The notes under the pieces were generated by a model. It did not search any database. It was given only the letters and a program-made list of their open reading frames with translations, and was not told the DNA's origin. From Thermogemmata fonticola (GTDB lineage: Bacteria; Planctomycetota; Planctomycetia; Gemmatales; Gemmataceae), in NCBI RefSeq assembly GCF_013694095.1, contig NZ_JACEFB010000001.1, forward strand, positions 62,001 to 126,000: 64,000 nt of DNA, in the 5' to 3' direction. A program made the translations under genes and the position numbers. Below, piece by piece: positions 1 to 64,000 of the stretch (position 1 is its first letter; each line of letters starts with the position of its first letter).

Positions 1-1
1 T

Positions 2-2863
2 GAGGGTGCGGAGCGCGGCCGCTTTATCGCCATCTTCGAGCAAATCTGTCACGCCGTCGGCTATGTCCATGCCCACCACGTCATCCACCGCGACCTGAAG
101 CCGTCGAACGTCATGGTCGGGGCCTTTGGCGAGGTGCAGGTGATGGACTGGGGCCTGGCCAAGGTGATTGATCCAAACCGGAAGACTGAGCGGCCGGCGG
201 AGGAAGAGGACGATCCGGAGGCCACTGCCGCCTTCGTCACGGCGATTGACACGCCGGAGCGTGGCGGTTCGGCGACGCGGACCGGTAGTGTGCTGGGGAC
301 ACCGGCGTACATGGCACCGGAGCAGGCGGCGGGGCAGATTCGCCGGCTCGACGCCCGCTCGGACGTGTTCGGGCTGGGGGCGATTCTGTGCCAGATTCTC
401 ACCGGCCATCCCCCTTATGAGGGCACGGACGACAATGAACGGCGCGTCAAGGCGGTGCGTGGCGAGCTGGGGGAGGCGTTCGCGCGGTTGGAGGCCTGTG
501 GCGCGGAGCCGGAGCTGGTCGCCCTGTGCAAGCGCTGTCTGGCGTTCCGGCAGGAGGACCGGCCGAGGGACGGCAACGCGGTGGCGGCGGAGGTGGCGGC
601 GATCCGGCAGGCGGCCGAAGAGCGGGCTAGGCGAGCGGAGCTGGAGCGGACCAGGGCCGAGGTGGCGGCGGCGGAGCAGGCGAAGCGTCGGCGGCTGGTG
701 CAGTGGGCCGGCGGGCTGATTGCCGCGGTGCTGCTCTTGGGCCTGGGCATCAGCCTATGGCAGATGAACCGGGCCATCACCGCGGAAGCGGCCGCTAGGG
801 AGGAGCGCGACGCCAAAGCGAAGGCGCTCGAGGCAGAGACCATTGCCCGGCAAAGGGCGATGACGGCCCTGCGGACGTTGACCGACGACATCGTCGAGAA
901 CCAAATGGCCCGAGCGGAAACCCTGACCGAAGAAAACAAGGCGTTCTTGAAGAAGATCATCGAGCACTTCGAGGGTTTCGCGGCGATCACGGCCAATGAC
1001 GCCGAGAGCCGGGCCATCCGCGCCGAGGGTCACGCTCGGGTCGGCTTAATGCGGTATCGGCTGGGCGACTTGAAGGAAGCGGAGGCGGCCTACACCGCCG
1101 CCCTGGACATCCACAAGCAACTGGCGGACGAGTTCCCCACCCGACCCGAATTCCGCCAGGCGCTGGCCCGAAGCCACAACAACCTGGGCGTACTGCTGGC
1201 CGACACGGGCCGGCTGAAGGAGGCGGAGGCGGCCTACACCGCCGCACGGGACATCCAGAAGCAACTGGCGGACGAGTTCCCCACCCGACCCGACTTCCGC
1301 CAGGAGCTGGCCCAAAGCCACAACAACCTGGGCGTGCTGCTGCGTGCCACGGGCCGGCTGAAGGAGGCGGAGGCGGCTTACCGCGACGCCCTTGACCTCC
1401 GCAAGCAACTGGCGGCCGAGTTCCCCACCCGACCCGACTTCCGCCAGGAGCTGGCCCAAAGCCACAACAACCTGGGCGTGCTGCTGGACGCCACGGGCCG
1501 GCTGAAGGAGGCGGAGGCGGCCTACACCGCCGCCTTGGACATCCGCAAGCAACTGGCGGCCGAGTTCCCCACCCGACCCGAATTCCGCCAGGAGCTGGCC
1601 ATAAGCCACAACAACCTGGGCGTGCTGCTGCGCGCCACGGGCCGGCTGAAGGAGGCGGAGGCGGCTTACCGCGACGCCCTTGACCTCCGCAAGCAACTGG
1701 TGGACGAGTTCCCCACCCGACCCGACTTCCGCCAGGAGCTGGCCATAAGCCACAACAACCTGGGCAATCTGCTGCGTGAGACGGGCCGGCTGAAGGAGGC
1801 GGAGGCGGCCTACACCGCCGCACGGGACATCCAGAAGCAACTGGCGGCCGAGTTCCCCACCCGACCCGACTTCCGCCAGGAGCTGGCCCAAAGCCACAAC
1901 AACCTGGGCGTGCTGCTGGACGCCACGGGCCGGCTGAAGGAGGCGGAGGCGGCCTACACCGCCGCCTTGGACATCCGCAAGCAACTGGCGGCCGAGTTCC
2001 CCACGAACCTCGATCTGCGGAACGAGCTTGCCGGCACCTGCGTCAACCTGGCGCTTCTGTGCAACCAGCGCCGCGAGTTCAAGGCGGCGAAGCAGCACCT
2101 CGCCGAAGGAGAGCCGCACCATCAGGCGGCCCTTGAGGCCAATTCGCGTAACCCCACCTACCGGCAGTTTTATCGCAATCACCTGTGGGCCTTGACGGAG
2201 GCCCACGCGGGACTGGGCGAGCAAGCCGACGCCCTGAAGGCAGCCCAGCGCGTGCGCGACCTCGGCTGGGACCCGCCGAAAAACGCCTACGACGCGGCCT
2301 GCGGGCTGGCTTTGTGCATTCCCATCGTGGCAAAGGACGAGCAGCTCGACGCGGACAAGCGCAAGGCGGCGGTGCAGTTCTACGGCGACCAGGCGATGAA
2401 GCTGCTCCGCGAGGCGGTCGAGAAGGGATTCAAGAACGTGGAGCACATGAAGAAGGACACCGACCTGGACCCGCTGCGCGAGCGTGAGGATTTCCAGAAA
2501 CTACTGGCGGAGCTGCCGCAACCGGCCGCCCGGCTGCTGGACATGGTCCACGACGTGGGCGCGGGTCTCAAGCTCAGCGGGCAACTGAATCGCAACACCG
2601 GCACGCTCATCTATCAAGTACGCCTGGAGAAAGACGTGGAGTACGTCATCGGCCTGACCAGCCCTGATCCGAAGGCGCTCGACCCGTACCTGCTTGTCAG
2701 CGATGACAAGAACAAGCAGCTAGCCGAGGATGCCGATTCCGGCGGCAACCAGAACGCGCGGCTGGTGTTCCGGGCGCCGGCGGACGGCGTCTACCGCCTC
2801 CATGCCACCTCGTACAACCAGGGCCAGGGCGACTTTACCCTCACCGTCCGCCGCAAGGAATGA
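2..2863 (+). CDS. Serine/threonine protein kinase with TPR array and C-terminal PPC-like domain (5' end outside window)
   Basis: The reading frame is open from base 2, so the N-lobe lies outside the window. The catalytic loop HRDLKPSN is encoded at bases 86-109, followed by a DWG in place of DFG (VMDWGLAK) and the APE motif (AYMAPEQA). A charged, probably coiled, linker rich in Ala, Glu and Arg leads to one membrane helix at about bases 703-762. This predicts a cytoplasmic kinase and an external sensor part. After it come seven 48-residue repeats with the EAEAAY and HNNLG signatures of TPR units. The last ~110 residues resemble a bacterial pre-peptidase C-terminal (PPC) beta domain. This architecture is common in planctomycete Hanks-type kinases. 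The gene ends naturally just before the phage-derived sequence, so it is probably the host neighbour. The substrate is unknown. Confidence 0.93.
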   Translation, partial: EGAERGRFIAIFEQICHAVGYVHAHHVIHRDLKPSNVMVGAFGEVQVMDWGLAKVIDPNRKTERPAEEEDDPEATAAFVTAIDTPERGGSATRTGSVLGTPAYMAPEQAAGQIRRLDARSDVFGLGAILCQILTGHPPYEGTDDNERRVKAVRGELGEAFARLEACGAEPELVALCKRCLAFRQEDRPRDGNAVAAEVAAIRQAAEERARRAELERTRAEVAAAEQAKRRRLVQWAGGLIAAVLLLGLGISLWQMNRAITAEAAAREERDAKAKALEAETIARQRAMTALRTLTDDIVENQMARAETLTEENKAFLKKIIEHFEGFAAITANDAESRAIRAEGHARVGLMRYRLGDLKEAEAAYTAALDIHKQLADEFPTRPEFRQALARSHNNLGVLLADTGRLKEAEAAYTAARDIQKQLADEFPTRPDFRQELAQSHNNLGVLLRATGRLKEAEAAYRDALDLRKQLAAEFPTRPDFRQELAQSHNNLGVLLDATGRLKEAEAAYTAALDIRKQLAAEFPTRPEFRQELAISHNNLGVLLRATGRLKEAEAAYRDALDLRKQLVDEFPTRPDFRQELAISHNNLGNLLRETGRLKEAEAAYTAARDIQKQLAAEFPTRPDFRQELAQSHNNLGVLLDATGRLKEAEAAYTAALDIRKQLAAEFPTNLDLRNELAGTCVNLALLCNQRREFKAAKQHLAEGEPHHQAALEANSRNPTYRQFYRNHLWALTEAHAGLGEQADALKAAQRVRDLGWDPPKNAYDAACGLALCIPIVAKDEQLDADKRKAAVQFYGDQAMKLLREAVEKGFKNVEHMKKDTDLDPLREREDFQKLLAELPQPAARLLDMVHDVGAGLKLSGQLNRNTGTLIYQVRLEKDVEYVIGLTSPDPKALDPYLLVSDDKNKQLAEDADSGGNQNARLVFRAPADGVYRLHATSYNQGQGDFTLTVRRKE
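1066..2001 (+). repeat. Tandem near-identical 144-bp repeats encoding TPR units
   Basis: Seven units of exactly 48 codons run head to tail inside the kinase gene. The segment GAGTTCCCCACC recurs every 144 bases (for example near 1131 and 1275). Units differ mainly in a few codons (TAALDIRKQ, TAARDIQKQ, RDALDLRKQ types), and the types recur in an alternating pattern. That implies block duplication or gene conversion. Confidence 0.9.
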
Positions 2864-2865
2864 AG

Positions 2866-3101
2866 TTGCAATTTGCTCCGGGGCGGTCCTTCAGCACGTG
2901 GTATTCGACCGGATTGCCAGCGGCGTCGAAAACGATCCCGTCGACGGCGTTCGCATTGAGCGTGGCCAGTTCCGGCGTCGCCACCTGGTCGGCTTCGATC
3001 TGGTCGGGCAGCGGGTGCTGCTCCACGCTCCCCGCGTCGCCGGAGGCCTTGGCCGGCCCTTCGGCGTTCTTGCGGATTTCAGCTTCGAGGTCGTCGGGCA
3101 T
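2866..3101 (-). pseudogene. Chimeric remnant: phage head small protein fused to a fragment of a lambda-type portal protein
   Basis: Read on the minus strand from ATG 3101, the first ~38 residues (starting MPDDLEAEIRKNAEGP) look like the small protein often found beside portal genes in such prophages. From QIEADQVATPEL onward the sequence resembles the middle of lambda gpB-type portal proteins (DGIVFDAAGNPVEYHVLK). After KDRPGAN the frame runs into the antisense of the kinase 3' end, so the portal is cut off at about base 2870. The shared string QIEAD could be the microhomology at which the two genes were joined by deletion. The family matches are from memory and the fusion history is inferred. 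Confidence 0.55.
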
Positions 3102-3230
3102 GTCGGGTCTCGGTCGAAGCGATAGTCACGCGGTGTCGGCAGCGTGGACCTGGCTGCTTATTGGTGACGTATGCCGCTCGCGAAGGAGATGTCCGCCCAG
3201 ACACTCACCGGAGAGGAAATTCTGCTACCG

Positions 3231-3416
3231 CTAGCGATCCGGCCGGGCGGGAGCCGGCGTGGCCTCGAAGGTGACGATCTTCCGGCCGCAGTGGCGACAG
3301 GTCTTCCGTCGGCGGATGCGGCCGTCGCGCAAGGGTTCGGTGTGCGTCGTTTTGAAATGCCGGCAGCCGCACCGCGGACACACCAAGCCCCGCTCGTTCC
3401 GCCGGGTCGAGGTCAT
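3231..3416 (-). CDS. Small zinc-ribbon protein next to terminase
   Basis: The 61-residue product has two CxxC knuckles (CPRCGC and CRHCGR) separated by a basic stretch, DGRIRRRKT. This layout resembles the N-terminal zinc ribbon of NrdR and of small phage transcription regulators. The ATG at 3416 overlaps the terminase stop codon as ATGA, so the two are translationally coupled. This sets the start, although the frame is open further upstream. It is likely a DNA- or RNA-binding accessory protein; the function is not known. Confidence 0.7.
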   Translation of the reverse strand: MTSTRRNERGLVCPRCGCRHFKTTHTEPLRDGRIRRRKTCRHCGRKIVTFEATPAPARPDR

Positions 3417-5680
3417 CGCCGTTTCCTCCGCTGCCATGCGGCGAAGCTGACGCGCTCGCGCTTGGTAAGGGCCTGGCCGTCCGTGCCCGGCAGGACCACG
3501 CCCTGGAGCGAGGCGGCCACGGCGCAGCCGACGAGACCATCGAACCAGTGGTTGTCCCCCCGCTCGGGACGCGGCTTCCACTCATCGACCGTGCGGCCCC
3601 GGCCCTCGGTCTTGACGCGGTACTCGGCGGTCAGATGCTCGGCAAACAGGCGGTGCTGCTCCGGCCGATCGCCAAACAGCGACAGACACCCCCGGTCGCC
3701 CAACGCCACGGCAAGCCTGGCGTAGATGAACGACTTCCAGTAGTTGGTGTCGTACACCACGTGCCGCACCGCTCGCTTGCCCTGCACGTTGGGCATCCGC
3801 CAGTTCAAGCCGACGCGATCCCCCGGCCGCCGCTTGTACTCGCTGAACGGCTGGCTGGAAGCACCGACAAATCGCCCGTGGCTGGGCAGCACAATCCCGG
3901 CATACGCTGATTGCCGGCAGAATTGGTAGACGACATCCGTCGACGACCCCCAATTGGCGTCGATCAGGCAGCGCTCGATTCGCAACAGCGCCCCATCATC
4001 CCGTCGCCACTCGCGGCCCAGGTAGTCCTGGGTCAGCGCTTCCAGCCCCGCGTAGATCGCTCCCTCCAGGCCGCCGGCCTTGGTCACCGCCGCCAGCGTG
4101 GGCCGGGCGTCGCGCAGCGTGAAGTACGGCCGCTTCTGGTCGGGGTAGGTGCCATAGTCGAGGACGTAGCCGGTGAAGTCCTCCTCCCAGGCACAGACGA
4201 CGAAGAACAGCAGATGGGCCTGCACGTCGATGAACATGGTGACGTGGTTGCAACCGATGGGCACTTCGCCGCGCTGCATGCGGTTGAGTTTGCTCGCGAT
4301 CTGGTCGGCGGTCAGTTCGTCCGGCTCGACGGTCTCCTCAGGTAACGGCTCATTCTGGTACTCAGCAAAGAACGCCGCCTCGTCCTGGAGCTTCAAGTTC
4401 ATCGCATGCTGGATGGCCGACAGTTCGTCGGGGTTAAAGCGCTCCGGCCAGGCGACGACGGCGCCGGCATCCATCTCAGCCCGATGCTGCCGATAGAACT
4501 CGGTCGCCTCCTCGCCATGCCCGCCACGGCGGAAACTCTCGGCCCGGATTTCCGCATAGCGTTGCCACAGCTTCTCGTGGGTGGGGAAAGCGTAGATCAT
4601 CTTGGTCCGCTCGCCGTTCCATTCCGGGTGCTTGTCGCGACTCAAGATGTTGTCGGCCATGTCGCCGGGGCGAATCACCGTGCAGGGCATGATGCCGCTG
4701 ATCTTCTTGCCGGGACCGGCCAGGCCCAGTACCGCCCCGGCCAGGATGCTCTCGCGGGTGGCGCACTGGGACAGGCTGCGGGCACTCTCGTCGGTTTGCG
4801 GATCGTCGATGACCACCAGCGTCGGCCGCACCGTCTGACCGTCGGCCCGCTTGTACTTCATGCCGCGAATGCGCCCGGTGATCCCCGCCACCTTGATGAT
4901 CGCCCCGCTGGCCTTGCTGCCGGGAATGGTCGGCAGGACGATCTCGCGGGCGGTCCAGCCGATGTGCGTGCGCTGGCCCTGGTACAGCTGCCCGGCACAG
5001 CGGTTGGCGATGCCGTCGAGGCACTGGATCGGGTAGACGACCTCGGGGAAATCTTCCAACAACAGGTCATTGCCGTCGAGTTCCATCTTGATGGAATCGA
5101 GCATATCCATTGCATGGCCTTCGTCCGAGCCGATGAGGCAAACGAACTCGCGGTGGCCGTAGAGCACCGCCCAGATGCCGGCGCACTCGCAGAGGGTGGT
5201 CTTGCCGCTGCCGCGTGGCATGGCCATCGCAAACAGGCCGCCGCGCAACACGGCCTGCTCGATCTTGGCGATGACCCGGAGGTGGTCCGGCGACCACGGC
5301 AGGTGGAACGTCAGCGGGAAATACTGCTCGCAGAAGAAACGGAAATCTGCCGCCGCCCTCTCCTTTCGCTCCGGGTTCACGACTTCCGGCAAATCGCCGA
5401 TGTCCCGGCCGGCCAGGGACAGCGCGATGTTGCGGGCCCGGGCGCGGGCCTTGAGCGTCTCGTAGGGATCGCCCTCCGGCTCGGGCCTCGGCGTATGCCG
5501 CAGTTGCACGAGCCAGGCGACGTAGCGCACGAGGTCCACGTGCCGAGCGTCGCCGATCCGCAGCCCCGCCCGCACCCGGTGGCGGTGCAACTGCCGCTCG
5601 TTGAGGACCGCGCCCAGCGGGGTCGAGTTGAGCAGCCGGCACAGCTCGCTGGGTCGCAGTCGTCGTGGGTCAAGCGCCAC
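3413..5680 (-). CDS. Phage terminase large subunit (packaging ATPase/nuclease)
   Basis: The product carries a Walker A motif PRGSGKTT and a Walker B motif LVVIDDPQTDES typical of TerL ATPases. The C-terminal half contains acidic patches compatible with an RNase H-like nuclease (MFIDVQ; LIDANWG; RGDNHWFDGLVG). TerL cuts and pumps concatemeric DNA into proheads through the portal. I place the start at GTG 5680: GGGAG lies 8 bases before it and the start overlaps the stop of the preceding gene. The open frame extends to an ATG at 5752, without comparable support. The ~60-residue N-terminal domain resembles the whole upstream 74-aa protein. Without a portal or capsid in the element, any activity would depend on another phage. 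Confidence 0.88.
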   Translation of the reverse strand: MALDPRRLRPSELCRLLNSTPLGAVLNERQLHRHRVRAGLRIGDARHVDLVRYVAWLVQLRHTPRPEPEGDPYETLKARARARNIALSLAGRDIGDLPEVVNPERKERAAADFRFFCEQYFPLTFHLPWSPDHLRVIAKIEQAVLRGGLFAMAMPRGSGKTTLCECAGIWAVLYGHREFVCLIGSDEGHAMDMLDSIKMELDGNDLLLEDFPEVVYPIQCLDGIANRCAGQLYQGQRTHIGWTAREIVLPTIPGSKASGAIIKVAGITGRIRGMKYKRADGQTVRPTLVVIDDPQTDESARSLSQCATRESILAGAVLGLAGPGKKISGIMPCTVIRPGDMADNILSRDKHPEWNGERTKMIYAFPTHEKLWQRYAEIRAESFRRGGHGEEATEFYRQHRAEMDAGAVVAWPERFNPDELSAIQHAMNLKLQDEAAFFAEYQNEPLPEETVEPDELTADQIASKLNRMQRGEVPIGCNHVTMFIDVQAHLLFFVVCAWEEDFTGYVLDYGTYPDQKRPYFTLRDARPTLAAVTKAGGLEGAIYAGLEALTQDYLGREWRRDDGALLRIERCLIDANWGSSTDVVYQFCRQSAYAGIVLPSHGRFVGASSQPFSEYKRRPGDRVGLNWRMPNVQGKRAVRHVVYDTNYWKSFIYARLAVALGDRGCLSLFGDRPEQHRLFAEHLTAEYRVKTEGRGRTVDEWKPRPERGDNHWFDGLVGCAVAASLQGVVLPGTDGQALTKRERVSFAAWQRRKRR

Positions 5681-5894
5681 GCCCCATCTCCCGCACCAGC
5701 CAGGCGGCGTAGTGGACCAGGTGGATCGTCCCGTCGGCGTTGGCCGGGGCACCGGCGGCGAGGTCCGCCTGGAGCATCGCCTCGGTGATCGGCCAGCCGG
5801 ACGCGCGGGCCAGGAGCCGGGCCGCCTCGGCCACGGAAAGCGCCGCCGGGTTCAGGCCGCCGCCGGGCGTCGTGTTGCGCGCGTCCACCATCAT
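5670..5894 (-). CDS. Small protein homologous to the terminase N-terminal domain
   Basis: The 74-residue product starts at ATG 5894, with a purine-rich GGGGCGAGGG just before it, and its stop overlaps the terminase GTG. Its core (LNPAALSVAEAARLL ... HLVHYAAWLVREM) aligns by eye with the terminase N-terminus (LDPRRLRPSELCRLL ... DLVRYVAWLVQLR). The two probably share a fold, a helical DNA-binding-like domain. By position it could act as a small terminase-like or recognition subunit. That role is inferred from location and similarity only. Confidence 0.65.
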   Translation of the reverse strand: MMVDARNTTPGGGLNPAALSVAEAARLLARASGWPITEAMLQADLAAGAPANADGTIHLVHYAAWLVREMGRGA

Positions 5895-6013
5895 CCCTCG
5901 CCCCGAAAAATCTCGCGAATTCCGCTGGAACCGCGCTTGCCTTCGTCCCGACGTCGAGGTAACTGACTCACGCGATGATGAACATGCGAACATCAGTTCC
6001 AGGAGGCCCGACC

Positions 6014-6220
6014 ATGACCAACGCCACAACCCACACCCGACGCCTCGCCCCCGGCACCCTGGTGATCTCGGTCGCCGATGGCGAACCAGGGCGGATCATC
6101 CAGGTCTGCACCTTCCGCCGCAACGGGCTGGATGCCTACAGCTACGTCGTCGAAACCGCCGCGGGCCGCGAGATCTGGCACGCCGACGAGGTGGTCCTCC
6201 CGGTCGCGGACGAGGAATGA
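6014..6220 (+). CDS. Small hypothetical protein of the plus-strand trio
   Basis: An AGGAGG at 6001-6006 precedes ATG 6014. The frame is open upstream, but this start has the best ribosome site. The 68-residue product (GTLVISVADGEPGRIIQ ... EIWHADEVVLPVADEE) looks like a small beta-barrel. I do not recognise a family. It is the first of three closely spaced plus-strand genes facing away from the terminase operon. Confidence 0.65.
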   Translation: MTNATTHTRRLAPGTLVISVADGEPGRIIQVCTFRRNGLDAYSYVVETAAGREIWHADEVVLPVADEE

Positions 6221-6314
6221 AAGCCGAAACCCGCTGCGGCGGGTCGCGGCGGGTGGTTCCCGCCGCCTGAGGATGGCAGCCACACCATCACAACCTCCAA
6301 CGAGGAGACCCATC

Positions 6315-6641
6315 ATGTCCACGAAGAAGAAGACCACACAGACCGAAGCCCCGAAGGCCAAGGCAACAAAAGCAGCCAAGACCACGTCCTCCGACGGTGG
6401 CGCCAAGCCGAAAAAGCTCAGCGCCCTGGACGCCGCCGCCCAGGTCCTGGCCGAAAACGGGCAGGCGATGACCTGCCAGGAGATGATCGAGGCGATGGCC
6501 GCCAAGGGCTACTGGACCAGCCCGGCCGGCAAAACGCCGCACGCCACGCTCTACGCCGCCATCCTCCGCGAGATCACGACCAAGGCCAAGGGGTCTCGAT
6601 TCAGCAAGACCGACCGCGGCAAGTTCGCGCTGGCCCAGTGA
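6315..6641 (+). CDS. HARE-HTH winged-helix protein
   Basis: The 108-residue protein has a Lys/Ala/Thr-rich N-terminal tail (residues 1-35), like histone-H1-type linkers. A HARE-HTH domain follows (LSALDAAAQVLAENG ... GKTPHATLYAAILREI, then FSKTDRGKFALAQ). HARE-HTH domains occur in eukaryotic chromatin proteins, in the delta subunit of RNA polymerase and beside restriction/modification enzymes, and are thought to bind DNA. GAGGAG at 6302-6307 sets the start. A nucleoid or transcription role on the element is plausible. Confidence 0.8.
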   Translation: MSTKKKTTQTEAPKAKATKAAKTTSSDGGAKPKKLSALDAAAQVLAENGQAMTCQEMIEAMAAKGYWTSPAGKTPHATLYAAILREITTKAKGSRFSKTDRGKFALAQ

Positions 6642-6655
6642 AAGGAGCCAACGCC

Positions 6656-6844
6656 ATGACGACCAACAACAACCACGGTGCGGCCGACGACTACGAACGG
6701 GTCCGCCCCGAATGGAGCTGCCCGCGCTGCGGCGAAGACGACATCGATCTTCTCGTTTGGATCGACGACGACCGGGTCTGCTGCGACCATTGCGGCACGA
6801 CCTACAACCCCAACTGGCGGGAGAGCGATTCGCTCGGCGACTAG
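6656..6844 (+). CDS. Small acidic zinc-ribbon protein
   Basis: The 62-residue product contains CPRCG and CDHCG knuckles about 28 residues apart, a four-Cys zinc ribbon with an acidic middle (EDDIDLLVWIDDD). AAAGGAG sits 8-9 bases before ATG 6656 and overlaps the stop of the HARE-HTH gene, so the two are probably co-translated. The function is unknown. Confidence 0.7.
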   Translation: MTTNNNHGAADDYERVRPEWSCPRCGEDDIDLLVWIDDDRVCCDHCGTTYNPNWRESDSLGD

Positions 6845-6870
6845 CCCGTTCCGACAACCCCCTCGCCTGT

Positions 6871-6899
6871 GAGACCCGCTGGCCGGGTCTCTTCTCGTT
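6871..6899 (+). terminator. Hairpin terminator after the plus-strand trio
   Basis: GAGACCCG (6871-6878) pairs with CGGGTCTC (6884-6891) around a 5-base loop, followed by TTCTCGTT. It lies between the convergent plus-strand trio and the DUF1937 gene and could serve both. Confidence 0.6.
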
Positions 6900-6907
6900 G
6901 GTCGCGT

Positions 6908-7351
6908 TCATCCGGGCACCTCCGAAGCGCCGTTGGCCAACACGGCCGTTGCGTTGGCCACGGTTGGGCTCGGGTCCGCCTCCGGCCAACCGGCCGCCAC
7001 ACGGGCCAACGTGGGCGTTCCTGTGGCCAACTCCGGGGCCAGATACCGCACCGGCTTGCCCAACTCCCGCGCGATGCGGATCTCCGCCTGCACGCCGACG
7101 CTCTCCTGCCAGCCAGGCAGCATCAGGACCAGCACCTCGTCGCACCGGGCCAGCAGGGCTCGGTCGAACCGGGACCAGAAAACCCAGCCGGTCGGCAGAC
7201 CATACGCCACCAGCGGATGGCTGTGGACGATCGGCGAACAGACCGGCTGGCCCGCCAGCAAGAGCGCTGCGGCCGCCTGGCACGCGGCGCGATAGCGTTC
7301 CTCGCGGACGGCCGGGTCGGGATGCGAATAGGGCGACGCCAAGTAGATCAT
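6908..7351 (-). CDS. DUF1937 family protein (nucleoside deoxyribosyltransferase-like fold)
   Basis: The 147-residue product begins MIYLASPYSHPDP and has the family landmarks SPIVHSHPL, DRALLARCDEVLVL and GWQESVGV. DUF1937/DUF4406 proteins resemble nucleoside 2-deoxyribosyltransferases and are frequent in phages, but their substrate is not established. ATG 7351 overlaps the methylase stop as ATGA, so the two are coupled. A role in nucleotide metabolism or DNA modification beside the methylase would fit. Confidence 0.8.
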   Translation of the reverse strand: MIYLASPYSHPDPAVREERYRAACQAAAALLLAGQPVCSPIVHSHPLVAYGLPTGWVFWSRFDRALLARCDEVLVLMLPGWQESVGVQAEIRIARELGKPVRYLAPELATGTPTLARVAAGWPEADPSPTVANATAVLANGASEVPG

Positions 7352-9762
7352 GCGGTGGCCTCCTCCGGCGCGGGAATCCGCTCGGCCTTTTTGCCGCTGA
7401 ATTGCTCGAACCTTTGGACGATGACGTCGCAATAGAGCGGGTCCAGCTCCATCACGAACGCGCGCCGTCCCGTCTGCTCAGCGGCGATCAGCGTCGAGCC
7501 GCTGCCGCCGAACAGGTCCAGCACGTTCTCGCCGGGCCGGGATGAGTACTGCATGGCCCGCACCGCCAGCTCGACCGGCTTCTCGGTGTTGTGCGAAAGC
7601 CCAACGGCCGTCACAAAGGACGGATGCCCCTCCACGCTCAGGTTCCACACGTCGCCACGGTACTTCACCTGCTCGACGCGCTTGACCCGGCGCAGCGAGT
7701 ACTCACGCCCGTCGTGCTCCAGCCGCAAGGGGCAGCCGCGCCGGGCAAGGCGGCCCAGCTCGTAGAAGTACAGGTAGTAGACGCGCCGCCGACTCCGGAA
7801 CCTGCGCTGGCCGATGCCGCCCAGTTCCTCGGGCGGATCGTAGCTGTAGACGTTCGCCCGGTAGCCAACCGACTCCGCGAGCAGGCAGAGGTGCGCGGCC
7901 AAGTCCGCGGAGACGGTGCTTCCCTGCCAGTAGGTGCGGTCCTGCACCATGCAGCCGTCGCCAGAAAGCCAGCCCTGTAGGATCGCAACGCGCTTCGACC
8001 GGGGCAGGGCGAAACATGCGGGGGCCAACCGCTTGCCCTGCGCGAGACGGCCACCCAGGGCTTCGAATCGTTCGCCGGCCTCGCCGTCGAACGCCATCAC
8101 CACCGTGCCGCTGGTCGGCTCCAGGCGGTAGTCGTTGTGGTCGTACTCGCGGGCCTGGGGCCACTTTGCCCAGATGCGCTCCATCAGGTCCTGGCGGCGT
8201 TTGTGGAGCGAAAAGGCCGGGTAGCGGCGGTCCCCGTGGCCGGCACGCTGTAAGTGGCCCTGGGCCAGGTAGAGCCCGAAGAGGAACCAATCCTCCTCGT
8301 CCAGCTCCGGGAACGGGTCGGCGTCGGACTCCGCCAGGAGGGGTGTCATGGTGTAATCGCCGACACGGATCTCGTCGGCACGCACCCAGCCGACGTCGCC
8401 GCCGATGATTCGCTGGCCACGTTTCGCAGGCCGCCAGACCAGAAATGGATGATTATCGGACGCCAGGGTGTCGGCATTGCCTCCCTTGGCGACGATGCGG
8501 TAGAGGTGCTCCGAGGTGTAGGAATGCACCGAGACGTGCTCGACCCGGTGAAAGGCGCCATCGCCTGCGAAGACGCGGTCGCCAATCTGAAGGGAGCGGA
8601 TCGCCCGGAACCCCGCTTCGGTCAAGACGAGCGCGTCGGGGTGCAGGCAGAGATGGACCATGTTTTGCGGATTGACCTTCTTGACGTGCCACAGGTCGGT
8701 CGCGTTGTTCGGCCCGAAGAACTGGTGGGCAGCGCCTTCTTTCCAGCCGTAGAACGCGAGCTCAAAGCAGCCCATGAAGTCCTTGCGCGTCAACACCGGA
8801 TGCTGCTTGTCCCAAACGATGCCTTGGGAAAAGTAAAGCCCGTGCGCCTTGAGTACCGGCGGGTAGTTGCCGAGGTTCGCATAGCCGCCCCAGATGTAGA
8901 AACTGCGACCAGGCAGCAACACGCGAGCCAGGTTGCCGAACCAGGCGTGCAGCATCTGGTCGAACGCCTCATCCGAGACGAAGTCGTTGGCCAACGGCCG
9001 GTCCTTGGGCCGGAGCTTTTTATGCGTTGGCCTCGCTTTGCTGGCGTCGCGAGCCAGGTCGAAGCCCTGGTGGTGCAGGCCGCGGGCATCGACAACGTCA
9101 ATGACCTCCGCCTTGCTGGCGGGGAAAGACGACAACCCAGCGGCGATGGCGTTGTTGGAACGCGGCTCGACCTTCACGTTGTAGGGCGGGTCGGTGTTCA
9201 CCAGGTGGATCGGCGCGCCCTTAAGCAGCCGGTCCACATCCTCGGGCTTGCCGCTGTCGCCGCAGAGCAGGCGGTGGTCGCCCAGCAGCCAGAGATCGCC
9301 TGGCCGCGTGGTCGCCTCGTCAGGCGGGGCTGGCACTTCGTCGGGATCGCACAGGCCGTCCTTGACGCCGGGGTCGAGCAGCCTGGCCAGTTCGTCCGGG
9401 TCGAAGCCGAGCAGGCCGAGGTCGTAATTGCAGGCTTGCAATTCGCTCAGCTCGATCGGCAACAGGTCATAGTTCCAGTCCGACAGTTCGTTGGTCTTGT
9501 TGTCGGCGATGCGGTAGGCTTTGATCTGCTCCGGCGTCAGGTCCGTGGCGACATGGACCGGCACTTTCTCCAGACCGAGCTGGAGCGCGGCCTTGTAGCG
9601 GGTGTGGCCCACGACGATGACGCCCTCGGGATCGACCACGATCGGCTGACGGAAGCCGAACTCGCGGATCGAGGCCGCCACGGCGTCGACGGCATCGTTG
9701 TTGTGGCGCGGGTTGTTCTCGTAGGGCCGGATGTCAGTCAGCTTGCGGAGTTCGATCTTCAC
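7348..9762 (-). CDS. ParB-domain DNA methyltransferase interrupted by an intein
   Basis: The 804-residue precursor starts with a ParB/Srx-like domain (residues 1-95, with VVGHTRYKAAL). It continues as a beta-class DNA methylase: motif IV DPPYNV at 191-196, then the KPVEL helix (from 728) and SAM-binding FGGSGS at 751-756. This fold methylates adenine N6 or cytosine N4; ParB-methylase fusions are common on phages. Between HL (370-371) and TEKPVEL (726 on) lies a 354-residue intein. Splicing would restore the normal active-site joint and give a 450-residue enzyme. Its stop overlaps the DUF1937 start. No partner restriction enzyme is visible, so it may protect element DNA or regulate it. Confidence 0.92.
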   Translation of the reverse strand: MKIELRKLTDIRPYENNPRHNNDAVDAVAASIREFGFRQPIVVDPEGVIVVGHTRYKAALQLGLEKVPVHVATDLTPEQIKAYRIADNKTNELSDWNYDLLPIELSELQACNYDLGLLGFDPDELARLLDPGVKDGLCDPDEVPAPPDEATTRPGDLWLLGDHRLLCGDSGKPEDVDRLLKGAPIHLVNTDPPYNVKVEPRSNNAIAAGLSSFPASKAEVIDVVDARGLHHQGFDLARDASKARPTHKKLRPKDRPLANDFVSDEAFDQMLHAWFGNLARVLLPGRSFYIWGGYANLGNYPPVLKAHGLYFSQGIVWDKQHPVLTRKDFMGCFELAFYGWKEGAAHQFFGPNNATDLWHVKKVNPQNMVHLCLHPDALVLTEAGFRAIRSLQIGDRVFAGDGAFHRVEHVSVHSYTSEHLYRIVAKGGNADTLASDNHPFLVWRPAKRGQRIIGGDVGWVRADEIRVGDYTMTPLLAESDADPFPELDEEDWFLFGLYLAQGHLQRAGHGDRRYPAFSLHKRRQDLMERIWAKWPQAREYDHNDYRLEPTSGTVVMAFDGEAGERFEALGGRLAQGKRLAPACFALPRSKRVAILQGWLSGDGCMVQDRTYWQGSTVSADLAAHLCLLAESVGYRANVYSYDPPEELGGIGQRRFRSRRRVYYLYFYELGRLARRGCPLRLEHDGREYSLRRVKRVEQVKYRGDVWNLSVEGHPSFVTAVGLSHNTEKPVELAVRAMQYSSRPGENVLDLFGGSGSTLIAAEQTGRRAFVMELDPLYCDVIVQRFEQFSGKKAERIPAPEEATA
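7588..8649 (-). other. Intein with LAGLIDADG-type homing endonuclease domain
   Basis: The intein spans residues 372-725 of the methylase (1062 bases, 354 codons). Block A starts at Cys372 (CLHPDALVLTEAGFRAI ... IGDRV). Block B is TLASDNHPFLVW with His438. Two dodecapeptide-like motifs follow: LFGLYLAQGH (494-503) and ILQGWLSGDG (594-603). Block F/G is DVWNLSVEGHPSF ... LSHN, ending in His724-Asn725, with Thr726 as the +1 extein residue. All residues needed for class 1 splicing are present. The first endonuclease motif has Gln501 where the catalytic Asp/Glu is expected, while Asp602 is kept, so cutting activity may be lost. Confidence 0.93.
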
Positions 9763-9862
9763 GACCAGCGTCTCCCTTCACGCATTCGGACAAGCAAAAC
9801 AAACTGTACGGTGCTTGGCGGCTGTTCCCGCCGCGGGGCCGGGCCGCAGAACGGGCGGGAAG

Positions 9863-9871
9863 TACCTACCC
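9863..9871 (-). promoter_or_regulatory. Third, partial copy of the GGGTAGGT box
   Basis: TACCTACCC here (minus strand GGGTAGGTA) lies about 100 bases upstream of the methylase ATG. The same ACCTACCC core occurs in the two longer boxes at 15831-15874 and 21837-21879. The TGACGCA half found at those sites is absent here, so this may be a weak or chance copy. Confidence 0.35.
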
Positions 9872-9876
9872 GACGA

Positions 9877-10077
9877 CTTCTTGACCTTTTGCTCCCCCTC
9901 CCTCGCGTATGCGCGCGGGCGGGCCGGATTCGCCCGCGAGGGATAGGGGGTGCAAGAAGTCAAGAAGGGAGGGGAGCGGCTGAATGTCCTTGTCTCTTCG
10001 CATGTTTCGACCTCCACCTTCTTGCCGACCTTTTGACTTCTTGCTCCCCGCCCCACCCTTCTTGCACGCGCAAGAAG
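9877..10077. repeat. CTTCTTG heptamer array in the gap between Prim-Pol and methylase (candidate origin)
   Basis: The 336-base gap 9763-10098 holds seven exact copies of CTTCTTG or its complement. Four are in plus orientation (9877-9883, 10018-10024, 10037-10043, 10058-10064) and three in minus (9953-9959, 9961-9967, 10071-10077). The segment 9877-9967 folds into a long imperfect hairpin whose inner stem is CCCTCGCG/CGCGAGGG (9898-9943). The pair 10058-10064/10071-10077 lies in a short perfect stem-loop, CTTCTTGC-ACGC-GCAAGAAG. The array follows the Prim-Pol stop directly. Iteron-like repeats beside a primase suggest a replication origin; an attenuator or terminator cluster is the alternative. 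Confidence 0.6.
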
Positions 10078-10098
10078 CCCTCTTGCGAGCCGCCCCGG

Positions 10099-12201
10099 TC
10101 AAGAGGCCCCCAGCAGCCGGTAGAGCTTGCTGGGGCGTCCCGCCGTGCGGACCTCCGTGTACTCGATCAGCCGCTGGTTCAAGAGCGTGGTGCGGACCTC
10201 CTCGTGCTCGCGCTCGCTCCAGGGGTGCTTGCGGTTGATCTGCCAGAAGGGCATCCAGGCGTCGCCGTGCTTCTCCTGCCACTTGCGCAGCGTCACCACC
10301 AGCTTCTTGCAGCGGGCGTCGAACTCGTTCTCGCTGACGTACTCGCCGGCCATGAAGAGCATGCGGCGGGTCTGGTGCTCGACGAAGGCGCACGCCCAGC
10401 GGGCCGCGTCCGCGTCGATCCGCGGGTCGAGGTGGTTGGCGCTGCAGGCGTAGACCAGCGCCAGCCGGCGGGCCTTCTCGTTGGCCCGCGCCCAAATCGC
10501 CATGCCCACCGGGTCGCCCTTGTCCTCGGCCAGCGAGTACTGGTCGTCGGCCCGTTGGCGAAATGCCCGCAAGACGTCGGCGGCCTCGGGCGTGGCCTCG
10601 ACGACCTTGGGGATGGGGTGCCAGTCCGCCAGGTTGCCACGCTTCTCCCCCGGACAGAAGTCCGCCCACCATCGCGCCGTCGCCAGGACCGGCGCCGGCA
10701 GGTCGCGGACGACCGCGTCCTGGCCCCGGCCGCGCTTGCCCGTCTCGAGGATGAGCATGCGGGCGAAGAAGCCGTTAGTGAGCATCTTCAGCGACAGCGC
10801 CTCGTAGTAGTGCTTGGGGATGGCGGTGCCGAAGATGCACAGGCACGGCTGGTCGATGACGCCCGGCTCCTTGCCCGCCTTGACCCGCATCGGGTAGAGC
10901 GCGCTGGCGCTGGTGTACATCTTGAGCAGCACGTTCATGATCCCCTCGTGCCGCGCGTCCTTGCCGAGGTTGATCTTGGTCATCAGGCCGTCGATCTCGT
11001 CAGTCTGGAACAGCACGGACGGGTGCAGGAACAGCCGGTCCTCGATCCCCTCGCCGCTGGCGAAGGTGTCGCCCAGGCTTTCGGTCAGTCCGGCCTCCAG
11101 CAGCACCTTCTGGTTGACCTTGCGCGGGTAGTCCTTGCCCGCCCCGGAGTTGGCCAGGCCGAGGACGTAGAGGTTGGTGCGGTTATCGGCGGCGTCGCGG
11201 ACCTTGCGGCCGGCGAGCAGCGCCTGCAGCGACAGCGCCCCGCAGAAGGCGAGCGCCCGCTCCGGGTAGGGCGCGGTCTGGAGCGTGTACGTCATCACCT
11301 CGCCGATGAAGCCGGGGACGCAAAGCAGCTCGTCGGGGATCGGGCCGGGGTCCGGGTTGTCGGGGGCCTCGTCGCCCGGCCCCTCAGCGTACATCTGGTC
11401 CCAGTGGTTCTCGGCCAGCGCGACCGCGACCTGGTCCGGCTCGTAGCGGGCGACGCTCGACGCGATCCGCTCGACCTCGCGCGGCGGCAGCGGCGGGGCA
11501 CAGCGGTCGGCGTTGACGCGGAGGAGCGCCGCCGCCATCTCGGCCTGGGACATCCCCACCCGCCGCATCGCCCCCGCCAGGCGCGCCAGGGTCGCGTTCC
11601 GTTGCCCCTTGGGGATTTGGTTCGCCTCGGGCGGACCGGCCGCGACGTGGGCCGACGTGGGCGTTCCGTTGGCCAACCCGTCGAGTTCCTGGGCCAACCA
11701 CGGCGGCGGTTCGGGGAGGCGGTCGGGCGGGTCGTCCAGCTCCAGACCCGGTGCCCAGCGGTAGGCCTTCCCTCCCTCGATCACGGACGGCGGGGCCACG
11801 ATGTAGCCGCCGTCGGCGCGGGTATCGACCTTCGGGGCGAGCCGCCCTTCGGTGCAGCGCCAGCCCTTGCCCGCCGGCTGGCGGAACACGCGGTGGCTAC
11901 CGCCGCGCGGCGTGATGGCCATCGGCCCCGCCGCCAGGTCGAACATCCGCTCGGGGTTGCCGCCGGGCCAGGAGTTGGCGTCGCCGTCGATGTCGATGAT
12001 GACCAGCCCCTCCGTGGCGACGGCGACGTTGGCGCTGGGGTGCTGCGTCCACCAGCGCTCGATCTGGTCGGGGTCGATGGTCGCGTCGTGGAAGCCGTGC
12101 TCGGTGAGCGGGACCTTCGTGCCGGGCGCGCAGGGGAACACCCGGTAGCCCAGCTCGGCATAGCGGAGAGCGGCGGTCAGCAGCTCGTTCGGCGTCACCA
12201 C
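10099..12201 (-). CDS. Bifunctional primase-polymerase with DUF3987 helicase-like domain
   Basis: The N-terminal ~190 residues are a Prim-Pol (AEP) domain: GYRVFPCAPGTKVPL, the metal-binding IDIDGD at about 69-74, GSHRVFRQP and GGYIVAPPSV. A PriCT-like helical segment follows (GQRNATLARLAGAMRRVG ... ALLRVNADR). The rest resembles DUF3987, with a P-loop variant GLANSGAGKDYP and an acidic LFQTDEIDGL. Such proteins prime and help unwind DNA during replication of phages and plasmids. A tandem GTG start (12201/12198) overlaps the helicase stop, with GGAG just upstream. The coupling suggests co-expression with the helicase. Confidence 0.88.
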   Translation of the reverse strand: MVTPNELLTAALRYAELGYRVFPCAPGTKVPLTEHGFHDATIDPDQIERWWTQHPSANVAVATEGLVIIDIDGDANSWPGGNPERMFDLAAGPMAITPRGGSHRVFRQPAGKGWRCTEGRLAPKVDTRADGGYIVAPPSVIEGGKAYRWAPGLELDDPPDRLPEPPPWLAQELDGLANGTPTSAHVAAGPPEANQIPKGQRNATLARLAGAMRRVGMSQAEMAAALLRVNADRCAPPLPPREVERIASSVARYEPDQVAVALAENHWDQMYAEGPGDEAPDNPDPGPIPDELLCVPGFIGEVMTYTLQTAPYPERALAFCGALSLQALLAGRKVRDAADNRTNLYVLGLANSGAGKDYPRKVNQKVLLEAGLTESLGDTFASGEGIEDRLFLHPSVLFQTDEIDGLMTKINLGKDARHEGIMNVLLKMYTSASALYPMRVKAGKEPGVIDQPCLCIFGTAIPKHYYEALSLKMLTNGFFARMLILETGKRGRGQDAVVRDLPAPVLATARWWADFCPGEKRGNLADWHPIPKVVEATPEAADVLRAFRQRADDQYSLAEDKGDPVGMAIWARANEKARRLALVYACSANHLDPRIDADAARWACAFVEHQTRRMLFMAGEYVSENEFDARCKKLVVTLRKWQEKHGDAWMPFWQINRKHPWSEREHEEVRTTLLNQRLIEYTEVRTAGRPSKLYRLLGAS

Positions 12202-13916
12202 GGAATCTCCTCCTCCGCGGTGACCGCGTTGTACCCGAACGGGAAGTCGAGCGCGTTCTCAGGCAGATCGCCGAGGGCATCATCGGCCAGATGCTCGCCC
12301 TCCAGCGGCGGAGGGATGTCGCCGAGTTCATAGCCGATGACTCGGTCGTAGTCCTCGCCGGTGACACTGCGGACGGTGATCTCCCGCGTGGGGGCCAGGC
12401 GTCCCGCCTGCGCCAGGGCAACCGCTTCCTCGGCAGTATCCGGGACTGGATCGGGCGAGCGCCGCTTCCACCAGGCGACTGCCTTGTGCCGGGCATAGCC
12501 GGTGTGCTCGAAGCAGACCCACTCGGACTTGAAGTCGTGGAAGCCGACCTTGTAGTCCACGCGCATCGACTTCGGGGCGTCGTCGCCCGCGCCGCGCTTG
12601 CGGTGGACGCTGTAGAACACGTCCCGCACGGGGTACTTCTTGGTCGTCACCTGCCCGGAGAGGATGCCGGCCTCGCTCGCCTTGGCGTCGTGCTTCTGTC
12701 GCTCCGGCGGCGGGAACTCGTAGCCGCAGTCGGGGCAGCGGGCGTAGCCGGCGGCGATGACCGAATTGCACTCGGGGCACTCCTTGGCCGGGGCCGGCCC
12801 GCCGCCGGCGTCGCGCTCCCTGACCTTGATCTGGTCCACGGGGCCGTGCCGCAGCACGTTGCCGCCGAAGTCGAGCACCAGGCAGTTGGCCTTGCTTGGG
12901 TGCAGGCGGAAGCCGCGGCCGACCATCTGGTAGTACAGCCCGGCCGACAGCGTCGGGCGCAGCAGCGCCACGCAGTCGATATTCGGCGCATCGAAGCCGG
13001 TGGTCAGCACGTTGACGTTGCACAGGTACTTGAGCACGCCGGCCTTAAACCGGGCCAGGGTCGCGTCCCGCTCGTCGAGCGCCGTGTCGCCGGTGACGAA
13101 GCCGCAGTCAATGCCGTACTTCGCCTTCAGCACCGAGACGATGTGCTCGCCGTGCTTGACCCCGCTGGCGAAGATCAGCACCGCATTGCGGCTGCGGGTC
13201 TGCTCGACGATCTCGTCGCAGGCGGCCTCGACCAGCGCGTCGTTGTCCATCAGGTCCTCGACCTCGCCGGCGATGTACTCGCCGCCCCGGACGTGCAGCC
13301 CGCTGGTGTCGGCCTTCGCCTTGCCCGCCTTGGTGACCAGCGGGCAGAGGTATCCGCCCACGATCAGCTCGCGGACGCCGACCTCGTAGCAGACGTGGTT
13401 GAGGAAGCCGTCCGGCGTGCAGATCGACCCGGTCTTGAGGCGGAACGGCGTCGCCGTGAAGCCGATGATCCGCAGGTTGGGGTTGATGGTGCGGGCGTCG
13501 GCCAGGAATTGGCGGTACATGCCGTCACCTTCGGGCGGGATCATGTGCGCCTCGTCGATGACGACGAGGTCGAACGCCTCCAGTTCGCAGGCCCGCTTGT
13601 AGACCGACTGGATGCCGGCAATGATCACCGGGTGCGCGGTGTCGCGGCGCTTGAGGCCCGCCGAGTAGACGCCGAAGCGGACCTCGGGGCAGACCGCGTT
13701 GAGCTTGTCGGCCGCCTGCTCCAGCAGCTCCTTGACGTGGGCCAGGATCAGCACGCGGCCCTGCCACAGGCCCACGGCGTCCTTGCAGACCGACGCAATG
13801 ACGGGCGTCTTGCCGCCAGCGGTGGGGATCACCACGCACGGGTTGTCGTCCCGCACGCGCAGGTGGTCGTACAGCGCGGCCTTGGCCGCCTCCTGGTAGG
13901 GTCGCAAGAGCAGCAT
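12195..13916 (-). CDS. SF2 DEAD/DEAH-box helicase
   Basis: The product has motif I PTAGGKT, motif II DEAH, motif III FTATPFR and motif VI QMVGRGFR, the full set of a UvrB/type-III-restriction-like SF2 helicase. It also has a zinc ribbon at mid-length (CPECN ... CPDCGYEF). The start is set at ATG 13916 (MLLLRPYQEAAKAAL), which overlaps the RusA stop as TGATG; the upstream extension of the frame has no ribosome site. It probably unwinds DNA for replication or recombination together with the adjacent Prim-Pol, RusA and Sak4-like proteins. Confidence 0.9.
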   Translation of the reverse strand: MLLLRPYQEAAKAALYDHLRVRDDNPCVVIPTAGGKTPVIASVCKDAVGLWQGRVLILAHVKELLEQAADKLNAVCPEVRFGVYSAGLKRRDTAHPVIIAGIQSVYKRACELEAFDLVVIDEAHMIPPEGDGMYRQFLADARTINPNLRIIGFTATPFRLKTGSICTPDGFLNHVCYEVGVRELIVGGYLCPLVTKAGKAKADTSGLHVRGGEYIAGEVEDLMDNDALVEAACDEIVEQTRSRNAVLIFASGVKHGEHIVSVLKAKYGIDCGFVTGDTALDERDATLARFKAGVLKYLCNVNVLTTGFDAPNIDCVALLRPTLSAGLYYQMVGRGFRLHPSKANCLVLDFGGNVLRHGPVDQIKVRERDAGGGPAPAKECPECNSVIAAGYARCPDCGYEFPPPERQKHDAKASEAGILSGQVTTKKYPVRDVFYSVHRKRGAGDDAPKSMRVDYKVGFHDFKSEWVCFEHTGYARHKAVAWWKRRSPDPVPDTAEEAVALAQAGRLAPTREITVRSVTGEDYDRVIGYELGDIPPPLEGEHLADDALGDLPENALDFPFGYNAVTAEEEIPW

Positions 13917-14260
13917 CAGACGCACCGGACGCGGACCACGGTTTTCCCGCCCTCGACGGGGTCGCACTTGACGATGGCGAGCCGGACGACTTGGCTATCG
14001 TCACCGTAGACGCCCCCGTGCTGGAGGGCGTCGAGGAGGGCCTTCTGCACGTTATCGATGTCGCGCCGCCGGCGGTCGGGCGGGTAGACATCGACCTCCA
14101 CCGCCAGCGGTCCGCTCAGCGGGTTGACGCGCCGGGCCGCGAGGATCGCCAGCACGCGCTGGCGGAAGCGGCGGCCCTCGCGGCTGATCAGGGTGCGGAA
14201 CCCCACCCGCCGCCAGTAGTGGTTGATCGACGGCGGGTAGGGCAGCTCGGCCTCGAACAT
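13916..14260 (-). CDS. rusA: RusA-type Holliday junction resolvase
   Basis: The 114-residue product shows the RusA signature PYPPSINHYWR at the N-terminus and the acidic catalytic cluster VDVYPPDRRRRDIDNVQKALLD. RusA dimers cut four-way junctions, which phages need to resolve recombination and replication intermediates. ATG 14260 overlaps the DUF669 stop, and the gene's own stop overlaps the helicase start; both are TGATG joints. Length is normal for the family. Confidence 0.9.
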   Translation of the reverse strand: MFEAELPYPPSINHYWRRVGFRTLISREGRRFRQRVLAILAARRVNPLSGPLAVEVDVYPPDRRRRDIDNVQKALLDALQHGGVYGDDSQVVRLAIVKCDPVEGGKTVVRVRCV

Positions 14261-14724
14261 CAGTTGCGCCTCCACGGCGGCGTGCTGTTGGCGGACGGCT
14301 GCGTGCCTGCCGTCCCGGGCTGCAGGGCTTCCTTCTTCGTGTAGCCCTTGATTTCGTTGGTGATCTCGCCGGTGTCGTCGCGCTTCTTGCACTTCACGGA
14401 GATGACCAGGGGCAGGTTGTGCAGCTCGACCGAGTCGTTGGGGGCCAGCACGCCCACGGCCCGGCAGATGGCGGACAACTCGGCGCGGGCGATCTGCACC
14501 GCCGTCGCGTTCGGGTTGTCGAGGTTGAGCCGCGCCCACAGGTAGCGGTTCTTGTACGGCCCCTCGACGATCTGGAAGGTGAGCTGGAGGAAGTGGCCCG
14601 TGTTGGCCTTGTTCGGCTTCATCTCCGACTCGGTGATGACGGCCAGGTACTTGCCGGCGGGGATCGGGTCGAAGTCGCTGGTCGGTTCGACATGGTTGGC
14701 GTCGAAGCCACGGAGGTCAGCCAT
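14260..14724 (-). CDS. DUF669 family phage protein (probable single-strand DNA-binding protein)
   Basis: The 154-residue product has the DUF669 pattern: FDPIPAGKYLAVITESEMK, then TGHFLQLTFQIVEGPYKNRYLWARLNLDNPN, then a Ser/Pro/Gly-rich tail. DUF669 genes usually sit between a Sak4/RecA-like ATPase and a helicase, as here, and are thought to have an SSB-like role. AAGGAG precedes ATG 14724, and the start overlaps the ATPase stop. Confidence 0.85.
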   Translation of the reverse strand: MADLRGFDANHVEPTSDFDPIPAGKYLAVITESEMKPNKANTGHFLQLTFQIVEGPYKNRYLWARLNLDNPNATAVQIARAELSAICRAVGVLAPNDSVELHNLPLVISVKCKKRDDTGEITNEIKGYTKKEALQPGTAGTQPSANSTPPWRRN

Positions 14725-15505
14725 GTTCGTTCGCTCCTTGGGTGGGTTGGTGGTTGGAAAGGGCCGCGACGAAGGCAGCCCACGACAGGGGCAGGTCCTC
14801 GGTCAGCCCGTAACGGTTCTTGGCGATGCACGAGGGGCCGCCGACGGTCCGCAGCACGCGCTCGCCGCCGTCCTTGCCCAGCGCGTGGGCGATGGTGCGC
14901 TTGCGGCCGAATCCGGCGTCCTCCGTCTGCGTGCGGACCTTCCGCGTGGCGAACAGCACCGCGTCGCACCACTCGCTGACCAGCGCGCTGGCGTGCTTGT
15001 GCAGGCGCGGCGAGTAGCGGTCGTAGGGCGACGACTCCGGGTCCTCGAACTTCTCGACCTTGGCGTGCGCGATCAGCACGACGACCATGCCGCGCGTGTT
15101 GCGGAGCGCGTTGAGGTGCTCGACGACCTCGCGCCAGTAGGTCAGGGCGTGCGTGTAGCCCTTGGCGTAGCCGCCGTCGGCCTTCTCGATGCTCTTGGCC
15201 CCGGACTCCTGGCAGACCTTGTCCCAGATCATCCGCTCCAGCCAGTCGAGGCTGTCGATGACGACCGTCTCGTACTCGTGCGGCTCGGCCCGCAGCCCGG
15301 CCAGCGCGGCTAGGACCTCGTCGTAGGTGGTCGCCAGGGGGAACTTGTCGCAGTCGATCTCGTCCAGGCCGTCCTCGGTCTGGACGAAGACCGGCCTGGG
15401 CGCGCCGGCCGCGAAGGTGGACTTGCCGATCCCCTCGGTGCCGTAGACGAGCAGTCGCGGCGGCTTCGGGGTGCGGCCCCGCTGGACGCGGGCCAAGAGG
15501 CTCAT
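14717..15505 (-). CDS. Sak4-like RecA-fold ATPase
   Basis: The 262-residue protein has Walker A GTEGIGKST at about residues 22-30, Walker B ETVVIDSLDWLE, and a RecA-core-like VVVLIAHAKV strand. It matches the phage nucleotide-binding AAA_24/Sak4 group that promotes single-strand annealing with a partner SSB, here DUF669. GAGGAGG lies just before ATG 15505, which overlaps the upstream stop as ATGA. Confidence 0.85.
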   Translation of the reverse strand: MSLLARVQRGRTPKPPRLLVYGTEGIGKSTFAAGAPRPVFVQTEDGLDEIDCDKFPLATTYDEVLAALAGLRAEPHEYETVVIDSLDWLERMIWDKVCQESGAKSIEKADGGYAKGYTHALTYWREVVEHLNALRNTRGMVVVLIAHAKVEKFEDPESSPYDRYSPRLHKHASALVSEWCDAVLFATRKVRTQTEDAGFGRKRTIAHALGKDGGERVLRTVGGPSCIAKNRYGLTEDLPLSWAAFVAALSNHQPTQGANEHG

Positions 15506-15807
15506 GCGTGGACCTCCTCGGGTTGGTGGTTGGTCTTGTCGGTGACGCGCTCGACGCGGAAACCGTCCGCGCCGAACTCGCGGCGGATGAAGCCGACGAA
15601 CAGCCGGTTGCAGTCCCGGCCGACCGGCGTGCCCGCGTCGATGACGCAGGCACGCCGGTCGCGGTCCAAGAGATGGGCCGCGTCGAGGCGGACCTGGGCT
15701 TCGCCGTGCAGGCTCTCCGTGCCCCAGATGGCCAACAGCAGCGTGGCCTCGACCTCCTCGAGCGGGACGTGCGGCGGGAAGGAGTAGCGGTAGAGTTCCT
15801 TGGTCAT
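15502..15807 (-). CDS. Hypothetical 101-aa protein heading the replication operon
   Basis: I do not recognise the family. The product (SFPPHVPLEEVEATLLLAIWGTESLHGEAQVRLD ... GRDCNRLFVGFIRREFG) is a small alpha/beta protein without Cys clusters or membrane segments. It is the first gene after the regulatory box at 15831-15874 and is coupled to the Sak4-like gene by an ATGA overlap. GGAAGAGG precedes its ATG. Confidence 0.75.
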   Translation of the reverse strand: MTKELYRYSFPPHVPLEEVEATLLLAIWGTESLHGEAQVRLDAAHLLDRDRRACVIDAGTPVGRDCNRLFVGFIRREFGADGFRVERVTDKTNHQPEEVHA

Positions 15808-15830
15808 GTCGCGCCTCTTCCGAATGACGG

Positions 15831-15874
15831 GCCTCTACCCGTAGACCTACCCGGTCCGCAGGCGGGTTGACGCA
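15831..15874 (-). promoter_or_regulatory. Bipartite box upstream of the replication operon (candidate promoter)
   Basis: Read on the minus strand this is TGCGTCA, 15 bases, then GGGTAGGTCTACGGGTAGAGGC. The same two halves with the same 15-base spacing recur at 21837-21879 ahead of the recombinase module. Each lies 35-95 bases before a start codon. The spacing suits a promoter for an alternative sigma factor. This copy abuts the 3' end of the sigma-like gene. Confidence 0.55.
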
Positions 15875-15878
15875 GGGC

Positions 15879-16505
15879 TCAGAGATAATCCCGTAGCCCC
15901 GCGCCCTCGAAGGCGCGGCGGACGTGTTCCATTCGCCGCAGCAGCGTCGTGCGCGGCAGGCCCAGGTCGCGGGCTACCTGGGAGACGGAGTCGTGCTTGA
16001 GCCGCTCGGCCACGTCCCGGAGGTCCGCCGGCAGGTCGGCCAGCACGTCGGCCACGTCGCCGGCGAGCTGCGCCCGCTCCTCGTCGCTGCGGGGGTCGCG
16101 GCCGAGCCGGGCGTCCTGCTCGCGCCGGCCGACCGTTTCGGCCAGCTCGACCGGGCCGTTGTCGCCGGTCTCGATCAGGACGTGCAGCGACGTGGCCCGC
16201 CGGTGGTCGCGCTTTTCCGCCCGCTTGTCGCGGAGGAGGCTGGCGGCGTACCGCTCGACCACGGTGGTGACGAAGACGTGCCAGTGGGCCTCGCCGGGGT
16301 CGAAGGCCGACAGCTGCTTGAGCAGCTTGAGGGCGAGTTCCTGCTCGATGTCGTCCCGGTCACTCCGGGTGAAGCCGGCCCGGCCCACGAGCTGCCGGGC
16401 CTTGCGGCGGATCAGGCGCGCCGCGAAGGCATCGAGCTGTTTCGGACTCGCCGAACTGTGAGGATGGGGTTGGGGAGTTGGAGATTGCCTCGTGTCTGGT
16501 TTCAT
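15879..16505 (-). CDS. RNA polymerase sigma-70/ECF-like factor
   Basis: The 208-residue product has a region 2-like part (SDRDDIEQELALKLLKQLSAF ... FVTTVVERYAASLLRDKRAEKR) and a C-terminal region 4-like helix-turn-helix (DVLADLPADLRDVAERL ... SQVARDLGLPRTTLLRRM). The start is taken at ATG 16505 (MKPDTRQSPTPQP); the upstream extension lacks a ribosome site. It sits between the cassette terminator and the replication operon, and probably directs host polymerase to element promoters. The repeated bipartite boxes are the obvious candidates. No anti-sigma gene is adjacent. Confidence 0.8.
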   Translation of the reverse strand: MKPDTRQSPTPQPHPHSSASPKQLDAFAARLIRRKARQLVGRAGFTRSDRDDIEQELALKLLKQLSAFDPGEAHWHVFVTTVVERYAASLLRDKRAEKRDHRRATSLHVLIETGDNGPVELAETVGRREQDARLGRDPRSDEERAQLAGDVADVLADLPADLRDVAERLKHDSVSQVARDLGLPRTTLLRRMEHVRRAFEGAGLRDYL

Positions 16506-16590
16506 GACCCTTTGCCCGAACGGGTGGTTGATCCCGCCGTGCCCGTTGCACAGCGACCACCCGCCGGCCGGGTTGCATGACCGGCGCGCG

Positions 16591-16629
16591 AAAAAACGGC
16601 GGCGCAACTGAAGTCGTTGCGCCGCCGTT
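16591..16629 (-). terminator. Strong intrinsic terminator of the two-gene cassette
   Basis: GTTGCGCCGCCGTT (16616-16629) and AACGGCGGCGCAAC (16595-16608) form a perfect 14-bp stem with a 7-base loop. On the minus strand the stem runs straight into TTTTTT. This is a textbook rho-independent terminator placed after the 324-aa gene and before the sigma gene. Confidence 0.9.
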
Positions 16630-16651
16630 CGATCAGGTCACGAATTCCCGA

Positions 16652-16684
16652 GTTGCAGTTGCACGAAACCGGTGCAACTGCAAC
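16652..16684 (-). other. Perfect 13-bp stem-loop right after the cassette stop codon
   Basis: GTTGCAGTTGCAC (16652-16664) pairs fully with GTGCAACTGCAAC (16672-16684) around 7 bases. It starts four bases after the stop codon and precedes the intrinsic terminator by about 22 bases. It lacks its own T-run, so it may be an mRNA 3' stabiliser, an operator, or part of a small RNA. Confidence 0.75.
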
Positions 16685-16687
16685 CCG

Positions 16688-17662
16688 CTACCCCGTCTTC
16701 TGCCCGCGCGGCCTCCCCTTCCAGCGCATGATCTGGTCCAGGTCCAGGGCCGTCTCCCAGTACAGGCGCAGCTCGCGCGCCGACTCGTCGGCCAGGCAGC
16801 GGCTGACGTCGGCCTTCGTCAGCCCGGTGCGCTTCGCCAGGTCCTTCTGGCTCGGCCGGGGGAGCAGCTCCGGGGTGCCCGTCCGTTCCTTGGTCGCGTA
16901 AGCGTAGTCCCTGGCCGCCAAGAGGTGTTCCGCCATCTCACGGACCAGCGCCTCGATCTTGCCGGCCCGCTCGGCCCGCTTGCGGGGCGGCCGCTTCGCC
17001 TTGACCCCGTCGGTCAGCCCCGAGTCGGTCAGCCGGCTTTCGACGTAGGCCATGTCGAAGGAAAGCGCGGCCGGCCCGAAGGTGACCACGGACTCCAGGG
17101 CGATGGCCAGGTTCGTGGTCGCGCTGCCCCAGCGCCGGACGCTCGCTTCCGTGGGCAAGAAGAGCAGGGCCTTGGGCCGGCGGGACATCTCGGCGGTGAG
17201 GGCGGGGCGGCTATCCTCGTAGACGTGCCGGGCGAAGTAGACCTCGCGCGGGCGCTGCCCCCAGGTCGCCTTGCCCACGCGCCAGAGGTGCCCGGTCACG
17301 GCCTCGGCGGGCGGCCCGCGGACGCCCGCGGCGTCGGACACGGCGGCGAGGAGTGCCGGTACGTCCACGGCCCACCGCTTCAGGCGGTCGAGCGGGACCT
17401 CGACGGCCCCGCACTCCGGGCAGGGGATGTAGGCGTGCCGCCGCCCCGTCCGGCTGCTGGTGACGAACTCGACGCGGCCGACGTAACCGCGCCCGCAGTC
17501 CCAGCACGGCGCGGACGTGGCCGGCGTCGTCTCGCGCAACAGCCCGAGGCCGACCAGCCGTTCCAGTGCGGGGCCGAGGTGCTTGTGGGCCTCCTCCGCG
17601 AAGAACACCGGCGGCTCGTCATCCAGCCGCTGCAACATCAGGGGCAACGGATCGGACACCAT
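16688..17662 (-). CDS. Unknown cassette protein B: zinc-knuckle N-terminus and C-terminal HTH
   Basis: The family is not one with a function I know. The 324-residue product has two Cys pairs early on (CWDCG and CPEC, about 30 residues apart), suggesting one zinc ribbon. A middle domain contains TGHLWRVGKATWG and EVYFARHVYED. A basic linker (KAKRPPRKRAERAGK) leads to a C-terminal helix-turn-helix, PSQKDLAKRTGLTKADVSRCL. No catalytic motif is evident. The start overlaps the upstream gene by 44 bases, so the two are made together. An internal ATG at 17638 is a possible alternative start. DNA binding is likely; the biological role is open. Confidence 0.8.
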   Translation of the reverse strand: MVSDPLPLMLQRLDDEPPVFFAEEAHKHLGPALERLVGLGLLRETTPATSAPCWDCGRGYVGRVEFVTSSRTGRRHAYIPCPECGAVEVPLDRLKRWAVDVPALLAAVSDAAGVRGPPAEAVTGHLWRVGKATWGQRPREVYFARHVYEDSRPALTAEMSRRPKALLFLPTEASVRRWGSATTNLAIALESVVTFGPAALSFDMAYVESRLTDSGLTDGVKAKRPPRKRAERAGKIEALVREMAEHLLAARDYAYATKERTGTPELLPRPSQKDLAKRTGLTKADVSRCLADESARELRLYWETALDLDQIMRWKGRPRGQKTG

Positions 17663-18818
17663 CGATGTTCCACCGTTTGAGGTACTTCTGGGCCAGCTCG
17701 ATCCGCTCGGGCCGCTGGTTCCGCAGGCTGCAGCTGCTCGGGTACGCCACGTCGAACGTCAGTGTGCCCGGCTTGCGGCCGTCGAGCGGCAGGAACTCGA
17801 AGCAGAAGGTGACCATCGTGACGTTGACCGACGACAGCGGCACGCGCTCCTTGTTGAGGACCTCGTCCAGCATGTCGTAGACGTCGTCCGGGCCGGCGTC
17901 GGGGTCGGCCTCCAGGACCATGCGCCGGTGGCTGTTCTTGAACGACAGCCGCAGCCGGCGGACGCGCGCCCGCACGCAGTCCTCGGGGTCCGTGGCCAGG
18001 GAGAAGGTCCGGTGCTTGAGCCCGTTCAGGTCGTAGGCCGCGTCGGGGTTCCAGTCCTCCAGCTCGACGCCCAGGACGATCTGGGCGAACAGCTCTTCCA
18101 GCCGCGGCTTGATCTTGGGCGGCACCTTGGCGAACAGCTCCAGCGTGCCCTCGGCGCGGTTGTAGGCGAAGACGATGGCGAACGTCTGGCGGAAGGTCCG
18201 CGGCGCGAGCTTGCCGTCCTGGTCGTGGGCGGTGACGTTCTGGACGAAGTCGTCGGGGTGGGCGAAGAAGTAGTCCGTCCCGCGGCGGGTGAGGGTTTCC
18301 ACCGTGCAGACCTTGCCCCGCCCCTGCTCACACAGCAGCAGGTCGGACAGGCCCTTTTCGAGCTGCTTGAGGGTCGCCGGCGACTTGTCCGGCTCGACCT
18401 GTGGCAGGTCCTTGCGCTTGCGCCACCAGGCCAGGTGCTCGACCTGGTGGATCAGGATCGCCCGGTTGACGATCTCAGTGCGGTTCAACCACGCCCACAT
18501 CGCCTTGTGGTAGGGGCCGCCATCTTGCGGCATGGCGGCCGGCAGGTCGGGGTCGCCGGCCAAGACGCCGGCCTCGATGATGGCGCCGATCCCCGTCTCG
18601 CAGGCCAGATCGAAGACGTTGTGCAGCGCCCCCTCGACGTTGTCGAACTGAGCCGGCGTCAGCGCGTTCAGCGCCTGCACGATCGGCTCGATCTCGCGCT
18701 CGCCCAGCCCCTCCCACGCGATGCCGAGGTCGCCGTGCCCGAGCCGCTGGAAGAATTCCTTCAGCAGGCAGTTGGGAACCATCCTCAACACAGTCGGAAT
18801 CGAAAACGCACGCGACAT
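17619..18818 (-). CDS. Unknown cassette protein A (399 aa)
   Basis: The start is placed at ATG 18818 (MSRAFSIPTVLRMVP); the open frame upstream is the untranslated leader. The product is a soluble alpha/beta protein with a helical N-terminal half (LLKEFFQRLGHGDLGI ... EREIEPIVQALNAL). A conserved-looking centre (GRGKVCTVETLTRRGTDYFFAHPDDF) and a C-terminal beta-rich part with VRRLRLSFKNSHRRMVLEAD follow. No nuclease, NTPase, TIR or membrane motif is visible. I recall similar uncharacterised proteins on other bacterial mobile elements but no function. It has its own sigma70-like promoter and overlaps protein B, so the pair forms one transcription unit. Confidence 0.8.
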   Translation of the reverse strand: MSRAFSIPTVLRMVPNCLLKEFFQRLGHGDLGIAWEGLGEREIEPIVQALNALTPAQFDNVEGALHNVFDLACETGIGAIIEAGVLAGDPDLPAAMPQDGGPYHKAMWAWLNRTEIVNRAILIHQVEHLAWWRKRKDLPQVEPDKSPATLKQLEKGLSDLLLCEQGRGKVCTVETLTRRGTDYFFAHPDDFVQNVTAHDQDGKLAPRTFRQTFAIVFAYNRAEGTLELFAKVPPKIKPRLEELFAQIVLGVELEDWNPDAAYDLNGLKHRTFSLATDPEDCVRARVRRLRLSFKNSHRRMVLEADPDAGPDDVYDMLDEVLNKERVPLSSVNVTMVTFCFEFLPLDGRKPGTLTFDVAYPSSCSLRNQRPERIELAQKYLKRWNIDGVRSVAPDVAAAG

Positions 18819-18932
18819 GCCGCTTCGCCCCCTTTCCGTCACCGCCGGACGACACATCGGTGCCGCCGTCGGCCGGGTTCGTGGCGAAGCACCTTCGTTC
18901 GGACGAGACTTTCCGTTCCTATGAACGGCGGT

Positions 18933-18962
18933 ATAGTAACATGTTGGGCGGTGCCGAGACAA
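18933..18962 (-). promoter_or_regulatory. Sigma70-like promoter of the two-gene cassette
   Basis: On the minus strand TTGTCT (18962-18957), 18 bases, then TACTAT (18938-18933). This is a good housekeeping-type promoter about 115 bases before the start of protein A. It contrasts with the GC-rich boxes before the other element operons, so the cassette can be expressed by host polymerase on its own. Confidence 0.6.
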
Positions 18963-19012
18963 CTTCAGAGTCGGCTTACAAGAGGATCGGAACCTCAGCA
19001 AGGTCAGATTTA

Positions 19013-19446
19013 CTAGTGGGTTGCGGCCTGTACGGGCTGTGCGGCCTGCGCCATTAATTCTTGCCACATCCGCCGCTGTTTTCCCCAATCCAGCGCAGCT
19101 GCAATCGGTTGCAGCTGGCGCAGGTGAATCGGGTCACGGCCCCGGACGGTCCGGGGCAGGAACAAGATCGCCTCTTGGATGTCGGGGGCCAGGTAGACCA
19201 GGTTCATGATCTGGCTCACCCGCGCCCGGGTGACGTGCCCGAGGCGGGCCAGCTCGGTGTAGTGGGCGATCTCCCCGGCGCGGAGGAGGCTGTCGAACCG
19301 GATGGCCAGCGCCATCAGCCGGGCGATCCGCGGCACCCGGCCCGGCGTGGCCGGGCGCGGCGGCTCCCCGCCCGGCCGCAGCTCCTTGCGGCTGCCTCGG
19401 CCACGCCGGTAGAAGTGGACGTCACACTCGACGGTCAGCGTCTCGG

Positions 19447-19450
<4 letters not shown>
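19013..19450 (-). CDS. Small HTH protein coupled to the serine recombinase
   Basis: The 145-residue product contains a ParB-like helix-turn-helix (YTELARLGHVTRARVSQIMNL) and the stretch PDIQEAILFLPRTVRGRDPI, ending in a basic, Trp-containing tail. Proteins of this type regularly follow large serine recombinases with DUF2924. ATG 19450 overlaps the recombinase stop as ATGA. It could regulate or steer recombination, for example as a directionality factor; that is inferred from coupling. A perfect 9-bp palindrome (CAGCTGCAA/TTGCAGCTG, 19096-19117) lies inside its 3' end. Confidence 0.8.
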
Positions 19451-21017
<1,567 letters not shown>

Positions 21018-21021
<4 letters not shown>

Positions 21022-21512
21022 CGGTCGTCTCCTTTCCCGCCCAGGCGGAAGAAGAAGTAGCCGTTGCAGTGCGACCCGGTGATCGCCTTGGCGACGGCGC
21101 TCAGGGAGCGATAGACCTGGCCTTCGTACTCGAAGCCGTTGGGCAGGACCTTTACCTGCACCGTCTCGCCCCGGTACTCGCGGGTAATCAGCGTGCCCGG
21201 CGGCGGCAGGCGGTCGTCGGGCTTGAAGGGCAGGACCTTGGTCGCCGCCGGCTCGGCCGCAGCGACCGGGAGTGCCTTGGGCGGGTTCATCCGCAGGTCA
21301 GCGTCATTGGCCAGCTCGGCGGCGCGCTGGCGGGCGCGTTCGGACAGGTCGCCCTCGGCCAGCGCCTGCAGCCGCCAGGCGATCCGGCGGACCAGCCACG
21401 TCTGGTTGTGGGCCGGCGTCTCCTCGCCGAAGACTTCGGCGTACTTGTCCCGCAGCTCCTTGACGGTCATCCGTCCGAGGGCGGCGAGTTCTTTCATCAC
21501 GTTCAGGCTCAT
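21018..21512 (-). CDS. DUF2924 family protein
   Basis: The 164-residue product has the DUF2924 landmarks: MTVKELRDKYAEVFGEE, NQTWLVRRIAWRLQAL, RLPPPGTLITREYRG and YEGQVYRSLSAVAKAITGSHCNGYFFF. DUF2924 genes typically precede serine recombinases on integrative elements; their function is unknown. GGAGG lies before ATG 21512, and the stop overlaps the recombinase start, so it is part of the integration module. Confidence 0.9.
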
Positions 21513-21545
21513 CGATGTCCTCCGTCTCGGGGTTCTCGGCGGGCG

Positions 21546-21758
21546 TCAACCGTTCTGGACACTGAGCACGGTTTCGCCGTGAACCTCAAGGCAATCTCGC
21601 TCGGTTTTCGCCGGATTTTCCGGGCCGGGATGCTCGGCCAGGCCGGCGACCCGCGCGGGGTGGGCGCGGAGGCGCAGCACGCCCGCGGCGAGGAGGCGGG
21701 CGACCTCGCGGAGGCGTTCTTGGGGGGTGAGGGACAAGGGATCGTCGCACAGTCGCAT
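21546..21758 (-). CDS. Small hypothetical protein, first gene of the recombinase module
   Basis: ATG 21758 has GGAGG just upstream (complement of 21762-21768). The 70-residue product (DDPLSLTPQERLREVARLLAAGVLRLR) is mostly one amphipathic helical region with a polar tail. I recall similar short proteins preceding DUF2924 in planctomycete elements. Function unknown; it may be a small regulator. Confidence 0.65.
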   Translation of the reverse strand: MRLCDDPLSLTPQERLREVARLLAAGVLRLRAHPARVAGLAEHPGPENPAKTERDCLEVHGETVLSVQNG

Positions 21759-21836
21759 GGGGACCTCCGAGGGAAGCACCCGCAGCGACCTTCGCCGGCG
21801 AACGGCCTGCTGTCTGGCGGGGACCGGGAAAGCGAA

Positions 21837-21879
21837 GCCTCTACCTGATACCTACCCGGCGCGGGTTCGGACTGACGCA
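21837..21879 (-). promoter_or_regulatory. Bipartite box upstream of the recombinase module (candidate promoter)
   Basis: On the minus strand TGCGTCA (21879-21873), 15 bases, then GGGTAGGTATCAGGTAGAGGC. It matches the box before the replication operon in both halves and in spacing. It lies about 80 bases upstream of ATG 21758. The rest of the gap to 22118 shows only short dyads (ACGGAA/TTCCGT at 21902-21920) and no gene. Confidence 0.55.
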
Positions 21880-22118
21880 ACAGGCCACGGAAGAAGCGGG
21901 ATACGGAACAGAGCATTCCGTAACCGCGAGCGGGACAGAGTTGGTAACTCGGCGGGGGTCGTCAACCAGAGAGTCTGAGAGTTTGGCCGCGAGATTTCGG
22001 CGGCCCGAGCGTAACCCGCCGGGTCGCACTCGGACCCCGGCTGATCTCGCCCGAACCGAAGAGCGCGGGCGGCGGGAACAGGACCGCGGAAACCCCGGAG
22101 AAAAGGCCGGAAACGCGA

Positions 22119-22145
22119 AACGCCGAGAGCATCGGCTCTCGGCGT
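22119..22145 (-). terminator. Terminator of tRNA-Asn
   Basis: CGCCGAGAGC and GCTCTCGGCG (22121-22130/22135-22144) form a perfect 10-bp stem with the loop ATCG. On the minus strand it is followed by TTTCGCGTTT. It lies 48 bases after the tRNA 3' end and so marks host sequence. Confidence 0.75.
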
Positions 22146-22192
22146 CTGGCGTCAACCCGTCTGGCGGTTCGGCTCGTAGAAAAAGTGGAAAG

Positions 22193-22264
22193 CTCCGCGG
22201 GAAGGACTCGAACCTTCAACCCGCCGGTTAACAGCCGGCTGCTCTACCATTGAGCTACCGCGGA
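22193..22264 (-). tRNA. tRNA-Asn (anticodon GTT)
   Basis: The minus strand reads TCCGCGGTAGCTCAATGG and folds as a cloverleaf with acceptor stem TCCGCGG/CCGCGGA, anticodon loop CTGTTAA and T-loop GGTTCGAGTCC. The 3' CCA is not encoded. It lies beside the recombinase end of the element, but no copy of its 3' end was found at the left edge. Confidence 0.95.
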
Positions 22265-22572
22265 ATCGGAAATACTCATGTTATCCTACTGACTTGCTAG
22301 CGTGAGCGACTCAACTCGTTGGTAAGGCCGATTCTCAACACAACCCGTATGCGGCTTTATATCTCCTGTTCACAGGTTCAACCGTGGCAATGACGATCCT
22401 CACCGAGTTGTTTTTATCCTACGACCTTTCTGACTCACCGACAAGGGTATCCTGCGAATGACTGGCTTTCTTCACAACTTCCGGCATCCTGTTTTTCTAT
22501 CCAATCAATATGGATAAATTAGAGAACCCTGTGCCAAGGGTACGGGAAGCGATGACCACACTGGTGCTGTCA
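22265..22572. other. Intergenic region without recognised features
   Basis: This gap between tRNA-Asn and the RHH/zinc protein has lower GC than the element. It shows no open frame with a ribosome site, no strong hairpin and no repeat. It probably carries the tRNA promoter near 22270-22320. Confidence 0.5.
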
Positions 22573-23010
22573 TTAGCTCCGCGCGTGCATTTTGCGGAAA
22601 TGCTCCGCGATTTTTTCCATCATGACGTGCCAACCACAATCATCGCAGGGGGGAACACTGGGGTAGCACTTGCTGCAATAGAGCGGCCCGCCGTGGAGAA
22701 ATTGACGAATACGATCCCGATCCGCCGCGGGTACCGCTTCCAAATGCAAAGGGAATGTCACGGTGGTTTTGCATTTCTCACACGGTCGGGATAAATTCGA
22801 CTCGATCACTCCCTGGAAGTGATCGTGAATCCCCTTTTCCACTACGCCTGTCCCGCTGCAAAGGGGACAGGTCATGTTGAATTGGGCCAAGATCGCCCGG
22901 CGGATGAACTCGCTTTTATTCGGCAAAGCATCCAGGAAGCGGGCCAACTCATCTTCCACCTTGAATGCCACGATTTGCTTCTTCTGCGTTTTCGTTGGTT
23001 TGCGCGGCAT
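22573..23010 (-). CDS. Ribbon-helix-helix and zinc-binding protein
   Basis: The 145-residue product begins with a basic tail and a CopG/RHH-like segment (IVAFKVEDELARFLDALPNKSEFIRRAIL). Several Cys pairs follow: CPLCSGTGVVEKG, CEKCK, CSKCY and CDDCGW. It is probably a small DNA-binding regulator with two zinc sites. It is likely a host gene; the target is unknown. Confidence 0.75.
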   Translation of the reverse strand: MPRKPTKTQKKQIVAFKVEDELARFLDALPNKSEFIRRAILAQFNMTCPLCSGTGVVEKGIHDHFQGVIESNLSRPCEKCKTTVTFPLHLEAVPAADRDRIRQFLHGGPLYCSKCYPSVPPCDDCGWHVMMEKIAEHFRKMHARS

Positions 23011-23174
23011 AGTCTCTTCCGTTTGCGTGATAAACTCTATTTGACGGAATCTTATCCCCCTTTTCCCCCAGAAGCAAGAAGAGCCGCCGAACCGTGGCTG
23101 TAGTTGGCGGCTGGTAAGTTGTTCTCAGAGATTGTAGTGGGAAGCAGGAGGGACCTCGGTCCAAGCAACACCTG

Positions 23175-24527
23175 CTAAACAGCCAGCTCTTTGGCCGTTC
23201 CTTGAACCGCCGCGGGGCGCCGATTGCCCCAAAGCGTCAGTCGAGTCATTAGATTTCCCATGGATGCTGGTGGTTCGGCCAAGGTCAGGTTCGGCCGGCA
23301 CACCAGGAGAATCAGCAGCGGCAGGTACCACAGGACATAGATTCCGCCGCAATCAGCGTACCAGAATTGCACGCCGAGAACGATAGCGGCATTGAACGCG
23401 ATCAGGTGAGCCAAATTTCGGGGACGTGGCCAGAATGCACTTGCGATCACGAAAGCGATGAAGAGAACAAATACCGGTAAACGGTAAGCCCAATGGACGG
23501 CAGTCCAGATTCCTTCGCGGGCTGGCAGATGCCAGAGTTGCCATTCCCACAGATGCATGGCGGCGATAAGTCGCGTGACATACAGGCCATCCAACCAGTA
23601 GATTGAAGCCGTCAGAGTGATTGTGAACAGCAAGGCACCGCCTGCGGCGATGAGGAAGCGGCCCGCTCCTCGTCCCGCATAAAACCCCCACCAGGCGGGA
23701 AGCAGGAACAGCGGGAACAGCGAAGTCCCCGACGCCACTCCCACGAGAAACCCTGCCCACACGGGCCGCCGATACCAGGCCAACGCCCAGACCACAAATG
23801 CGCTCGGCCAAACATGGTGAAGTTGATCGATATGATAGGCTGTGTAGGGCAGCAACAGGTAGAGAGTGGCCATGGCCACCCCCGTCAGTGTTTCCTGGTA
23901 GTGTCGCCAACCCACGTAGAAGAGACCGACAAGGATAGCTGCATGGCAACATAAGGCCAACAGACGTTCGCAGAGGTAGTGAACCTCCCGCGTGCTTGTG
24001 ACTTCAGCCGTCGTTCGAGCGACCACAGCCGTGGCCTGTTCGTGGACTTGTTGCAGCGGCGGAGGATGACGTCCAAGTTCCGCTTGCTCATTGGCAGTAC
24101 GGCGCAACGCCACAGCACTTAGGCCAACCGCTAAACCCAAACCAAGGCAAACAAGACCTGCCGCTGTCAGATTGACATGCATCAGAGGACGGCGTTCGAG
24201 CACCAAATCGGCCAGCACTCGGATCAACCAATAAGCGCTCCCTCCAAGTAGCCAAAGATACGCAACGAACATCGCCGATGAACTGTCCGTGGTATTTCCG
24301 AGCGCTTTTGCCTCCTGTAACAGCAGCAATCCAGGCGTCAATAGGAACAGTGCCAGAATGTCCCAGTTCCGCAATGTCCACGGCCGCTGAAAACGGAAGA
24401 ATATCGCGAATGCCAAAAACAGGGAGAAATAAAACCACGTCGGGGCGTTCGGAAGTTGAAAATCCAGAAAAATGGACTGCGTCACGGGGAATCCCCACTC
24501 TCTGGTGTCGCCTCCTGGCCGCTCCAC
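23175..24527 (-). CDS. Multi-pass inner-membrane protein, GT87/DUF2029-like
   Basis: The 450-residue product has about ten hydrophobic helices and few polar loops, for example WFYFSLFLAFAIFFRF, WDILALFLLTPGLLLL, AILVGLFYVGWRHY and FVLFIAFVIASAFW. The pattern of long membrane segments with a DQLHHVWPSAFVVWALAW loop resembles polyprenol-phosphate mannosyltransferases (DUF2029/GT87), but no firm motif confirms it. It starts with GTG at 24527 or, alternatively, GTG at 24485 (VTQSIFLDF). It stands alone, with no operon partner. Confidence 0.7.
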   Translation of the reverse strand: MERPGGDTREWGFPVTQSIFLDFQLPNAPTWFYFSLFLAFAIFFRFQRPWTLRNWDILALFLLTPGLLLLQEAKALGNTTDSSSAMFVAYLWLLGGSAYWLIRVLADLVLERRPLMHVNLTAAGLVCLGLGLAVGLSAVALRRTANEQAELGRHPPPLQQVHEQATAVVARTTAEVTSTREVHYLCERLLALCCHAAILVGLFYVGWRHYQETLTGVAMATLYLLLPYTAYHIDQLHHVWPSAFVVWALAWYRRPVWAGFLVGVASGTSLFPLFLLPAWWGFYAGRGAGRFLIAAGGALLFTITLTASIYWLDGLYVTRLIAAMHLWEWQLWHLPAREGIWTAVHWAYRLPVFVLFIAFVIASAFWPRPRNLAHLIAFNAAIVLGVQFWYADCGGIYVLWYLPLLILLVCRPNLTLAEPPASMGNLMTRLTLWGNRRPAAVQGTAKELAV

Positions 24528-24719
24528 CTCATCCCCGCTGATCTTCTTGTCTTATAAGTAACCGAGGGTAAAGTCAAGTCGGTTCCTCACATTCTGGAAA
24601 TCAGGAATATTACGCACCTCGGTGAATTTTTCGCATCTTCAGAAAGGCGATCCCCCGATTAGCTCACAACAGTGTATGTGTCCCAGGCAATAAGGGACGG
24701 GACGATCATTCCGAACCTT

Positions 24720-26054
24720 TCAGGCCGAAACCAGTTCCACACAGATCAACTTGCATTTTTTGGCTTGCCGCCAGGACTCCGCGCCATCGGTCTTGGCAAA
24801 AAGGAAACGGCCGGCAAACGCCGGGTGGCCCCACACGCGCTCGGACAAAACCTTGACGCGGGAGCTTTCCTCATAGCCACGGGGATGCAATCGGAGTAAT
24901 ACCAGTTCTCCGACGGCATTGAGAGCGAGTGCCCGATTCTCTTGGCCGGTCCAGACAATACTGGCATGCGGGTTGCGGCCCCGGGGAGTGAGTTGATTAT
25001 CGTCATCCCAGATTTTCTTACCCGTTTTCCACTCGAAACAGGTCAATCCGTAATCCTTGTCCAGCAGATACCCGTAACCATCTCGATACAACGGCTGGGC
25101 CATGAGAGCGCGCAGTTGGCGATGATCAGTCCAGATTAGCTCGTGATCTTGCAACCGCGGACCGATACGTATGGCCTTGGTCCCTTCCCAGTAACCGCTC
25201 ACAACCAGGATATTCTCCCGCAGGAGGGGCGTCGCGATGGAAACGCCATAGGTGACGGGATAAGGAACCTTCCACAGAGGGCGGCCCGTGGCGGCCTCTA
25301 GTCCGTGAATATGCTGGGGAGTCCAAAGAACAAGCAATCGCCCTGTGGGGGTGGAAAAGATCACAGGGTTGCAGTAACCGGCGGGGTCATCGAGAGCCTT
25401 CCAGACTTCCTTACCGCTATGCCGATCGAAGGCGATCACGCAACCCCCGTTAGAAGCTCCGAGGTGCACGATGAGTCGGTCCCCGTCCAACAAAGGGGAT
25501 CCCGCAAATCCCCACTCCGGCACACGTGCTCCCAATTGGCGGACCGTATCCACGCTCCAGAGTACTTTGCCGCTTACCAGATCATAGCAGTGCAAATGGC
25601 CAACGGCTCCCAAAGTGTACACCTTGTTATCTGCACTCAGAACAGGCGTGGACCGCGGTCCGTTAGCATAGCCGCCTAACCGTCCATAAACCACCGGATA
25701 TTTGTGTTGCCAGAGCAATTGCCCATCCGCGGTCGAATAGCAAAGCACCCGTTCAAACCCTTGAACTCCGTCTGTCTTCGGGAGCGGAGAGGGCGGAAGT
25801 TTCGGAGGCGCCGGCTCCAGGTCCATTGTTACGAGCCTTTGGCCGCGAACGCTCACCCCCGCATAACCTCCTCCTACCTCCTGTTGCCATGCGATACGGA
25901 GTCCGGCAGCAGGCCATCGCTCCGGCAGTGGCGGTCCTTGCCACGTGCCATCTCCTCGCGGGCCGCGCCATCCTGGCCAGTCCTCACACCAGCCCCTTCC
26001 GGCAATGCCCATGCCGAACAATCCCCCTAACACCTCACGACGATTTATCTCCAT
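24720..26054 (-). CDS. PQQ-like beta-propeller repeat protein
   Basis: The 444-residue protein has an N-terminal NRREVLGGLFGMGIAG that resembles a short twin-arginine export signal. Propeller blades follow with repeated patterns such as DGQLLWQHKYP, SGKVLWSVDT, SGKEVWKALDD, TGRPLWKVPYP and TGKKIWDDD. These Trp-docking repeats define the PQQ/BamB-like fold. Planctomycetes carry many such secreted proteins, usually without bound PQQ or known substrate. It lies 10 bases from the oxidoreductase, on the same strand, so they are probably co-transcribed. Confidence 0.85.
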   Translation of the reverse strand: MEINRREVLGGLFGMGIAGRGWCEDWPGWRGPRGDGTWQGPPLPERWPAAGLRIAWQQEVGGGYAGVSVRGQRLVTMDLEPAPPKLPPSPLPKTDGVQGFERVLCYSTADGQLLWQHKYPVVYGRLGGYANGPRSTPVLSADNKVYTLGAVGHLHCYDLVSGKVLWSVDTVRQLGARVPEWGFAGSPLLDGDRLIVHLGASNGGCVIAFDRHSGKEVWKALDDPAGYCNPVIFSTPTGRLLVLWTPQHIHGLEAATGRPLWKVPYPVTYGVSIATPLLRENILVVSGYWEGTKAIRIGPRLQDHELIWTDHRQLRALMAQPLYRDGYGYLLDKDYGLTCFEWKTGKKIWDDDNQLTPRGRNPHASIVWTGQENRALALNAVGELVLLRLHPRGYEESSRVKVLSERVWGHPAFAGRFLFAKTDGAESWRQAKKCKLICVELVSA

Positions 26055-26063
26055 GGGAACACC

Positions 26064-26972
26064 TCACACCTGAACTCGAACAGGTTGGCCATGATGACTA
26101 CCGCTCGCATTGGCTGCTTCGATGAAGGCGATGATCTCTAGAGTTTCTTCGGGGGGTACGGGGGAGCGGCCGGTCTGGAAGAACTCCACCACCTTTTTCA
26201 ACAACTCGCGGTAGATGTACCGGGTTTCCACCGCGCGGGTGAGCACTCCTTTTTCCGCAAACGCGGTGAAACCAAAGGGAGTAGCGCCCTGCCGCAAACC
26301 TCGGACTGTTCCAATTCGGCCATCCTTCCAACGTCCCGTTACAACTTCTGCACCCTGTTCATATACATTGACAACCTGCTGGCAACCTGGGCCCATGAAT
26401 GTGTACAACATCTCCACGGCGTGAATACCATAGTGAAATAAACCGGCGTTCCGCTGAGGCCGTGGAGAAGCTGTAGCAGGACCCCACGTCACGACTCCGA
26501 AAACCGCTCCCTGTTTCTCCCGCTGTTGTTGGTATGCTGTCACTTCAGGAGCATAACGTAAAGACGAGGAGGAGAACACCGCCGCCTTACACTTCGTGCT
26601 CAACTCGATGATCTTCCGCGCGTCTGGGACCGAACATGTGAAGGGCTTATCAATAAAGCACGGCAAACCTGCTTCGAGGAATGGCCGGGCACGCTCGTAA
26701 TGCACCGTACCATCCACCGACTCAATCAACATGCCATCAACTTTTCCAATCATCTCTTCCGGTTTTTCGACGAGCTTCACGCCAAATTTCCTCATCTGTT
26801 CCGTAAATCCGGCTATTCTCTCCGGCATTAATTGGGATTCACCTGGACAGCCTATCACGACCCGTGCACCCTCCACCCACTGTTCCTCCGGGGTACCCTC
26901 GATGTGATTCAATCGTCGGGTAAATTCCACCACGTGGGACGTATCAAAGTCTAATATTCCCAGTCGTATCAT
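26064..26972 (-). CDS. Gfo/Idh/MocA family oxidoreductase
   Basis: The start is ATG 26972 with GGGAGGGGG upstream. The 302-residue product starts IRLGILDFDTSHVVEF, a divergent Rossmann beta1. It retains the EKPEEMIGKVDGMLIES and CFIDKPFTCSVPDARKII segments; the EKP-like signature is seen as DKP. The second half is the GFO_IDH_MocA C-terminal beta sheet. These enzymes oxidise or reduce sugars or related polyols with NAD(P); the substrate is not predictable. The DTSH in place of the usual GxGxxG places it in a subgroup common in planctomycetes. Confidence 0.85.
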   Translation of the reverse strand: MIRLGILDFDTSHVVEFTRRLNHIEGTPEEQWVEGARVVIGCPGESQLMPERIAGFTEQMRKFGVKLVEKPEEMIGKVDGMLIESVDGTVHYERARPFLEAGLPCFIDKPFTCSVPDARKIIELSTKCKAAVFSSSSLRYAPEVTAYQQQREKQGAVFGVVTWGPATASPRPQRNAGLFHYGIHAVEMLYTFMGPGCQQVVNVYEQGAEVVTGRWKDGRIGTVRGLRQGATPFGFTAFAEKGVLTRAVETRYIYRELLKKVVEFFQTGRSPVPPEETLEIIAFIEAANASGSHHGQPVRVQV

Positions 26973-27033
26973 CTTATCCCCCTCCCTTATCAACTGCACC
27001 CGATGGACCTTGCTACAGCCGTTACCTTAATCC

Positions 27034-30000
27034 TCACTTGTTCCTCAGCGCCGTCAACAGTGGTAAGCGTAAGACACTGCGACTACCCCAATATGCCACC
27101 GCAAACCCACAAGTCACGATTCCAAATAGTAGAATCGCAAGATTCGTCCAGGGAATCGTTCCGCTTGCCCAAAGCTGGGGCATCACCGCCAAACTTGCCG
27201 CAACAGTACCCAATAGAACTCCACTTGCTAAGAGGAATGCATGCTCCAGGAATATCAACCACCGTAGATGAGTCCATCGATATCCCATAGCCCGCAATAA
27301 CGCAAATTCTCCAATTCGTTCCCAAAGGTTTCGTAAGATGACGATTCCCTGTCCGCCAATACCCAACAACAACCCCAAGGTTCCCAACACTTGAAACGTG
27401 GTCAAGTAGGCGCCGATGATTCCCGCGGCCCGACTCAAACGCTCAGAAGTACGTACCACACGTGCTCCGTGGTGCCGTAAGCCATTCTCTATCACCTGGC
27501 GGGCGAATGGCTCATCCTCCGGCGCGGTACGAATCAATAAAAATCGATATCCCTCCGTCCGGGGGAATAGATGGCGAAAATATTCATCTGCCATCACCAA
27601 TTCACCAGGAAATGGACTATTGACAAATGTTCCCATCAATCGACATACGATTTGTGTTCCATTATCACCATCAAGAATAATTTTACCACCTACATCGGTA
27701 AAAAACTTCCATTGTGCTGTATCCTGTTCGCAAAAAATCGGTACTTCTCCATTGTCTAATGTCCGTAGCAACAATAGCCATGGATTGTTTTGCTCAGCTT
27801 CTGTCTCAGCTAAAGTCCGGCTGAAGCGAAAGCCACCCCGATAGATGAATTGTTGGGAAACACCTAGCACCCGCGGTCGCTGAGTTTGATAGAGGTTTCC
27901 ACAACTGGCATCATCGCCATCCCGTAGCCGCAACATCTCAATTTCTATTCGATTTAATAGTTTGATTGCATCCTTGAATCGTTCATCTTCGCTAGAACCT
28001 CCATATGCAGATTGTAATTGTGTTTCCAAATCCAATCGACCAGGACCTTGCTGGAGGGGATTGTATAGGGGAACATCACACTCACATATCAGATTGAAAC
28101 CGCCACTACCACTAGATATATTCCATATGTCTGGATCGGGTACACGTCGGAAGCTTTCTACAGCTACCAACAAAAATACCGCCGCTGACAGTAAACCGAC
28201 AGTGAGTAAACTTCGTCTTGGCCAACGTGCAAGGTTTCTCCATCCCAATCGCGCCAAAGATATCCATCCCGAACCTTGTACAGCACTTCTTTGCCCTCGG
28301 AGCCAGAAGCCATAGAGTGCTGCTACACCTGCAACTAACAACAGAAAACCTGCTCCGAAAAAGCCGATGGTCTTATCTTGCGGAGTAGAAGCCCGTGCAC
28401 TCCAGAAAGCGAATATTCCAGCACCAACTAAGCATACCAGGGCGAGTATTGCCGCAGGTCGCCACCGCGGCGTAACTACAACATCTCTCTGCTCCTGTTC
28501 ACCATTTAACAGTTGCGGTATTTGTATAGATATCAAACCTCGCAATGCCCACAATTGTGATAGAAAACCTAATGATAATGTTATCAATATTCCCAATATG
28601 AAACTTTTAAATTCTATGTGGAATTTTATAATTTGTTTTATATCATCATTAGGCCAAAATAAAGACCATACCTCCAATACAATAAAACAGTAGATAATAC
28701 CTAAGCCTAATCCGCATAACGAGCCAAGTAGACTTATCGAAAAACTTTCTGTCAGCAATAAACACATAGTATCATATTTGTTAAATCCTAATGATAGTAG
28801 TATGCCAATCTCTGATGATCTACGTTCAACCGATAAACGATAAACTAAAATGATTAACAGTAGTGAAGATATAATAATAAATAAGCTAAATAATAAAAAT
28901 AGTACACCAAATAATTCCACACCTTTACTTGCGTTAGAAATAATTTGCCTTAGAGATTTAAATCCCATACCCATCATTTGAGGATCAAGTTGATCAAGAA
29001 GCAGATGCTCGATTCGCTGGACATCTGAAGTTGCTACTCGTAGTGATGTTGTGGAACCATAGCGACTCGAGAAGAGTTTCCGTGCGGTTGCGATGTTCAC
29101 AAACGCCTTCGGGGTGGGGCCGTATTGCTGCCAAAAGCGATCATGAACATCGCCTGCACGGATCTTTTCCCGCACTTTTGCGTTGGTCAATTGAGGGGGA
29201 CGATCCCAATCTCGCGGGTGAGTTCCCTGATCTGTTATTCCTCGAACTAGGGGCGTCAAATAACGATCTCCGCCACTTCCAGACATAGGAATATAACCAC
29301 AGAAATGTAACTTTTTTGTTTCGAGTTTACCTTCACCTTCCACTTCGGGATGGTAGTACGTTACTGTTAATTCAATATTTTTATCAGGCAATAAGTCTTT
29401 AAGAGGTGAATTATTCCAATCTAACAGAGCAATTTCATCATTCTGAATTGTCCTTCCATCTATAGTATGAAAGGGACCTAATGGTGGCTTGGCATCCGGA
29501 TTGACCCCAGCGATAATCGCATATGGTATTTCATAATTATCATATTTTATAGACTCAACCAGATAGATAAATGTGGGCTCTGAAATGTATCCACTGGAAT
29601 TAACTATATTTATAATTTTATGAATTATATCATCTTCGAATATCATTCTATCACTCTCGATGTTTATATATCCCTGAAAATTCCACCATAACCAACTCTG
29701 AGCGCGATATGTACTGCGTAATCGTAATCCGTAGTGTTCAAGTCGGAGATGGCGACGTATGGATTCGGTCAGTGCATGGGTGTTGGGATCCTTTGAGAGT
29801 AATACATTGGCGACAGGCTCAACGATTTCCCCATCTTCGAGCAGTTCAACGAGCGCTCGTAATGGAACGTAAGCATTCAATGGCGGATCAAGCTGAGGCG
29901 AAATAGCGAACTCGGAGGCGGGAGACTCGTCTGGGACGATTCCGGCAATTGTAAACGTAGATGTTATGACACTATCATCGAAAGACCGACGCGCCAACAA

Positions 30001-30480
30001 TATATTGCGAGGCATAACTGACATACGCTCGACACTTACTGATATTCGCTGTCCCTGAGATACCTCTAAACGGTCCGCTAATCTTTTCGAAATAATGATA
30101 TAATGATCCCGTCCACCCCATAGCGTAGTCCATTCTGATAATCCAAATAAAGATTCACCATGGTTATCAAGTCCCCAAATATGGATACCAGCAGAAAAAT
30201 TATTGTTAGCTGTAATACTGCCGCTGGTATGTAATACAGGAACGACTACATCTTTCAGTTGATCAATTATAGCTATTGGTAAAGGGCGATTCAGTGTGGC
30301 CACAGAGGCTACTCCTGCTGATCGACGCTGTCCCAATTCTTCTAATCCCTGACGAAGTGAATCACCGATTATGAGTGCACCTGTCAGCACGCCACATGCT
30401 ACTGCAATGACCAAAGCTAACGATATATAGGATCTCCAGTGATAGAGTAATCCATGAATTACTAGTTGATACCATGCCAT
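27034..30480 (-). CDS. Large FtsX-type ABC transporter permease
   Basis: The 1148-residue protein has an N-terminal membrane helix (AVACGVLTGALIIGDSLRQG) followed by a long MacB-like periplasmic domain. Two FtsX domains follow: FGVLFLLFSLFIIISSLLLIIL ... RRSSEIGILLSLGF, and near the C-terminus LGLLLGIGGQGIVILRNLWER ... EFALLRAMGYRW. This is the tandem layout of lipoprotein or peptide export permeases. No ATPase gene is adjacent, so its LolD/MacB-type partner must be elsewhere. Codon use is strongly AT-biased in much of the first two thirds and more GC-rich in the last third. Confidence 0.88.
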   Translation of the reverse strand: MAWYQLVIHGLLYHWRSYISLALVIAVACGVLTGALIIGDSLRQGLEELGQRRSAGVASVATLNRPLPIAIIDQLKDVVVPVLHTSGSITANNNFSAGIHIWGLDNHGESLFGLSEWTTLWGGRDHYIIISKRLADRLEVSQGQRISVSVERMSVMPRNILLARRSFDDSVITSTFTIAGIVPDESPASEFAISPQLDPPLNAYVPLRALVELLEDGEIVEPVANVLLSKDPNTHALTESIRRHLRLEHYGLRLRSTYRAQSWLWWNFQGYINIESDRMIFEDDIIHKIINIVNSSGYISEPTFIYLVESIKYDNYEIPYAIIAGVNPDAKPPLGPFHTIDGRTIQNDEIALLDWNNSPLKDLLPDKNIELTVTYYHPEVEGEGKLETKKLHFCGYIPMSGSGGDRYLTPLVRGITDQGTHPRDWDRPPQLTNAKVREKIRAGDVHDRFWQQYGPTPKAFVNIATARKLFSSRYGSTTSLRVATSDVQRIEHLLLDQLDPQMMGMGFKSLRQIISNASKGVELFGVLFLLFSLFIIISSLLLIILVYRLSVERRSSEIGILLSLGFNKYDTMCLLLTESFSISLLGSLCGLGLGIIYCFIVLEVWSLFWPNDDIKQIIKFHIEFKSFILGILITLSLGFLSQLWALRGLISIQIPQLLNGEQEQRDVVVTPRWRPAAILALVCLVGAGIFAFWSARASTPQDKTIGFFGAGFLLLVAGVAALYGFWLRGQRSAVQGSGWISLARLGWRNLARWPRRSLLTVGLLSAAVFLLVAVESFRRVPDPDIWNISSGSGGFNLICECDVPLYNPLQQGPGRLDLETQLQSAYGGSSEDERFKDAIKLLNRIEIEMLRLRDGDDASCGNLYQTQRPRVLGVSQQFIYRGGFRFSRTLAETEAEQNNPWLLLLRTLDNGEVPIFCEQDTAQWKFFTDVGGKIILDGDNGTQIVCRLMGTFVNSPFPGELVMADEYFRHLFPRTEGYRFLLIRTAPEDEPFARQVIENGLRHHGARVVRTSERLSRAAGIIGAYLTTFQVLGTLGLLLGIGGQGIVILRNLWERIGEFALLRAMGYRWTHLRWLIFLEHAFLLASGVLLGTVAASLAVMPQLWASGTIPWTNLAILLFGIVTCGFAVAYWGSRSVLRLPLLTALRNK

Positions 30481-30757
30481 ACTCGGTACCTCGTTATATT
30501 TAATTTATATAAGACTAATATTAGTTTATTATAAATAAAATTATTATAAAATCATAAATATATTAGTTTATAGCAGTATATATGGTACTGATAATTTGTC
30601 AAGAAGTACGGCGGAACCCCAAAAGTGGGATTGCCCTTTCCCACTCGCTTGGAGTTAGGTTATACTGGACAGTACCCAAGGAAAAGCGATCTGTGCTCTT
30701 TGGGGGGCTTTCTGCCCACCGGTATAGTTGCAGGGACAAGCTGAAATGGAGAGAGTT

Positions 30758-31381
30758 ATGACCAACACACCTGTCGATTCAACCCACTTGACACGCCAGC
30801 AATTGGAAGAGCTGGATGCGCTATTACAGCGTATGCTCGCTATGACTCAGAAGGCATCTGCAGAGAATGTTTCTACCAATGATATCGCTCCACTATCGAA
30901 TTCAAGAGAATCGATGAACACTTCCCCAGTAGCTAATAACACACTAATAATTCCACATGAAAGTATGGATATAAAGCACACATCACTCTCTTATGATGTA
31001 GGAGGTCTATCGAAAATTGAAGATCATAAGATGACATCGTCAAAAACTACTACCGCCAGTTTCACAAATGAATTGCCACTTGCAGAAGAATTAAAAGACA
31101 ATGAGTTGCAAAAATGTGAATATTACGATAATACCATAATACTGTATCCATTGATATATATAAATTATATTTATAATTATATATGCCAATATTTAGGACG
31201 TGTGGGAAGCGTCCTTTCGTCCCGAATAGCACGATATCTTTTCGGGATCCTTGGGATCATGCTTATTTGTTACACCATGCTATGGTACGCCCAGTCTCAA
31301 CAGTTCCTACCTTGGACATTTTCGATCCCTTGGACGCTCCAGGATTGGTGCAGTATAATATCCGTTGTCGCGCCCCAATGA
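30758..31381 (+). CDS. Hypothetical single-span membrane protein
   Basis: The start ATG 30758 is preceded by GGAGAG. The 207-residue product opens with a helical motif (LTRQQLEELDALLQRML) and has a long low-complexity Ser/Thr/Asn linker. A C-terminal membrane helix (RYLFGILGIMLICYTMLWYA) is followed by a Trp-rich tail. I do not recognise a family. It is followed 43 bases later by the DUF6677-like gene. The AT-rich gap 30481-30757 before it separates it from the divergent permease gene and holds no other feature I can support. Confidence 0.7.
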   Translation: MTNTPVDSTHLTRQQLEELDALLQRMLAMTQKASAENVSTNDIAPLSNSRESMNTSPVANNTLIIPHESMDIKHTSLSYDVGGLSKIEDHKMTSSKTTTASFTNELPLAEELKDNELQKCEYYDNTIILYPLIYINYIYNYICQYLGRVGSVLSSRIARYLFGILGIMLICYTMLWYAQSQQFLPWTFSIPWTLQDWCSIISVVAPQ

Positions 31382-31424
31382 CCGAGAACAACGGGAAATC
31401 GCTTACTGAATCGAGGCTGATCAT

Positions 31425-32108
31425 ATGAATCATGATATACAACAAAAGACAGAAGTAAGATTATTATCATATCCGCAGTCGGCAACTAGTTTTTTTGATC
31501 CATTTGCAGCTCTTTTGAGTTACCTGATACCTGGGCTTGGGCAGATCTATCAAGGTCGTATAGCAAAGGGGTTATTATTTTTCCTAGGGCTTTATACTTT
31601 ATTCTTTTACGGAATGTGGATGGGACAGTGGAAAAATGTATGGATACCTTACGTTCGTGATCTTCCAGATGTAGTGATATTCGGTCACAAGATGGAGGGT
31701 ATTCCTAAGGCACTGGCATATCGTCCACAGTTTATAGCACAATTTTGGATTGGTATAGCAGCTTGGCCGGCGGTAATACAATACATCAATTATGATCCAA
31801 ATAATGATCATGGTCCATATCTCGGAAAGTATCAGCGTGCCCCCAACGAACAAGAGCTCAATCAAATTCAAAGGAAATCATCGAAAAGATGGGATTTAGG
31901 ATGGGTATTGACCGTCATAGCTGGCATTCTCAATCTTCTAGTTATTTATGATGCCTTATCCGGGCCTATGATTCGTGAGGTTGTAATGAGACCGTATTCT
32001 CCGATATCAAATCCTAGTGACGCGACAGTTTCCGCAGACTGTGATGATTCAAATGCGGCTTTAGTAGGTGATGCTGAAGTAAAACGGAATGATCAGGTAT
32101 CAAAATAA
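31425..32108 (+). CDS. DUF6677-like (TM2-type) membrane protein
   Basis: The 227-residue product has the hallmark AALLSYLIPGLGQIYQGRIAKGLLFF, a TM2-like double helix with a GLGQ turn. Further helices are LYTLFFYGMWMG, FIAQFWIGIAAWPAV and WVLTVIAGILNLLVIYDAL, and the tail is polar and disordered. Planctomycete proteins of this sort are annotated DUF6677 with unknown role. It probably forms an operon with its two neighbours. Confidence 0.8.
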   Translation: MNHDIQQKTEVRLLSYPQSATSFFDPFAALLSYLIPGLGQIYQGRIAKGLLFFLGLYTLFFYGMWMGQWKNVWIPYVRDLPDVVIFGHKMEGIPKALAYRPQFIAQFWIGIAAWPAVIQYINYDPNNDHGPYLGKYQRAPNEQELNQIQRKSSKRWDLGWVLTVIAGILNLLVIYDALSGPMIREVVMRPYSPISNPSDATVSADCDDSNAALVGDAEVKRNDQVSK

Positions 32109-32166
32109 TTTAGAACTGAAAAATTAGGTGATTAACTGTATATATATATGTATAGGAGTTAATACT

Positions 32167-32340
32167 ATGAGCATCAGCATATATATAGATTTGCCTTTAT
32201 TATTGGCCATTATTAGTATAATCTATGCAGCTACGAGACACGATAGATGGGATAAAATCATATCTGAAACCATACATTGGGGTATACGTATAATATTATT
32301 TTTAATAAGCATAGGAATAATCCTATATTTGATTTCATAA
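32167..32340 (+). CDS. Tiny two-helix membrane protein
   Basis: ATG 32167 follows AGGAG at 32154-32158. The 57-residue product has two hydrophobic helices (LPLLLAIISIIYAAT and IRIILFLISIGIILYLI) around a short polar loop RHDRWDKII. It follows the DUF6677-like gene on the same strand; I recall equivalents in that position in related genomes. Function unknown. Confidence 0.65.
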   Translation: MSISIYIDLPLLLAIISIIYAATRHDRWDKIISETIHWGIRIILFLISIGIILYLIS

Positions 32341-32406
32341 TAACAAAAATCTGTATTCTATTCTCATTTATTGAAGTTATTTGACTATTTTATTCATAAT
32401 ACTTTC

Positions 32407-33795
32407 TTAATGTATCTCATCTTCCTTCGGTGTAAGAAATCCCCAATTTAATGGCTGGTCTTGTGTGTAGTTTTTATGCAGTATCAATGCTATTTCTGCT
32501 TTCGCCATTTCATAACCTAAGTAGAACGCATGTGATGGGGATATATTGTGATCAATTTGTAATAACTGTTGAAATAACTTGAATGGATCTGTTCCTTGTA
32601 GATAAATTGTATTGTTAAATATATATATATTTCCCAGTTCGGCGATAATTCTATAATTAGGGTCTTTAACATTATGAGCTAATTCAAGTATTGTATTTTC
32701 TCCTATTTCTCTTAATTTTGAATCTCGTAATACTACTAAATTTGGTTCAATTCTTTTGGGTATTGTTTGGTGTTGTACTGCATAAAAAACAAGACGCCTG
32801 GCAAGATCCCACTCTTTGATCGACGAACGTGACCAATTCGCGACACTAGTGGTCAACACACTTTGGACTTTCAACTCTTGGCAGATCGCTGCAAGTATTA
32901 CATTGATGCCGGCAGAATCGACTTCTGTCAGTTCCGTGATGTTACCGACACCCATGAGCATGGGAATATCTGGATACTCATAACGTACTTTAGCATACCT
33001 TAGCAGTGAATTAAAAAAACAGTGTCCTATAGGCTCAAGGATTGGATCGACCCGGATTTTCGCGTTCCATCGCAAAAGCTGTTCAGCATTTTTATACAAA
33101 GTTGTTAGATCATTTACCGTGTCTGGTATAACTACGAATTCTACATTCGGAAAACGCTCAAGCCAATGCGGTACATATTTGATATTAGTGGAATTGATAC
33201 TTAATACCACATTAGCTCCACCTTCGAGTGCAAGCTCTATTTCCTCAGGTTTTAATGAATCTATTGATATGCGAAACCCCAAGTCGCATAGTCGTTGTAT
33301 TACATCTTTTACCTGATGATAAATATTACCTGGTTCACATCCTATATCGATAATATCCGCTCCATCCGAACGATACTTTTGAGCCTCTGCGAGAACTGTA
33401 TCCCATGGTTTGCTGGGTACATTGTTGATTTCTGCAATTATTTCAATGTCGAATTTACCATAATCGTCCAAGAGCTTGTTACTTTTCAAGTTGAAGTATT
33501 CTGGAAGGTCAAGTAAATCGCGTGGCCCATGCTTTGCTGGAATTCCCGTCGCCTGAGTTACAATCTCCGGTGAGCCGCGGCATAACCCAGGAAGTAGTAT
33601 AATATCACCAATTACATTTTTGGGAAAATGGCGTGCAACCCATTCCGTTGTCATTAATGCTGCTACAGAGATATTTAATGTGATGATTTGGTAATCGAAA
33701 TCGATTTTCTGCGATAATTCTGCGACTATCCGACGCAAGGCGGGTTCCGCTAGTTTTCCAGTAACAAACAGCCAGCGTTTTCTCTGCTTAATCAT
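32407..33795 (-). CDS. DUF6513/dihydropteroate synthase-like protein
   Basis: The start is ATG 33795 (MIKQRKRWLFVTGKLAE). An N-terminal DUF6513-type domain of ~100 residues precedes a TIM-barrel with pterin-binding features: GADIIDIGCEPGN, FRISIDSLKPEEIELAL and a GVGNITELTEVDS segment. This family was described in methanopterin-using organisms, including planctomycetes, and is linked to tetrahydromethanopterin (C1 carrier) synthesis or use. The enzymatic step is not certain. Base composition is clearly AT-rich throughout. It is co-oriented with the GT2 gene 20 bases upstream. Confidence 0.82.
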   Translation of the reverse strand: MIKQRKRWLFVTGKLAEPALRRIVAELSQKIDFDYQIITLNISVAALMTTEWVARHFPKNVIGDIILLPGLCRGSPEIVTQATGIPAKHGPRDLLDLPEYFNLKSNKLLDDYGKFDIEIIAEINNVPSKPWDTVLAEAQKYRSDGADIIDIGCEPGNIYHQVKDVIQRLCDLGFRISIDSLKPEEIELALEGGANVVLSINSTNIKYVPHWLERFPNVEFVVIPDTVNDLTTLYKNAEQLLRWNAKIRVDPILEPIGHCFFNSLLRYAKVRYEYPDIPMLMGVGNITELTEVDSAGINVILAAICQELKVQSVLTTSVANWSRSSIKEWDLARRLVFYAVQHQTIPKRIEPNLVVLRDSKLREIGENTILELAHNVKDPNYRIIAELGNIYIFNNTIYLQGTDPFKLFQQLLQIDHNISPSHAFYLGYEMAKAEIALILHKNYTQDQPLNWGFLTPKEDEIH

Positions 33796-33814
33796 GATAT
33801 CGAATATAAAGACT

Positions 33815-34591
33815 CTATGTAAACTGTGGATCTTTAAAACATAACCAGCAATCATTATATAATTCTGATAACTTTGGTGTTAATACTGGAACCTTTTGAG
33901 GAGATAGATAAACTTCATCAATTATTGATGTGAGAAATGTGGCCTTCGCAGATAATTCTATATGTACAAATATATCTTTTGACTGGATAGGGATACGTTT
34001 TAGGAATGCTGTACGATAGAGCTTACATCCACTCAATGGATCCAACAAGGGTATGCCGTATATCCAACGAAATAGGTATCTCCATACGATAGCGAAACTC
34101 CCGTGCCAAGGATAAGATGAATGATAAGGAAGCCCTGAGAAGACGCGCCAAAATAATCGCCAACCGCCACCCAGGATCTTCCATAGGGGTGGTGTCGGCA
34201 ACCCTGTGCGACAGCCATTTACGATGTCTGGTGGTTTGTGAAGCAGATCGTCAACCTGATGAATCCGTTCCCACATATGTTTGAAATCCTTTGCGGAATA
34301 TGGATAATCCAAGGTGAGGTGCAAGAGGTATGGATAGTTGACCCGTAACAATGCTCTTTGCAAGTAAGTCCCTACTCCCTTTGTTTCATCGACTTGAGTC
34401 CAGATTATTCCTTGGAGAGGTGGTAAACGATTCTCCAACGCCGTAATATTCGAGCTGCTGCTGACAATAATGATTTCGTGAGGTAGACTCATACGGTTTA
34501 GTGTCTCTTGCCACTGGCTTAGCAAGGACAAATGCGGCGTGACCTCTGTCACGGTTAGCACTAGACTTATCCCCTCACTTGTGTGAGACAT
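33815..34591 (-). CDS. Family 2-like glycosyltransferase
   Basis: The 258-residue product has an N-terminal GT-A strand pattern (GISLVLTVTEVTPHL ... HEIIIVSSSSNI). An acidic LLHLTLDYPYSAKDF takes the place of the usual DxD, and the later segment DPLSGCKLYRTAFLKRI resembles DPM1-type enzymes. No membrane helix is obvious. It would transfer a sugar from a nucleotide donor to a lipid or glycan. With GT39 and the ABC exporter nearby it suggests cell-envelope glycan assembly. The missing second Asp of DxD lowers certainty about activity. Confidence 0.75.
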   Translation of the reverse strand: MSHTSEGISLVLTVTEVTPHLSLLSQWQETLNRMSLPHEIIIVSSSSNITALENRLPPLQGIIWTQVDETKGVGTYLQRALLRVNYPYLLHLTLDYPYSAKDFKHMWERIHQVDDLLHKPPDIVNGCRTGLPTPPLWKILGGGWRLFWRVFSGLPYHSSYPWHGSFAIVWRYLFRWIYGIPLLDPLSGCKLYRTAFLKRIPIQSKDIFVHIELSAKATFLTSIIDEVYLSPQKVPVLTPKLSELYNDCWLCFKDPQFT

Positions 34592-34784
34592 CGTTGCGTT
34601 TCACCGTATTTGCGGGTTATTTCGCAGATTGGTAATGGCGGTTGAAGCCTGGATGGACCCGTCCCAGTCCCTAATGTAGGAGTTTATGGATACACCACTG
34701 GATGGGTAGGGGGTGGAGCAAGGACAGACATCGCCGAGGAGTGGGTCTTGGCCGGTCACCATTATTTCCGTTGTTGCTGCAGAG

Positions 34785-36296
34785 CTATTGGCACGCAGAT
34801 AAAAATATATAAATTCTATTATTGGTTAAATTAGATTCTAATAATTTTTTCCATTTGATATCTGATAATATATTCGTTGCAGGATAAACATATTCCTTTG
34901 GCATGATTATATAACTGTATTTATAATGATAAATTATTTGATGTAGGTCGTGCCATTCGACAATCGTTTCGAGTGGTCTTCCCAAATGAAAGGATAAAAG
35001 ATGGTCTTCCATACGAAATTGTATGATAGGCTGAGGTGCTGGCGCAACGTGACGTATGCTCGCTGCGAACTGTGATCTCTTGTCCTGTGTGCGGAGGTGT
35101 GGCTCCACTGCCGAAACTATGACTATCCACCCTACAATAACAGTTATCCATAGACTATGAAAAAATAATAAAGAACGTTTCCTTGTTGAAAAGCCTTGAT
35201 TTTCCCACCAATTCTGAATGACGCAACTGATATAAATAGCGGCAAACGGATAAGCAGGAAGGAGATAATCTGAGCGTTTGAAATGCGATAATGACAACAA
35301 TGATAATATAGATAAGAATGAGATAAGACTAAAACGCAATATATGATCTGTTTTCCACATATTTTTTTTGAGGACGTAGTATATACCGAAGAAAAAAAAT
35401 GGCGACCACGGTAGGAAGTCAAAGGTGAAGCGGGGAATGTAGAACCACCAGGGGTGAGTAGCCAATTGCGAGGATGTGCCGCTGAACCTGGCGATATTGT
35501 GATGGAGGATAAAGACTCGGAAAAGTTCTCCTTCGGTAGCTCGGTTGGCCCACAGGAACCAAGGCAATCCCACGCAAGCGGCTGTCGCTATCAGGGTGAC
35601 AACCCCTGGCCAATTTACCCGTCGATGTTCTGTGAGCCACCACATGCCAGTAGCACACCCGAAGAGGGCGATTCCGATAGGTCCCTTCAATAACATCGCG
35701 ATGCCGACGCTCAGCCCCGCTAGAAAATGCCACGCAAGCGAATGAAACCGCTTTCCTTGGCTATGACTGATGCACCCCAGGAAAAAGCTGAAAATCGAGA
35801 AGGAGACCGCAGCAGTTAGGGGGACGTCGATGCGAGCGATTCTCGACAGGGCCGTGAAGTGGATTGCGGTAGCTAGCACCACAGCAGCGACACGAGCGGT
35901 ATATGGACGACCTAATTGGCGCAGGAATGCATACACTCCGACAATACAGGCTATGCCCATAAGAGCAGACGGCAATCGGGTGGTCCAAGCTGTGACCCGC
36001 CCGGAATTGAGCCAACGACTGATCCCGGCAACACACCAGTAATAGGCGGGGGGTTTTTGCAGTTCCAAACGCCCATCGAACAATCGTGGCAACCCCCACT
36101 CACCGGTTTCCAATATATATTGGGCGTTTTGAGCGGCACGCGCTTCATGACTATGAACCAAATCCGTCCTGTCGAGCGTGAGCAAAAAAGCGGCGATCAG
36201 GAGAGTTATCGCCCCGCAGATGGGTAAACGCCTGAGTTGGATTGTTGCGAAGTAAGTATGGACTTTTCCGAGTGGGGTAAGGGGTGTCAGCTTCAT
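34785..36296 (-). CDS. ArnT/GT39-like membrane glycosyltransferase
   Basis: The 503-residue protein has about ten membrane helices. The first external loop carries VHSHEARAAQNAQYILETGEW ahead of LFDGRLELQKPPAYYW, the ArnT/PMT landmarks that bind the lipid-linked sugar. Such enzymes move a sugar from undecaprenyl phosphate to lipid A or proteins on the periplasmic side. Its ATG overlaps the stop of the ABC exporter gene (ATGA), so the two are coupled. Composition changes from GC-rich in the first half to AT-rich in the last third. Confidence 0.88.
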   Translation of the reverse strand: MKLTPLTPLGKVHTYFATIQLRRLPICGAITLLIAAFLLTLDRTDLVHSHEARAAQNAQYILETGEWGLPRLFDGRLELQKPPAYYWCVAGISRWLNSGRVTAWTTRLPSALMGIACIVGVYAFLRQLGRPYTARVAAVVLATAIHFTALSRIARIDVPLTAAVSFSIFSFFLGCISHSQGKRFHSLAWHFLAGLSVGIAMLLKGPIGIALFGCATGMWWLTEHRRVNWPGVVTLIATAACVGLPWFLWANRATEGELFRVFILHHNIARFSGTSSQLATHPWWFYIPRFTFDFLPWSPFFFFGIYYVLKKNMWKTDHILRFSLISFLSILSLLSLSHFKRSDYLLPAYPFAAIYISCVIQNWWENQGFSTRKRSLLFFHSLWITVIVGWIVIVSAVEPHLRTQDKRSQFAASIRHVAPAPQPIIQFRMEDHLLSFHLGRPLETIVEWHDLHQIIYHYKYSYIIMPKEYVYPATNILSDIKWKKLLESNLTNNRIYIFLSACQ

Positions 36297-38320
36297 GCGG
36301 CTATCCTTGATGATCCCGGATCACACAATCGCTGATACAACGGGCAGCGAGCGATAAGTTCGGCGTGTGTACCCACGTCGACAATGCATCCTGCATCCAT
36401 CACAACGATACGGTCAGCAATTTCAAGGGTGTGCAATTTGTGGGTGATCAGGAAGACTGTTCGTCCCACGACGAATTCGCGCAAGGCCGCATGGATGTCT
36501 GCTTCGCTGTTCGGGTCGATAGCACTACTGAACTCGTCCAAGATGAGGATAGCCGGATCACGGAGGATAGCGCGGGCCAAGGCGATTTTCTGCTTTTCTC
36601 CTCCGGAAAAATTGGCCCCCGCGTCTCCCATGCGGGTTTCATAACCTTGGGGTTTTTTCATGATGAACTCGTGGGCACGAGCTTTCTGCGCGGCAGCGAT
36701 CACCTCATCGCGTGTCGCTCCCCGGCGACCATAAGCGATGTTGGCATAAACAGTGTCGTCGAAGAGCAAGGTGTCCTGGGTTACCAGCCCGATCAATCGG
36801 CGCAGTGACCGCAGATGAACTGTACGCAAACAGATGCCATCGATTAAAACCGCTCCGCTATCGGGATCATAAAAGCGCGGCAGTAAGCCGAGCAGAGTCG
36901 TTTTGCCACTTCCGTTGGCTCCCACAACGGCGATGACTTCTCCGGCACGGACCGTCAGATTCACATTACATAAGGCGGGATTCTCTGGTGTTGTGTAGCT
37001 GAAGCAGACATTACGGAACTCGATGCCTTTCCTGAGAGCGGTCAGGCGTATCCCTCCCGGATTAGGGGTGACTTTCGGAGCACGATCGTAGAGTTCGAAG
37101 ATGCGAGCCGCCGCTGCCTCACCGGCCTGGAGTTTCGCATAAACGCTGGAGAGCCTGCGAATCGGGTCCGCAGTCGCCACAAGCAAAGCGTAAAGCTGGA
37201 GCAAGGCTGGGAAGCCGAGCGGCTCACTGGTCATGCGCATGCCCCAAATGTGGGTCTTCCCGGTAACCACAAGATAGGTTCCAGAGGCCAGCGCCAAACC
37301 AATGGCAAAAACAGTTAGGACTTCGACAAAAGGCCCTGCTGCGGCATCAATGGCCAGGAGACGCATGGACTTCTGCAAGAAAGCGCGATTGACGCTGTGG
37401 AATCGGCGGCGCTCATGGGCTTCCCGTGTGAAGGCCTTGACGACTCGGATAGCATCAAACGTTTCCCGGACCCGCTGATACATGGCAGACATGCGTTCCA
37501 GGACCTTCCGAGCGGCACGCCGAATCAACCGGCTGACACGCAGCAACACGACTATTGTCGCTGGGACGACTATAACAAAGACGAGTGTCAACTGCCAGCT
37601 AATCATAGCAGCGACTATCAGGCATCCCAGAGCCTTGAGCGGTTCGCCGATCAGTTTGCCTAACAGGACCTTGAGACCCGACCCCACTTGTTCGGTATCG
37701 TTGGTGAAGCGAGCCATGAGATCGCTCGTCCCCTGCGAGGCCAGTTGCCGCACATCTTGCCGCAAGGCTTGGCGGAACATGCCATTACGCAGATCAAAGA
37801 GAACCCGATTGGTCACATAACCCACGAGCGATTCATGGAGAAATTCGAAAATGCCTTTCAGTGCTACACCGATGATCACCGCCGTCATGATCCATACGAA
37901 GGTCGCAAAGCGGTCTTCAGGCAAATGACGGATGACTTTCGCCTTCAACAGTTGATAGCGGTAGATCCAAATGGCGTAGTAGTTCAGCTCTCCCTCCAGC
38001 TTAGCGATCTGTTGGGTCGCTTTACGTTCCAAAGTCTCGCGATTAGGCGGATTGATCTCCTCTAACCTTCGGATATCATCTCGCAAGCGCTCCAACAGTA
38101 ACCGCCGTTCAGGTTTTTCCAGCTCATTCTGCAGGCGGTCGATTTCTTCATTCACCCATTGTTGCAGGTTCTTGTCACTGCTCAGGATTTTCAAAACGGG
38201 ATAAATAGCGGATAGACTCGCGCTCCATAACACCGCAACGAGCAGTGCACACATCACGGAAGCGGCGAAAGCGTATCGGTAGGGCCATGCGCAACGCACA
38301 ACGCGGAGAAAATGGCGCAT
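36293..38320 (-). CDS. MsbA-like ABC exporter with coiled-coil insertion
   Basis: The 675-residue half-transporter has six membrane helices and a C-terminal ATPase with Walker A GANGSGKTT, signature FSGGEKQK, Walker B ILILDE and switch His in LITHKLH. Between helices 1 and 2 there is an ~85-residue charged, coiled-coil insertion (WVNEEIDRLQNELEKPERR ... RETLERKATQQIAKLE) absent from ordinary MsbA. Homodimers of this class flip lipids or lipopolysaccharide precursors. Overlap with the GT39 gene supports a role in envelope lipid or glycan export. Confidence 0.88.
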   Translation of the reverse strand: MRHFLRVVRCAWPYRYAFAASVMCALLVAVLWSASLSAIYPVLKILSSDKNLQQWVNEEIDRLQNELEKPERRLLLERLRDDIRRLEEINPPNRETLERKATQQIAKLEGELNYYAIWIYRYQLLKAKVIRHLPEDRFATFVWIMTAVIIGVALKGIFEFLHESLVGYVTNRVLFDLRNGMFRQALRQDVRQLASQGTSDLMARFTNDTEQVGSGLKVLLGKLIGEPLKALGCLIVAAMISWQLTLVFVIVVPATIVVLLRVSRLIRRAARKVLERMSAMYQRVRETFDAIRVVKAFTREAHERRRFHSVNRAFLQKSMRLLAIDAAAGPFVEVLTVFAIGLALASGTYLVVTGKTHIWGMRMTSEPLGFPALLQLYALLVATADPIRRLSSVYAKLQAGEAAAARIFELYDRAPKVTPNPGGIRLTALRKGIEFRNVCFSYTTPENPALCNVNLTVRAGEVIAVVGANGSGKTTLLGLLPRFYDPDSGAVLIDGICLRTVHLRSLRRLIGLVTQDTLLFDDTVYANIAYGRRGATRDEVIAAAQKARAHEFIMKKPQGYETRMGDAGANFSGGEKQKIALARAILRDPAILILDEFSSAIDPNSEADIHAALREFVVGRTVFLITHKLHTLEIADRIVVMDAGCIVDVGTHAELIARCPLYQRLCDPGSSRIAA

Positions 38321-38711
38321 CTCTGCCTCGTTGCCACTGCTGGAGCCGCCTTTGTTCGGCGATCCGGGACGTCCTGGTCACCGCTTGGAACTCACAACAC
38401 CCGCAGTTTTTTCGGCATGTCTTATACCCCTGTTGGGCTGGCCGAAGCAATAGGGGTTTCTGACTTTACCATCAACAAGGTCAGTCAACTGCTGGGATAG
38501 ATTCGGCTCTATTAGCGGCCCACTTCACGACTTCCCTGCTGCTTTTCGACCAGAGCCGATCTCTTCATCCACTCGGTTTCGCATACCTGTGGCCATGCAA
38601 AGAGCCCATGGCGGTATGCCTTCTTTCAGAAAAGTGACCTTGCAACAATCGCGACGACTTTGTCCAATTGGCTCGGCGATCACGGCAGTTGTCCACAGGA
38701 GATGGGTTAAT
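38321..38711. other. Divergent intergenic region
   Basis: This 391-base stretch separates the divergent ABC exporter and DNA methylase genes and should hold both promoters. No conserved promoter pair stands out. GGAGATGG (38699-38706) is the methylase ribosome site. No gene or repeat was seen. Confidence 0.5.
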
Positions 38712-39554
38712 ATGAGAGTGAACCAGGTTCTGGTTGGTGATTGTATCGAGATCATGAAAAGCATGCCTCCTGCCTGTGCGGATCTCATTTTTGCAGACCC
38801 ACCATTTAACATTGGTTACAATTATGATATTTATAATGACCGACGTTCACGGAACGAGTATCTGGAGTGGGCAGAACAATGGATGAAAGCCGCAATTCGC
38901 CTGCTGAAACCCACAGGTTCGTTCTGGCTTGCTATTGGGGATGAATATGTGGCGGAATATAAGATTCGTCTAGATTCTATAGGATTAATAATGAGGAATT
39001 GGATCATTTGGCATTATACTTTTGGAGTCGCATGTAGTAGAAAATTCTCTCGTTCACATGCTCATATTCTTTACTATGTATGTGATCCGAGACAATGTAC
39101 CTTCAATGCCGATGCCGTGCGCGTCCCCAGTGCCAGGCTAACCACATATGCGGATCGTCGAGCTAATCCCAAAGGAAAGGTTCCCGATGATACCTGGATT
39201 TTGCGTCCTCAAGAAACCGCGCAACATTTCCGCCCGGACCAGGATGTGTGGTACATCCCTCGCGTTTGCGGGACTTTTCGCGAACGCGTCGGTCATCCTT
39301 GCCAAATGCCGGAAGCCATCTTGGAACGCATTATCCGCGTCGCTACCCATCCCGGTGACTTGGTCATTGACCCGTTTGCAGGGAGTGGCACTACATTGGC
39401 AGTGGCCAAACGACTGGGCCGTCGTTATTGGGGATGCGAGCTTTCCGAGGCTTATGCGGATCAGATTGAGAAACGCCTCCAGATGATCGATTTTGAGGCG
39501 CCCTCCCTCCGCGAGCAATCCAGCGATTTTGCATCTCGTTCTAAAGCCGCATGA
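38712..39554 (+). CDS. Orphan DNA methyltransferase (beta class, probably N6-adenine)
   Basis: The start is ATG 38712 after GGAGATGG. The 280-residue product has motif IV ADPPFNIGYNYD near residue 30 and the SAM-binding VIDPFAGSGTT near residue 225, the order of beta-class enzymes such as CcrM. It also has HPCQMPEAILERII as the motif X-like helix. No restriction gene is adjacent, so it is an orphan methylase, perhaps for cell-cycle or gene-expression marks. It lacks the extra C-terminal domain of CcrM. The middle third (about 38790-39110) is AT-rich compared with the ends. Confidence 0.88.
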   Translation: MRVNQVLVGDCIEIMKSMPPACADLIFADPPFNIGYNYDIYNDRRSRNEYLEWAEQWMKAAIRLLKPTGSFWLAIGDEYVAEYKIRLDSIGLIMRNWIIWHYTFGVACSRKFSRSHAHILYYVCDPRQCTFNADAVRVPSARLTTYADRRANPKGKVPDDTWILRPQETAQHFRPDQDVWYIPRVCGTFRERVGHPCQMPEAILERIIRVATHPGDLVIDPFAGSGTTLAVAKRLGRRYWGCELSEAYADQIEKRLQMIDFEAPSLREQSSDFASRSKAA

Positions 39555-39585
39555 CACGCTCAAAAGCGGCATGACACGAGGGTCG

Positions 39586-42294
39586 CTAGGAAGGGTTCAA
39601 CCAGTTTCGCCCCAACTGTTCAGCCAGTTGCAGAGCCTCGGGTAATTTCTCCGGCAACTTCCCGCCTGCCTGGGCAAAATCCGCTTTGCCTCCTCCCCCC
39701 CCGCCAACAATAGCGGCCAGTTGTTTGACCAGAGCCTGCGCATGAATGCCTTTGCCCACAAGGTCAGGTGTTACTGCCGCAAGGAGAGGTACTTTGCCGC
39801 TGCTATCGATCCAACCGAAAACCACCAAGGCAGAGGGGCACTTTTGCCTGAGGCGGTCCACTTGGGCTCGGACAGCTTCCAGAGGCACATCGTTGGGCAA
39901 TTGGGCGATAATAAGGCGGGTAGAGCCAATCAGTGGTGCATCGGCCCATAACTTGTCCACCAGCGCCGTGAGATCCACTGTACTGCTTTTTTTCAATTGT
40001 TCCTGAAGCTTTTTGAGCTGATCTTGCAGGCTCGTGATGCGCTCTCTCACTTCCTCAGGCCGGCACTGAAGCTGGAGAGCGAGGTCTTCCAACAGGAAAG
40101 CTCGGCTCTGGATTAGATCAAAAGCTGCCGGCCCAGTGATTGCTGTGATGCGGCGCACTCCTTTGGCAACGGCTTCTTGGGAGAGAATCTTGAAACAGCC
40201 GATCTGACCAGTATGCGCCACATGAGTACCACCGCAGAACTCCGCGGGGTTCTCCAAGGTCACATGTTCTGGCGAGTGCGTGCCTATAAGGACGACTCGG
40301 ACCGGATCGGGGTATTTTTCTCCGAACACGGCACGGACTCCTGGAATTTCCCGTGCCACCGCCAGAGGCTTGACAACAGCAATGACCGGTTGATCAGCCT
40401 GGATGATCTCATTGACATGCTGCTCGATCTGGCGTATCTGTTCCAGTGTCAATGGCTTGTCATGACTAAAGTCAAAGCGGGTCTTTGTGTCATCGACAAG
40501 GGAACCCTTTTGTTCGACATGAGATCCCAACACTTTCCGCAGGGCATGATTGAGGAGATGCGTGGCAGTGTGATTGCGCATGATGGCCTGGCGGCGTGGC
40601 AGGTCATAAGTCAGTTCAACTTCTTGTCCGACATGTAATTCTCCATTTTGGAGATAACCTATGTGAAGGACGGCATCACCCAAACGCTGAGTATCTTCGA
40701 CAATGAAGGTAGCTTCTCCTTGTAAACTACGAATGTATCCAGTATCACCAACTTGTCCTCCCTGCTCCGCATAGAAATTGGTACGATCTAATAACAAAGC
40801 TAGATTTATTCCTTGTGGAACAACACCTTGAGTATTCACTTGATTGTCCTGAAGCCAACCTACTATCTGAGCGGTGATGGAGCCTGGGAGATATTTGTAG
40901 TGATCATCAGTTGGCGGCAATTCGCCAGAAATGGTTGTCATATGGTACTTCTTGCTTGCTTCACGAGCTTTAATACGCGCCTGTTGCATAGCATTTTCAA
41001 AACCTTGGACATCAACACGCAAGCCCTCTTCCGCTGCCATTTGCTGTGTAATATCAATAAATAGTCCATAGGTATCGTGTAATTTGAAGGCATCCTCACC
41101 ACTAATGGTGTCACGTCCTGACTGACGCGTTTCTTCAGCAATTTGTTTAAATAGTTTAATTCCCCGGTGTAGAGTGCGTAGGAATGCTTTTTCTTCCTCA
41201 TGAATTTGCGCCTGGACTTGCTGGGGATTTCTACGCAACTCGGGAAATACATCCCCCATTTGTTCTACTAGAATGGGAACTAATCTATACAAAAATGGTT
41301 CTCGTGTATCTAAGTATTGTACTCCATACCGTTCTGCACGTCGAAGAATTCGTCGTAGTACATAGTCTCGTCCGATATTTCCGATTGCAGCTCCATCTGT
41401 GAGGGCAAACGTCAATGCCCGGATATGATCGGCTATCACTCGATAGGCGATATCTTTATGATTATCCAGACCCCCTGTATACGGAGGAGCACCAGTTATC
41501 TGCTGAATTGCTGTGAATAAAGGTGCAAAAACATCTGTATCATAATTACTAGTCTTATTTTGAAGAACTGCACATATGCGTTCAAATCCCATACCAGTAT
41601 CGACATGATTTTCAGGTAAAGGAGCTAAACTTTGATCTTCATTTCTATTGAATTGAATAAAAACTAGGTTCCAAATCTCTATCACTAAATCAGTCCCAGC
41701 ATTAACCAATTTTCCACCACTTTTATCAGCAGTACGGTCAAAATGTATTTCCGTACAAGGCCCACAAGGACCTGTGTCTCCCATTTCCCAGAAATTATCT
41801 TTTTTCCCCCCGTAATGGATGTGATGAGCAGGTACGCCAACGTCGCGCCAATAGCGAGCGGCTTCTTCGTCACGCGGGATGTTGTTCTCGGGGTCGCCTT
41901 CGAAAACGGTGACATGAAGCCTGGCTGGATCGATCTGCCAAACCTCGGTTAGCAGTTCCCACGCCCAGGTGATCGCTTCTTTCTTGAAATAGTCACCAAA
42001 ACTCCAATTACCCAACATCTCAAAAAAAGTATGGTGATATGTATCCTTACCTACATCATCTAAATCGTTATGTTTGCCGCCAGCACGAATGCATTTTTGC
42101 GTGTTGGCCACGCGTTTGTAAGGTGGCTTTTCCGTACCCAGAAAGTACGGCTTGAACTGATTCATTCCCGCGTTTGTAAAGAGCAACGTGGGATCATTGT
42201 ATGGAACTACCGGTGATGATGGCACATAAACATGATCGTGCCTTTTGCAAAAGAAATCAATGAATTGTTGACGGATATCTCTTGATGTAAGCAT
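39586..42294 (-). CDS. alaS: Alanyl-tRNA synthetase
   Basis: The start is ATG 42294 with AGGTGAG before it. The 902-residue product has the class II core (PSSPVVPYNDPTLLFTNAGMNQFKPYF) and GDYFKKEAITWAWELLT. The editing domain carries HTATHLL and the distal CGGTHV zinc/active-site motif, and a coiled coil and C-Ala domain with a Gly-rich VGGGGGGKADFAQAGG follow. It charges tRNA-Ala and clears Ser/Gly mischarging. Length is normal. The 3' third of the gene is GC-rich, while much of the 5' two thirds is AT-rich. Confidence 0.97.
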   Translation of the reverse strand: MLTSRDIRQQFIDFFCKRHDHVYVPSSPVVPYNDPTLLFTNAGMNQFKPYFLGTEKPPYKRVANTQKCIRAGGKHNDLDDVGKDTYHHTFFEMLGNWSFGDYFKKEAITWAWELLTEVWQIDPARLHVTVFEGDPENNIPRDEEAARYWRDVGVPAHHIHYGGKKDNFWEMGDTGPCGPCTEIHFDRTADKSGGKLVNAGTDLVIEIWNLVFIQFNRNEDQSLAPLPENHVDTGMGFERICAVLQNKTSNYDTDVFAPLFTAIQQITGAPPYTGGLDNHKDIAYRVIADHIRALTFALTDGAAIGNIGRDYVLRRILRRAERYGVQYLDTREPFLYRLVPILVEQMGDVFPELRRNPQQVQAQIHEEEKAFLRTLHRGIKLFKQIAEETRQSGRDTISGEDAFKLHDTYGLFIDITQQMAAEEGLRVDVQGFENAMQQARIKAREASKKYHMTTISGELPPTDDHYKYLPGSITAQIVGWLQDNQVNTQGVVPQGINLALLLDRTNFYAEQGGQVGDTGYIRSLQGEATFIVEDTQRLGDAVLHIGYLQNGELHVGQEVELTYDLPRRQAIMRNHTATHLLNHALRKVLGSHVEQKGSLVDDTKTRFDFSHDKPLTLEQIRQIEQHVNEIIQADQPVIAVVKPLAVAREIPGVRAVFGEKYPDPVRVVLIGTHSPEHVTLENPAEFCGGTHVAHTGQIGCFKILSQEAVAKGVRRITAITGPAAFDLIQSRAFLLEDLALQLQCRPEEVRERITSLQDQLKKLQEQLKKSSTVDLTALVDKLWADAPLIGSTRLIIAQLPNDVPLEAVRAQVDRLRQKCPSALVVFGWIDSSGKVPLLAAVTPDLVGKGIHAQALVKQLAAIVGGGGGGKADFAQAGGKLPEKLPEALQLAEQLGRNWLNPS

Positions 42295-42381
42295 AAACTC
42301 ACCTATCAATAAGTTAAATTATATACTATATTATACATAATATCTAGGCTCTGCCCTAGACTTTCATCATCATAGTCAACA

Positions 42382-43632
42382 TTACGTTTCCTTATTCTGA
42401 CCTATTCTTAGATCAGATACAACTGTCTGAGATGCTGGAGATAGTGGTGGAGATGCCTCTGCTATCCTCGAATAGCAATGAAGCAAGACTTGTCGCAACG
42501 GAACATTCCAGGCGCGTGCCAGCCGTGCACATTCTTCGTACTCCGGTTTACTCACTAGGGAACCGTCTGGCAGGTATGCTTGTGAAAACCGCAAGGCCGA
42601 ATGAGATATCTCATGTTGAATATATTTTCGTATGAGTTTCGTTCGCTCACACCAGTATTTGCGAATGCCGAGTGTGCCTGTTTCGCGGAAAATGATTTCT
42701 TCGAGAGTTTGGACAGATATAGAATTTGCAAGCACAGTGATGCGAAATCCTGCTCGTCCCTTTTTCATGATTCCCTGTGTGATAAATACATCGAGTGCTC
42801 CACACTCCATCAATCGTTCCTGACAATAGGCTAGCACTTCTGGTGTGATGTCATCAACGTGTGTTTCCAACACGGCAATGAAGTCGCCTTCGTAACTATC
42901 TCCTGTTTGACTGGTGATAGTTTCTCCAATCCAGAGTCGTAGAATGTTCGGGCGGTCTAAGAAATTTTTACTGCCAGCGCCGTGGGCGACACGGTCGATG
43001 CGCATGGCCGGCGTATATGTATATTCGTGTACAACAGTTGTCAAAATGGCAGCACCTGTTGGAGTTGTCAATTCAAATTCCACATCACTAGGTGCTAAAG
43101 GCACCCCTTGCAATAAGGCGAGTGTGCCGGGTGTGGGTACTGGCATCCATCCATGTGCGGTTTGGACGGTCCCACGCCCGGTTGGAACCGGACGACTTGT
43201 AAACTTTTGAACACCGAGCAGGTCTAAACCCACAGCAGCACCGAGAATGTCCGCGATGCTGTCCAAAGCCCCGACTTCATGGAGATGCACACGAGAGACA
43301 GGCGTGCCGTGGACATGGCTTTCGGCGAGGGCTAATCGCCGCAGAATACGCAGCGCTAATTCCCTTTGGGAAGGCGTGATGGCGGCTTGGAAAATGAGTT
43401 GCTCAATATCCTCCACGTAACGATGCTGAGGAGGTTGCTCGTCTGCGCGGATTTCCACGTGGACAGCTCGAAAACCGCAACGCTGGACTTCGCGCACTTC
43501 CAAATGAATCGGCAAGTGGAGGGAGTCTATAGCAGACTGAATGGGTTCTAAAGGCACACCGGCATCTAAAAGTGCGCCCAGAACCATATTTCCGCTGATC
43601 CCGCTGAAGCAATCAAAGTGGGCAACGCGCAC
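42382..43632 (-). CDS. larC: LarC-like nickel-pincer cofactor nickel insertase
   Basis: The start is taken at GTG 43632 (VRVAHFDCFSGISGNM), since AAGGA lies 7 bases upstream and LarC proteins begin here; the frame is open to ATG 43683. Family landmarks are FDCFSGISGNMVLGALLDAG, HVHGTPVSRVHLHEVGALDSIADILG, ELTTPTGAAIL and ETHVDDITPEVL. LarC inserts nickel into the pincer cofactor of LarA-type racemases by CTP-dependent chemistry. LarA lies at 55.6 kb; LarB and LarE are not in the window. Confidence 0.9.
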   Translation of the reverse strand: MRVAHFDCFSGISGNMVLGALLDAGVPLEPIQSAIDSLHLPIHLEVREVQRCGFRAVHVEIRADEQPPQHRYVEDIEQLIFQAAITPSQRELALRILRRLALAESHVHGTPVSRVHLHEVGALDSIADILGAAVGLDLLGVQKFTSRPVPTGRGTVQTAHGWMPVPTPGTLALLQGVPLAPSDVEFELTTPTGAAILTTVVHEYTYTPAMRIDRVAHGAGSKNFLDRPNILRLWIGETITSQTGDSYEGDFIAVLETHVDDITPEVLAYCQERLMECGALDVFITQGIMKKGRAGFRITVLANSISVQTLEEIIFRETGTLGIRKYWCERTKLIRKYIQHEISHSALRFSQAYLPDGSLVSKPEYEECARLARAWNVPLRQVLLHCYSRIAEASPPLSPASQTVVSDLRIGQNKET

Positions 43633-43746
43633 AACAGTTTCCTTAGTATCTTCCGGGGAAGTCGATTGTTCGCCAAGTGGCACGGATAGAGTTTATCTTA
43701 TGAAAGGTCCTAGCCGCCGGAAGTGGTTTTCGAGGTATCGTCGATG

Positions 43747-43830
43747 TGCCCGGGACAGGATTTGAACCTGCACGAGGTTGCCCTCGCCAGCCCCTCAAGC
43801 TGGTGCGTCTGCCAGTTCCGCCACCCGGGC
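43747..43830 (-). tRNA. tRNA-Leu (anticodon GAG)
   Basis: An 84-base class II tRNA on the minus strand, starting GCCCGGGTGGCGGAACTGG. It has acceptor GCCCGGG/CCCGGGC, anticodon loop CTTGAGG, a long variable arm and T-loop GGTTCAAATCC. CCA is not encoded. Confidence 0.95.
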
Positions 43831-44222
43831 CGGTTCGCTTGGGTTGGCATAGAAATTATCGCAATCTTTGCCTGTGAATCAAGGGGAGGAGAACTTCTCC
43901 AGCTCATTTCAGCCGAGGAACCCCGCGAGAGCTTTGTCGCTATTCCATTGCTGTCTGTTTGATATCCTCTCTCGCAGTGCAGATATTTTCCGGTGTGATC
44001 TTTTCTCCCATTTTTTTCCCTGATTTGGGAGCTGCCAGCTCGCTCCTAGGAGGATGAAAAGTATGGAAGGATCGTGCCCAGAATGCCGATATTAGCGATA
44101 GCTATCTGAAACCGCATTCGGAACAGCACAGATCCGCTCACCGGTGCCGTCGTTGTGGGGTGTTTCCCTTCGGGCATGATCAATGGCTGATCGCGACCTC
44201 ATTTTACTGGAGTGATCCAAGA
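43831..44222 (+). other. Intergenic region upstream of the TolC-like gene, with possible leader peptide
   Basis: This 392-base gap carries a palindrome, GAGCTG-C-CAGCTC (44029-44041), and then a strong AGGAGG at 44048-44053. The latter is fused to a 13-codon frame, 44054-44095, encoding MKSMEGSCPECRY. The short frame with its CPEC motif could be a metal-responsive leader for the efflux gene, but the AGGAGG touches the ATG with no spacing, which makes translation doubtful. Confidence 0.3.
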
Positions 44223-45818
44223 ATGACCTGGCAGCGGAGGGGTAGTTGGCCTTACTCATGTCGGTTGGGATGGCTCATCTTGCTGGTTTTTTGCGGTTGC
44301 GTTCGTCATTCCGTGTCCTTGGATACTACCTCTGCTCGAGTGGCTCAAACCCCCTCGGTATCTTCGCAGCTTCTCGACCGAGCTAAGGCCCTGGAAAAGG
44401 AGTCCCACTCAGCCCCGGAGCCAAATGCGCAGGAGGCGGTAATTCGTAGTGCCTCCTTTCATGGAGATAGAGAGCCAAGCTCGCCTGCGGAGCGAGTCAG
44501 TGAATCGAGGCTAAATCCGAAGGGGATCGATGGGGCATCCCCGTCTGCGGCGACATCTCTGCCTCAAGTAGCGAAGCTGGATTTGTCTCAAGCAGCAAAG
44601 CTAGAGCTGTCCGATTTGGAATGGGAGGTGCTGGCCCGGAATCCCACTCTCGTGGAGATGACAGCGGCTTGGCAAGCGGCCATGGCTCGGTATCCCCAAG
44701 CGGTCGCTCTAGACGATCCGATGTTCACGGGAGCGGTTGGTCCAGGCACCATCGGCACGGCTCAGGTGGATTTTGCCTTCTCTGTACAGGTATCCCAGCG
44801 GTATCCCTGGGGGGGAAAACGCGCGTTGCGTGGACAGCAGGCCTTGGCGGAAGCGGCAGCGGCTGGGCAGGACTTGATCGAGGCGAAGTTGCAACTGGTC
44901 GAGGCTACACAGTGGGCTTTTTACGATTATTACTGGTCGGAACGTGCTCTGGCGTTGAATCGAGAGAATCTCCAACGCTGGCAGGAAGCCCGGCAGAATG
45001 CCGAGGTGCGATACAAGAGCGGTCAGGCACCTCAACAGGATGTTTTGCAAGCCGAGGTCGAGATCGGGCGGCTCCAGGAGCGAGAATTGCAGTTGCGGCG
45101 GATGCAACAAGTGGCCAAAGCCCGGCTCAATGCCTTGCTCCATCGATCTCCGGAGGCGGATTTACCACCCCCGGCTGAACCCCCGCCCCCTGATCAGGCA
45201 TTACCATCCGCCGAGCAGTGGCAACAGCTCGCCATACAGCGGCGGCCCGACTTGCAAGCGCTCTATCAACGTTTGGCAGCAGATCAGGCCGCCCTCGCCT
45301 TGGCAGAACGCGACTTCTACCCCGATGTGGAAGTGATGGCGGGATACAATTCCTTCATGCCCGAACGGCCGGTCAGGCCCATGGTCGGTGTGGGATGGAA
45401 TTTGCCGGTCCGTAGGGATCGACGTCACGCTGCCGTCCGAGAAGCCCAAGCCCGAACGGCTCAGCGACGGGCGCAAATCGAACGGCTGATCGACCAGATC
45501 CGTTTCGAGGTCCAGGAAGCCTACGAGCTGCTCCGAGAAAGCGAACAGACACAACGATTGCTGGCACGGACCATTCTGCCCGCAGCCGAAGCGAATGTGC
45601 GCGAAGCGCGTGCCGCCTACATCGCGGGGAGAATTCCGTTTGTTACATATGTAGAAGCCGAGCGCCAATGGATTCAGTGGCGGGAAAAATACTATGAGAT
45701 TGTTGCGGAAGTAGGGCGGCGGAAAGCACGATTGGAACGGGTTGCAGGAGGACCATTCGATCCTTCCTCTCATCAGCCCGCTGATGCTATCCCGCCGTCA
45801 TCGCCGACCCCGCCGTGA
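44223..45818 (+). CDS. TolC-family outer-membrane efflux lipoprotein
   Basis: The 531-residue product starts at ATG 44223 and has a lipoprotein signal (RLGWLILLVFCGC). A Pro/Ser-rich linker precedes two OEP repeats (LVEMTAAWQAAMARYPQA ... ALRGQQALAEAAAAGQDLIEAKLQL; second repeat LAIQRRPDLQALYQRLAADQAALALAERDFYP). This is the usual CusC/TolC-like channel partner for RND pumps. It is convergent with the pump gene, so it is expressed separately from the CusA/CusB-like operon. Confidence 0.88.
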   Translation: MTWQRRGSWPYSCRLGWLILLVFCGCVRHSVSLDTTSARVAQTPSVSSQLLDRAKALEKESHSAPEPNAQEAVIRSASFHGDREPSSPAERVSESRLNPKGIDGASPSAATSLPQVAKLDLSQAAKLELSDLEWEVLARNPTLVEMTAAWQAAMARYPQAVALDDPMFTGAVGPGTIGTAQVDFAFSVQVSQRYPWGGKRALRGQQALAEAAAAGQDLIEAKLQLVEATQWAFYDYYWSERALALNRENLQRWQEARQNAEVRYKSGQAPQQDVLQAEVEIGRLQERELQLRRMQQVAKARLNALLHRSPEADLPPPAEPPPPDQALPSAEQWQQLAIQRRPDLQALYQRLAADQAALALAERDFYPDVEVMAGYNSFMPERPVRPMVGVGWNLPVRRDRRHAAVREAQARTAQRRAQIERLIDQIRFEVQEAYELLRESEQTQRLLARTILPAAEANVREARAAYIAGRIPFVTYVEAERQWIQWREKYYEIVAEVGRRKARLERVAGGPFDPSSHQPADAIPPSSPTPP

Positions 45819-46010
45819 TGGAATTAACTCTCGTCTTCGCGTGAGCTGAGAAGCCATCGAGTCCTGCAATCGCTGGTTTGCGAGCATCCCCGTTCCCGGC
45901 GTGCTGATCCGAAATCGCCTCGTGATCCTATCGAGCCATCCCGAAAAACAGGATGGTGCCAGACTGTGGCTTGTTATGGTCGGGGGCACGCATGGGAAGA
46001 ACGGGACCCG

Positions 46011-49000
46011 TCAGGGGGAGGGGGGTGCAACCAGGGAATACCGGTTATCCTCAGTCGGAGGTAGGGCAGGGGAGAGGGGAAGAGACTCGGCTAGGGTCGT
46101 GTGGGCTTCTGGTCCAGGTGTGGATAGGGCAGCCCGTTCGGCCTGAAGGCGCAGCCAGCGATTCCGCCGGATCCAATAGAAACGGACAGGCAGGAAAATG
46201 TCCACCACTTCGTCGGCAATCAGCAGTCCTCCCAGCACAGGTAAAGCCATAGGAGTGAGCAATTCGGCACCGACGCCCGTGGCAAAGACCATAGGGAAGA
46301 TGGCGACGATGGCGACACCCTCGGTCAAAAGTTTGGGGCGGAGACGATGAGCAGCCCCTTCGATCACTGCCTGTTGGAGTTCTTCCAGTGAGGAAATCTT
46401 TTCTAGTCCCCCTCGTTGGCGTATCGCCTCTCGCAGATAGACGAGCATGATAATCCCGGTTTCCGCAGCCATTCCGAAACAAGCGATGAAGCCCACCCAC
46501 ACGGCAATAGTAAAGTCGAGGGGAGGAGTTTCCCAGCCATGCAGGATTTTGGGAAAGAGCCAGAGGAAAAAGACACCGCCGGCTAGGGCCTCCGGAACAG
46601 TGAGCAGCATCAAAGCCGCATCAGCCACATCCCTGTAAGTCAGGTAGAGAATGAAAACGATCAGAAGCAGGACAAGAGGGAGGACGAGGCGAAGCGTTTG
46701 GGCAGCACGAAGCTGATGTTCAAATTCGCCGCTCCACACCAGGGTCACCCCCTCGGGAAGAGGAACCTTCTGAGCAATGATGCGCTGGGCTTCCTCGACA
46801 AAGCCTAATAAGTCGCGTTGACGCACGTTGAGGGTCACGGTGTTGACAAGCCGCCCATTTTCGCTCCTGATGACCGCGGGTCCATCGACGATGCGAATGT
46901 TCGCTACAGCCCCCAAGGGAATGAGAAGATCACGCCTCACAGCATGAGGCGGCTTGATGGCATGGACATCGGGACCCCCGGCGGGCGAAACAGGAGGGGA
47001 TAATGAAGGATTCGGCAGAGCGGCCGAGGGGATAGACGGATCAGGGTTGGACCCTCTCGGCATGGTTCCTGGACTGACCAGCACCTGACGGATACGCGTT
47101 TCATCTTCTCTGGCAGCGCGGGCGAAACGAATACGCACGGGGAAACGGTCGCGTTGTTCCACCGTGGAAGTGACAATCCGCCCACCGACGGCGGTTTCAA
47201 TTGCCGAAAGGACGTCGTCCACGGTAATGCCGTATCGCGCGGCCCGGCTGCGATCGAGGGTGATTTCCACATATCCTTTGCCCATGATGGGACTAGCGAT
47301 GACATCGCTGGCTCCCCGGATCGGCTGGAGAGCGGCTTCCACCTGTTGACTGATCCGCGACACTGTCTCTAAGTCGGGGCCGAAGACCTTGACTCCCACT
47401 TGGGTGCGGATACCCGTCGAGAGCATGTCGATGCGGTTGATAATGGGCATCGTAAAAATGTTGCTCCAGCCTGGTACTTGCAGGACACGGTACATTTCGT
47501 CGGCAATCAGATCGCCGTCTTTACCTCCGCGGCGAGGGTGGAAGAAAACCCATTGCCGGAACGATGTCACTAACTCATCGCGGATTGCGACAAAGGGGTG
47601 GGTATCGCTGGGGTCCACCGGTTTGCTGAGCTGAGCATCCCGAGCAGCCTGACGGAATCGCTCGGTCTCCGCACGTCGGGGAGCGGACCCGATCAAGCCG
47701 ATTTCCGCGCCTTTATACACCAGTTCCTCAAGAGCCAGCCAAGTGTAAGCAGCGGTTCCCAAATCGAAGAGTTCCCAGTTAAAGCGTTCGACAGCTTCGT
47801 CCCAGAGGCGGTGGCGTTCAGCCTGCAAGTCGTACCAGAGTTGCTCAGTCCATGAGGGCGGGGGATAACCCAGCAGACGCAAGCCTTGCTGTACCAGATA
47901 TTGCTGGTGCTCTCGTGTGAGTGTCCCCGTGCTTACAGCCGCTATACCTACACCTGATAACGTGAGGCAGCCGAGAATCCACCACCATCGCCAGGGACAG
48001 AGCAAAAGCATCACGATGAGCACTGCCCCTGCCGTTCCGGCTATCCAGAGCGCAGTGTGGGGCAGTTGCTGGAAAGGGTTGATTGGGGCAAGCAATACAG
48101 CCGGCTCCATCCCGATGCCCTGTTGATGCACCGTGCTAGCCAGTTCATGTGTCAGGCGATCAACATCTTCATACAAGGGATGTTTGGCCAGCCATCGTCC
48201 ATAACGGGGAGCCAATTGTGCAGTCCAGGTGTCGATAAATTTTTGGGGGGAAGACCCTTCTGGCCATTGGAGCCGTCCCGCGTGGTCCCAGCGGCGGATG
48301 GCTTCGCTGACCAGCCAGTGCGTGAGTTGAGGGGCCAATTGCCGTTCCCAATCCTGATAAAGCTGGCTGGCTCTTTCCCGTTGGATTTCGTCGAAGCGCT
48401 CCAGGGCTTTTTGGGTCGCTACGTTGATCAACTCGTTGCGGTCCTCCTCATGAGAAGGTCGAACCAAAAAGCCCTGATTTTCCAAAACCTGGAGGGTCGA
48501 CGCGGTTTGGCGCGCCGCATCGTCAAAAGCGAGGACGCGCCGCGGCCACCACTGCCGGGGACGAAAGTTGATGAAAGTTTCCACCATGTCCAGGGGCGCC
48601 GGGTCCGTTGGTGTCTCGGCTCGTCCCACCTTACCGATCACGGATTCGACTTCGGGAAAGCTGCGGATGAGGGCATTCCGGTGTTTCAGATCATCGATCG
48701 CTTGGGTGATGCCAACACGTGGCACTGTGACGGGCATATCCATGAGGGAGCCTTCATCGAGAGGCGGCATAAATTCGACGCCGATGCGGTGCTTGGGAGG
48801 GATGCTGTAAGATGCGAGAGCCAGCCCGGTGAGACTGACCAGAGCCAGCAGTTGCCAGAACCAGCCATGAATGAATAGGACTGTCAATCCCGTGACAACG
48901 GCGAAAATCCCAAGGAAGCACGCGCGCCAGGCCGACTCCGACGCGCCGTATCCTAGGAGAGCTTGGATTGGAAACAATCCGGCGGCGAGCAGAAGCAAAG

Positions 49001-50642
49001 CAGCAAAAAGCCACATCACGAGATTTCGGCGGGGCAAAGCCCAGCGGAGGAATGGTTTGTAAATGGCGATGAAGCTGCGAACAATGGGGCTATCTTGTTC
49101 GCGGCGGAGGCGTCCCTTCAGGAATATGGGAATAAGAGCGGGGACGACGGTCACGGAGAGTATCGCAACACCTACCATGGCCAAACTCTTCGTGACAGCC
49201 AAGGGATAGAAGTACTTCCCCTCGCGGCCTCCGAGCAGGAAGACTGGCAAAAACGACAGTAACATGATCAGGACCGCGAAGAAGATCGGACGGCCGACCA
49301 GACGGCAGGCAGGCAGGACATAAGGGATGATGTCGCCGCGGACTGGTTTGTGCCCGAAGTGTTCCGTCAGGCGTTGGGTGGCGTTCTCCGTCATGACAAT
49401 CGCTTGGTCCACCAGCACGCCTATCGAAATGGTAATGCCCGCCAGGGACATAATGTTGGCTTGAACATCGAGTATCTTCAAGTGACGCAGCAGCCACAGC
49501 ATGAGGAAGGAGAAGAGAACGGACAAGGGCAGAGTCACGCAAATGACAAATGCACTGCGCACATGCATGAGGATGAGTAGGATGGCCAGAGCGGCGATGA
49601 GCATTTCATGCCAGAGAACTCGCGTCAAGGTTTCGATGGCTCCGTGGATCAAGCGTGTCCGCTCGTAAGCTGGAACAATCCGAATTCCTGGGGGCAAACC
49701 GGGCTGCAACTCGCGAATCTTGGCTTGGATCCGGCGTGTCACCGCGAGGGGATTTTCCCCATGGCGCATGAGGACGACGCCTCCCACGACCTCGTTCCCG
49801 TCTTTTTCAAAGACACTGCGGCGGTATTGGATTCCCAGAGATACGGTGGCGATCTGACGGACATAGATAGGAACACCGTTGATGGTCTGGACGACTGTGT
49901 TCTCCAAATCGCGTTGGTCCCGGATCCAGCCCACGCCGCGGACAACATACTCCGCCGCATTTTTCTGGATGACGCCGCCTCCGGTGGCCTGATTGCTCCG
50001 CGCCACTGCTTGGACCACAGTATCAAGGGTGATGCCGTAGGCACGCAACGCTTCTGGATGCACATGGAGCTGATATTCCAGCGGAGCACCCCCGACAGGA
50101 GCGACTTCCGCCACCCCAGAGACCGAATTCAATTGCGGTACAATGTAAAAACGGTTCAAAGCCCAGAGCCTTCCCGCTTCCAGTGGCTGGGCAGGATCAA
50201 CCTCCACGGTGTACCAGTAGATCTGCCCCACCGCTGTGGCGTCGGGTGCCAAGCGGGGGGTGACTCCCGGTGGAAGTAGATTGCTTCCGCTTACTTCGGC
50301 AAGTTTTTCCAGGACGCGGGTTCGAGCAAAGTAGTAATCGATGCCGTCCTCGAAGATCAGCGTGATCATGGAAAAATTGAATTCGGAGGTGGAGCGGACC
50401 GTGCGAATGCCAGCTAACCCTTGCAGCTTCAAGGACAACGGATAGGTGATCTGATCCTCGATCTCTTGCGGGCTACGTCCTGGCCAGTCGGTAAAAACGA
50501 TGAGTTGGTTCTCACTCAGATCCGGAATGGCGTCCATGGGAGTGTCCAGGACGGCATAGATTGCCAGCACAGTCAATACTGCCGCTATTGCCAGAACGAC
50601 CCAGCGGTTGCGAATCGAATATTCGATGATACGTTCGATCAT
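46011..50642 (-). CDS. CusA/CzcA-type heavy-metal RND pump with large insertion
   Basis: The 1543-residue protein shows HME-RND landmarks: PMDAIPDLSENQLIVF, YEYTR-like AYERTRLIHGAIE, GILVDQAIVM as ISIGVLVDQAIVMTEN, and GVEFMPPLDEGSLMDMP. It also has GRAETPTDPAPLDMVET and RIDMLSTGIRTQVGVKVFGPD. Normal CusA/CzcA proteins are about 1040 residues. The excess is mainly a segment at about 703-1047, which has its own two membrane helices (PHTALWIAGTAGAVLIVMLLL and WWWILGCLTLSGVGIAA), and a second at about 560-612. A Pro-rich loop near 1180 adds more. Upstream CusB- and CusF-like genes point to Cu(I)/Ag(I) as substrate. Confidence 0.9.
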   Translation of the reverse strand: MIERIIEYSIRNRWVVLAIAAVLTVLAIYAVLDTPMDAIPDLSENQLIVFTDWPGRSPQEIEDQITYPLSLKLQGLAGIRTVRSTSEFNFSMITLIFEDGIDYYFARTRVLEKLAEVSGSNLLPPGVTPRLAPDATAVGQIYWYTVEVDPAQPLEAGRLWALNRFYIVPQLNSVSGVAEVAPVGGAPLEYQLHVHPEALRAYGITLDTVVQAVARSNQATGGGVIQKNAAEYVVRGVGWIRDQRDLENTVVQTINGVPIYVRQIATVSLGIQYRRSVFEKDGNEVVGGVVLMRHGENPLAVTRRIQAKIRELQPGLPPGIRIVPAYERTRLIHGAIETLTRVLWHEMLIAALAILLILMHVRSAFVICVTLPLSVLFSFLMLWLLRHLKILDVQANIMSLAGITISIGVLVDQAIVMTENATQRLTEHFGHKPVRGDIIPYVLPACRLVGRPIFFAVLIMLLSFLPVFLLGGREGKYFYPLAVTKSLAMVGVAILSVTVVPALIPIFLKGRLRREQDSPIVRSFIAIYKPFLRWALPRRNLVMWLFAALLLLAAGLFPIQALLGYGASESAWRACFLGIFAVVTGLTVLFIHGWFWQLLALVSLTGLALASYSIPPKHRIGVEFMPPLDEGSLMDMPVTVPRVGITQAIDDLKHRNALIRSFPEVESVIGKVGRAETPTDPAPLDMVETFINFRPRQWWPRRVLAFDDAARQTASTLQVLENQGFLVRPSHEEDRNELINVATQKALERFDEIQRERASQLYQDWERQLAPQLTHWLVSEAIRRWDHAGRLQWPEGSSPQKFIDTWTAQLAPRYGRWLAKHPLYEDVDRLTHELASTVHQQGIGMEPAVLLAPINPFQQLPHTALWIAGTAGAVLIVMLLLCPWRWWWILGCLTLSGVGIAAVSTGTLTREHQQYLVQQGLRLLGYPPPSWTEQLWYDLQAERHRLWDEAVERFNWELFDLGTAAYTWLALEELVYKGAEIGLIGSAPRRAETERFRQAARDAQLSKPVDPSDTHPFVAIRDELVTSFRQWVFFHPRRGGKDGDLIADEMYRVLQVPGWSNIFTMPIINRIDMLSTGIRTQVGVKVFGPDLETVSRISQQVEAALQPIRGASDVIASPIMGKGYVEITLDRSRAARYGITVDDVLSAIETAVGGRIVTSTVEQRDRFPVRIRFARAAREDETRIRQVLVSPGTMPRGSNPDPSIPSAALPNPSLSPPVSPAGGPDVHAIKPPHAVRRDLLIPLGAVANIRIVDGPAVIRSENGRLVNTVTLNVRQRDLLGFVEEAQRIIAQKVPLPEGVTLVWSGEFEHQLRAAQTLRLVLPLVLLLIVFILYLTYRDVADAALMLLTVPEALAGGVFFLWLFPKILHGWETPPLDFTIAVWVGFIACFGMAAETGIIMLVYLREAIRQRGGLEKISSLEELQQAVIEGAAHRLRPKLLTEGVAIVAIFPMVFATGVGAELLTPMALPVLGGLLIADEVVDIFLPVRFYWIRRNRWLRLQAERAALSTPGPEAHTTLAESLPLSPALPPTEDNRYSLVAPPSP

Positions 50643-50657
50643 GGCGTCATCCCGCGA

Positions 50658-51017
50658 TCACGGTTTGCGAGTATCCCCATCCAATCGCTGTAAGTGGACA
50701 ATCACGTAGTCTCTTCCTCGGACTGCCAACTGCCCGTGCACAACGTCCCCGACTTGAAAGCCCTCTAAATCCACGGCCTCTCCCGCCTGGAAAGTCATCG
50801 TCATGGCAGGCATCAATCCCGGAATGTCCTCATGCTGGATCGTCGCCGTCCGTTTTTCGATCGATACGTCCAGGACCTTGCCGCGGAACTCATAGAGTTT
50901 GGCCGCTGAGGTGGGTGCGGATGAAGGCGAACATCCATTTCCAGCCGTAAGTAGCAGGATTAGAGCCAAGGTCCCTGGCCACTGGGCTTGTTGGTTCCAG
51001 CGAATCCATTTCGGCAT
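50658..51017 (-). CDS. CusF-like copper-binding lipoprotein
   Basis: The 119-residue product has a lipoprotein signal (GTLALILLLTAGNGC) and an OB-like domain. In that domain, DIPGLMPAMTMTF carries the Met pair typical of CusF/Cu-Sco1 metallochaperones, followed by VGDVVHGQLAVRGRDYVIVHL. It would hand periplasmic Cu(I) or Ag(I) to the pump. It lies 15 bases before the pump gene, on the same strand. Confidence 0.88.
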   Translation of the reverse strand: MPKWIRWNQQAQWPGTLALILLLTAGNGCSPSSAPTSAAKLYEFRGKVLDVSIEKRTATIQHEDIPGLMPAMTMTFQAGEAVDLEGFQVGDVVHGQLAVRGRDYVIVHLQRLDGDTRKP

Positions 51018-51165
51018 GTTTCACCCCTTGTGATCGATGGTCTGGTGGAGGCCGGTGAGTGAATCCAGCGACTGGTAACGCGCTACCCGAGCCAGCAACT
51101 GGGTTTCCTCCCGGCCCCCATGTTTTTTCCCATCAAAAGTGACAGCACAGTGTCATGTTCACATC

Positions 51166-53088
51166 TCACTTGGCCGGTAGAGGGGGGCGGAGGCCACGGC
51201 GTAACTGTTCCACAATGTGCAGGGTCTCCTCAGGATGCGCTCGCGCCTCCCGCTCGCACCCTTCACAGCAAAGGAAGAGTGTTTCACCTTGCAATTGAAT
51301 CTTGAGGGGCGGTCCCATCGAACCCAAGCGTGAGATTCGCTGGATGGGACAATACCCTTGCTGCTGGGCGGCCTGGCGGTCGGCGGGCGGGAGACTCTGC
51401 AAATTAGCTGCGATCTCGGCGTCCTCGTCACGAGGTGTGGAAGGTCTTACCGGCGGCTGGCCCGTGCCAGCACGATTCAACCCGCTTCCCCCGAAATACG
51501 TGGAAGCTGTGGCGGGGTTGAGTCGTGTCTCCGCATCGATGAGAAACGCCCCGTTACTGGCCACGATGTCGCCGGATTGCAAGCCACCCAGAACGGGATA
51601 GCGCGGCGCGCCACTGGGGTCTTCCATACGCGGTCCCAAGGTGACAACGACCGCTTCAAAAACTGTGCTTTCCACTTGGCGATAGACCAGTTTTTGCTGG
51701 CCGGTGTCGATCACGGCGGACTCCGGTACAGCCAAGACGTATCCCTGAGTCAACAGTAACCGTTGGCCGGCCGCTTCCATCAACGCTCCCCAAGAGGCTG
51801 CCGCGGCAGAAAAAACTCCGGCTGCGGAAAGTGACACACCTGTAGCATAAGCCCACGAATGCTCGAACCTGCGCCGCAAAATTGGAACGCGTAGGGGAGG
51901 TATACGCAATTCAACCGTGGCTGTCGTTCCCGGCCGCAATCGATGCTGCGGATTGGGCAACTCAGCCCGAACAGTCAGGGTTCGTGTATCCGCATTCAAA
52001 TGCGGGTGGATGAAGGCCAGGGTTCCGATGAATTGCTCGACCCCCGTGGCAGTCGTTTGCACCCGGACGGGGAGAGTTGCATCGGCAGAGGGAATCGGTG
52101 TGTGGAACGCTTCCTGGGGAGGCAGGAAGGGGATGTCATCCTCATACACCTGAGCTTCAATCCATACCGTGGATAAGTCGGCGACATCATAGAGGGGTGT
52201 ACCCTCCTCGATATATTGCCCTTCGCGCACATATTTGCGTATGACATGGCCGGTCAGCGGCGAACGGATACGCAGATGAGTTTCTGCCTGCCCTTTGCGG
52301 AGGAGAGCATCCATCTGCTCGCGATCGATTCCCCAGAGGGACAGCCGTTCGCGGGCGTTCTGCTCCAGAAGAGAATTGCCGAGGCGCCGGGCATCCAGCA
52401 GATTGTGGACGGTGACGAGTAATTCAGGACTGTAAACCAGAGCGAGGTCCTCACCCGCATGGACCATTCTTCCGGTCTCGCTCACGAAGAGACGATCGAC
52501 CCGGCCCTTGACGCGGGCCGTCACTTGTTTGACATCCCGTTCGTTGAATTCCACGAAGCCGATCGTGCGGATGGTCTTGGTGAGGGGGACGTAGGCGGCC
52601 GTACTCGTTCGCACCCCTGCCAGCACAAGACGATACGGGGAGATTTGCACCCGATGGACAACCCCCGGCGGCAAAGCTACAGCACTGTCGCTTCCCTTGA
52701 AGCGTCGGGACAACGGCATGAAACAAATCGGGCATTTTTCCCTCGGATTGTCACGCACAACATTCGGATGCATCGGGCAATACCATTCGTAATCGCCAGA
52801 AGCAGCGTCCGCTTCTGTTACGGGCGGACGAGTCCATTTGGCGTAATAGGCGGCCAGAGTGTCCCAATAGACCATCACTAGACCGAGAATCGTCAGAATG
52901 GCCACGAAGCGAAGGCGAGCCAAGGGAACCCGCAGCCACCAGAGCGATCGATGCCATCCAGGGCCGGATTTACGTGCCGCCGTCGCTTGCGCCAGTGCTG
53001 CCGGATCGTTACCAGGGGATGGCTGAGGGGAAGCATCGTCGCCTCTGAGGGGGGGTCGATCCCCCTCGGTCTGATACTGCGACATCAC
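51166..53088 (-). CDS. CusB-type RND periplasmic adaptor with two extra metal-binding domains
   Basis: The 640-residue protein has an N-terminal membrane anchor (FVAILTILGLVMVYWDTLAAYYA). A heavy-metal-binding domain follows (YEWYCPMHPNVVRDNPREKCP, the CPMH...CPICFMPL pattern), then the adaptor core: RTIGFVEFNERDVKQVTARVKGRVD, LSTVWIEAQVYEDD and beta-barrel segments. The C-terminal ~70 residues form a YHS-like domain with YCPIQ and FLCCEGC. These extra domains suggest that the adaptor itself captures metal. It is first of the adaptor-CusF-pump operon. Confidence 0.9.
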   Translation of the reverse strand: MMSQYQTEGDRPPLRGDDASPQPSPGNDPAALAQATAARKSGPGWHRSLWWLRVPLARLRFVAILTILGLVMVYWDTLAAYYAKWTRPPVTEADAASGDYEWYCPMHPNVVRDNPREKCPICFMPLSRRFKGSDSAVALPPGVVHRVQISPYRLVLAGVRTSTAAYVPLTKTIRTIGFVEFNERDVKQVTARVKGRVDRLFVSETGRMVHAGEDLALVYSPELLVTVHNLLDARRLGNSLLEQNARERLSLWGIDREQMDALLRKGQAETHLRIRSPLTGHVIRKYVREGQYIEEGTPLYDVADLSTVWIEAQVYEDDIPFLPPQEAFHTPIPSADATLPVRVQTTATGVEQFIGTLAFIHPHLNADTRTLTVRAELPNPQHRLRPGTTATVELRIPPLRVPILRRRFEHSWAYATGVSLSAAGVFSAAAASWGALMEAAGQRLLLTQGYVLAVPESAVIDTGQQKLVYRQVESTVFEAVVVTLGPRMEDPSGAPRYPVLGGLQSGDIVASNGAFLIDAETRLNPATASTYFGGSGLNRAGTGQPPVRPSTPRDEDAEIAANLQSLPPADRQAAQQQGYCPIQRISRLGSMGPPLKIQLQGETLFLCCEGCEREARAHPEETLHIVEQLRRGLRPPLPAK

Positions 53089-53299
53089 TGTGCCCTCCGT
53101 TTAGAAATTGAATTCATGACTCCATCACGTCACTCAGCACAGGAGCCAATGGCAATCCTCGCAATTGCCTGCCACGGGTTTGGGTTGTCTCTGAATCGAA
53201 AGCTGCGTCGAATAAAACCTATCAGCTTTGGTACCCCGCCTCGCCGGCTGCGGCGGATCGGTCCTAATCGCTAACGGACTTCAGGGGCTGTTGAGAGGC

Positions 53300-53833
53300 C
53301 TAAATGGACAAGCGCTGATGCAAGGAGACGAGGTCCGTGGACAATGCCGCTGTATCATCGGTCTGGCGATGAGGAGTCAGACGCGAATTGAAGGGATAGC
53401 GGACAATGTCAACCCGCGGACAGTAGCTGAACCCCGCGTGTTGGAGAGATTTCGTCCAAGATTGCCAGATCTGCGAGGTTATCTCCTCGACGCTAGCGGG
53501 TGCAGGGGTATGAACGACTTGAGAGCACCGAGCAGGTGTTGCGAAACCATCATTTGTGCAGGAAACTGAGGCATGTGAGAACGCCTTAGAGTGATCGTGT
53601 ATGGTGTAGGCGTATGAAGTTTTCTTGCGGCAACACGGGCGCGGCGAATCCTGACTCTTCGCACGGGCCGGGCCACAACATCCATGGGAACAGCACGCGT
53701 TGAGTGCCGCTACTTGGCGATGAGTATCACTATGGTGCGGAAGGGCAGGGCAAACACACTGGAGATGCGGTACACTTGTAATAACGGTACCGATCGCAGA
53801 AAGTAGCAAAAGTGTCATCCGCCCGGATTTCAT
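53300..53833 (-). CDS. Cys/His-rich secreted protein upstream of the efflux operon
   Basis: The start is ATG 53833 with GGGAG upstream. The 177-residue product has a signal peptide (MTLLLLSAIGTVITSVP) and a mature part rich in Cys and His: CVCPALPHHSDTHRQ, CCSHGCCGPARAK and PCCRKK. I know no named family. The composition suggests periplasmic metal binding and fits the adjacent copper/silver efflux genes on the same strand. The frame continues upstream to 54184, but that part has no ribosome site. Confidence 0.65.
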   Translation of the reverse strand: MKSGRMTLLLLSAIGTVITSVPHLQCVCPALPHHSDTHRQVAALNACCSHGCCGPARAKSQDSPRPCCRKKTSYAYTIHDHSKAFSHASVSCTNDGFATPARCSQVVHTPAPASVEEITSQIWQSWTKSLQHAGFSYCPRVDIVRYPFNSRLTPHRQTDDTAALSTDLVSLHQRLSI

Positions 53834-54182
53834 CGCATGGGTCACTCCCCATGAGCTATTATCGAACTGTCCGAATTTCCAGTCAAGACGGATTGATCGA
53901 CGCACTGTTGGAGCGCGTTCCATGTGTTCACTGTCAGACATCTGAGTGCAGCAGCAGTTTTGAACCCCTGAGTTACCACGACATATCATGGCCAGCAGGG
54001 TACCCATGATGGAGACGGTCAAGGTATCTAATGAGCTATCAGATGACCTGTTGGTGATAGGGCACGAGTTGCTTTTTGAGGAAAGCCCAGAATCCCGGAA
54101 TCCCGGATGATTCGAGATGTTGTTTGAGGGATCAGTAGCAATAATGTAGAATCCGAGAGTAACGAGGGGGTGAGGAAAAAAC
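53834..54182. other. Divergent intergenic region
   Basis: This gap lies between the Cys/His-rich gene and the sulfatase. A possible promoter TTGTTT (54119-54124), 16 bases, TAATGT (54141-54146) faces the sulfatase, whose ribosome site is GAGGAA before ATG 54183. No further gene seen. Confidence 0.4.
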
Positions 54183-55580
54183 ATGAGACGGGATAAGTCA
54201 TGGGGATGGAGCTTGTATGCGGCAGTGATTCTCTGCGGATATGCTTGCTATCCTTTGGCCGCAGCCGAAGGGCAACCTGGGGGACGCCCGAATATCATCA
54301 TTTTGCTCGCCGATGATTTGCGTGCCGACGCGTTAGGATGCATGGGCAATCCCATCATCCAAACGCCCAGCATCGACGCTCTAGCCCAAAAGGGGACGCT
54401 CTTCCGCAATGCGTTCGTGACGACATCGATTTGTGCAGTGAGTCGGGCCAGCATCTTGTGTGGCCAATACGCCCGGCGGCACGGCATCCATGATTTCAAC
54501 ACCGACTTTACAGCGCAAGCGCTGGCTCAAACCTATCCCTTGCTCCTGAAGAAGGCAGGCTACCGCATCGGTTTTATCGGCAAATACGGAGTTGGCCGCA
54601 ATCTCCCTGCCCAGGAGTTCGACTACTGGCGGGGGTTTCCAGGGCAAGGTTTTTACTTTGCGAAAGAGAAGGTGGGTACTCCCCAGCATCTGACGGCACG
54701 CATGGGAGACCAGGCCTTGGAATTTCTCGCAGGTTGCAAGCCTGAACAACCGTTCTGTCTGTCAATCAGCTTCAAGGCTCCTCATGCTCAGGATGGGGCG
54801 GTCCGCGAGTTTCCACCGGACCCGCGAGACGAGAAGCTCTATGCCGATGCGGTCATTCCTCGACCTGCGACGGCTGAGGAGCGATTCTTCCGGCTGCTTC
54901 CATCCTTTGTGCAGAAATCCGAGGGTCGCCGGCGTTGGGAACGGCGCTTTGCGACCGACGCCATGTTTCAGCAAACGGTGAAGGACTATTATCGTCTGAT
55001 CACAGGGATGGACCGCGAAATCGGACGAATCGTAGACGCTGTCGCCCGCCGAGGCTGGGAACGCCAAACCCTCTGGCTCTTCACCTCCGACAACGGGTTT
55101 TTCCTAGGTGAACGCGGCATGTCGGATAAGTGGCTCATGTACGAAGAATCCATCCGCGTCCCCCTCATTATTATGGATCCCCGCTTGCCGTCTCAACTTC
55201 GAGGGCGCAAGGTCGACGCTATGGCTCTCAACATTGATATTGCTCCCACCATCCTTGATTGGGCCGGTGTACCCGTGCCGCAATCGATGCAGGGAAAGAG
55301 CTTGCGTCCTTGGGTCGAAGGGCAGAATGTTTCCTCATGGCGGCGCGATTTCTTCTACGAGCATCACACATTGCCCAAACTCATTCCCCCTTCGGAAGGA
55401 GTGCGGACAGAACGCTGGTCCTACATTCGCTGGCTGGCTCAGGAACCGGTGATCGAAGAACTTTACGACATCCAGGCCGACCCGCGGCAAGAGAGAAATC
55501 TGGCCGGACGTGCTGAATATCGTGCGACACTGGAGGAATTGCGCCTCCGCTGGTCTCAACTTCGCCAAGAGTTGGAATAG
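54183..55580 (+). CDS. Secreted sulfatase
   Basis: The 465-residue protein has a signal peptide (LYAAVILCGYACYPLAAA). The type I sulfatase core has metal ligands DD at 44-45 (LLADDLRADALG) and the formylglycine site Cys84 in CAVSR followed by GQYARRHG. Later it has KAPHAQDG, FTSDNGFFLGERGMSDKW and the C-terminal strand YDIQADPRQERNLA. The site is Cys-type, so an anaerobic- or FGE-type maturase is needed. Planctomycetes carry many such enzymes for sulfated polysaccharides; the substrate is unknown. Confidence 0.9.
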   Translation: MRRDKSWGWSLYAAVILCGYACYPLAAAEGQPGGRPNIIILLADDLRADALGCMGNPIIQTPSIDALAQKGTLFRNAFVTTSICAVSRASILCGQYARRHGIHDFNTDFTAQALAQTYPLLLKKAGYRIGFIGKYGVGRNLPAQEFDYWRGFPGQGFYFAKEKVGTPQHLTARMGDQALEFLAGCKPEQPFCLSISFKAPHAQDGAVREFPPDPRDEKLYADAVIPRPATAEERFFRLLPSFVQKSEGRRRWERRFATDAMFQQTVKDYYRLITGMDREIGRIVDAVARRGWERQTLWLFTSDNGFFLGERGMSDKWLMYEESIRVPLIIMDPRLPSQLRGRKVDAMALNIDIAPTILDWAGVPVPQSMQGKSLRPWVEGQNVSSWRRDFFYEHHTLPKLIPPSEGVRTERWSYIRWLAQEPVIEELYDIQADPRQERNLAGRAEYRATLEELRLRWSQLRQELE

Positions 55581-55615
55581 AGACGTCGGCGTCTCAGCTG
55601 GGATGATGTCTTGGA

Positions 55616-56893
55616 TTAAGCGCTGACGTAAGGCAAGACGTAGGGGCCTTTGGGAATCACCGCGAGGCGGGCCTCCGGGCCATACTCAGCGAGGGACTCA
55701 GCCACGGCTTGCTCGACCGAGGGGGCAGGCTCCACCTGACAGGCGCGCAAGGTCTCCGGCGGCAACCCCTGGGTGACCACCTTGACCTTACATTTGGCCA
55801 AGACCTTGGCCAGCTCTTCCAGTTGCCATTGATCCATCACAAAGTAATCGGTCTCCAGAATCCGTTTTTTAAAAGCTTGCAAATCGGGATTTTCCCGAAT
55901 CAGTTGCTGGAACTCCGGGCTGCCTAATCCTTCTGTCAGACTGGCGGCCAGTATGATGGTACCTCCCGTTTTGACGATGGGCAGAGCACCGGTCAAACCT
56001 TTGACGGCTTGATACCAGGTGGTGTCAAGTGGGTAGCCAGCACAACTGGTTACCACCACCTCGACGGGTCGGGGAACCGGGGCAGCGACCACCTGACGGC
56101 AGAATTGCACTCCCTGTTGCCAGGCTTGAATCATATCCCCGGCCCAGACACCGGTAATCCTCCGCTGGCCATCGATGCACACATTCACGATGAAATCGCA
56201 CCCCGCCATCCGGGCAATCCGCGTGTTCTCCTCGTGGACAGGGTTACCTTCCAAGATGCCGCAATCGGCGTTCGGATGTTCCAGAAACCGGGGGCCATGC
56301 CAGACTTTGACTGTCTCTAGCGCAGCAAGTCCGGGACAAATGACCTTTCGGCCTCCAGAAAAGCCGGCCATCAAGTGCGGTTCGATCAAACCTGTGGTGA
56401 TTTTCAGCTCGGCCCGCGTGTATCGCTTATCGATCCAGACCGGGACGCCGTTGGGAGTGGTACCCAAATAGTCATGCTCTTCCAATCTCTTGCCGTAGTG
56501 GTTTTCACAGCGATACTGGTTAGCAATTTCCTCGCCCACCAGTTCGATCAATTCCTCTCCCACGTTCGGACGGTGCAACCCCGTGGCAATCAGAATGGTG
56601 ATCCCTTCGCGGGGTACCCCGGCTTCTTCGAGGGTGCGCAGGAGGGGGGGCAGAATCTGCTTGTTGGGAACGGGACGGGTAATATCACAGATGACCACAC
56701 AGGCAGTACGCTTTCCGCGAGCCATCTCCGAAAGCGGAGGCGTGCCGATGGGGTTGCGGAGACTTTCTTCGATGGCCTGCTCGGCATTCGCTAAGGGTGG
56801 GACTTCTCGTAGTGATAGCGGAGGTGCGATCAAACGGTCATCCGGAACTGTGACCTCCAGACCAGTCTTGCCGTAGTCCAGTTTCACTCTCAT
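55616..56893 (-). CDS. larA: LarA-type nickel-pincer-dependent racemase/epimerase
   Basis: The 425-residue product (ATG 56893; an open GTG at 56932 is possible) has the LarA signatures: ATGLHRPN (first active-site His), [21 protein letters not shown] with the second His and the Lys that carries the pincer cofactor, and [12 protein letters not shown]. LarA homologues racemise lactate or other 2-hydroxyacids by hydride transfer. The substrate here is unknown. LarC is encoded 12 kb away on the same strand; LarB and LarE are not in the window. Confidence 0.88.
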
Positions 56894-56959
56894 GGTCGAG
56901 CCGTGATTGACACTGAAAACGAGTTCGGCCACTCCTTCGCAAACGAGCGGGTACCCCCC

Positions 56960-56988
56960 TTGTCAGTGAACCGATGTCGTTATAGTAT
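56960..56988 (+). promoter_or_regulatory. Sigma70-like promoter of the small basic protein gene
   Basis: TTGTCA (56960-56965), 17 bases, TAGTAT (56983-56988) lie about 60 bases before ATG 57050. Match and spacing are near consensus, as expected for an abundant small protein. Confidence 0.6.
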
Positions 56989-57049
56989 CACATTCCATAA
57001 GCCAAGGCGATCCGGGACAACCCCAACAGGATATATGGGCAGGTGAGTT

Positions 57050-57322
57050 ATGTCGATTGACAAAAGCCTGAAGCGTAGAGGTGGGAAAGCTCAAGTGCGT
57101 TGTGTTCTGACGCGTGCCGAGCGTGTCTTGAAAATGATGGCAGACGGGACCTGGACGGAAGGTCGCAGCCCGTATGGCCTTCCGAAGACTCGGGTTCAGA
57201 AGGTGGTACTGAAGAAGCGCTCGAAGAAAGAGGAAGCCTCAGCGACGTCGACCGCCGCTGCTCCGGCGGGGGCCACTGCGGCATCATCGGCCAAGTCTGC
57301 AACATCAGCCACTAAGAAATAA
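57050..57322 (+). CDS. PVC-type small basic protein
   Basis: The 90-residue product begins MSIDKSLKRRGGKAQVR and continues VLTRAERVLKMM ... TEGRSPYGLPKTRVQKV. This is the conserved small basic protein of the Chlamydiae/Verrucomicrobia/Planctomycetes (TIGR04137 type). An Ala/Ser/Lys-rich tail follows. Its role is not known; ribosome or nucleic-acid association has been suggested by composition. It is a good phylum marker here. Confidence 0.93.
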   Translation: MSIDKSLKRRGGKAQVRCVLTRAERVLKMMADGTWTEGRSPYGLPKTRVQKVVLKKRSKKEEASATSTAAAPAGATAASSAKSATSATKK

Positions 57323-57430
57323 CGATTGGACGGGCCAGGGAGTAAAGGCAACAATTGATGAGCCGGGGGTAAAGTACTTGTTCCTCCCATCAGGAAAGGG
57401 AAGCCCCCTCTATGGACTCTGGCTCACGGT

Positions 57431-58666
57431 ATGGCCCAGGCCATGACATCTCGCGCCGTGATTGCCCTCGGTAGCAATTTGGGGAAGCGGGAAGACTCCA
57501 TTCGCACAGCCATTCAACGCCTTCGTGCCGAGCCTGCTGTACGGCTTATCGCTGTCTCTCCCATTTATGAAACAGCCCCGGTCGAATGTCCTCCCGGTTC
57601 CCCTCCGTTCCTCAATGCGGCGGTGCTCGTCGAGACAGACTTGACGCCGGAGGAATTGTTCGGCCGACTTGTGACGATCGAAAGACAATTGGGGCGTTGC
57701 CGCGGAGAACGGAACGCCCCACGCACCATCGACCTGGATTTGCTGTTTTACGATCAATTGGTGGTACAAACGGCGGAGCTGACAATTCCGCATCCCCGCT
57801 TGGCGGAGCGTGCCTTTGTGCTGGTGCCGCTGGCTGACATTGCGCCGGATTGGAAACATCCGCTTCTTCATCGTTCCGTCCAGGAGTTGCTCCAGAACTT
57901 ACCCGCAGAGGCTCGCGCTCAAGTCCAGTTGTGGACGGCCGATGATCAACCGGGAAAAAGGCGATTGCTTCATCAACGGGCCTTGGTCACGGGATCCACG
58001 AGAGGCATTGGTGCGGCGATCGCCGCGGCCTTTGAACGGGAAGGAGCTTGGGTGATCCGCCATGGCCGACAGGTTCCGGTCCAGCAAGCTGGCGTCTTGG
58101 TGGCGGACTTAGCTGACCCTCAAGCCGTCGAACGCTTGGCTCTTCAGGCTTGGGGGACAGAGGGACTAGATGTTCTGGTGTGCAATGCGGGGGTCGATGT
58201 CTTGACCGGTCCAGCGGCTCAGTGGAGCTTCGAGCAGAAACTGGAGGCGTTGTGGGCAGTGGATGTTCGCGCAACCATCCAGCTCTGCCGTCTCATCGGA
58301 GAACGAATGCAAAGCCGGGGACACGGCTGCATTTTGACCTTGGGTTGGGACCAAGCCGACTATGGAATGGAAGGAGACAGTGGCCAACTCTTCGCAGCGG
58401 TGAAGGGCGCGGTGATGGCCTTTACTCGCAGTTTAGCGAAGACTCTGGCGCCGGAGGTGCGCGTCAACTGCCTGGCCCCAGGCTGGATTCGCACCGCCTG
58501 GGGCGAGAGCGCCTCCCGAACCTGGCAGGAGCGGGTACGGCAGAGCACCCCGCTGAGGCGCTGGGGATTGCCTGAGGATGTCGCTGCTGCTGCGGTGTGG
58601 CTAGCCAGCAGCGAGGCGGCTTACGTCACCGGCCAAATCCTCCGCATCAACGGCGGCGCATGCTGA
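57431..58666 (+). CDS. HPPK (FolK)-SDR fusion protein
   Basis: Residues 1-160 are 6-hydroxymethyl-7,8-dihydropterin pyrophosphokinase: AVIALGSNLGKRED, SPIYETAPVE and RTIDLDLLFY (98-107), with the HPRLAERAFVLVPLADIAP end. From about 183 a short-chain dehydrogenase domain follows: TGSTRGIG (187-194), NAG (252-254), Lys325 and a C-terminal YVTGQILRINGGAC. The usual catalytic Tyr is Phe321 (QLFAAVKGAV), and the Ser strand reads ILTLGWD without Ser. The kinase part should act in folate or pterin synthesis. The SDR part may be a pterin-binding or altered reductase domain. ATG 57443 is an alternative start. Confidence 0.88.
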   Translation: MAQAMTSRAVIALGSNLGKREDSIRTAIQRLRAEPAVRLIAVSPIYETAPVECPPGSPPFLNAAVLVETDLTPEELFGRLVTIERQLGRCRGERNAPRTIDLDLLFYDQLVVQTAELTIPHPRLAERAFVLVPLADIAPDWKHPLLHRSVQELLQNLPAEARAQVQLWTADDQPGKRRLLHQRALVTGSTRGIGAAIAAAFEREGAWVIRHGRQVPVQQAGVLVADLADPQAVERLALQAWGTEGLDVLVCNAGVDVLTGPAAQWSFEQKLEALWAVDVRATIQLCRLIGERMQSRGHGCILTLGWDQADYGMEGDSGQLFAAVKGAVMAFTRSLAKTLAPEVRVNCLAPGWIRTAWGESASRTWQERVRQSTPLRRWGLPEDVAAAAVWLASSEAAYVTGQILRINGGAC

Positions 58667-58910
58667 AACCGGCTCCAGTGAACACCGGAGGATTGTTCTT
58701 ACTGAACCGTCCCTGTGCCGGGTGGTACGTTCTTCTGCTGGTTCCCTCCTTTAGCGCCCCCATCGCCACCTGCACCCGCCGCTTGGGGTCCACTGGGGTG
58801 GAGAGGGATTTCTTTCGTAGGAATTCTGGTTTTTGAATCGCCACAGCCGACACAATGGTCACAGCAGCGATCCAGATGCAGATCGTCATCCAGCGATACC
58901 AGCGTGGCAT
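58647..58910 (-). CDS. Small lipoprotein partner of the DUF1559 pilin, apparently frameshifted
   Basis: AAAGGAGGAG precedes ATG 58910. The intact frame encodes a signal-like WMTICIWIAAVTIVS and then a basic 60-residue tail. In the -1 frame from about 58848, however, the sequence reads GCGDSKTRIPTKEIPLHPSG and continues Gly/Ala/Gln-rich to a TAA at 58699. That matches the start of the sister lipoprotein at 60606-60794 (GCGDSTKKPTAEMPKG). One missing base in the GGC at 58846-58848 would restore a lipobox (VSGC). So either a fresh mutation or a sequencing error has removed the lipid-anchored Cys. Confidence 0.6.
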   Translation of the reverse strand: MPRWYRWMTICIWIAAVTIVSAVAIQKPEFLRKKSLSTPVDPKRRVQVAMGALKEGTSRRTYHPAQGRFSKNNPPVFTGAGFSMRRR

Positions 58911-58952
58911 GTTATAACTCCTCCTTTGGGGTAATTTCTCCGCTGCTGAGGA

Positions 58953-60032
58953 TCAATCCAACAGCATGGAGGCGTTCATCACAATCTGATCGTTCCGGCC
59001 CGACAGGGACTGTAACACACGCCAAGAGGTGCCCGCCGGATTACGCTGACTCGTATCAGAGAACTGCAGGGGGCGGACTGAACCATCAGCGAAGTAAGCG
59101 TTGACGACCCCAACGTGATAGCTGCTGAAGAATTGCCAACCGGGACCACCCGGACCTTGGGGTGGCACTAAGCCGAACTTGGTACCAAAGGCACCGCTAC
59201 CCGCCCAAGTGTGCTTGACGTTCAGGTTGCTAGGGTTGCCTCCGGGGAGTTGCGGCCAAGGCTTGGTCCACGGGGCACCGCCACCCAAGGTTTCCAGAAA
59301 CATCAGAGTACTACTGCTCCCATCCCGGATTTGTTCCACCTTGACCTTGCTATTGTTGAAGAAGACTCCTTCATACAGGGCGAGATTCTCGCCTGGACCG
59401 TCAAACGGGGAGGAAGTGATGGCATCTCGTCCTAATGCTCCAGCAACGCCCAGGTAATTCGTCTTTCCCAAGGCACTATAATTTGGGAAGTAATAGAGGA
59501 CGGCTCCGGCTGCATTGGGTCCCGTCGTAATGCCATTCGGGGCGTAGGTGTGCAAGCATGCGGCCGAATGTTGGCGATCATCTGTATCAGCGGGACAGAC
59601 ATATACCTTGATGTTTGTGTGGGCCATCGTCCAGTCTGGGTTCACACTCCACCACTGTCCTACGAATGTGGAGCTTTTCATGTTGGGCATCTGATCCCAA
59701 ACCGCGTTCTGTTCCACGTAGGGTAGGAGATACCACAGCACACCCGTGAAATGTACTGTTCCTCCCGTGAATATGTTGCCTGGGTCGTGCACATTCGGTT
59801 CGGGGCCATTGTAACCCGGAGGCAAATTGCCGTAATTGCTTTGGTAGTTGTGTGCAGCCAAACCCAGTTGCTTGAGATTATTCCGGCATGTCGTGCGGGC
59901 GGCGGCTTCGCGGACCTTCTGCACCGCAGGCAGAAGCAGTCCAACCAGGATGGCAATGATTGCAATCACCACGAGCAGCTCAATGAGCGTGAACCCTCGG
60001 AACAGTGACAGACGGGCACGTGCGCGAGTCAT
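58953..60032 (-). CDS. DUF1559 pilin-like protein 1
   Basis: GAGGAGG precedes ATG 60032. The 359-residue product has a type IV prepilin N-terminus ([33 protein letters not shown]) with cleavage after Gly and Glu+5. The DUF1559 domain follows: [17 protein letters not shown] near the N-terminus and the C-terminal [14 protein letters not shown] (HX9DG-like) motif. Hundreds of these occur in Gemmata-type planctomycetes; they are thought to be exported pseudopilins or fibre subunits. The small lipoprotein follows 42 bases downstream. Confidence 0.92.
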
Positions 60033-60516
60033 GGATGAAACCTCCTCATATGGATGAGGCCCACCCTGTTGGTCCATTCACTTGGGGGGCTCATTCCATT
60101 GCCTAAATGGAACGAAACATAGGTTATAGGGATCGAATGTTCCCTACTGTCCCCTCAAGGAGAAGAACACGGCTATATAAAATGCACCCTGGTAGAGTCA
60201 TGCAGGAAAGGCAGTTCGTAAGCGAGTCATCCTGCATCGACTCCACCCAAGCTTGTGCCGACAAGTCAGATTGTGAAGGCTCACTCATAAAATGTCAAGT
60301 GGAATCCTAATTTTTTTCTCACGAGGTAATCCGTTGAGCGTCTGGGTACTGGAAGATAGTGGGAAGCGCTCTTTTACGATCTCGGGGCGATATCTTTTTG
60401 AGACCGCCAATCTACAATAGCAACCAACTGGAGAGACTCAAGCCACCAAACACAGCAAGATTGTTCACCACGAAAGCATGATTGTTGGCTAAGTTTTGGC
60501 GCCGCACATATCGCAA
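60033..60516. other. Intergenic region upstream of pilin gene 1
   Basis: About 480 bases without a credible gene. The short plus-strand frame at 60107-60310 lacks a ribosome site and family resemblance. The segment should hold the promoter of the pilin/lipoprotein unit. Confidence 0.45.
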
Positions 60517-60549
60517 AATAAAAAGGCCGTGTCAGGTCACCGACACGGC
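60517..60549 (-). terminator. Intrinsic terminator of the second pilin/lipoprotein unit
   Basis: GCCGTGTC (60526-60533) and GACACGGC (60542-60549) form an 8-bp stem with an 8-base loop. On the minus strand it is followed by CTTTTTATTTT. It lies ~60 bases after the 62-aa lipoprotein stop. Confidence 0.82.
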
Positions 60550-60605
60550 ACAGCGAACGAAGGTGTCAAGGAGGCCTGGTGTCGTGGGAGACCAGGTCAA
60601 CAAGC

Positions 60606-60794
60606 TCATTTCGGTGGCGGTGGGAGGGGTGGTGGTGGCTCAGGTTGACCCAAGTTGGGTTTCCCCTTGGGCATCTCTGCCGTAGGCTTCTTGGTTGAAT
60701 CCCCACAACCCCACGAAGTGATGAGGCTCAATCCCAAGATGATAGCCAGACTCCAGGAGGGCCACAAAATCCTTCGTCGTCGCATTTGGTTCAT
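60606..60794 (-). CDS. Small proline-rich lipoprotein
   Basis: AAGGGAG precedes ATG 60794. The 62-residue product has a basic N-terminus, a hydrophobic helix (SLAIILGLSLITSWGC) ending in a lipobox Cys, then GDSTKKPTAEMPKG and a terminal run of Pro and Pro-Lys. It follows DUF1559 gene 2 by 77 bases. Such tiny lipoproteins regularly accompany DUF1559 pilins in planctomycetes and may help export or anchor them; the function is inferred. Confidence 0.8.
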   Translation of the reverse strand: MNQMRRRRILWPSWSLAIILGLSLITSWGCGDSTKKPTAEMPKGKPNLGQPEPPPPLPPPPK

Positions 60795-60871
60795 TGCTAC
60801 TCCCTTTAGTAGAAGGTCAAGTAATGATCAGTAGTTTGAGCATACTCCGTGATAGGTGTTTGGAGGGTAGT

Positions 60872-61885
60872 TTACTCTAGCACGGAGAATTGGATCAGTT
60901 GACCATCGTTGGTACCGCCGAACCTTTGATATTGGTACCACTCATTGCTGAACCACTGCGTAGTGGTTCCCTGGGCGGCAACGCCCTTGCGCACGGGTGT
61001 CACTGAGCCATCAGCCCGTGCAAAGTTCACCACCGACGTATGCCGGCTGCCGAATGTGTACCATTGGGCGGGAATGAGGAGTCCCCAAGCATGCGCCCCA
61101 TAGCCCACGCCAAACCAAGAAGCTGCGAAATCGCGAGCACCGGTTTCCCTACCCATGAGTGTTTCACCGAACATCGCGGTGTTGGAGTTGCCGTCCCGAA
61201 TCGAAGCCAGCCGTTCTGCAGAGCGATTGTAGAAGGGACCGCGATAGGTGTTGTAAAACGCACTGCTTTGGGCATTGCCGATAGCCCCCGCCGAGCCAAC
61301 ATAGTTCGTCTTGCCGAAGAGGTTGCCCGTGGGGTTCGGGTAGTAACCGCCGGTGAACGTCAAATTTTCCATGTAGGCTGTGATGAAAACACCCGTGGTG
61401 TTGGAATCCGGTTCATCCGAGGGGCAGAGGAATGTCTTAATGCGATATTGGGCAACTTGGAAGTTGATCGCATTGTTCCACCACCCAGTGTTGGCCGCTG
61501 CAGGGGGGTTGTTCTCAAAGTACACCAACCCTACGGTTTGTCCTTGTGGATTGACATTCGTGGATATTTGCTGGTAGATGTTGCCCTGTTCCAACTGCGG
61601 TAACAAGAAGGTAAGAACTCCGTTGTGTGGCGCGTTCCAGTTGAAGCCGGAACCAATGGGCGGCCCCACACCGCCAGGCGGTAGTTTGCCGTGTTGGCTT
61701 TCGTAGTTGTGGGCTGCAAGGGCGATTTGCTTGAGATTGTTCTGGCACGTCGAACGGGCGGCGGCTTCACGGACCTTCTGCACCGCAGGCAGAAGCAGTC
61801 CAATCAGGATGGCAATGATCGCAATCACCACGAGCAGCTCAATGAGCGTGAACGCTCGTCGTCCCAACAATGAACCACGAAACAT
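60872..61885 (-). CDS. DUF1559 pilin-like protein 2
   Basis: GGAGG precedes ATG 61885. The 337-residue product begins [18 protein letters not shown] with the same prepilin helix as pilin 1 ([25 protein letters not shown]). It continues [20 protein letters not shown] and ends with [13 protein letters not shown]. The two N-terminal coding regions are nearly identical at the DNA level, while the C-terminal halves diverge. Together with the 62-aa lipoprotein and the terminator it forms a second copy of the same two-gene unit. Confidence 0.92.
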
Positions 61886-62449
61886 GATGAAGACCTCCAA
61901 ACTCGCCGTCAAAATGTACTTCCTGCACTTTTTGACCGGCATGAACTCTGCCGTTGCTCCTCACGGCGGTACCAAGGGTAACAAACGACCCCACTGACGA
62001 GTGGTGGAGGAGAGAGAATCATTCAGTACCTACCTAAACGTTCTGTCACTCGTTCCGCAGGGCTGTAGGGGAGAGTTAGAAAAAGTGTAACTGCCTCGGC
62101 GGAATGACAGCGCACTGGGTAGTACCCGGAGCTATATTATGAAGGCGGCATCATCAACTGTCAACTGATGTTTTTTGTTTTTTCTCAGGAGTCACGAGTC
62201 CAGAGGAGGGTGGGTTGTTTTCTCCGTTCGAGGGAAGAAAGCAACATACTACGTGATGCTCCATAAGAAGGGAATGTGGCAGGACTGTACGCAGGCGGGC
62301 CGGGGTTGCCCCCTAGCATTGGGCCACTCTGCGGTTAGGAGTAGTGAGGGATGGATGGTGTGGCAGCGAGAATGGTTTGTGGCTTCCTCCCGGTCTTGCC
62401 ATTCGTTCATGTGTCGTTCACAATGCCGTAAGACAAGTAAGGAACGCCG
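61886..62449. other. Intergenic region between pilin unit 2 and hisA
   Basis: This gap of about 560 bases carries the divergent promoters of the pilin gene and hisA. The plus-strand frame starting at 62175 runs out of frame into hisA and looks like chance. No repeat or hairpin of note was found. Confidence 0.45.
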
Positions 62450-63172
62450 ATGTTTCTCTATCCAGCCATTGATTTGCGCGGCGGTCGTTGCGTGCGGCTC
62501 CGTCAGGGGGATTATTCCCAAGAGACGGTGTTTGCGGATGATCCCGTGGCGGTGGCCCAAAGGTGGCAATCGGAAGGAGCGGACCGCTTGCATGTGGTGG
62601 ACTTGGACGGCGCCCGCAGTGGCCATCCGGTTCATGAGGAGATCGTGCGGCAGATCGTTCGCTGCGGCATCCCTGTGCAACTGGGGGGAGGATTACGCAG
62701 CGAGCAGGACATAGCTTCGGCCTTGGATTGGGGTGTACGCTGGGTGGTTCTGGGCACCCGGGCGTTGCAGGAACCGGGCTGGTTCCGCAAAGTGGCGGAG
62801 CGTTGGCCTCAGAGAATTGTGCTGGGATTGGATGCCCGGGACGGTTATGTGGCAACGGAAGGGTGGTTGAATGTTTCGCGGTGCCGAGCTGTTGATCTCC
62901 TCGAAGTTCTCCGGGGTGCCCCGTTGGCTGCCGTCGTTTACACCGATATACAGCGGGATGGCATGCTGAGCGGTCCCAACGAGACGGCCCTCGCAGAAAT
63001 CCGCGATATGTCGAGCTGGCCAGTCATCGCTTCGGGGGGAATTTCGACCCTGGATGACCTTCGTCGCTTGCACCGAGTGGGAGTATGGGGCTGCATCATT
63101 GGCCGTGCTCTCTACGAAGGAAGCATTCGCTTGTCTGAAGCCTTAGCCGTGGTAAGAGCCGCACCGGAATAA
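62450..63172 (+). CDS. hisA: Phosphoribosylformimino-AICAR ribotide isomerase HisA
   Basis: The 240-residue TIM barrel starts MFLYPAIDLRGGRCVRL with the catalytic Asp in AIDLRGG. It has VQLGGGLRSEQDI, GLDARDGYVATEGW with the second catalytic Asp, YTDIQRDGMLSGPN, and the phosphate-binding ends VIASGGIS and IIGRALYEG. It performs the Amadori rearrangement (ProFAR to PRFAR) in histidine synthesis. Length is normal. No other his gene is adjacent. Confidence 0.95.
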   Translation: MFLYPAIDLRGGRCVRLRQGDYSQETVFADDPVAVAQRWQSEGADRLHVVDLDGARSGHPVHEEIVRQIVRCGIPVQLGGGLRSEQDIASALDWGVRWVVLGTRALQEPGWFRKVAERWPQRIVLGLDARDGYVATEGWLNVSRCRAVDLLEVLRGAPLAAVVYTDIQRDGMLSGPNETALAEIRDMSSWPVIASGGISTLDDLRRLHRVGVWGCIIGRALYEGSIRLSEALAVVRAAPE

Positions 63173-63175
63173 TAG

Positions 63176-63204
63176 CTGGGCGGAGGGTCGAACCTCCAGC
63201 CCAG
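63176..63204 (+). terminator. Hairpin after hisA
   Basis: CTGGGCGGAGG and CCTCCAGCCCAG form an 11-bp stem with one bulged base and a 6-base loop, four bases after the stop. A T-run (GATTTTTTCC) follows about 15 bases later rather than directly, so termination efficiency is uncertain. Confidence 0.6.
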
Positions 63205-63273
63205 GGAGATGGAAAGGATTTTTTCCGATTCGTGACCGTGGATTTGTCCTTTTCCCCAAGGGGAGACGAAGGC

Positions 63274-64000
63274 ATGGTGGTCAAACATTCGATGGAAAAT
63301 ATCCGGGACATTGCCTTGGTTGGGCATCGCGCCGCGGGAAAAACCACCTTAGCCGATGCCCTGTTGTATCAAGCCCGTGTTGTGGACCGGATGGGCAGTG
63401 TCGATGACGGTACCTCTGCGGTTGATGTCGATGAGGAAGAACGCAAGCATCATTTTTCCATCGATACGCATGTGCTTCACCTGAGTTATGACGGCAAACA
63501 CGTGAACATCCTCGATGCTCCCGGCTATCCCGATTTCATCGGGGCAGCTCTCGAATCCCTCGCCGCGGTCGAGACGGTATTGGTGGTCGTTTCAGCCCTC
63601 AATGGCGTGGAGATGAACACCCGCCGCATGTTCCAGGAAGCCACCAAACGGGGCCTGGCCCGAATGATTGTGATCAACAAGCTGGATGCCGAGAAGATCG
63701 ATTTTCCTGGCGTGGTCAAAAGCATCCAAACCGCTTTTGGCAAGAATTGCGTTCTCTTCAATGTTCCCAATGCTGTCGGCCCCGATTTTCGCGAAGTCAT
63801 CAACCTTCTCCGCTTGCCTGCTCAGATACCGCCGTCCTGTCCAGTCGATGTCCAGGCGGCGCGTACCCAACTCATCGACGCCGTGGTCGAATGTGACGAA
63901 TCCCTGATGGAAAAGTACCTCTCCGAGGGGACAGTATCTGAAGAGGAACTTGAAGCGGCAGTCCCGAAAGCGATTGATGCCGGCACTTTGATTCCGATCT
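63274..64000 (+). CDS. EF-G-like translational GTPase (3' end outside window)
   Basis: ATG 63274 follows GGGGAGACGAAGG. The visible 242 residues hold the GTPase domain: P-loop GHRAAGKTT, G3 DAPGYPDF (EF-G has DTPGHVDF) and G4 NKLD. The switch I region DVDEEERKHHFSID lacks the RGIT sequence of true EF-G, and the G3 His is Tyr. These changes are typical of the EF-G-like paralogues (EF-G2/fusA-like) that often cannot drive normal translocation. It is probably a second, specialised copy rather than housekeeping fusA. Confidence 0.85.
   Translation, partial: MVVKHSMENIRDIALVGHRAAGKTTLADALLYQARVVDRMGSVDDGTSAVDVDEEERKHHFSIDTHVLHLSYDGKHVNILDAPGYPDFIGAALESLAAVETVLVVVSALNGVEMNTRRMFQEATKRGLARMIVINKLDAEKIDFPGVVKSIQTAFGKNCVLFNVPNAVGPDFREVINLLRLPAQIPPSCPVDVQAARTQLIDAVVECDESLMEKYLSEGTVSEEELEAAVPKAIDAGTLIPI

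Follow-up and report, generated by a model that had tools for sequence, protein, structure and literature searches.

We analysed a window of 64,000 nucleotides from Thermogemmata fonticola (order Gemmatales, family Gemmataceae; contig NZ_JACEFB010000001.1, positions 62,001 to 126,000), in which one ORF encodes an HPPK domain joined to an SDR domain. The window also contains a gene related to the neighbours of stand-alone homologues of this SDR in other planctomycetes. The features considered here are:

57431..58666, + strand: HPPK-SDR fusion gene (ORF of 411 aa)
57458..57847, + strand: HPPK (FolK) domain, residues 10–139 (PF01288, TIGR01498)
57968..58663, + strand: SDR domain, residues 180–411, with the altered site Asp278/Gly305-Trp306-Asp307/Phe321/Lys325 (Pfam, alignment, model)
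32407..33855, − strand: methanopterin-type DHPS-like gene, 482 aa, a probable pathway partner (profile and Pfam)

The HPPK half matched PF01288 (residues 10–139; 134.7 bits, cut-off 25.7) and TIGR01498 (137.6 bits, above the curated cut-off of 54.1), and the fusion gene gave the only HPPK match in the T. fonticola genome. Residues Arg89, Arg91, Arg98, Asp101 and Asp103, which we take to be those of the ATP/Mg site, were kept in 59 of 60 fused sequences, the remaining row having a gap. A previous sequence-only reading of this DNA had described the kinase motifs as intact, and this description holds; as judged from its domain matches and retained site residues, the HPPK half is a FolK-type kinase. 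The SDR half matched PF13561 (residues 190–409; 134.8 bits, cut-off 27) and PF00106 (residues 183–361; 86.1 bits), and the predicted structure of the fusion protein had a mean pLDDT of 92.8 and a pTM of 0.84. Among the matches listed (best 80 of 133), the nearest named relatives of the fusion were Gemmataceae MAGs. One fusion match (L038, G019:C287:26140-27378) contains a single in-frame TAA.

The SDR half has the Rossmann SDR fold and the TGxxxGxG motif of classical SDRs, its Gly-rich loop reading TGSTRGIG at residues 187–194, but not their Asn-Ser-Tyr-Lys set, which here corresponds to Asp278-Trp306-Phe321-Lys325, with Lys alone retained. The strand at the usual Ser position reads CILTLGWDQ and has no Ser. 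The sequence-only reading was thus correct as to the retained TGxxxGIG motif and Lys325, the replacement of Tyr by Phe321 and the loss of Ser, but it overlooked a third change, Asp278 at the position of the catalytic Asn. After the removal of ten exact duplicates, 119 distinct orthologues (60 fused and 59 stand-alone) were invariant for Asp278, Gly305-Trp306-Asp307, Gly312, Phe321 and Lys325. In a set of 129 rows, comprising these 119, the window sequence, eight more sequences and the insert-containing sequence from genome G315, Asp278, Trp306, Asp307, Gly312 and Lys325 were found in all 129 and Gly305 in 128. The conservation of the Phe and of the Ser loss in homologous fusions, which the earlier reading had proposed to check, was confirmed, Trp306 and Phe321 being invariant across the 60 fused sequences. 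The same reading had named a relative with Tyr at 321 as evidence against itself; there is one (L169, from outside the class), with Phe in the other 128 of the 129. As a control, all 11 paralogous SDRs from related genomes retained the full Asn-Ser-Tyr-Lys set, and a tree (a quick search with SH-aLRT only, in which long branches meet at the join) separated the 129 family rows from the 11 paralogues. On this tree the fused rows need three label changes, of which the starred branches force only one, so that the fusion may have arisen once or several times. Since three of the four classical residues have given way to others that are fixed in the family, these data indicate a family with its own site rather than the decay of one gene, and the SDR half is, on its sequence, a member of a planctomycete SDR family with its own active site. 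Two orthologues have unusual sequences: that of G315 (L187) is lengthened by some 25 residues inserted ahead of the GWDQ-type strand (SWDQ in this case), and the site of that of G361 (L175) has drifted (GWDA, GMETD), with Asp278, Trp306, Phe321 and Lys325 remaining.

The closest fold and the closest PDB sequences, among the matches listed, were those of FabG-type classical SDRs (3emk_A by VIA-align, Z 31.0 over 226 residues, 2.2 Å, 36% identity; 2p68_A by sequence, 179.2 bits); however, FabG-type SDRs have Asn, Ser and Tyr where the planctomycete SDR has Asp, Trp and Phe. PTR1 and FolM share with it the SDR fold and a pterin-related role. They nevertheless carry the motif TGX3RXG (PMC1971073), whereas the planctomycete SDR has TGxxxGIG, with Gly192 invariant where Arg would be expected, and we therefore rejected membership of the FolM/PTR1 group on the basis of this motif. 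PTR1 also retains the Tyr, as Tyr194, together with Asp181 and Lys198 (PMC1971073), whereas the planctomycete SDR has Phe321 in place of the Tyr and, unlike PTR1, a Trp (Trp306) where Ser is usual, followed by Asp307. Neither PTR1 nor FolM appeared among the 50 fold matches listed (Foldseek; VIA-align), an absence that excludes nothing. HPPK is likewise joined to a pterin-pathway enzyme in the Francisella HPPK-DHPS protein (8sl9), but the partner here is an SDR; a literature search limited to titles and the openings of abstracts found no HPPK-SDR fusion named.

The fusion was present in 38 of 59 related genomes, consisting of 31 of 37 from the same family and all seven from a second family of the order. 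Of the 15 further genomes from the class, 14 had a stand-alone SDR orthologue (49–59% identity), the exception being G052, and all 15 encoded HPPK elsewhere in the genome. The HPPK-SDR fusion is confined to one order. The best 80 of 133 loci in a scan of named genomes comprised 32 fused and 48 stand-alone genes. The fused gene was missing from six of the 37 family members, versus roughly three expected from incompleteness alone (summed completeness); these six Gemmataceae (G006, G012, G015, G022, G035 and G036) have Mch but neither HPPK nor the SDR, and their completeness ranges from 75 to 95%, with three of at least 93%.

The genes around the stand-alone SDR point to tetrahydromethanopterin (H4MPT). 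The SDR gene often lies directly upstream of a methanopterin-type DHPS gene (DUF6513, Pterin_bind, PterinBD-DUF4346; TIGR00284), with a pterin carbinolamine dehydratase gene sometimes between the two, and the typical order is DHPS-like, PabB, PabA, DUF447 and a beta-RFAP-synthase-like GHMP protein. Beta-RFAP synthase and methanopterin-type DHPS indicate H4MPT rather than folate. We counted neighbours in 43 stand-alone loci with at least 1.6 kb of downstream sequence (from the best 80 of 133 relatives, five loci with short flanks being excluded). A DHPS-like gene lay within 6 kb of the SDR in 29 of these 43 loci, PabA and PabB in 17 each, DUF447 in 10, and a beta-RFAP-synthase-like gene and Pterin_4a in seven each. 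The PabA profile used for counting was built solely from members shorter than 270 aa, and the cluster named PabA includes longer GATase proteins (376–401 aa) that are perhaps CarA. No DHPS-like gene was found within 6 kb in the other 14 loci; in three of them the next gene is unrelated to H4MPT (GD_AH, ILVD/EDD and PMT_2 families) and in a fourth (L086) it had no family match. Within 6 kb of the fused genes, none of these H4MPT neighbours was found in any of 28 loci (four more set aside; best 80 of 133). The NCBIfam scores of the beta-RFAP synthase neighbours (126.6 versus a cut-off of 328; 105.6 versus 113.5) and of the DHPS-like neighbour (185.8 versus 256.65) fall below the curated cut-offs, but the Pfam domains of the latter pass. 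Pfam searches with neighbour ORFs picked by cluster centrality left five of 10 proteins without a family, and several of these ORFs are probably antisense frames; the genes examined thereafter were selected by amino-acid make-up.

In T. fonticola itself, the DHPS-like protein of the window scored 624.1 bits with the profile made from the SDR neighbours and was above the cut-offs for DUF6513 (77.2 bits), PterinBD-DUF4346 (37.2 bits) and Pterin_bind (32.9 bits); in other planctomycetes, relatives of its gene immediately follow the gene for the stand-alone SDR. Elsewhere in the genome, outside the window, a RimK-type ATP-grasp gene comes after Mch, and a PTPS gene is nearby. In four genomes from outside the class (G114, G157, G170 and G184), mch is on the same contig as the SDR, at about 4 kb or less, and the SDR, DHPS-like and PabB genes occur together in all four.

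A survey of 391 genomes of the phylum (completeness of at least 85%; SDR profile threshold E ≤ 1e-60) yielded 64 with SDR matches and 67 with Mch, 63 being on both lists. Inspection of weaker SDR matches in 15 genomes revealed orthologues above the E cut-off in G170, G268 and G361, and in G315, which has Mch, an SDR split by its insert (193.7 + 146.7 bits) and so missed by the cut-off; the remaining 11 gave no match above 179.9 bits. After correction for G315, both genes were present in 64 genomes, the SDR only in one (G361), Mch only in three members of one family (G212, G314 and G368) and neither in 323 (Fisher p = 1.2e-68, or 9.3e-67 uncorrected, values that are overstated because the genomes are related). 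Among the families listed, at least 11 contained the two together, and four of these families lie outside the class. Thus, the SDR family follows the distribution of the H4MPT genes and lies with H4MPT biosynthesis genes, and we consider it very probable that it belongs to the H4MPT pathway. The pterin link drawn by the sequence-only reading is sustained in this form, through gene clusters and co-occurrence with Mch, but its FolM-like character is not. In the genomes with one gene only, G212 has an H4MPT cluster (L177) with Mch, PCD and a DHPS-like gene and without an SDR orthologue, all three Mch-only genomes encode a DHFR-family protein, and G361, without Mch, keeps its orthologue beside PabB (L175).

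The final step of H4MPT synthesis is attributed to the DHFR homologue DmrA in alphaproteobacteria and to the flavoproteins AfpA/DmrB or DmrX elsewhere (PMC6193120), and Chistoserdova (2016) reports the Afp gene as unrecognised in planctomycete genomes (PMC5020050). In our survey, AfpA/DmrB (TIGR02699, cut-off 192.45 bits) was found in none of the 391 genomes (best score 33.9), nor in that of T. fonticola. With no AfpA over the cut-off and no DHFR-family match in the genome, the SDR of the H4MPT cluster is the natural candidate reductase. We therefore propose, giving the assignment about an even chance, that the SDR half is an NADPH-dependent dihydromethanopterin reductase acting at the last step of H4MPT synthesis; we infer its substrate, step, cofactor and proton route, the pathway assignment drawing on gene clusters and the phyletic profile and that of the exact step on elimination and analogy. 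It would catalyse the same reaction, at the same place in the pathway, as DmrA, AfpA/DmrB and DmrX, for which lineages use different proteins (PMC6193120 and PMC5020050); DmrA is a DHFR homologue and the others are flavoproteins, whereas the partner in the fusion is an SDR.

Under this proposal, the HPPK half would make 6-hydroxymethyl-7,8-dihydropterin pyrophosphate for both folate and H4MPT synthesis, and the SDR half would use NADPH to reduce the C6=N5 bond of 7,8-dihydromethanopterin, yielding H4MPT. The NADPH, bound by Lys325 and the Gly-rich loop, would donate a hydride from its nicotinamide, and the N5 proton would come from an ordered water molecule, perhaps placed by Asp307 or Asp278. 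In the second reduction catalysed by PTR1, the proton is likewise described as coming from water and not from Tyr (PMC8996148 and PMC1618733). An enzyme performing only a reduction of this second, water-protonated type could dispense with the proton relay through Tyr that ordinary SDRs use, and Phe321 and Trp306 would be free to line the pterin pocket; Trp306, Asp307 and Asp278 may bind the pterin or water. The fusion would couple the maker of the pterin pyrophosphate to the possible finisher of one of the two cofactors. The planctomycete gap in H4MPT synthesis may thus be filled by an independently evolved dihydromethanopterin reductase of SDR fold, devoid of the catalytic Tyr and fused to HPPK in one order, an interpretation that we hold to be equally balanced between right and wrong. 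Several observations count against the exact step: the SDR without Mch in G361 and Mch without the SDR in G212, G314 and G368; the six Gemmataceae that keep Mch and have lost HPPK-SDR, beyond what incompleteness explains; the 14 of 43 stand-alone and 28 of 28 fused loci (best 80 of 133) without a DHPS-like gene within 6 kb; the HPPK partner, which also serves folate; and the scores of the beta-RFAP synthase and DHPS-like neighbours below the curated NCBIfam cut-offs.

The SDR might instead act at another reductive step of H4MPT synthesis, such as the one in which the condensed pterin-RFAP intermediate has its ribofuranosyl ring converted to a deoxyribitol chain. The gene cluster and the co-occurrence with Mch would fit such a role equally, as would the position of the SDR directly upstream of the DHPS-like gene, the maker of the condensed intermediate. 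However, a carbonyl-type reduction would be expected to require the SDR Tyr, and it is the final reductase that has been reported to lack an assigned gene in planctomycetes (PMC5020050), so we regard a different H4MPT step as unlikely. The proposal that the altered SDR half is a pseudoenzyme scaffolding HPPK or holding its substrate, as the sequence-only reading had suggested, takes its appeal from the fact that, of the four classical catalytic residues, three have changed. The substituted positions and Lys325 are nevertheless near-invariant, the Gly-rich loop is kept, and the SDR is found unfused in the remainder of the class and also outside it, which makes it unlikely that serving HPPK was its original role; the idea of mere cofactor or substrate holding is also disfavoured by the absence of a recognised dihydromethanopterin reductase from planctomycetes. 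We therefore rejected a degenerate pseudoenzyme as the main reading and consider a scaffolding role highly improbable.

The SDR could also act mainly as a dihydrofolate reductase replacing FolA in organisms using ThyX, a role suggested by the many genomes without a DHFR-family match (44 of 59), by its fusion to HPPK and by G361, which has the SDR and neither Mch nor DHFR. In the 59 genomes, ThyX was found in 46, ThyA in 14 and a DHFR-family match in 15, with none in the other 44 or in T. fonticola by PF00186, which may not cover the Methylorubrum DmrA. The 13 genomes with a strong DHFR match were the 13 with a strong ThyA match; 10 of them had the SDR orthologue, as had 40 of the 44 DHFR-free genomes. 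The SDR does not, therefore, track the loss of FolA. Its presence tracks Mch instead, and two genomes of the same class (G052 and G319, family f8; about 99% complete) have no SDR orthologue, Mch or DHFR-family match. These counts weaken FolA replacement as the sole role, and we consider it distinctly improbable as the main one, although the SDR may have a dual action, on dihydrofolate as well. At two loci with a DHFR-family gene (L200 and L201), ThyA was not found beside it by tblastn with a single ThyA query, and the gene may encode either FolA or a DmrA.

A dihydromethanopterin reductase of this type would be of interest because planctomycetes are central to the debate over the origin of H4MPT-linked one-carbon metabolism, and the usual gene for the enzyme finishing the cofactor has been reported as unrecognised in them (PMC5020050). 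A literature search limited to titles and the openings of abstracts, with few subscription papers among them, retrieved no assignment of an SDR to H4MPT synthesis. The naming of one gene makes this gap directly testable, since a clear residue signature and a phyletic profile accompany it and a complementation assay already exists. In addition, a natural SDR that has dispensed with the catalytic Tyr in many planctomycete families, and shows no signs of decay, bears on which pterin reductions need this residue.

The surroundings of the fusion gene in the window include a small basic protein directly upstream (57050-57322, + strand; TIGR04137, 72.2 bits, cut-off 50) and, beyond it, a homologue of LarA-type nickel-pincer racemases (55616-56932, − strand; Lar_N, 204.7 bits; NCBIfam Ni_dep_LarA, 429 bits, slightly under the cut-off of 460). 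In 12 loci, relatives of the small basic protein precede the fusion gene, and LarA-type homologues are likewise found upstream of it in 12. An SGSH_C-type sulfatase is encoded at 54183-55580 (+ strand), and a tandem pair of genes with prepilin-like N-termini and similar layouts in the ORF list is found at 58953-60077 and 60872-61942 (− strand).
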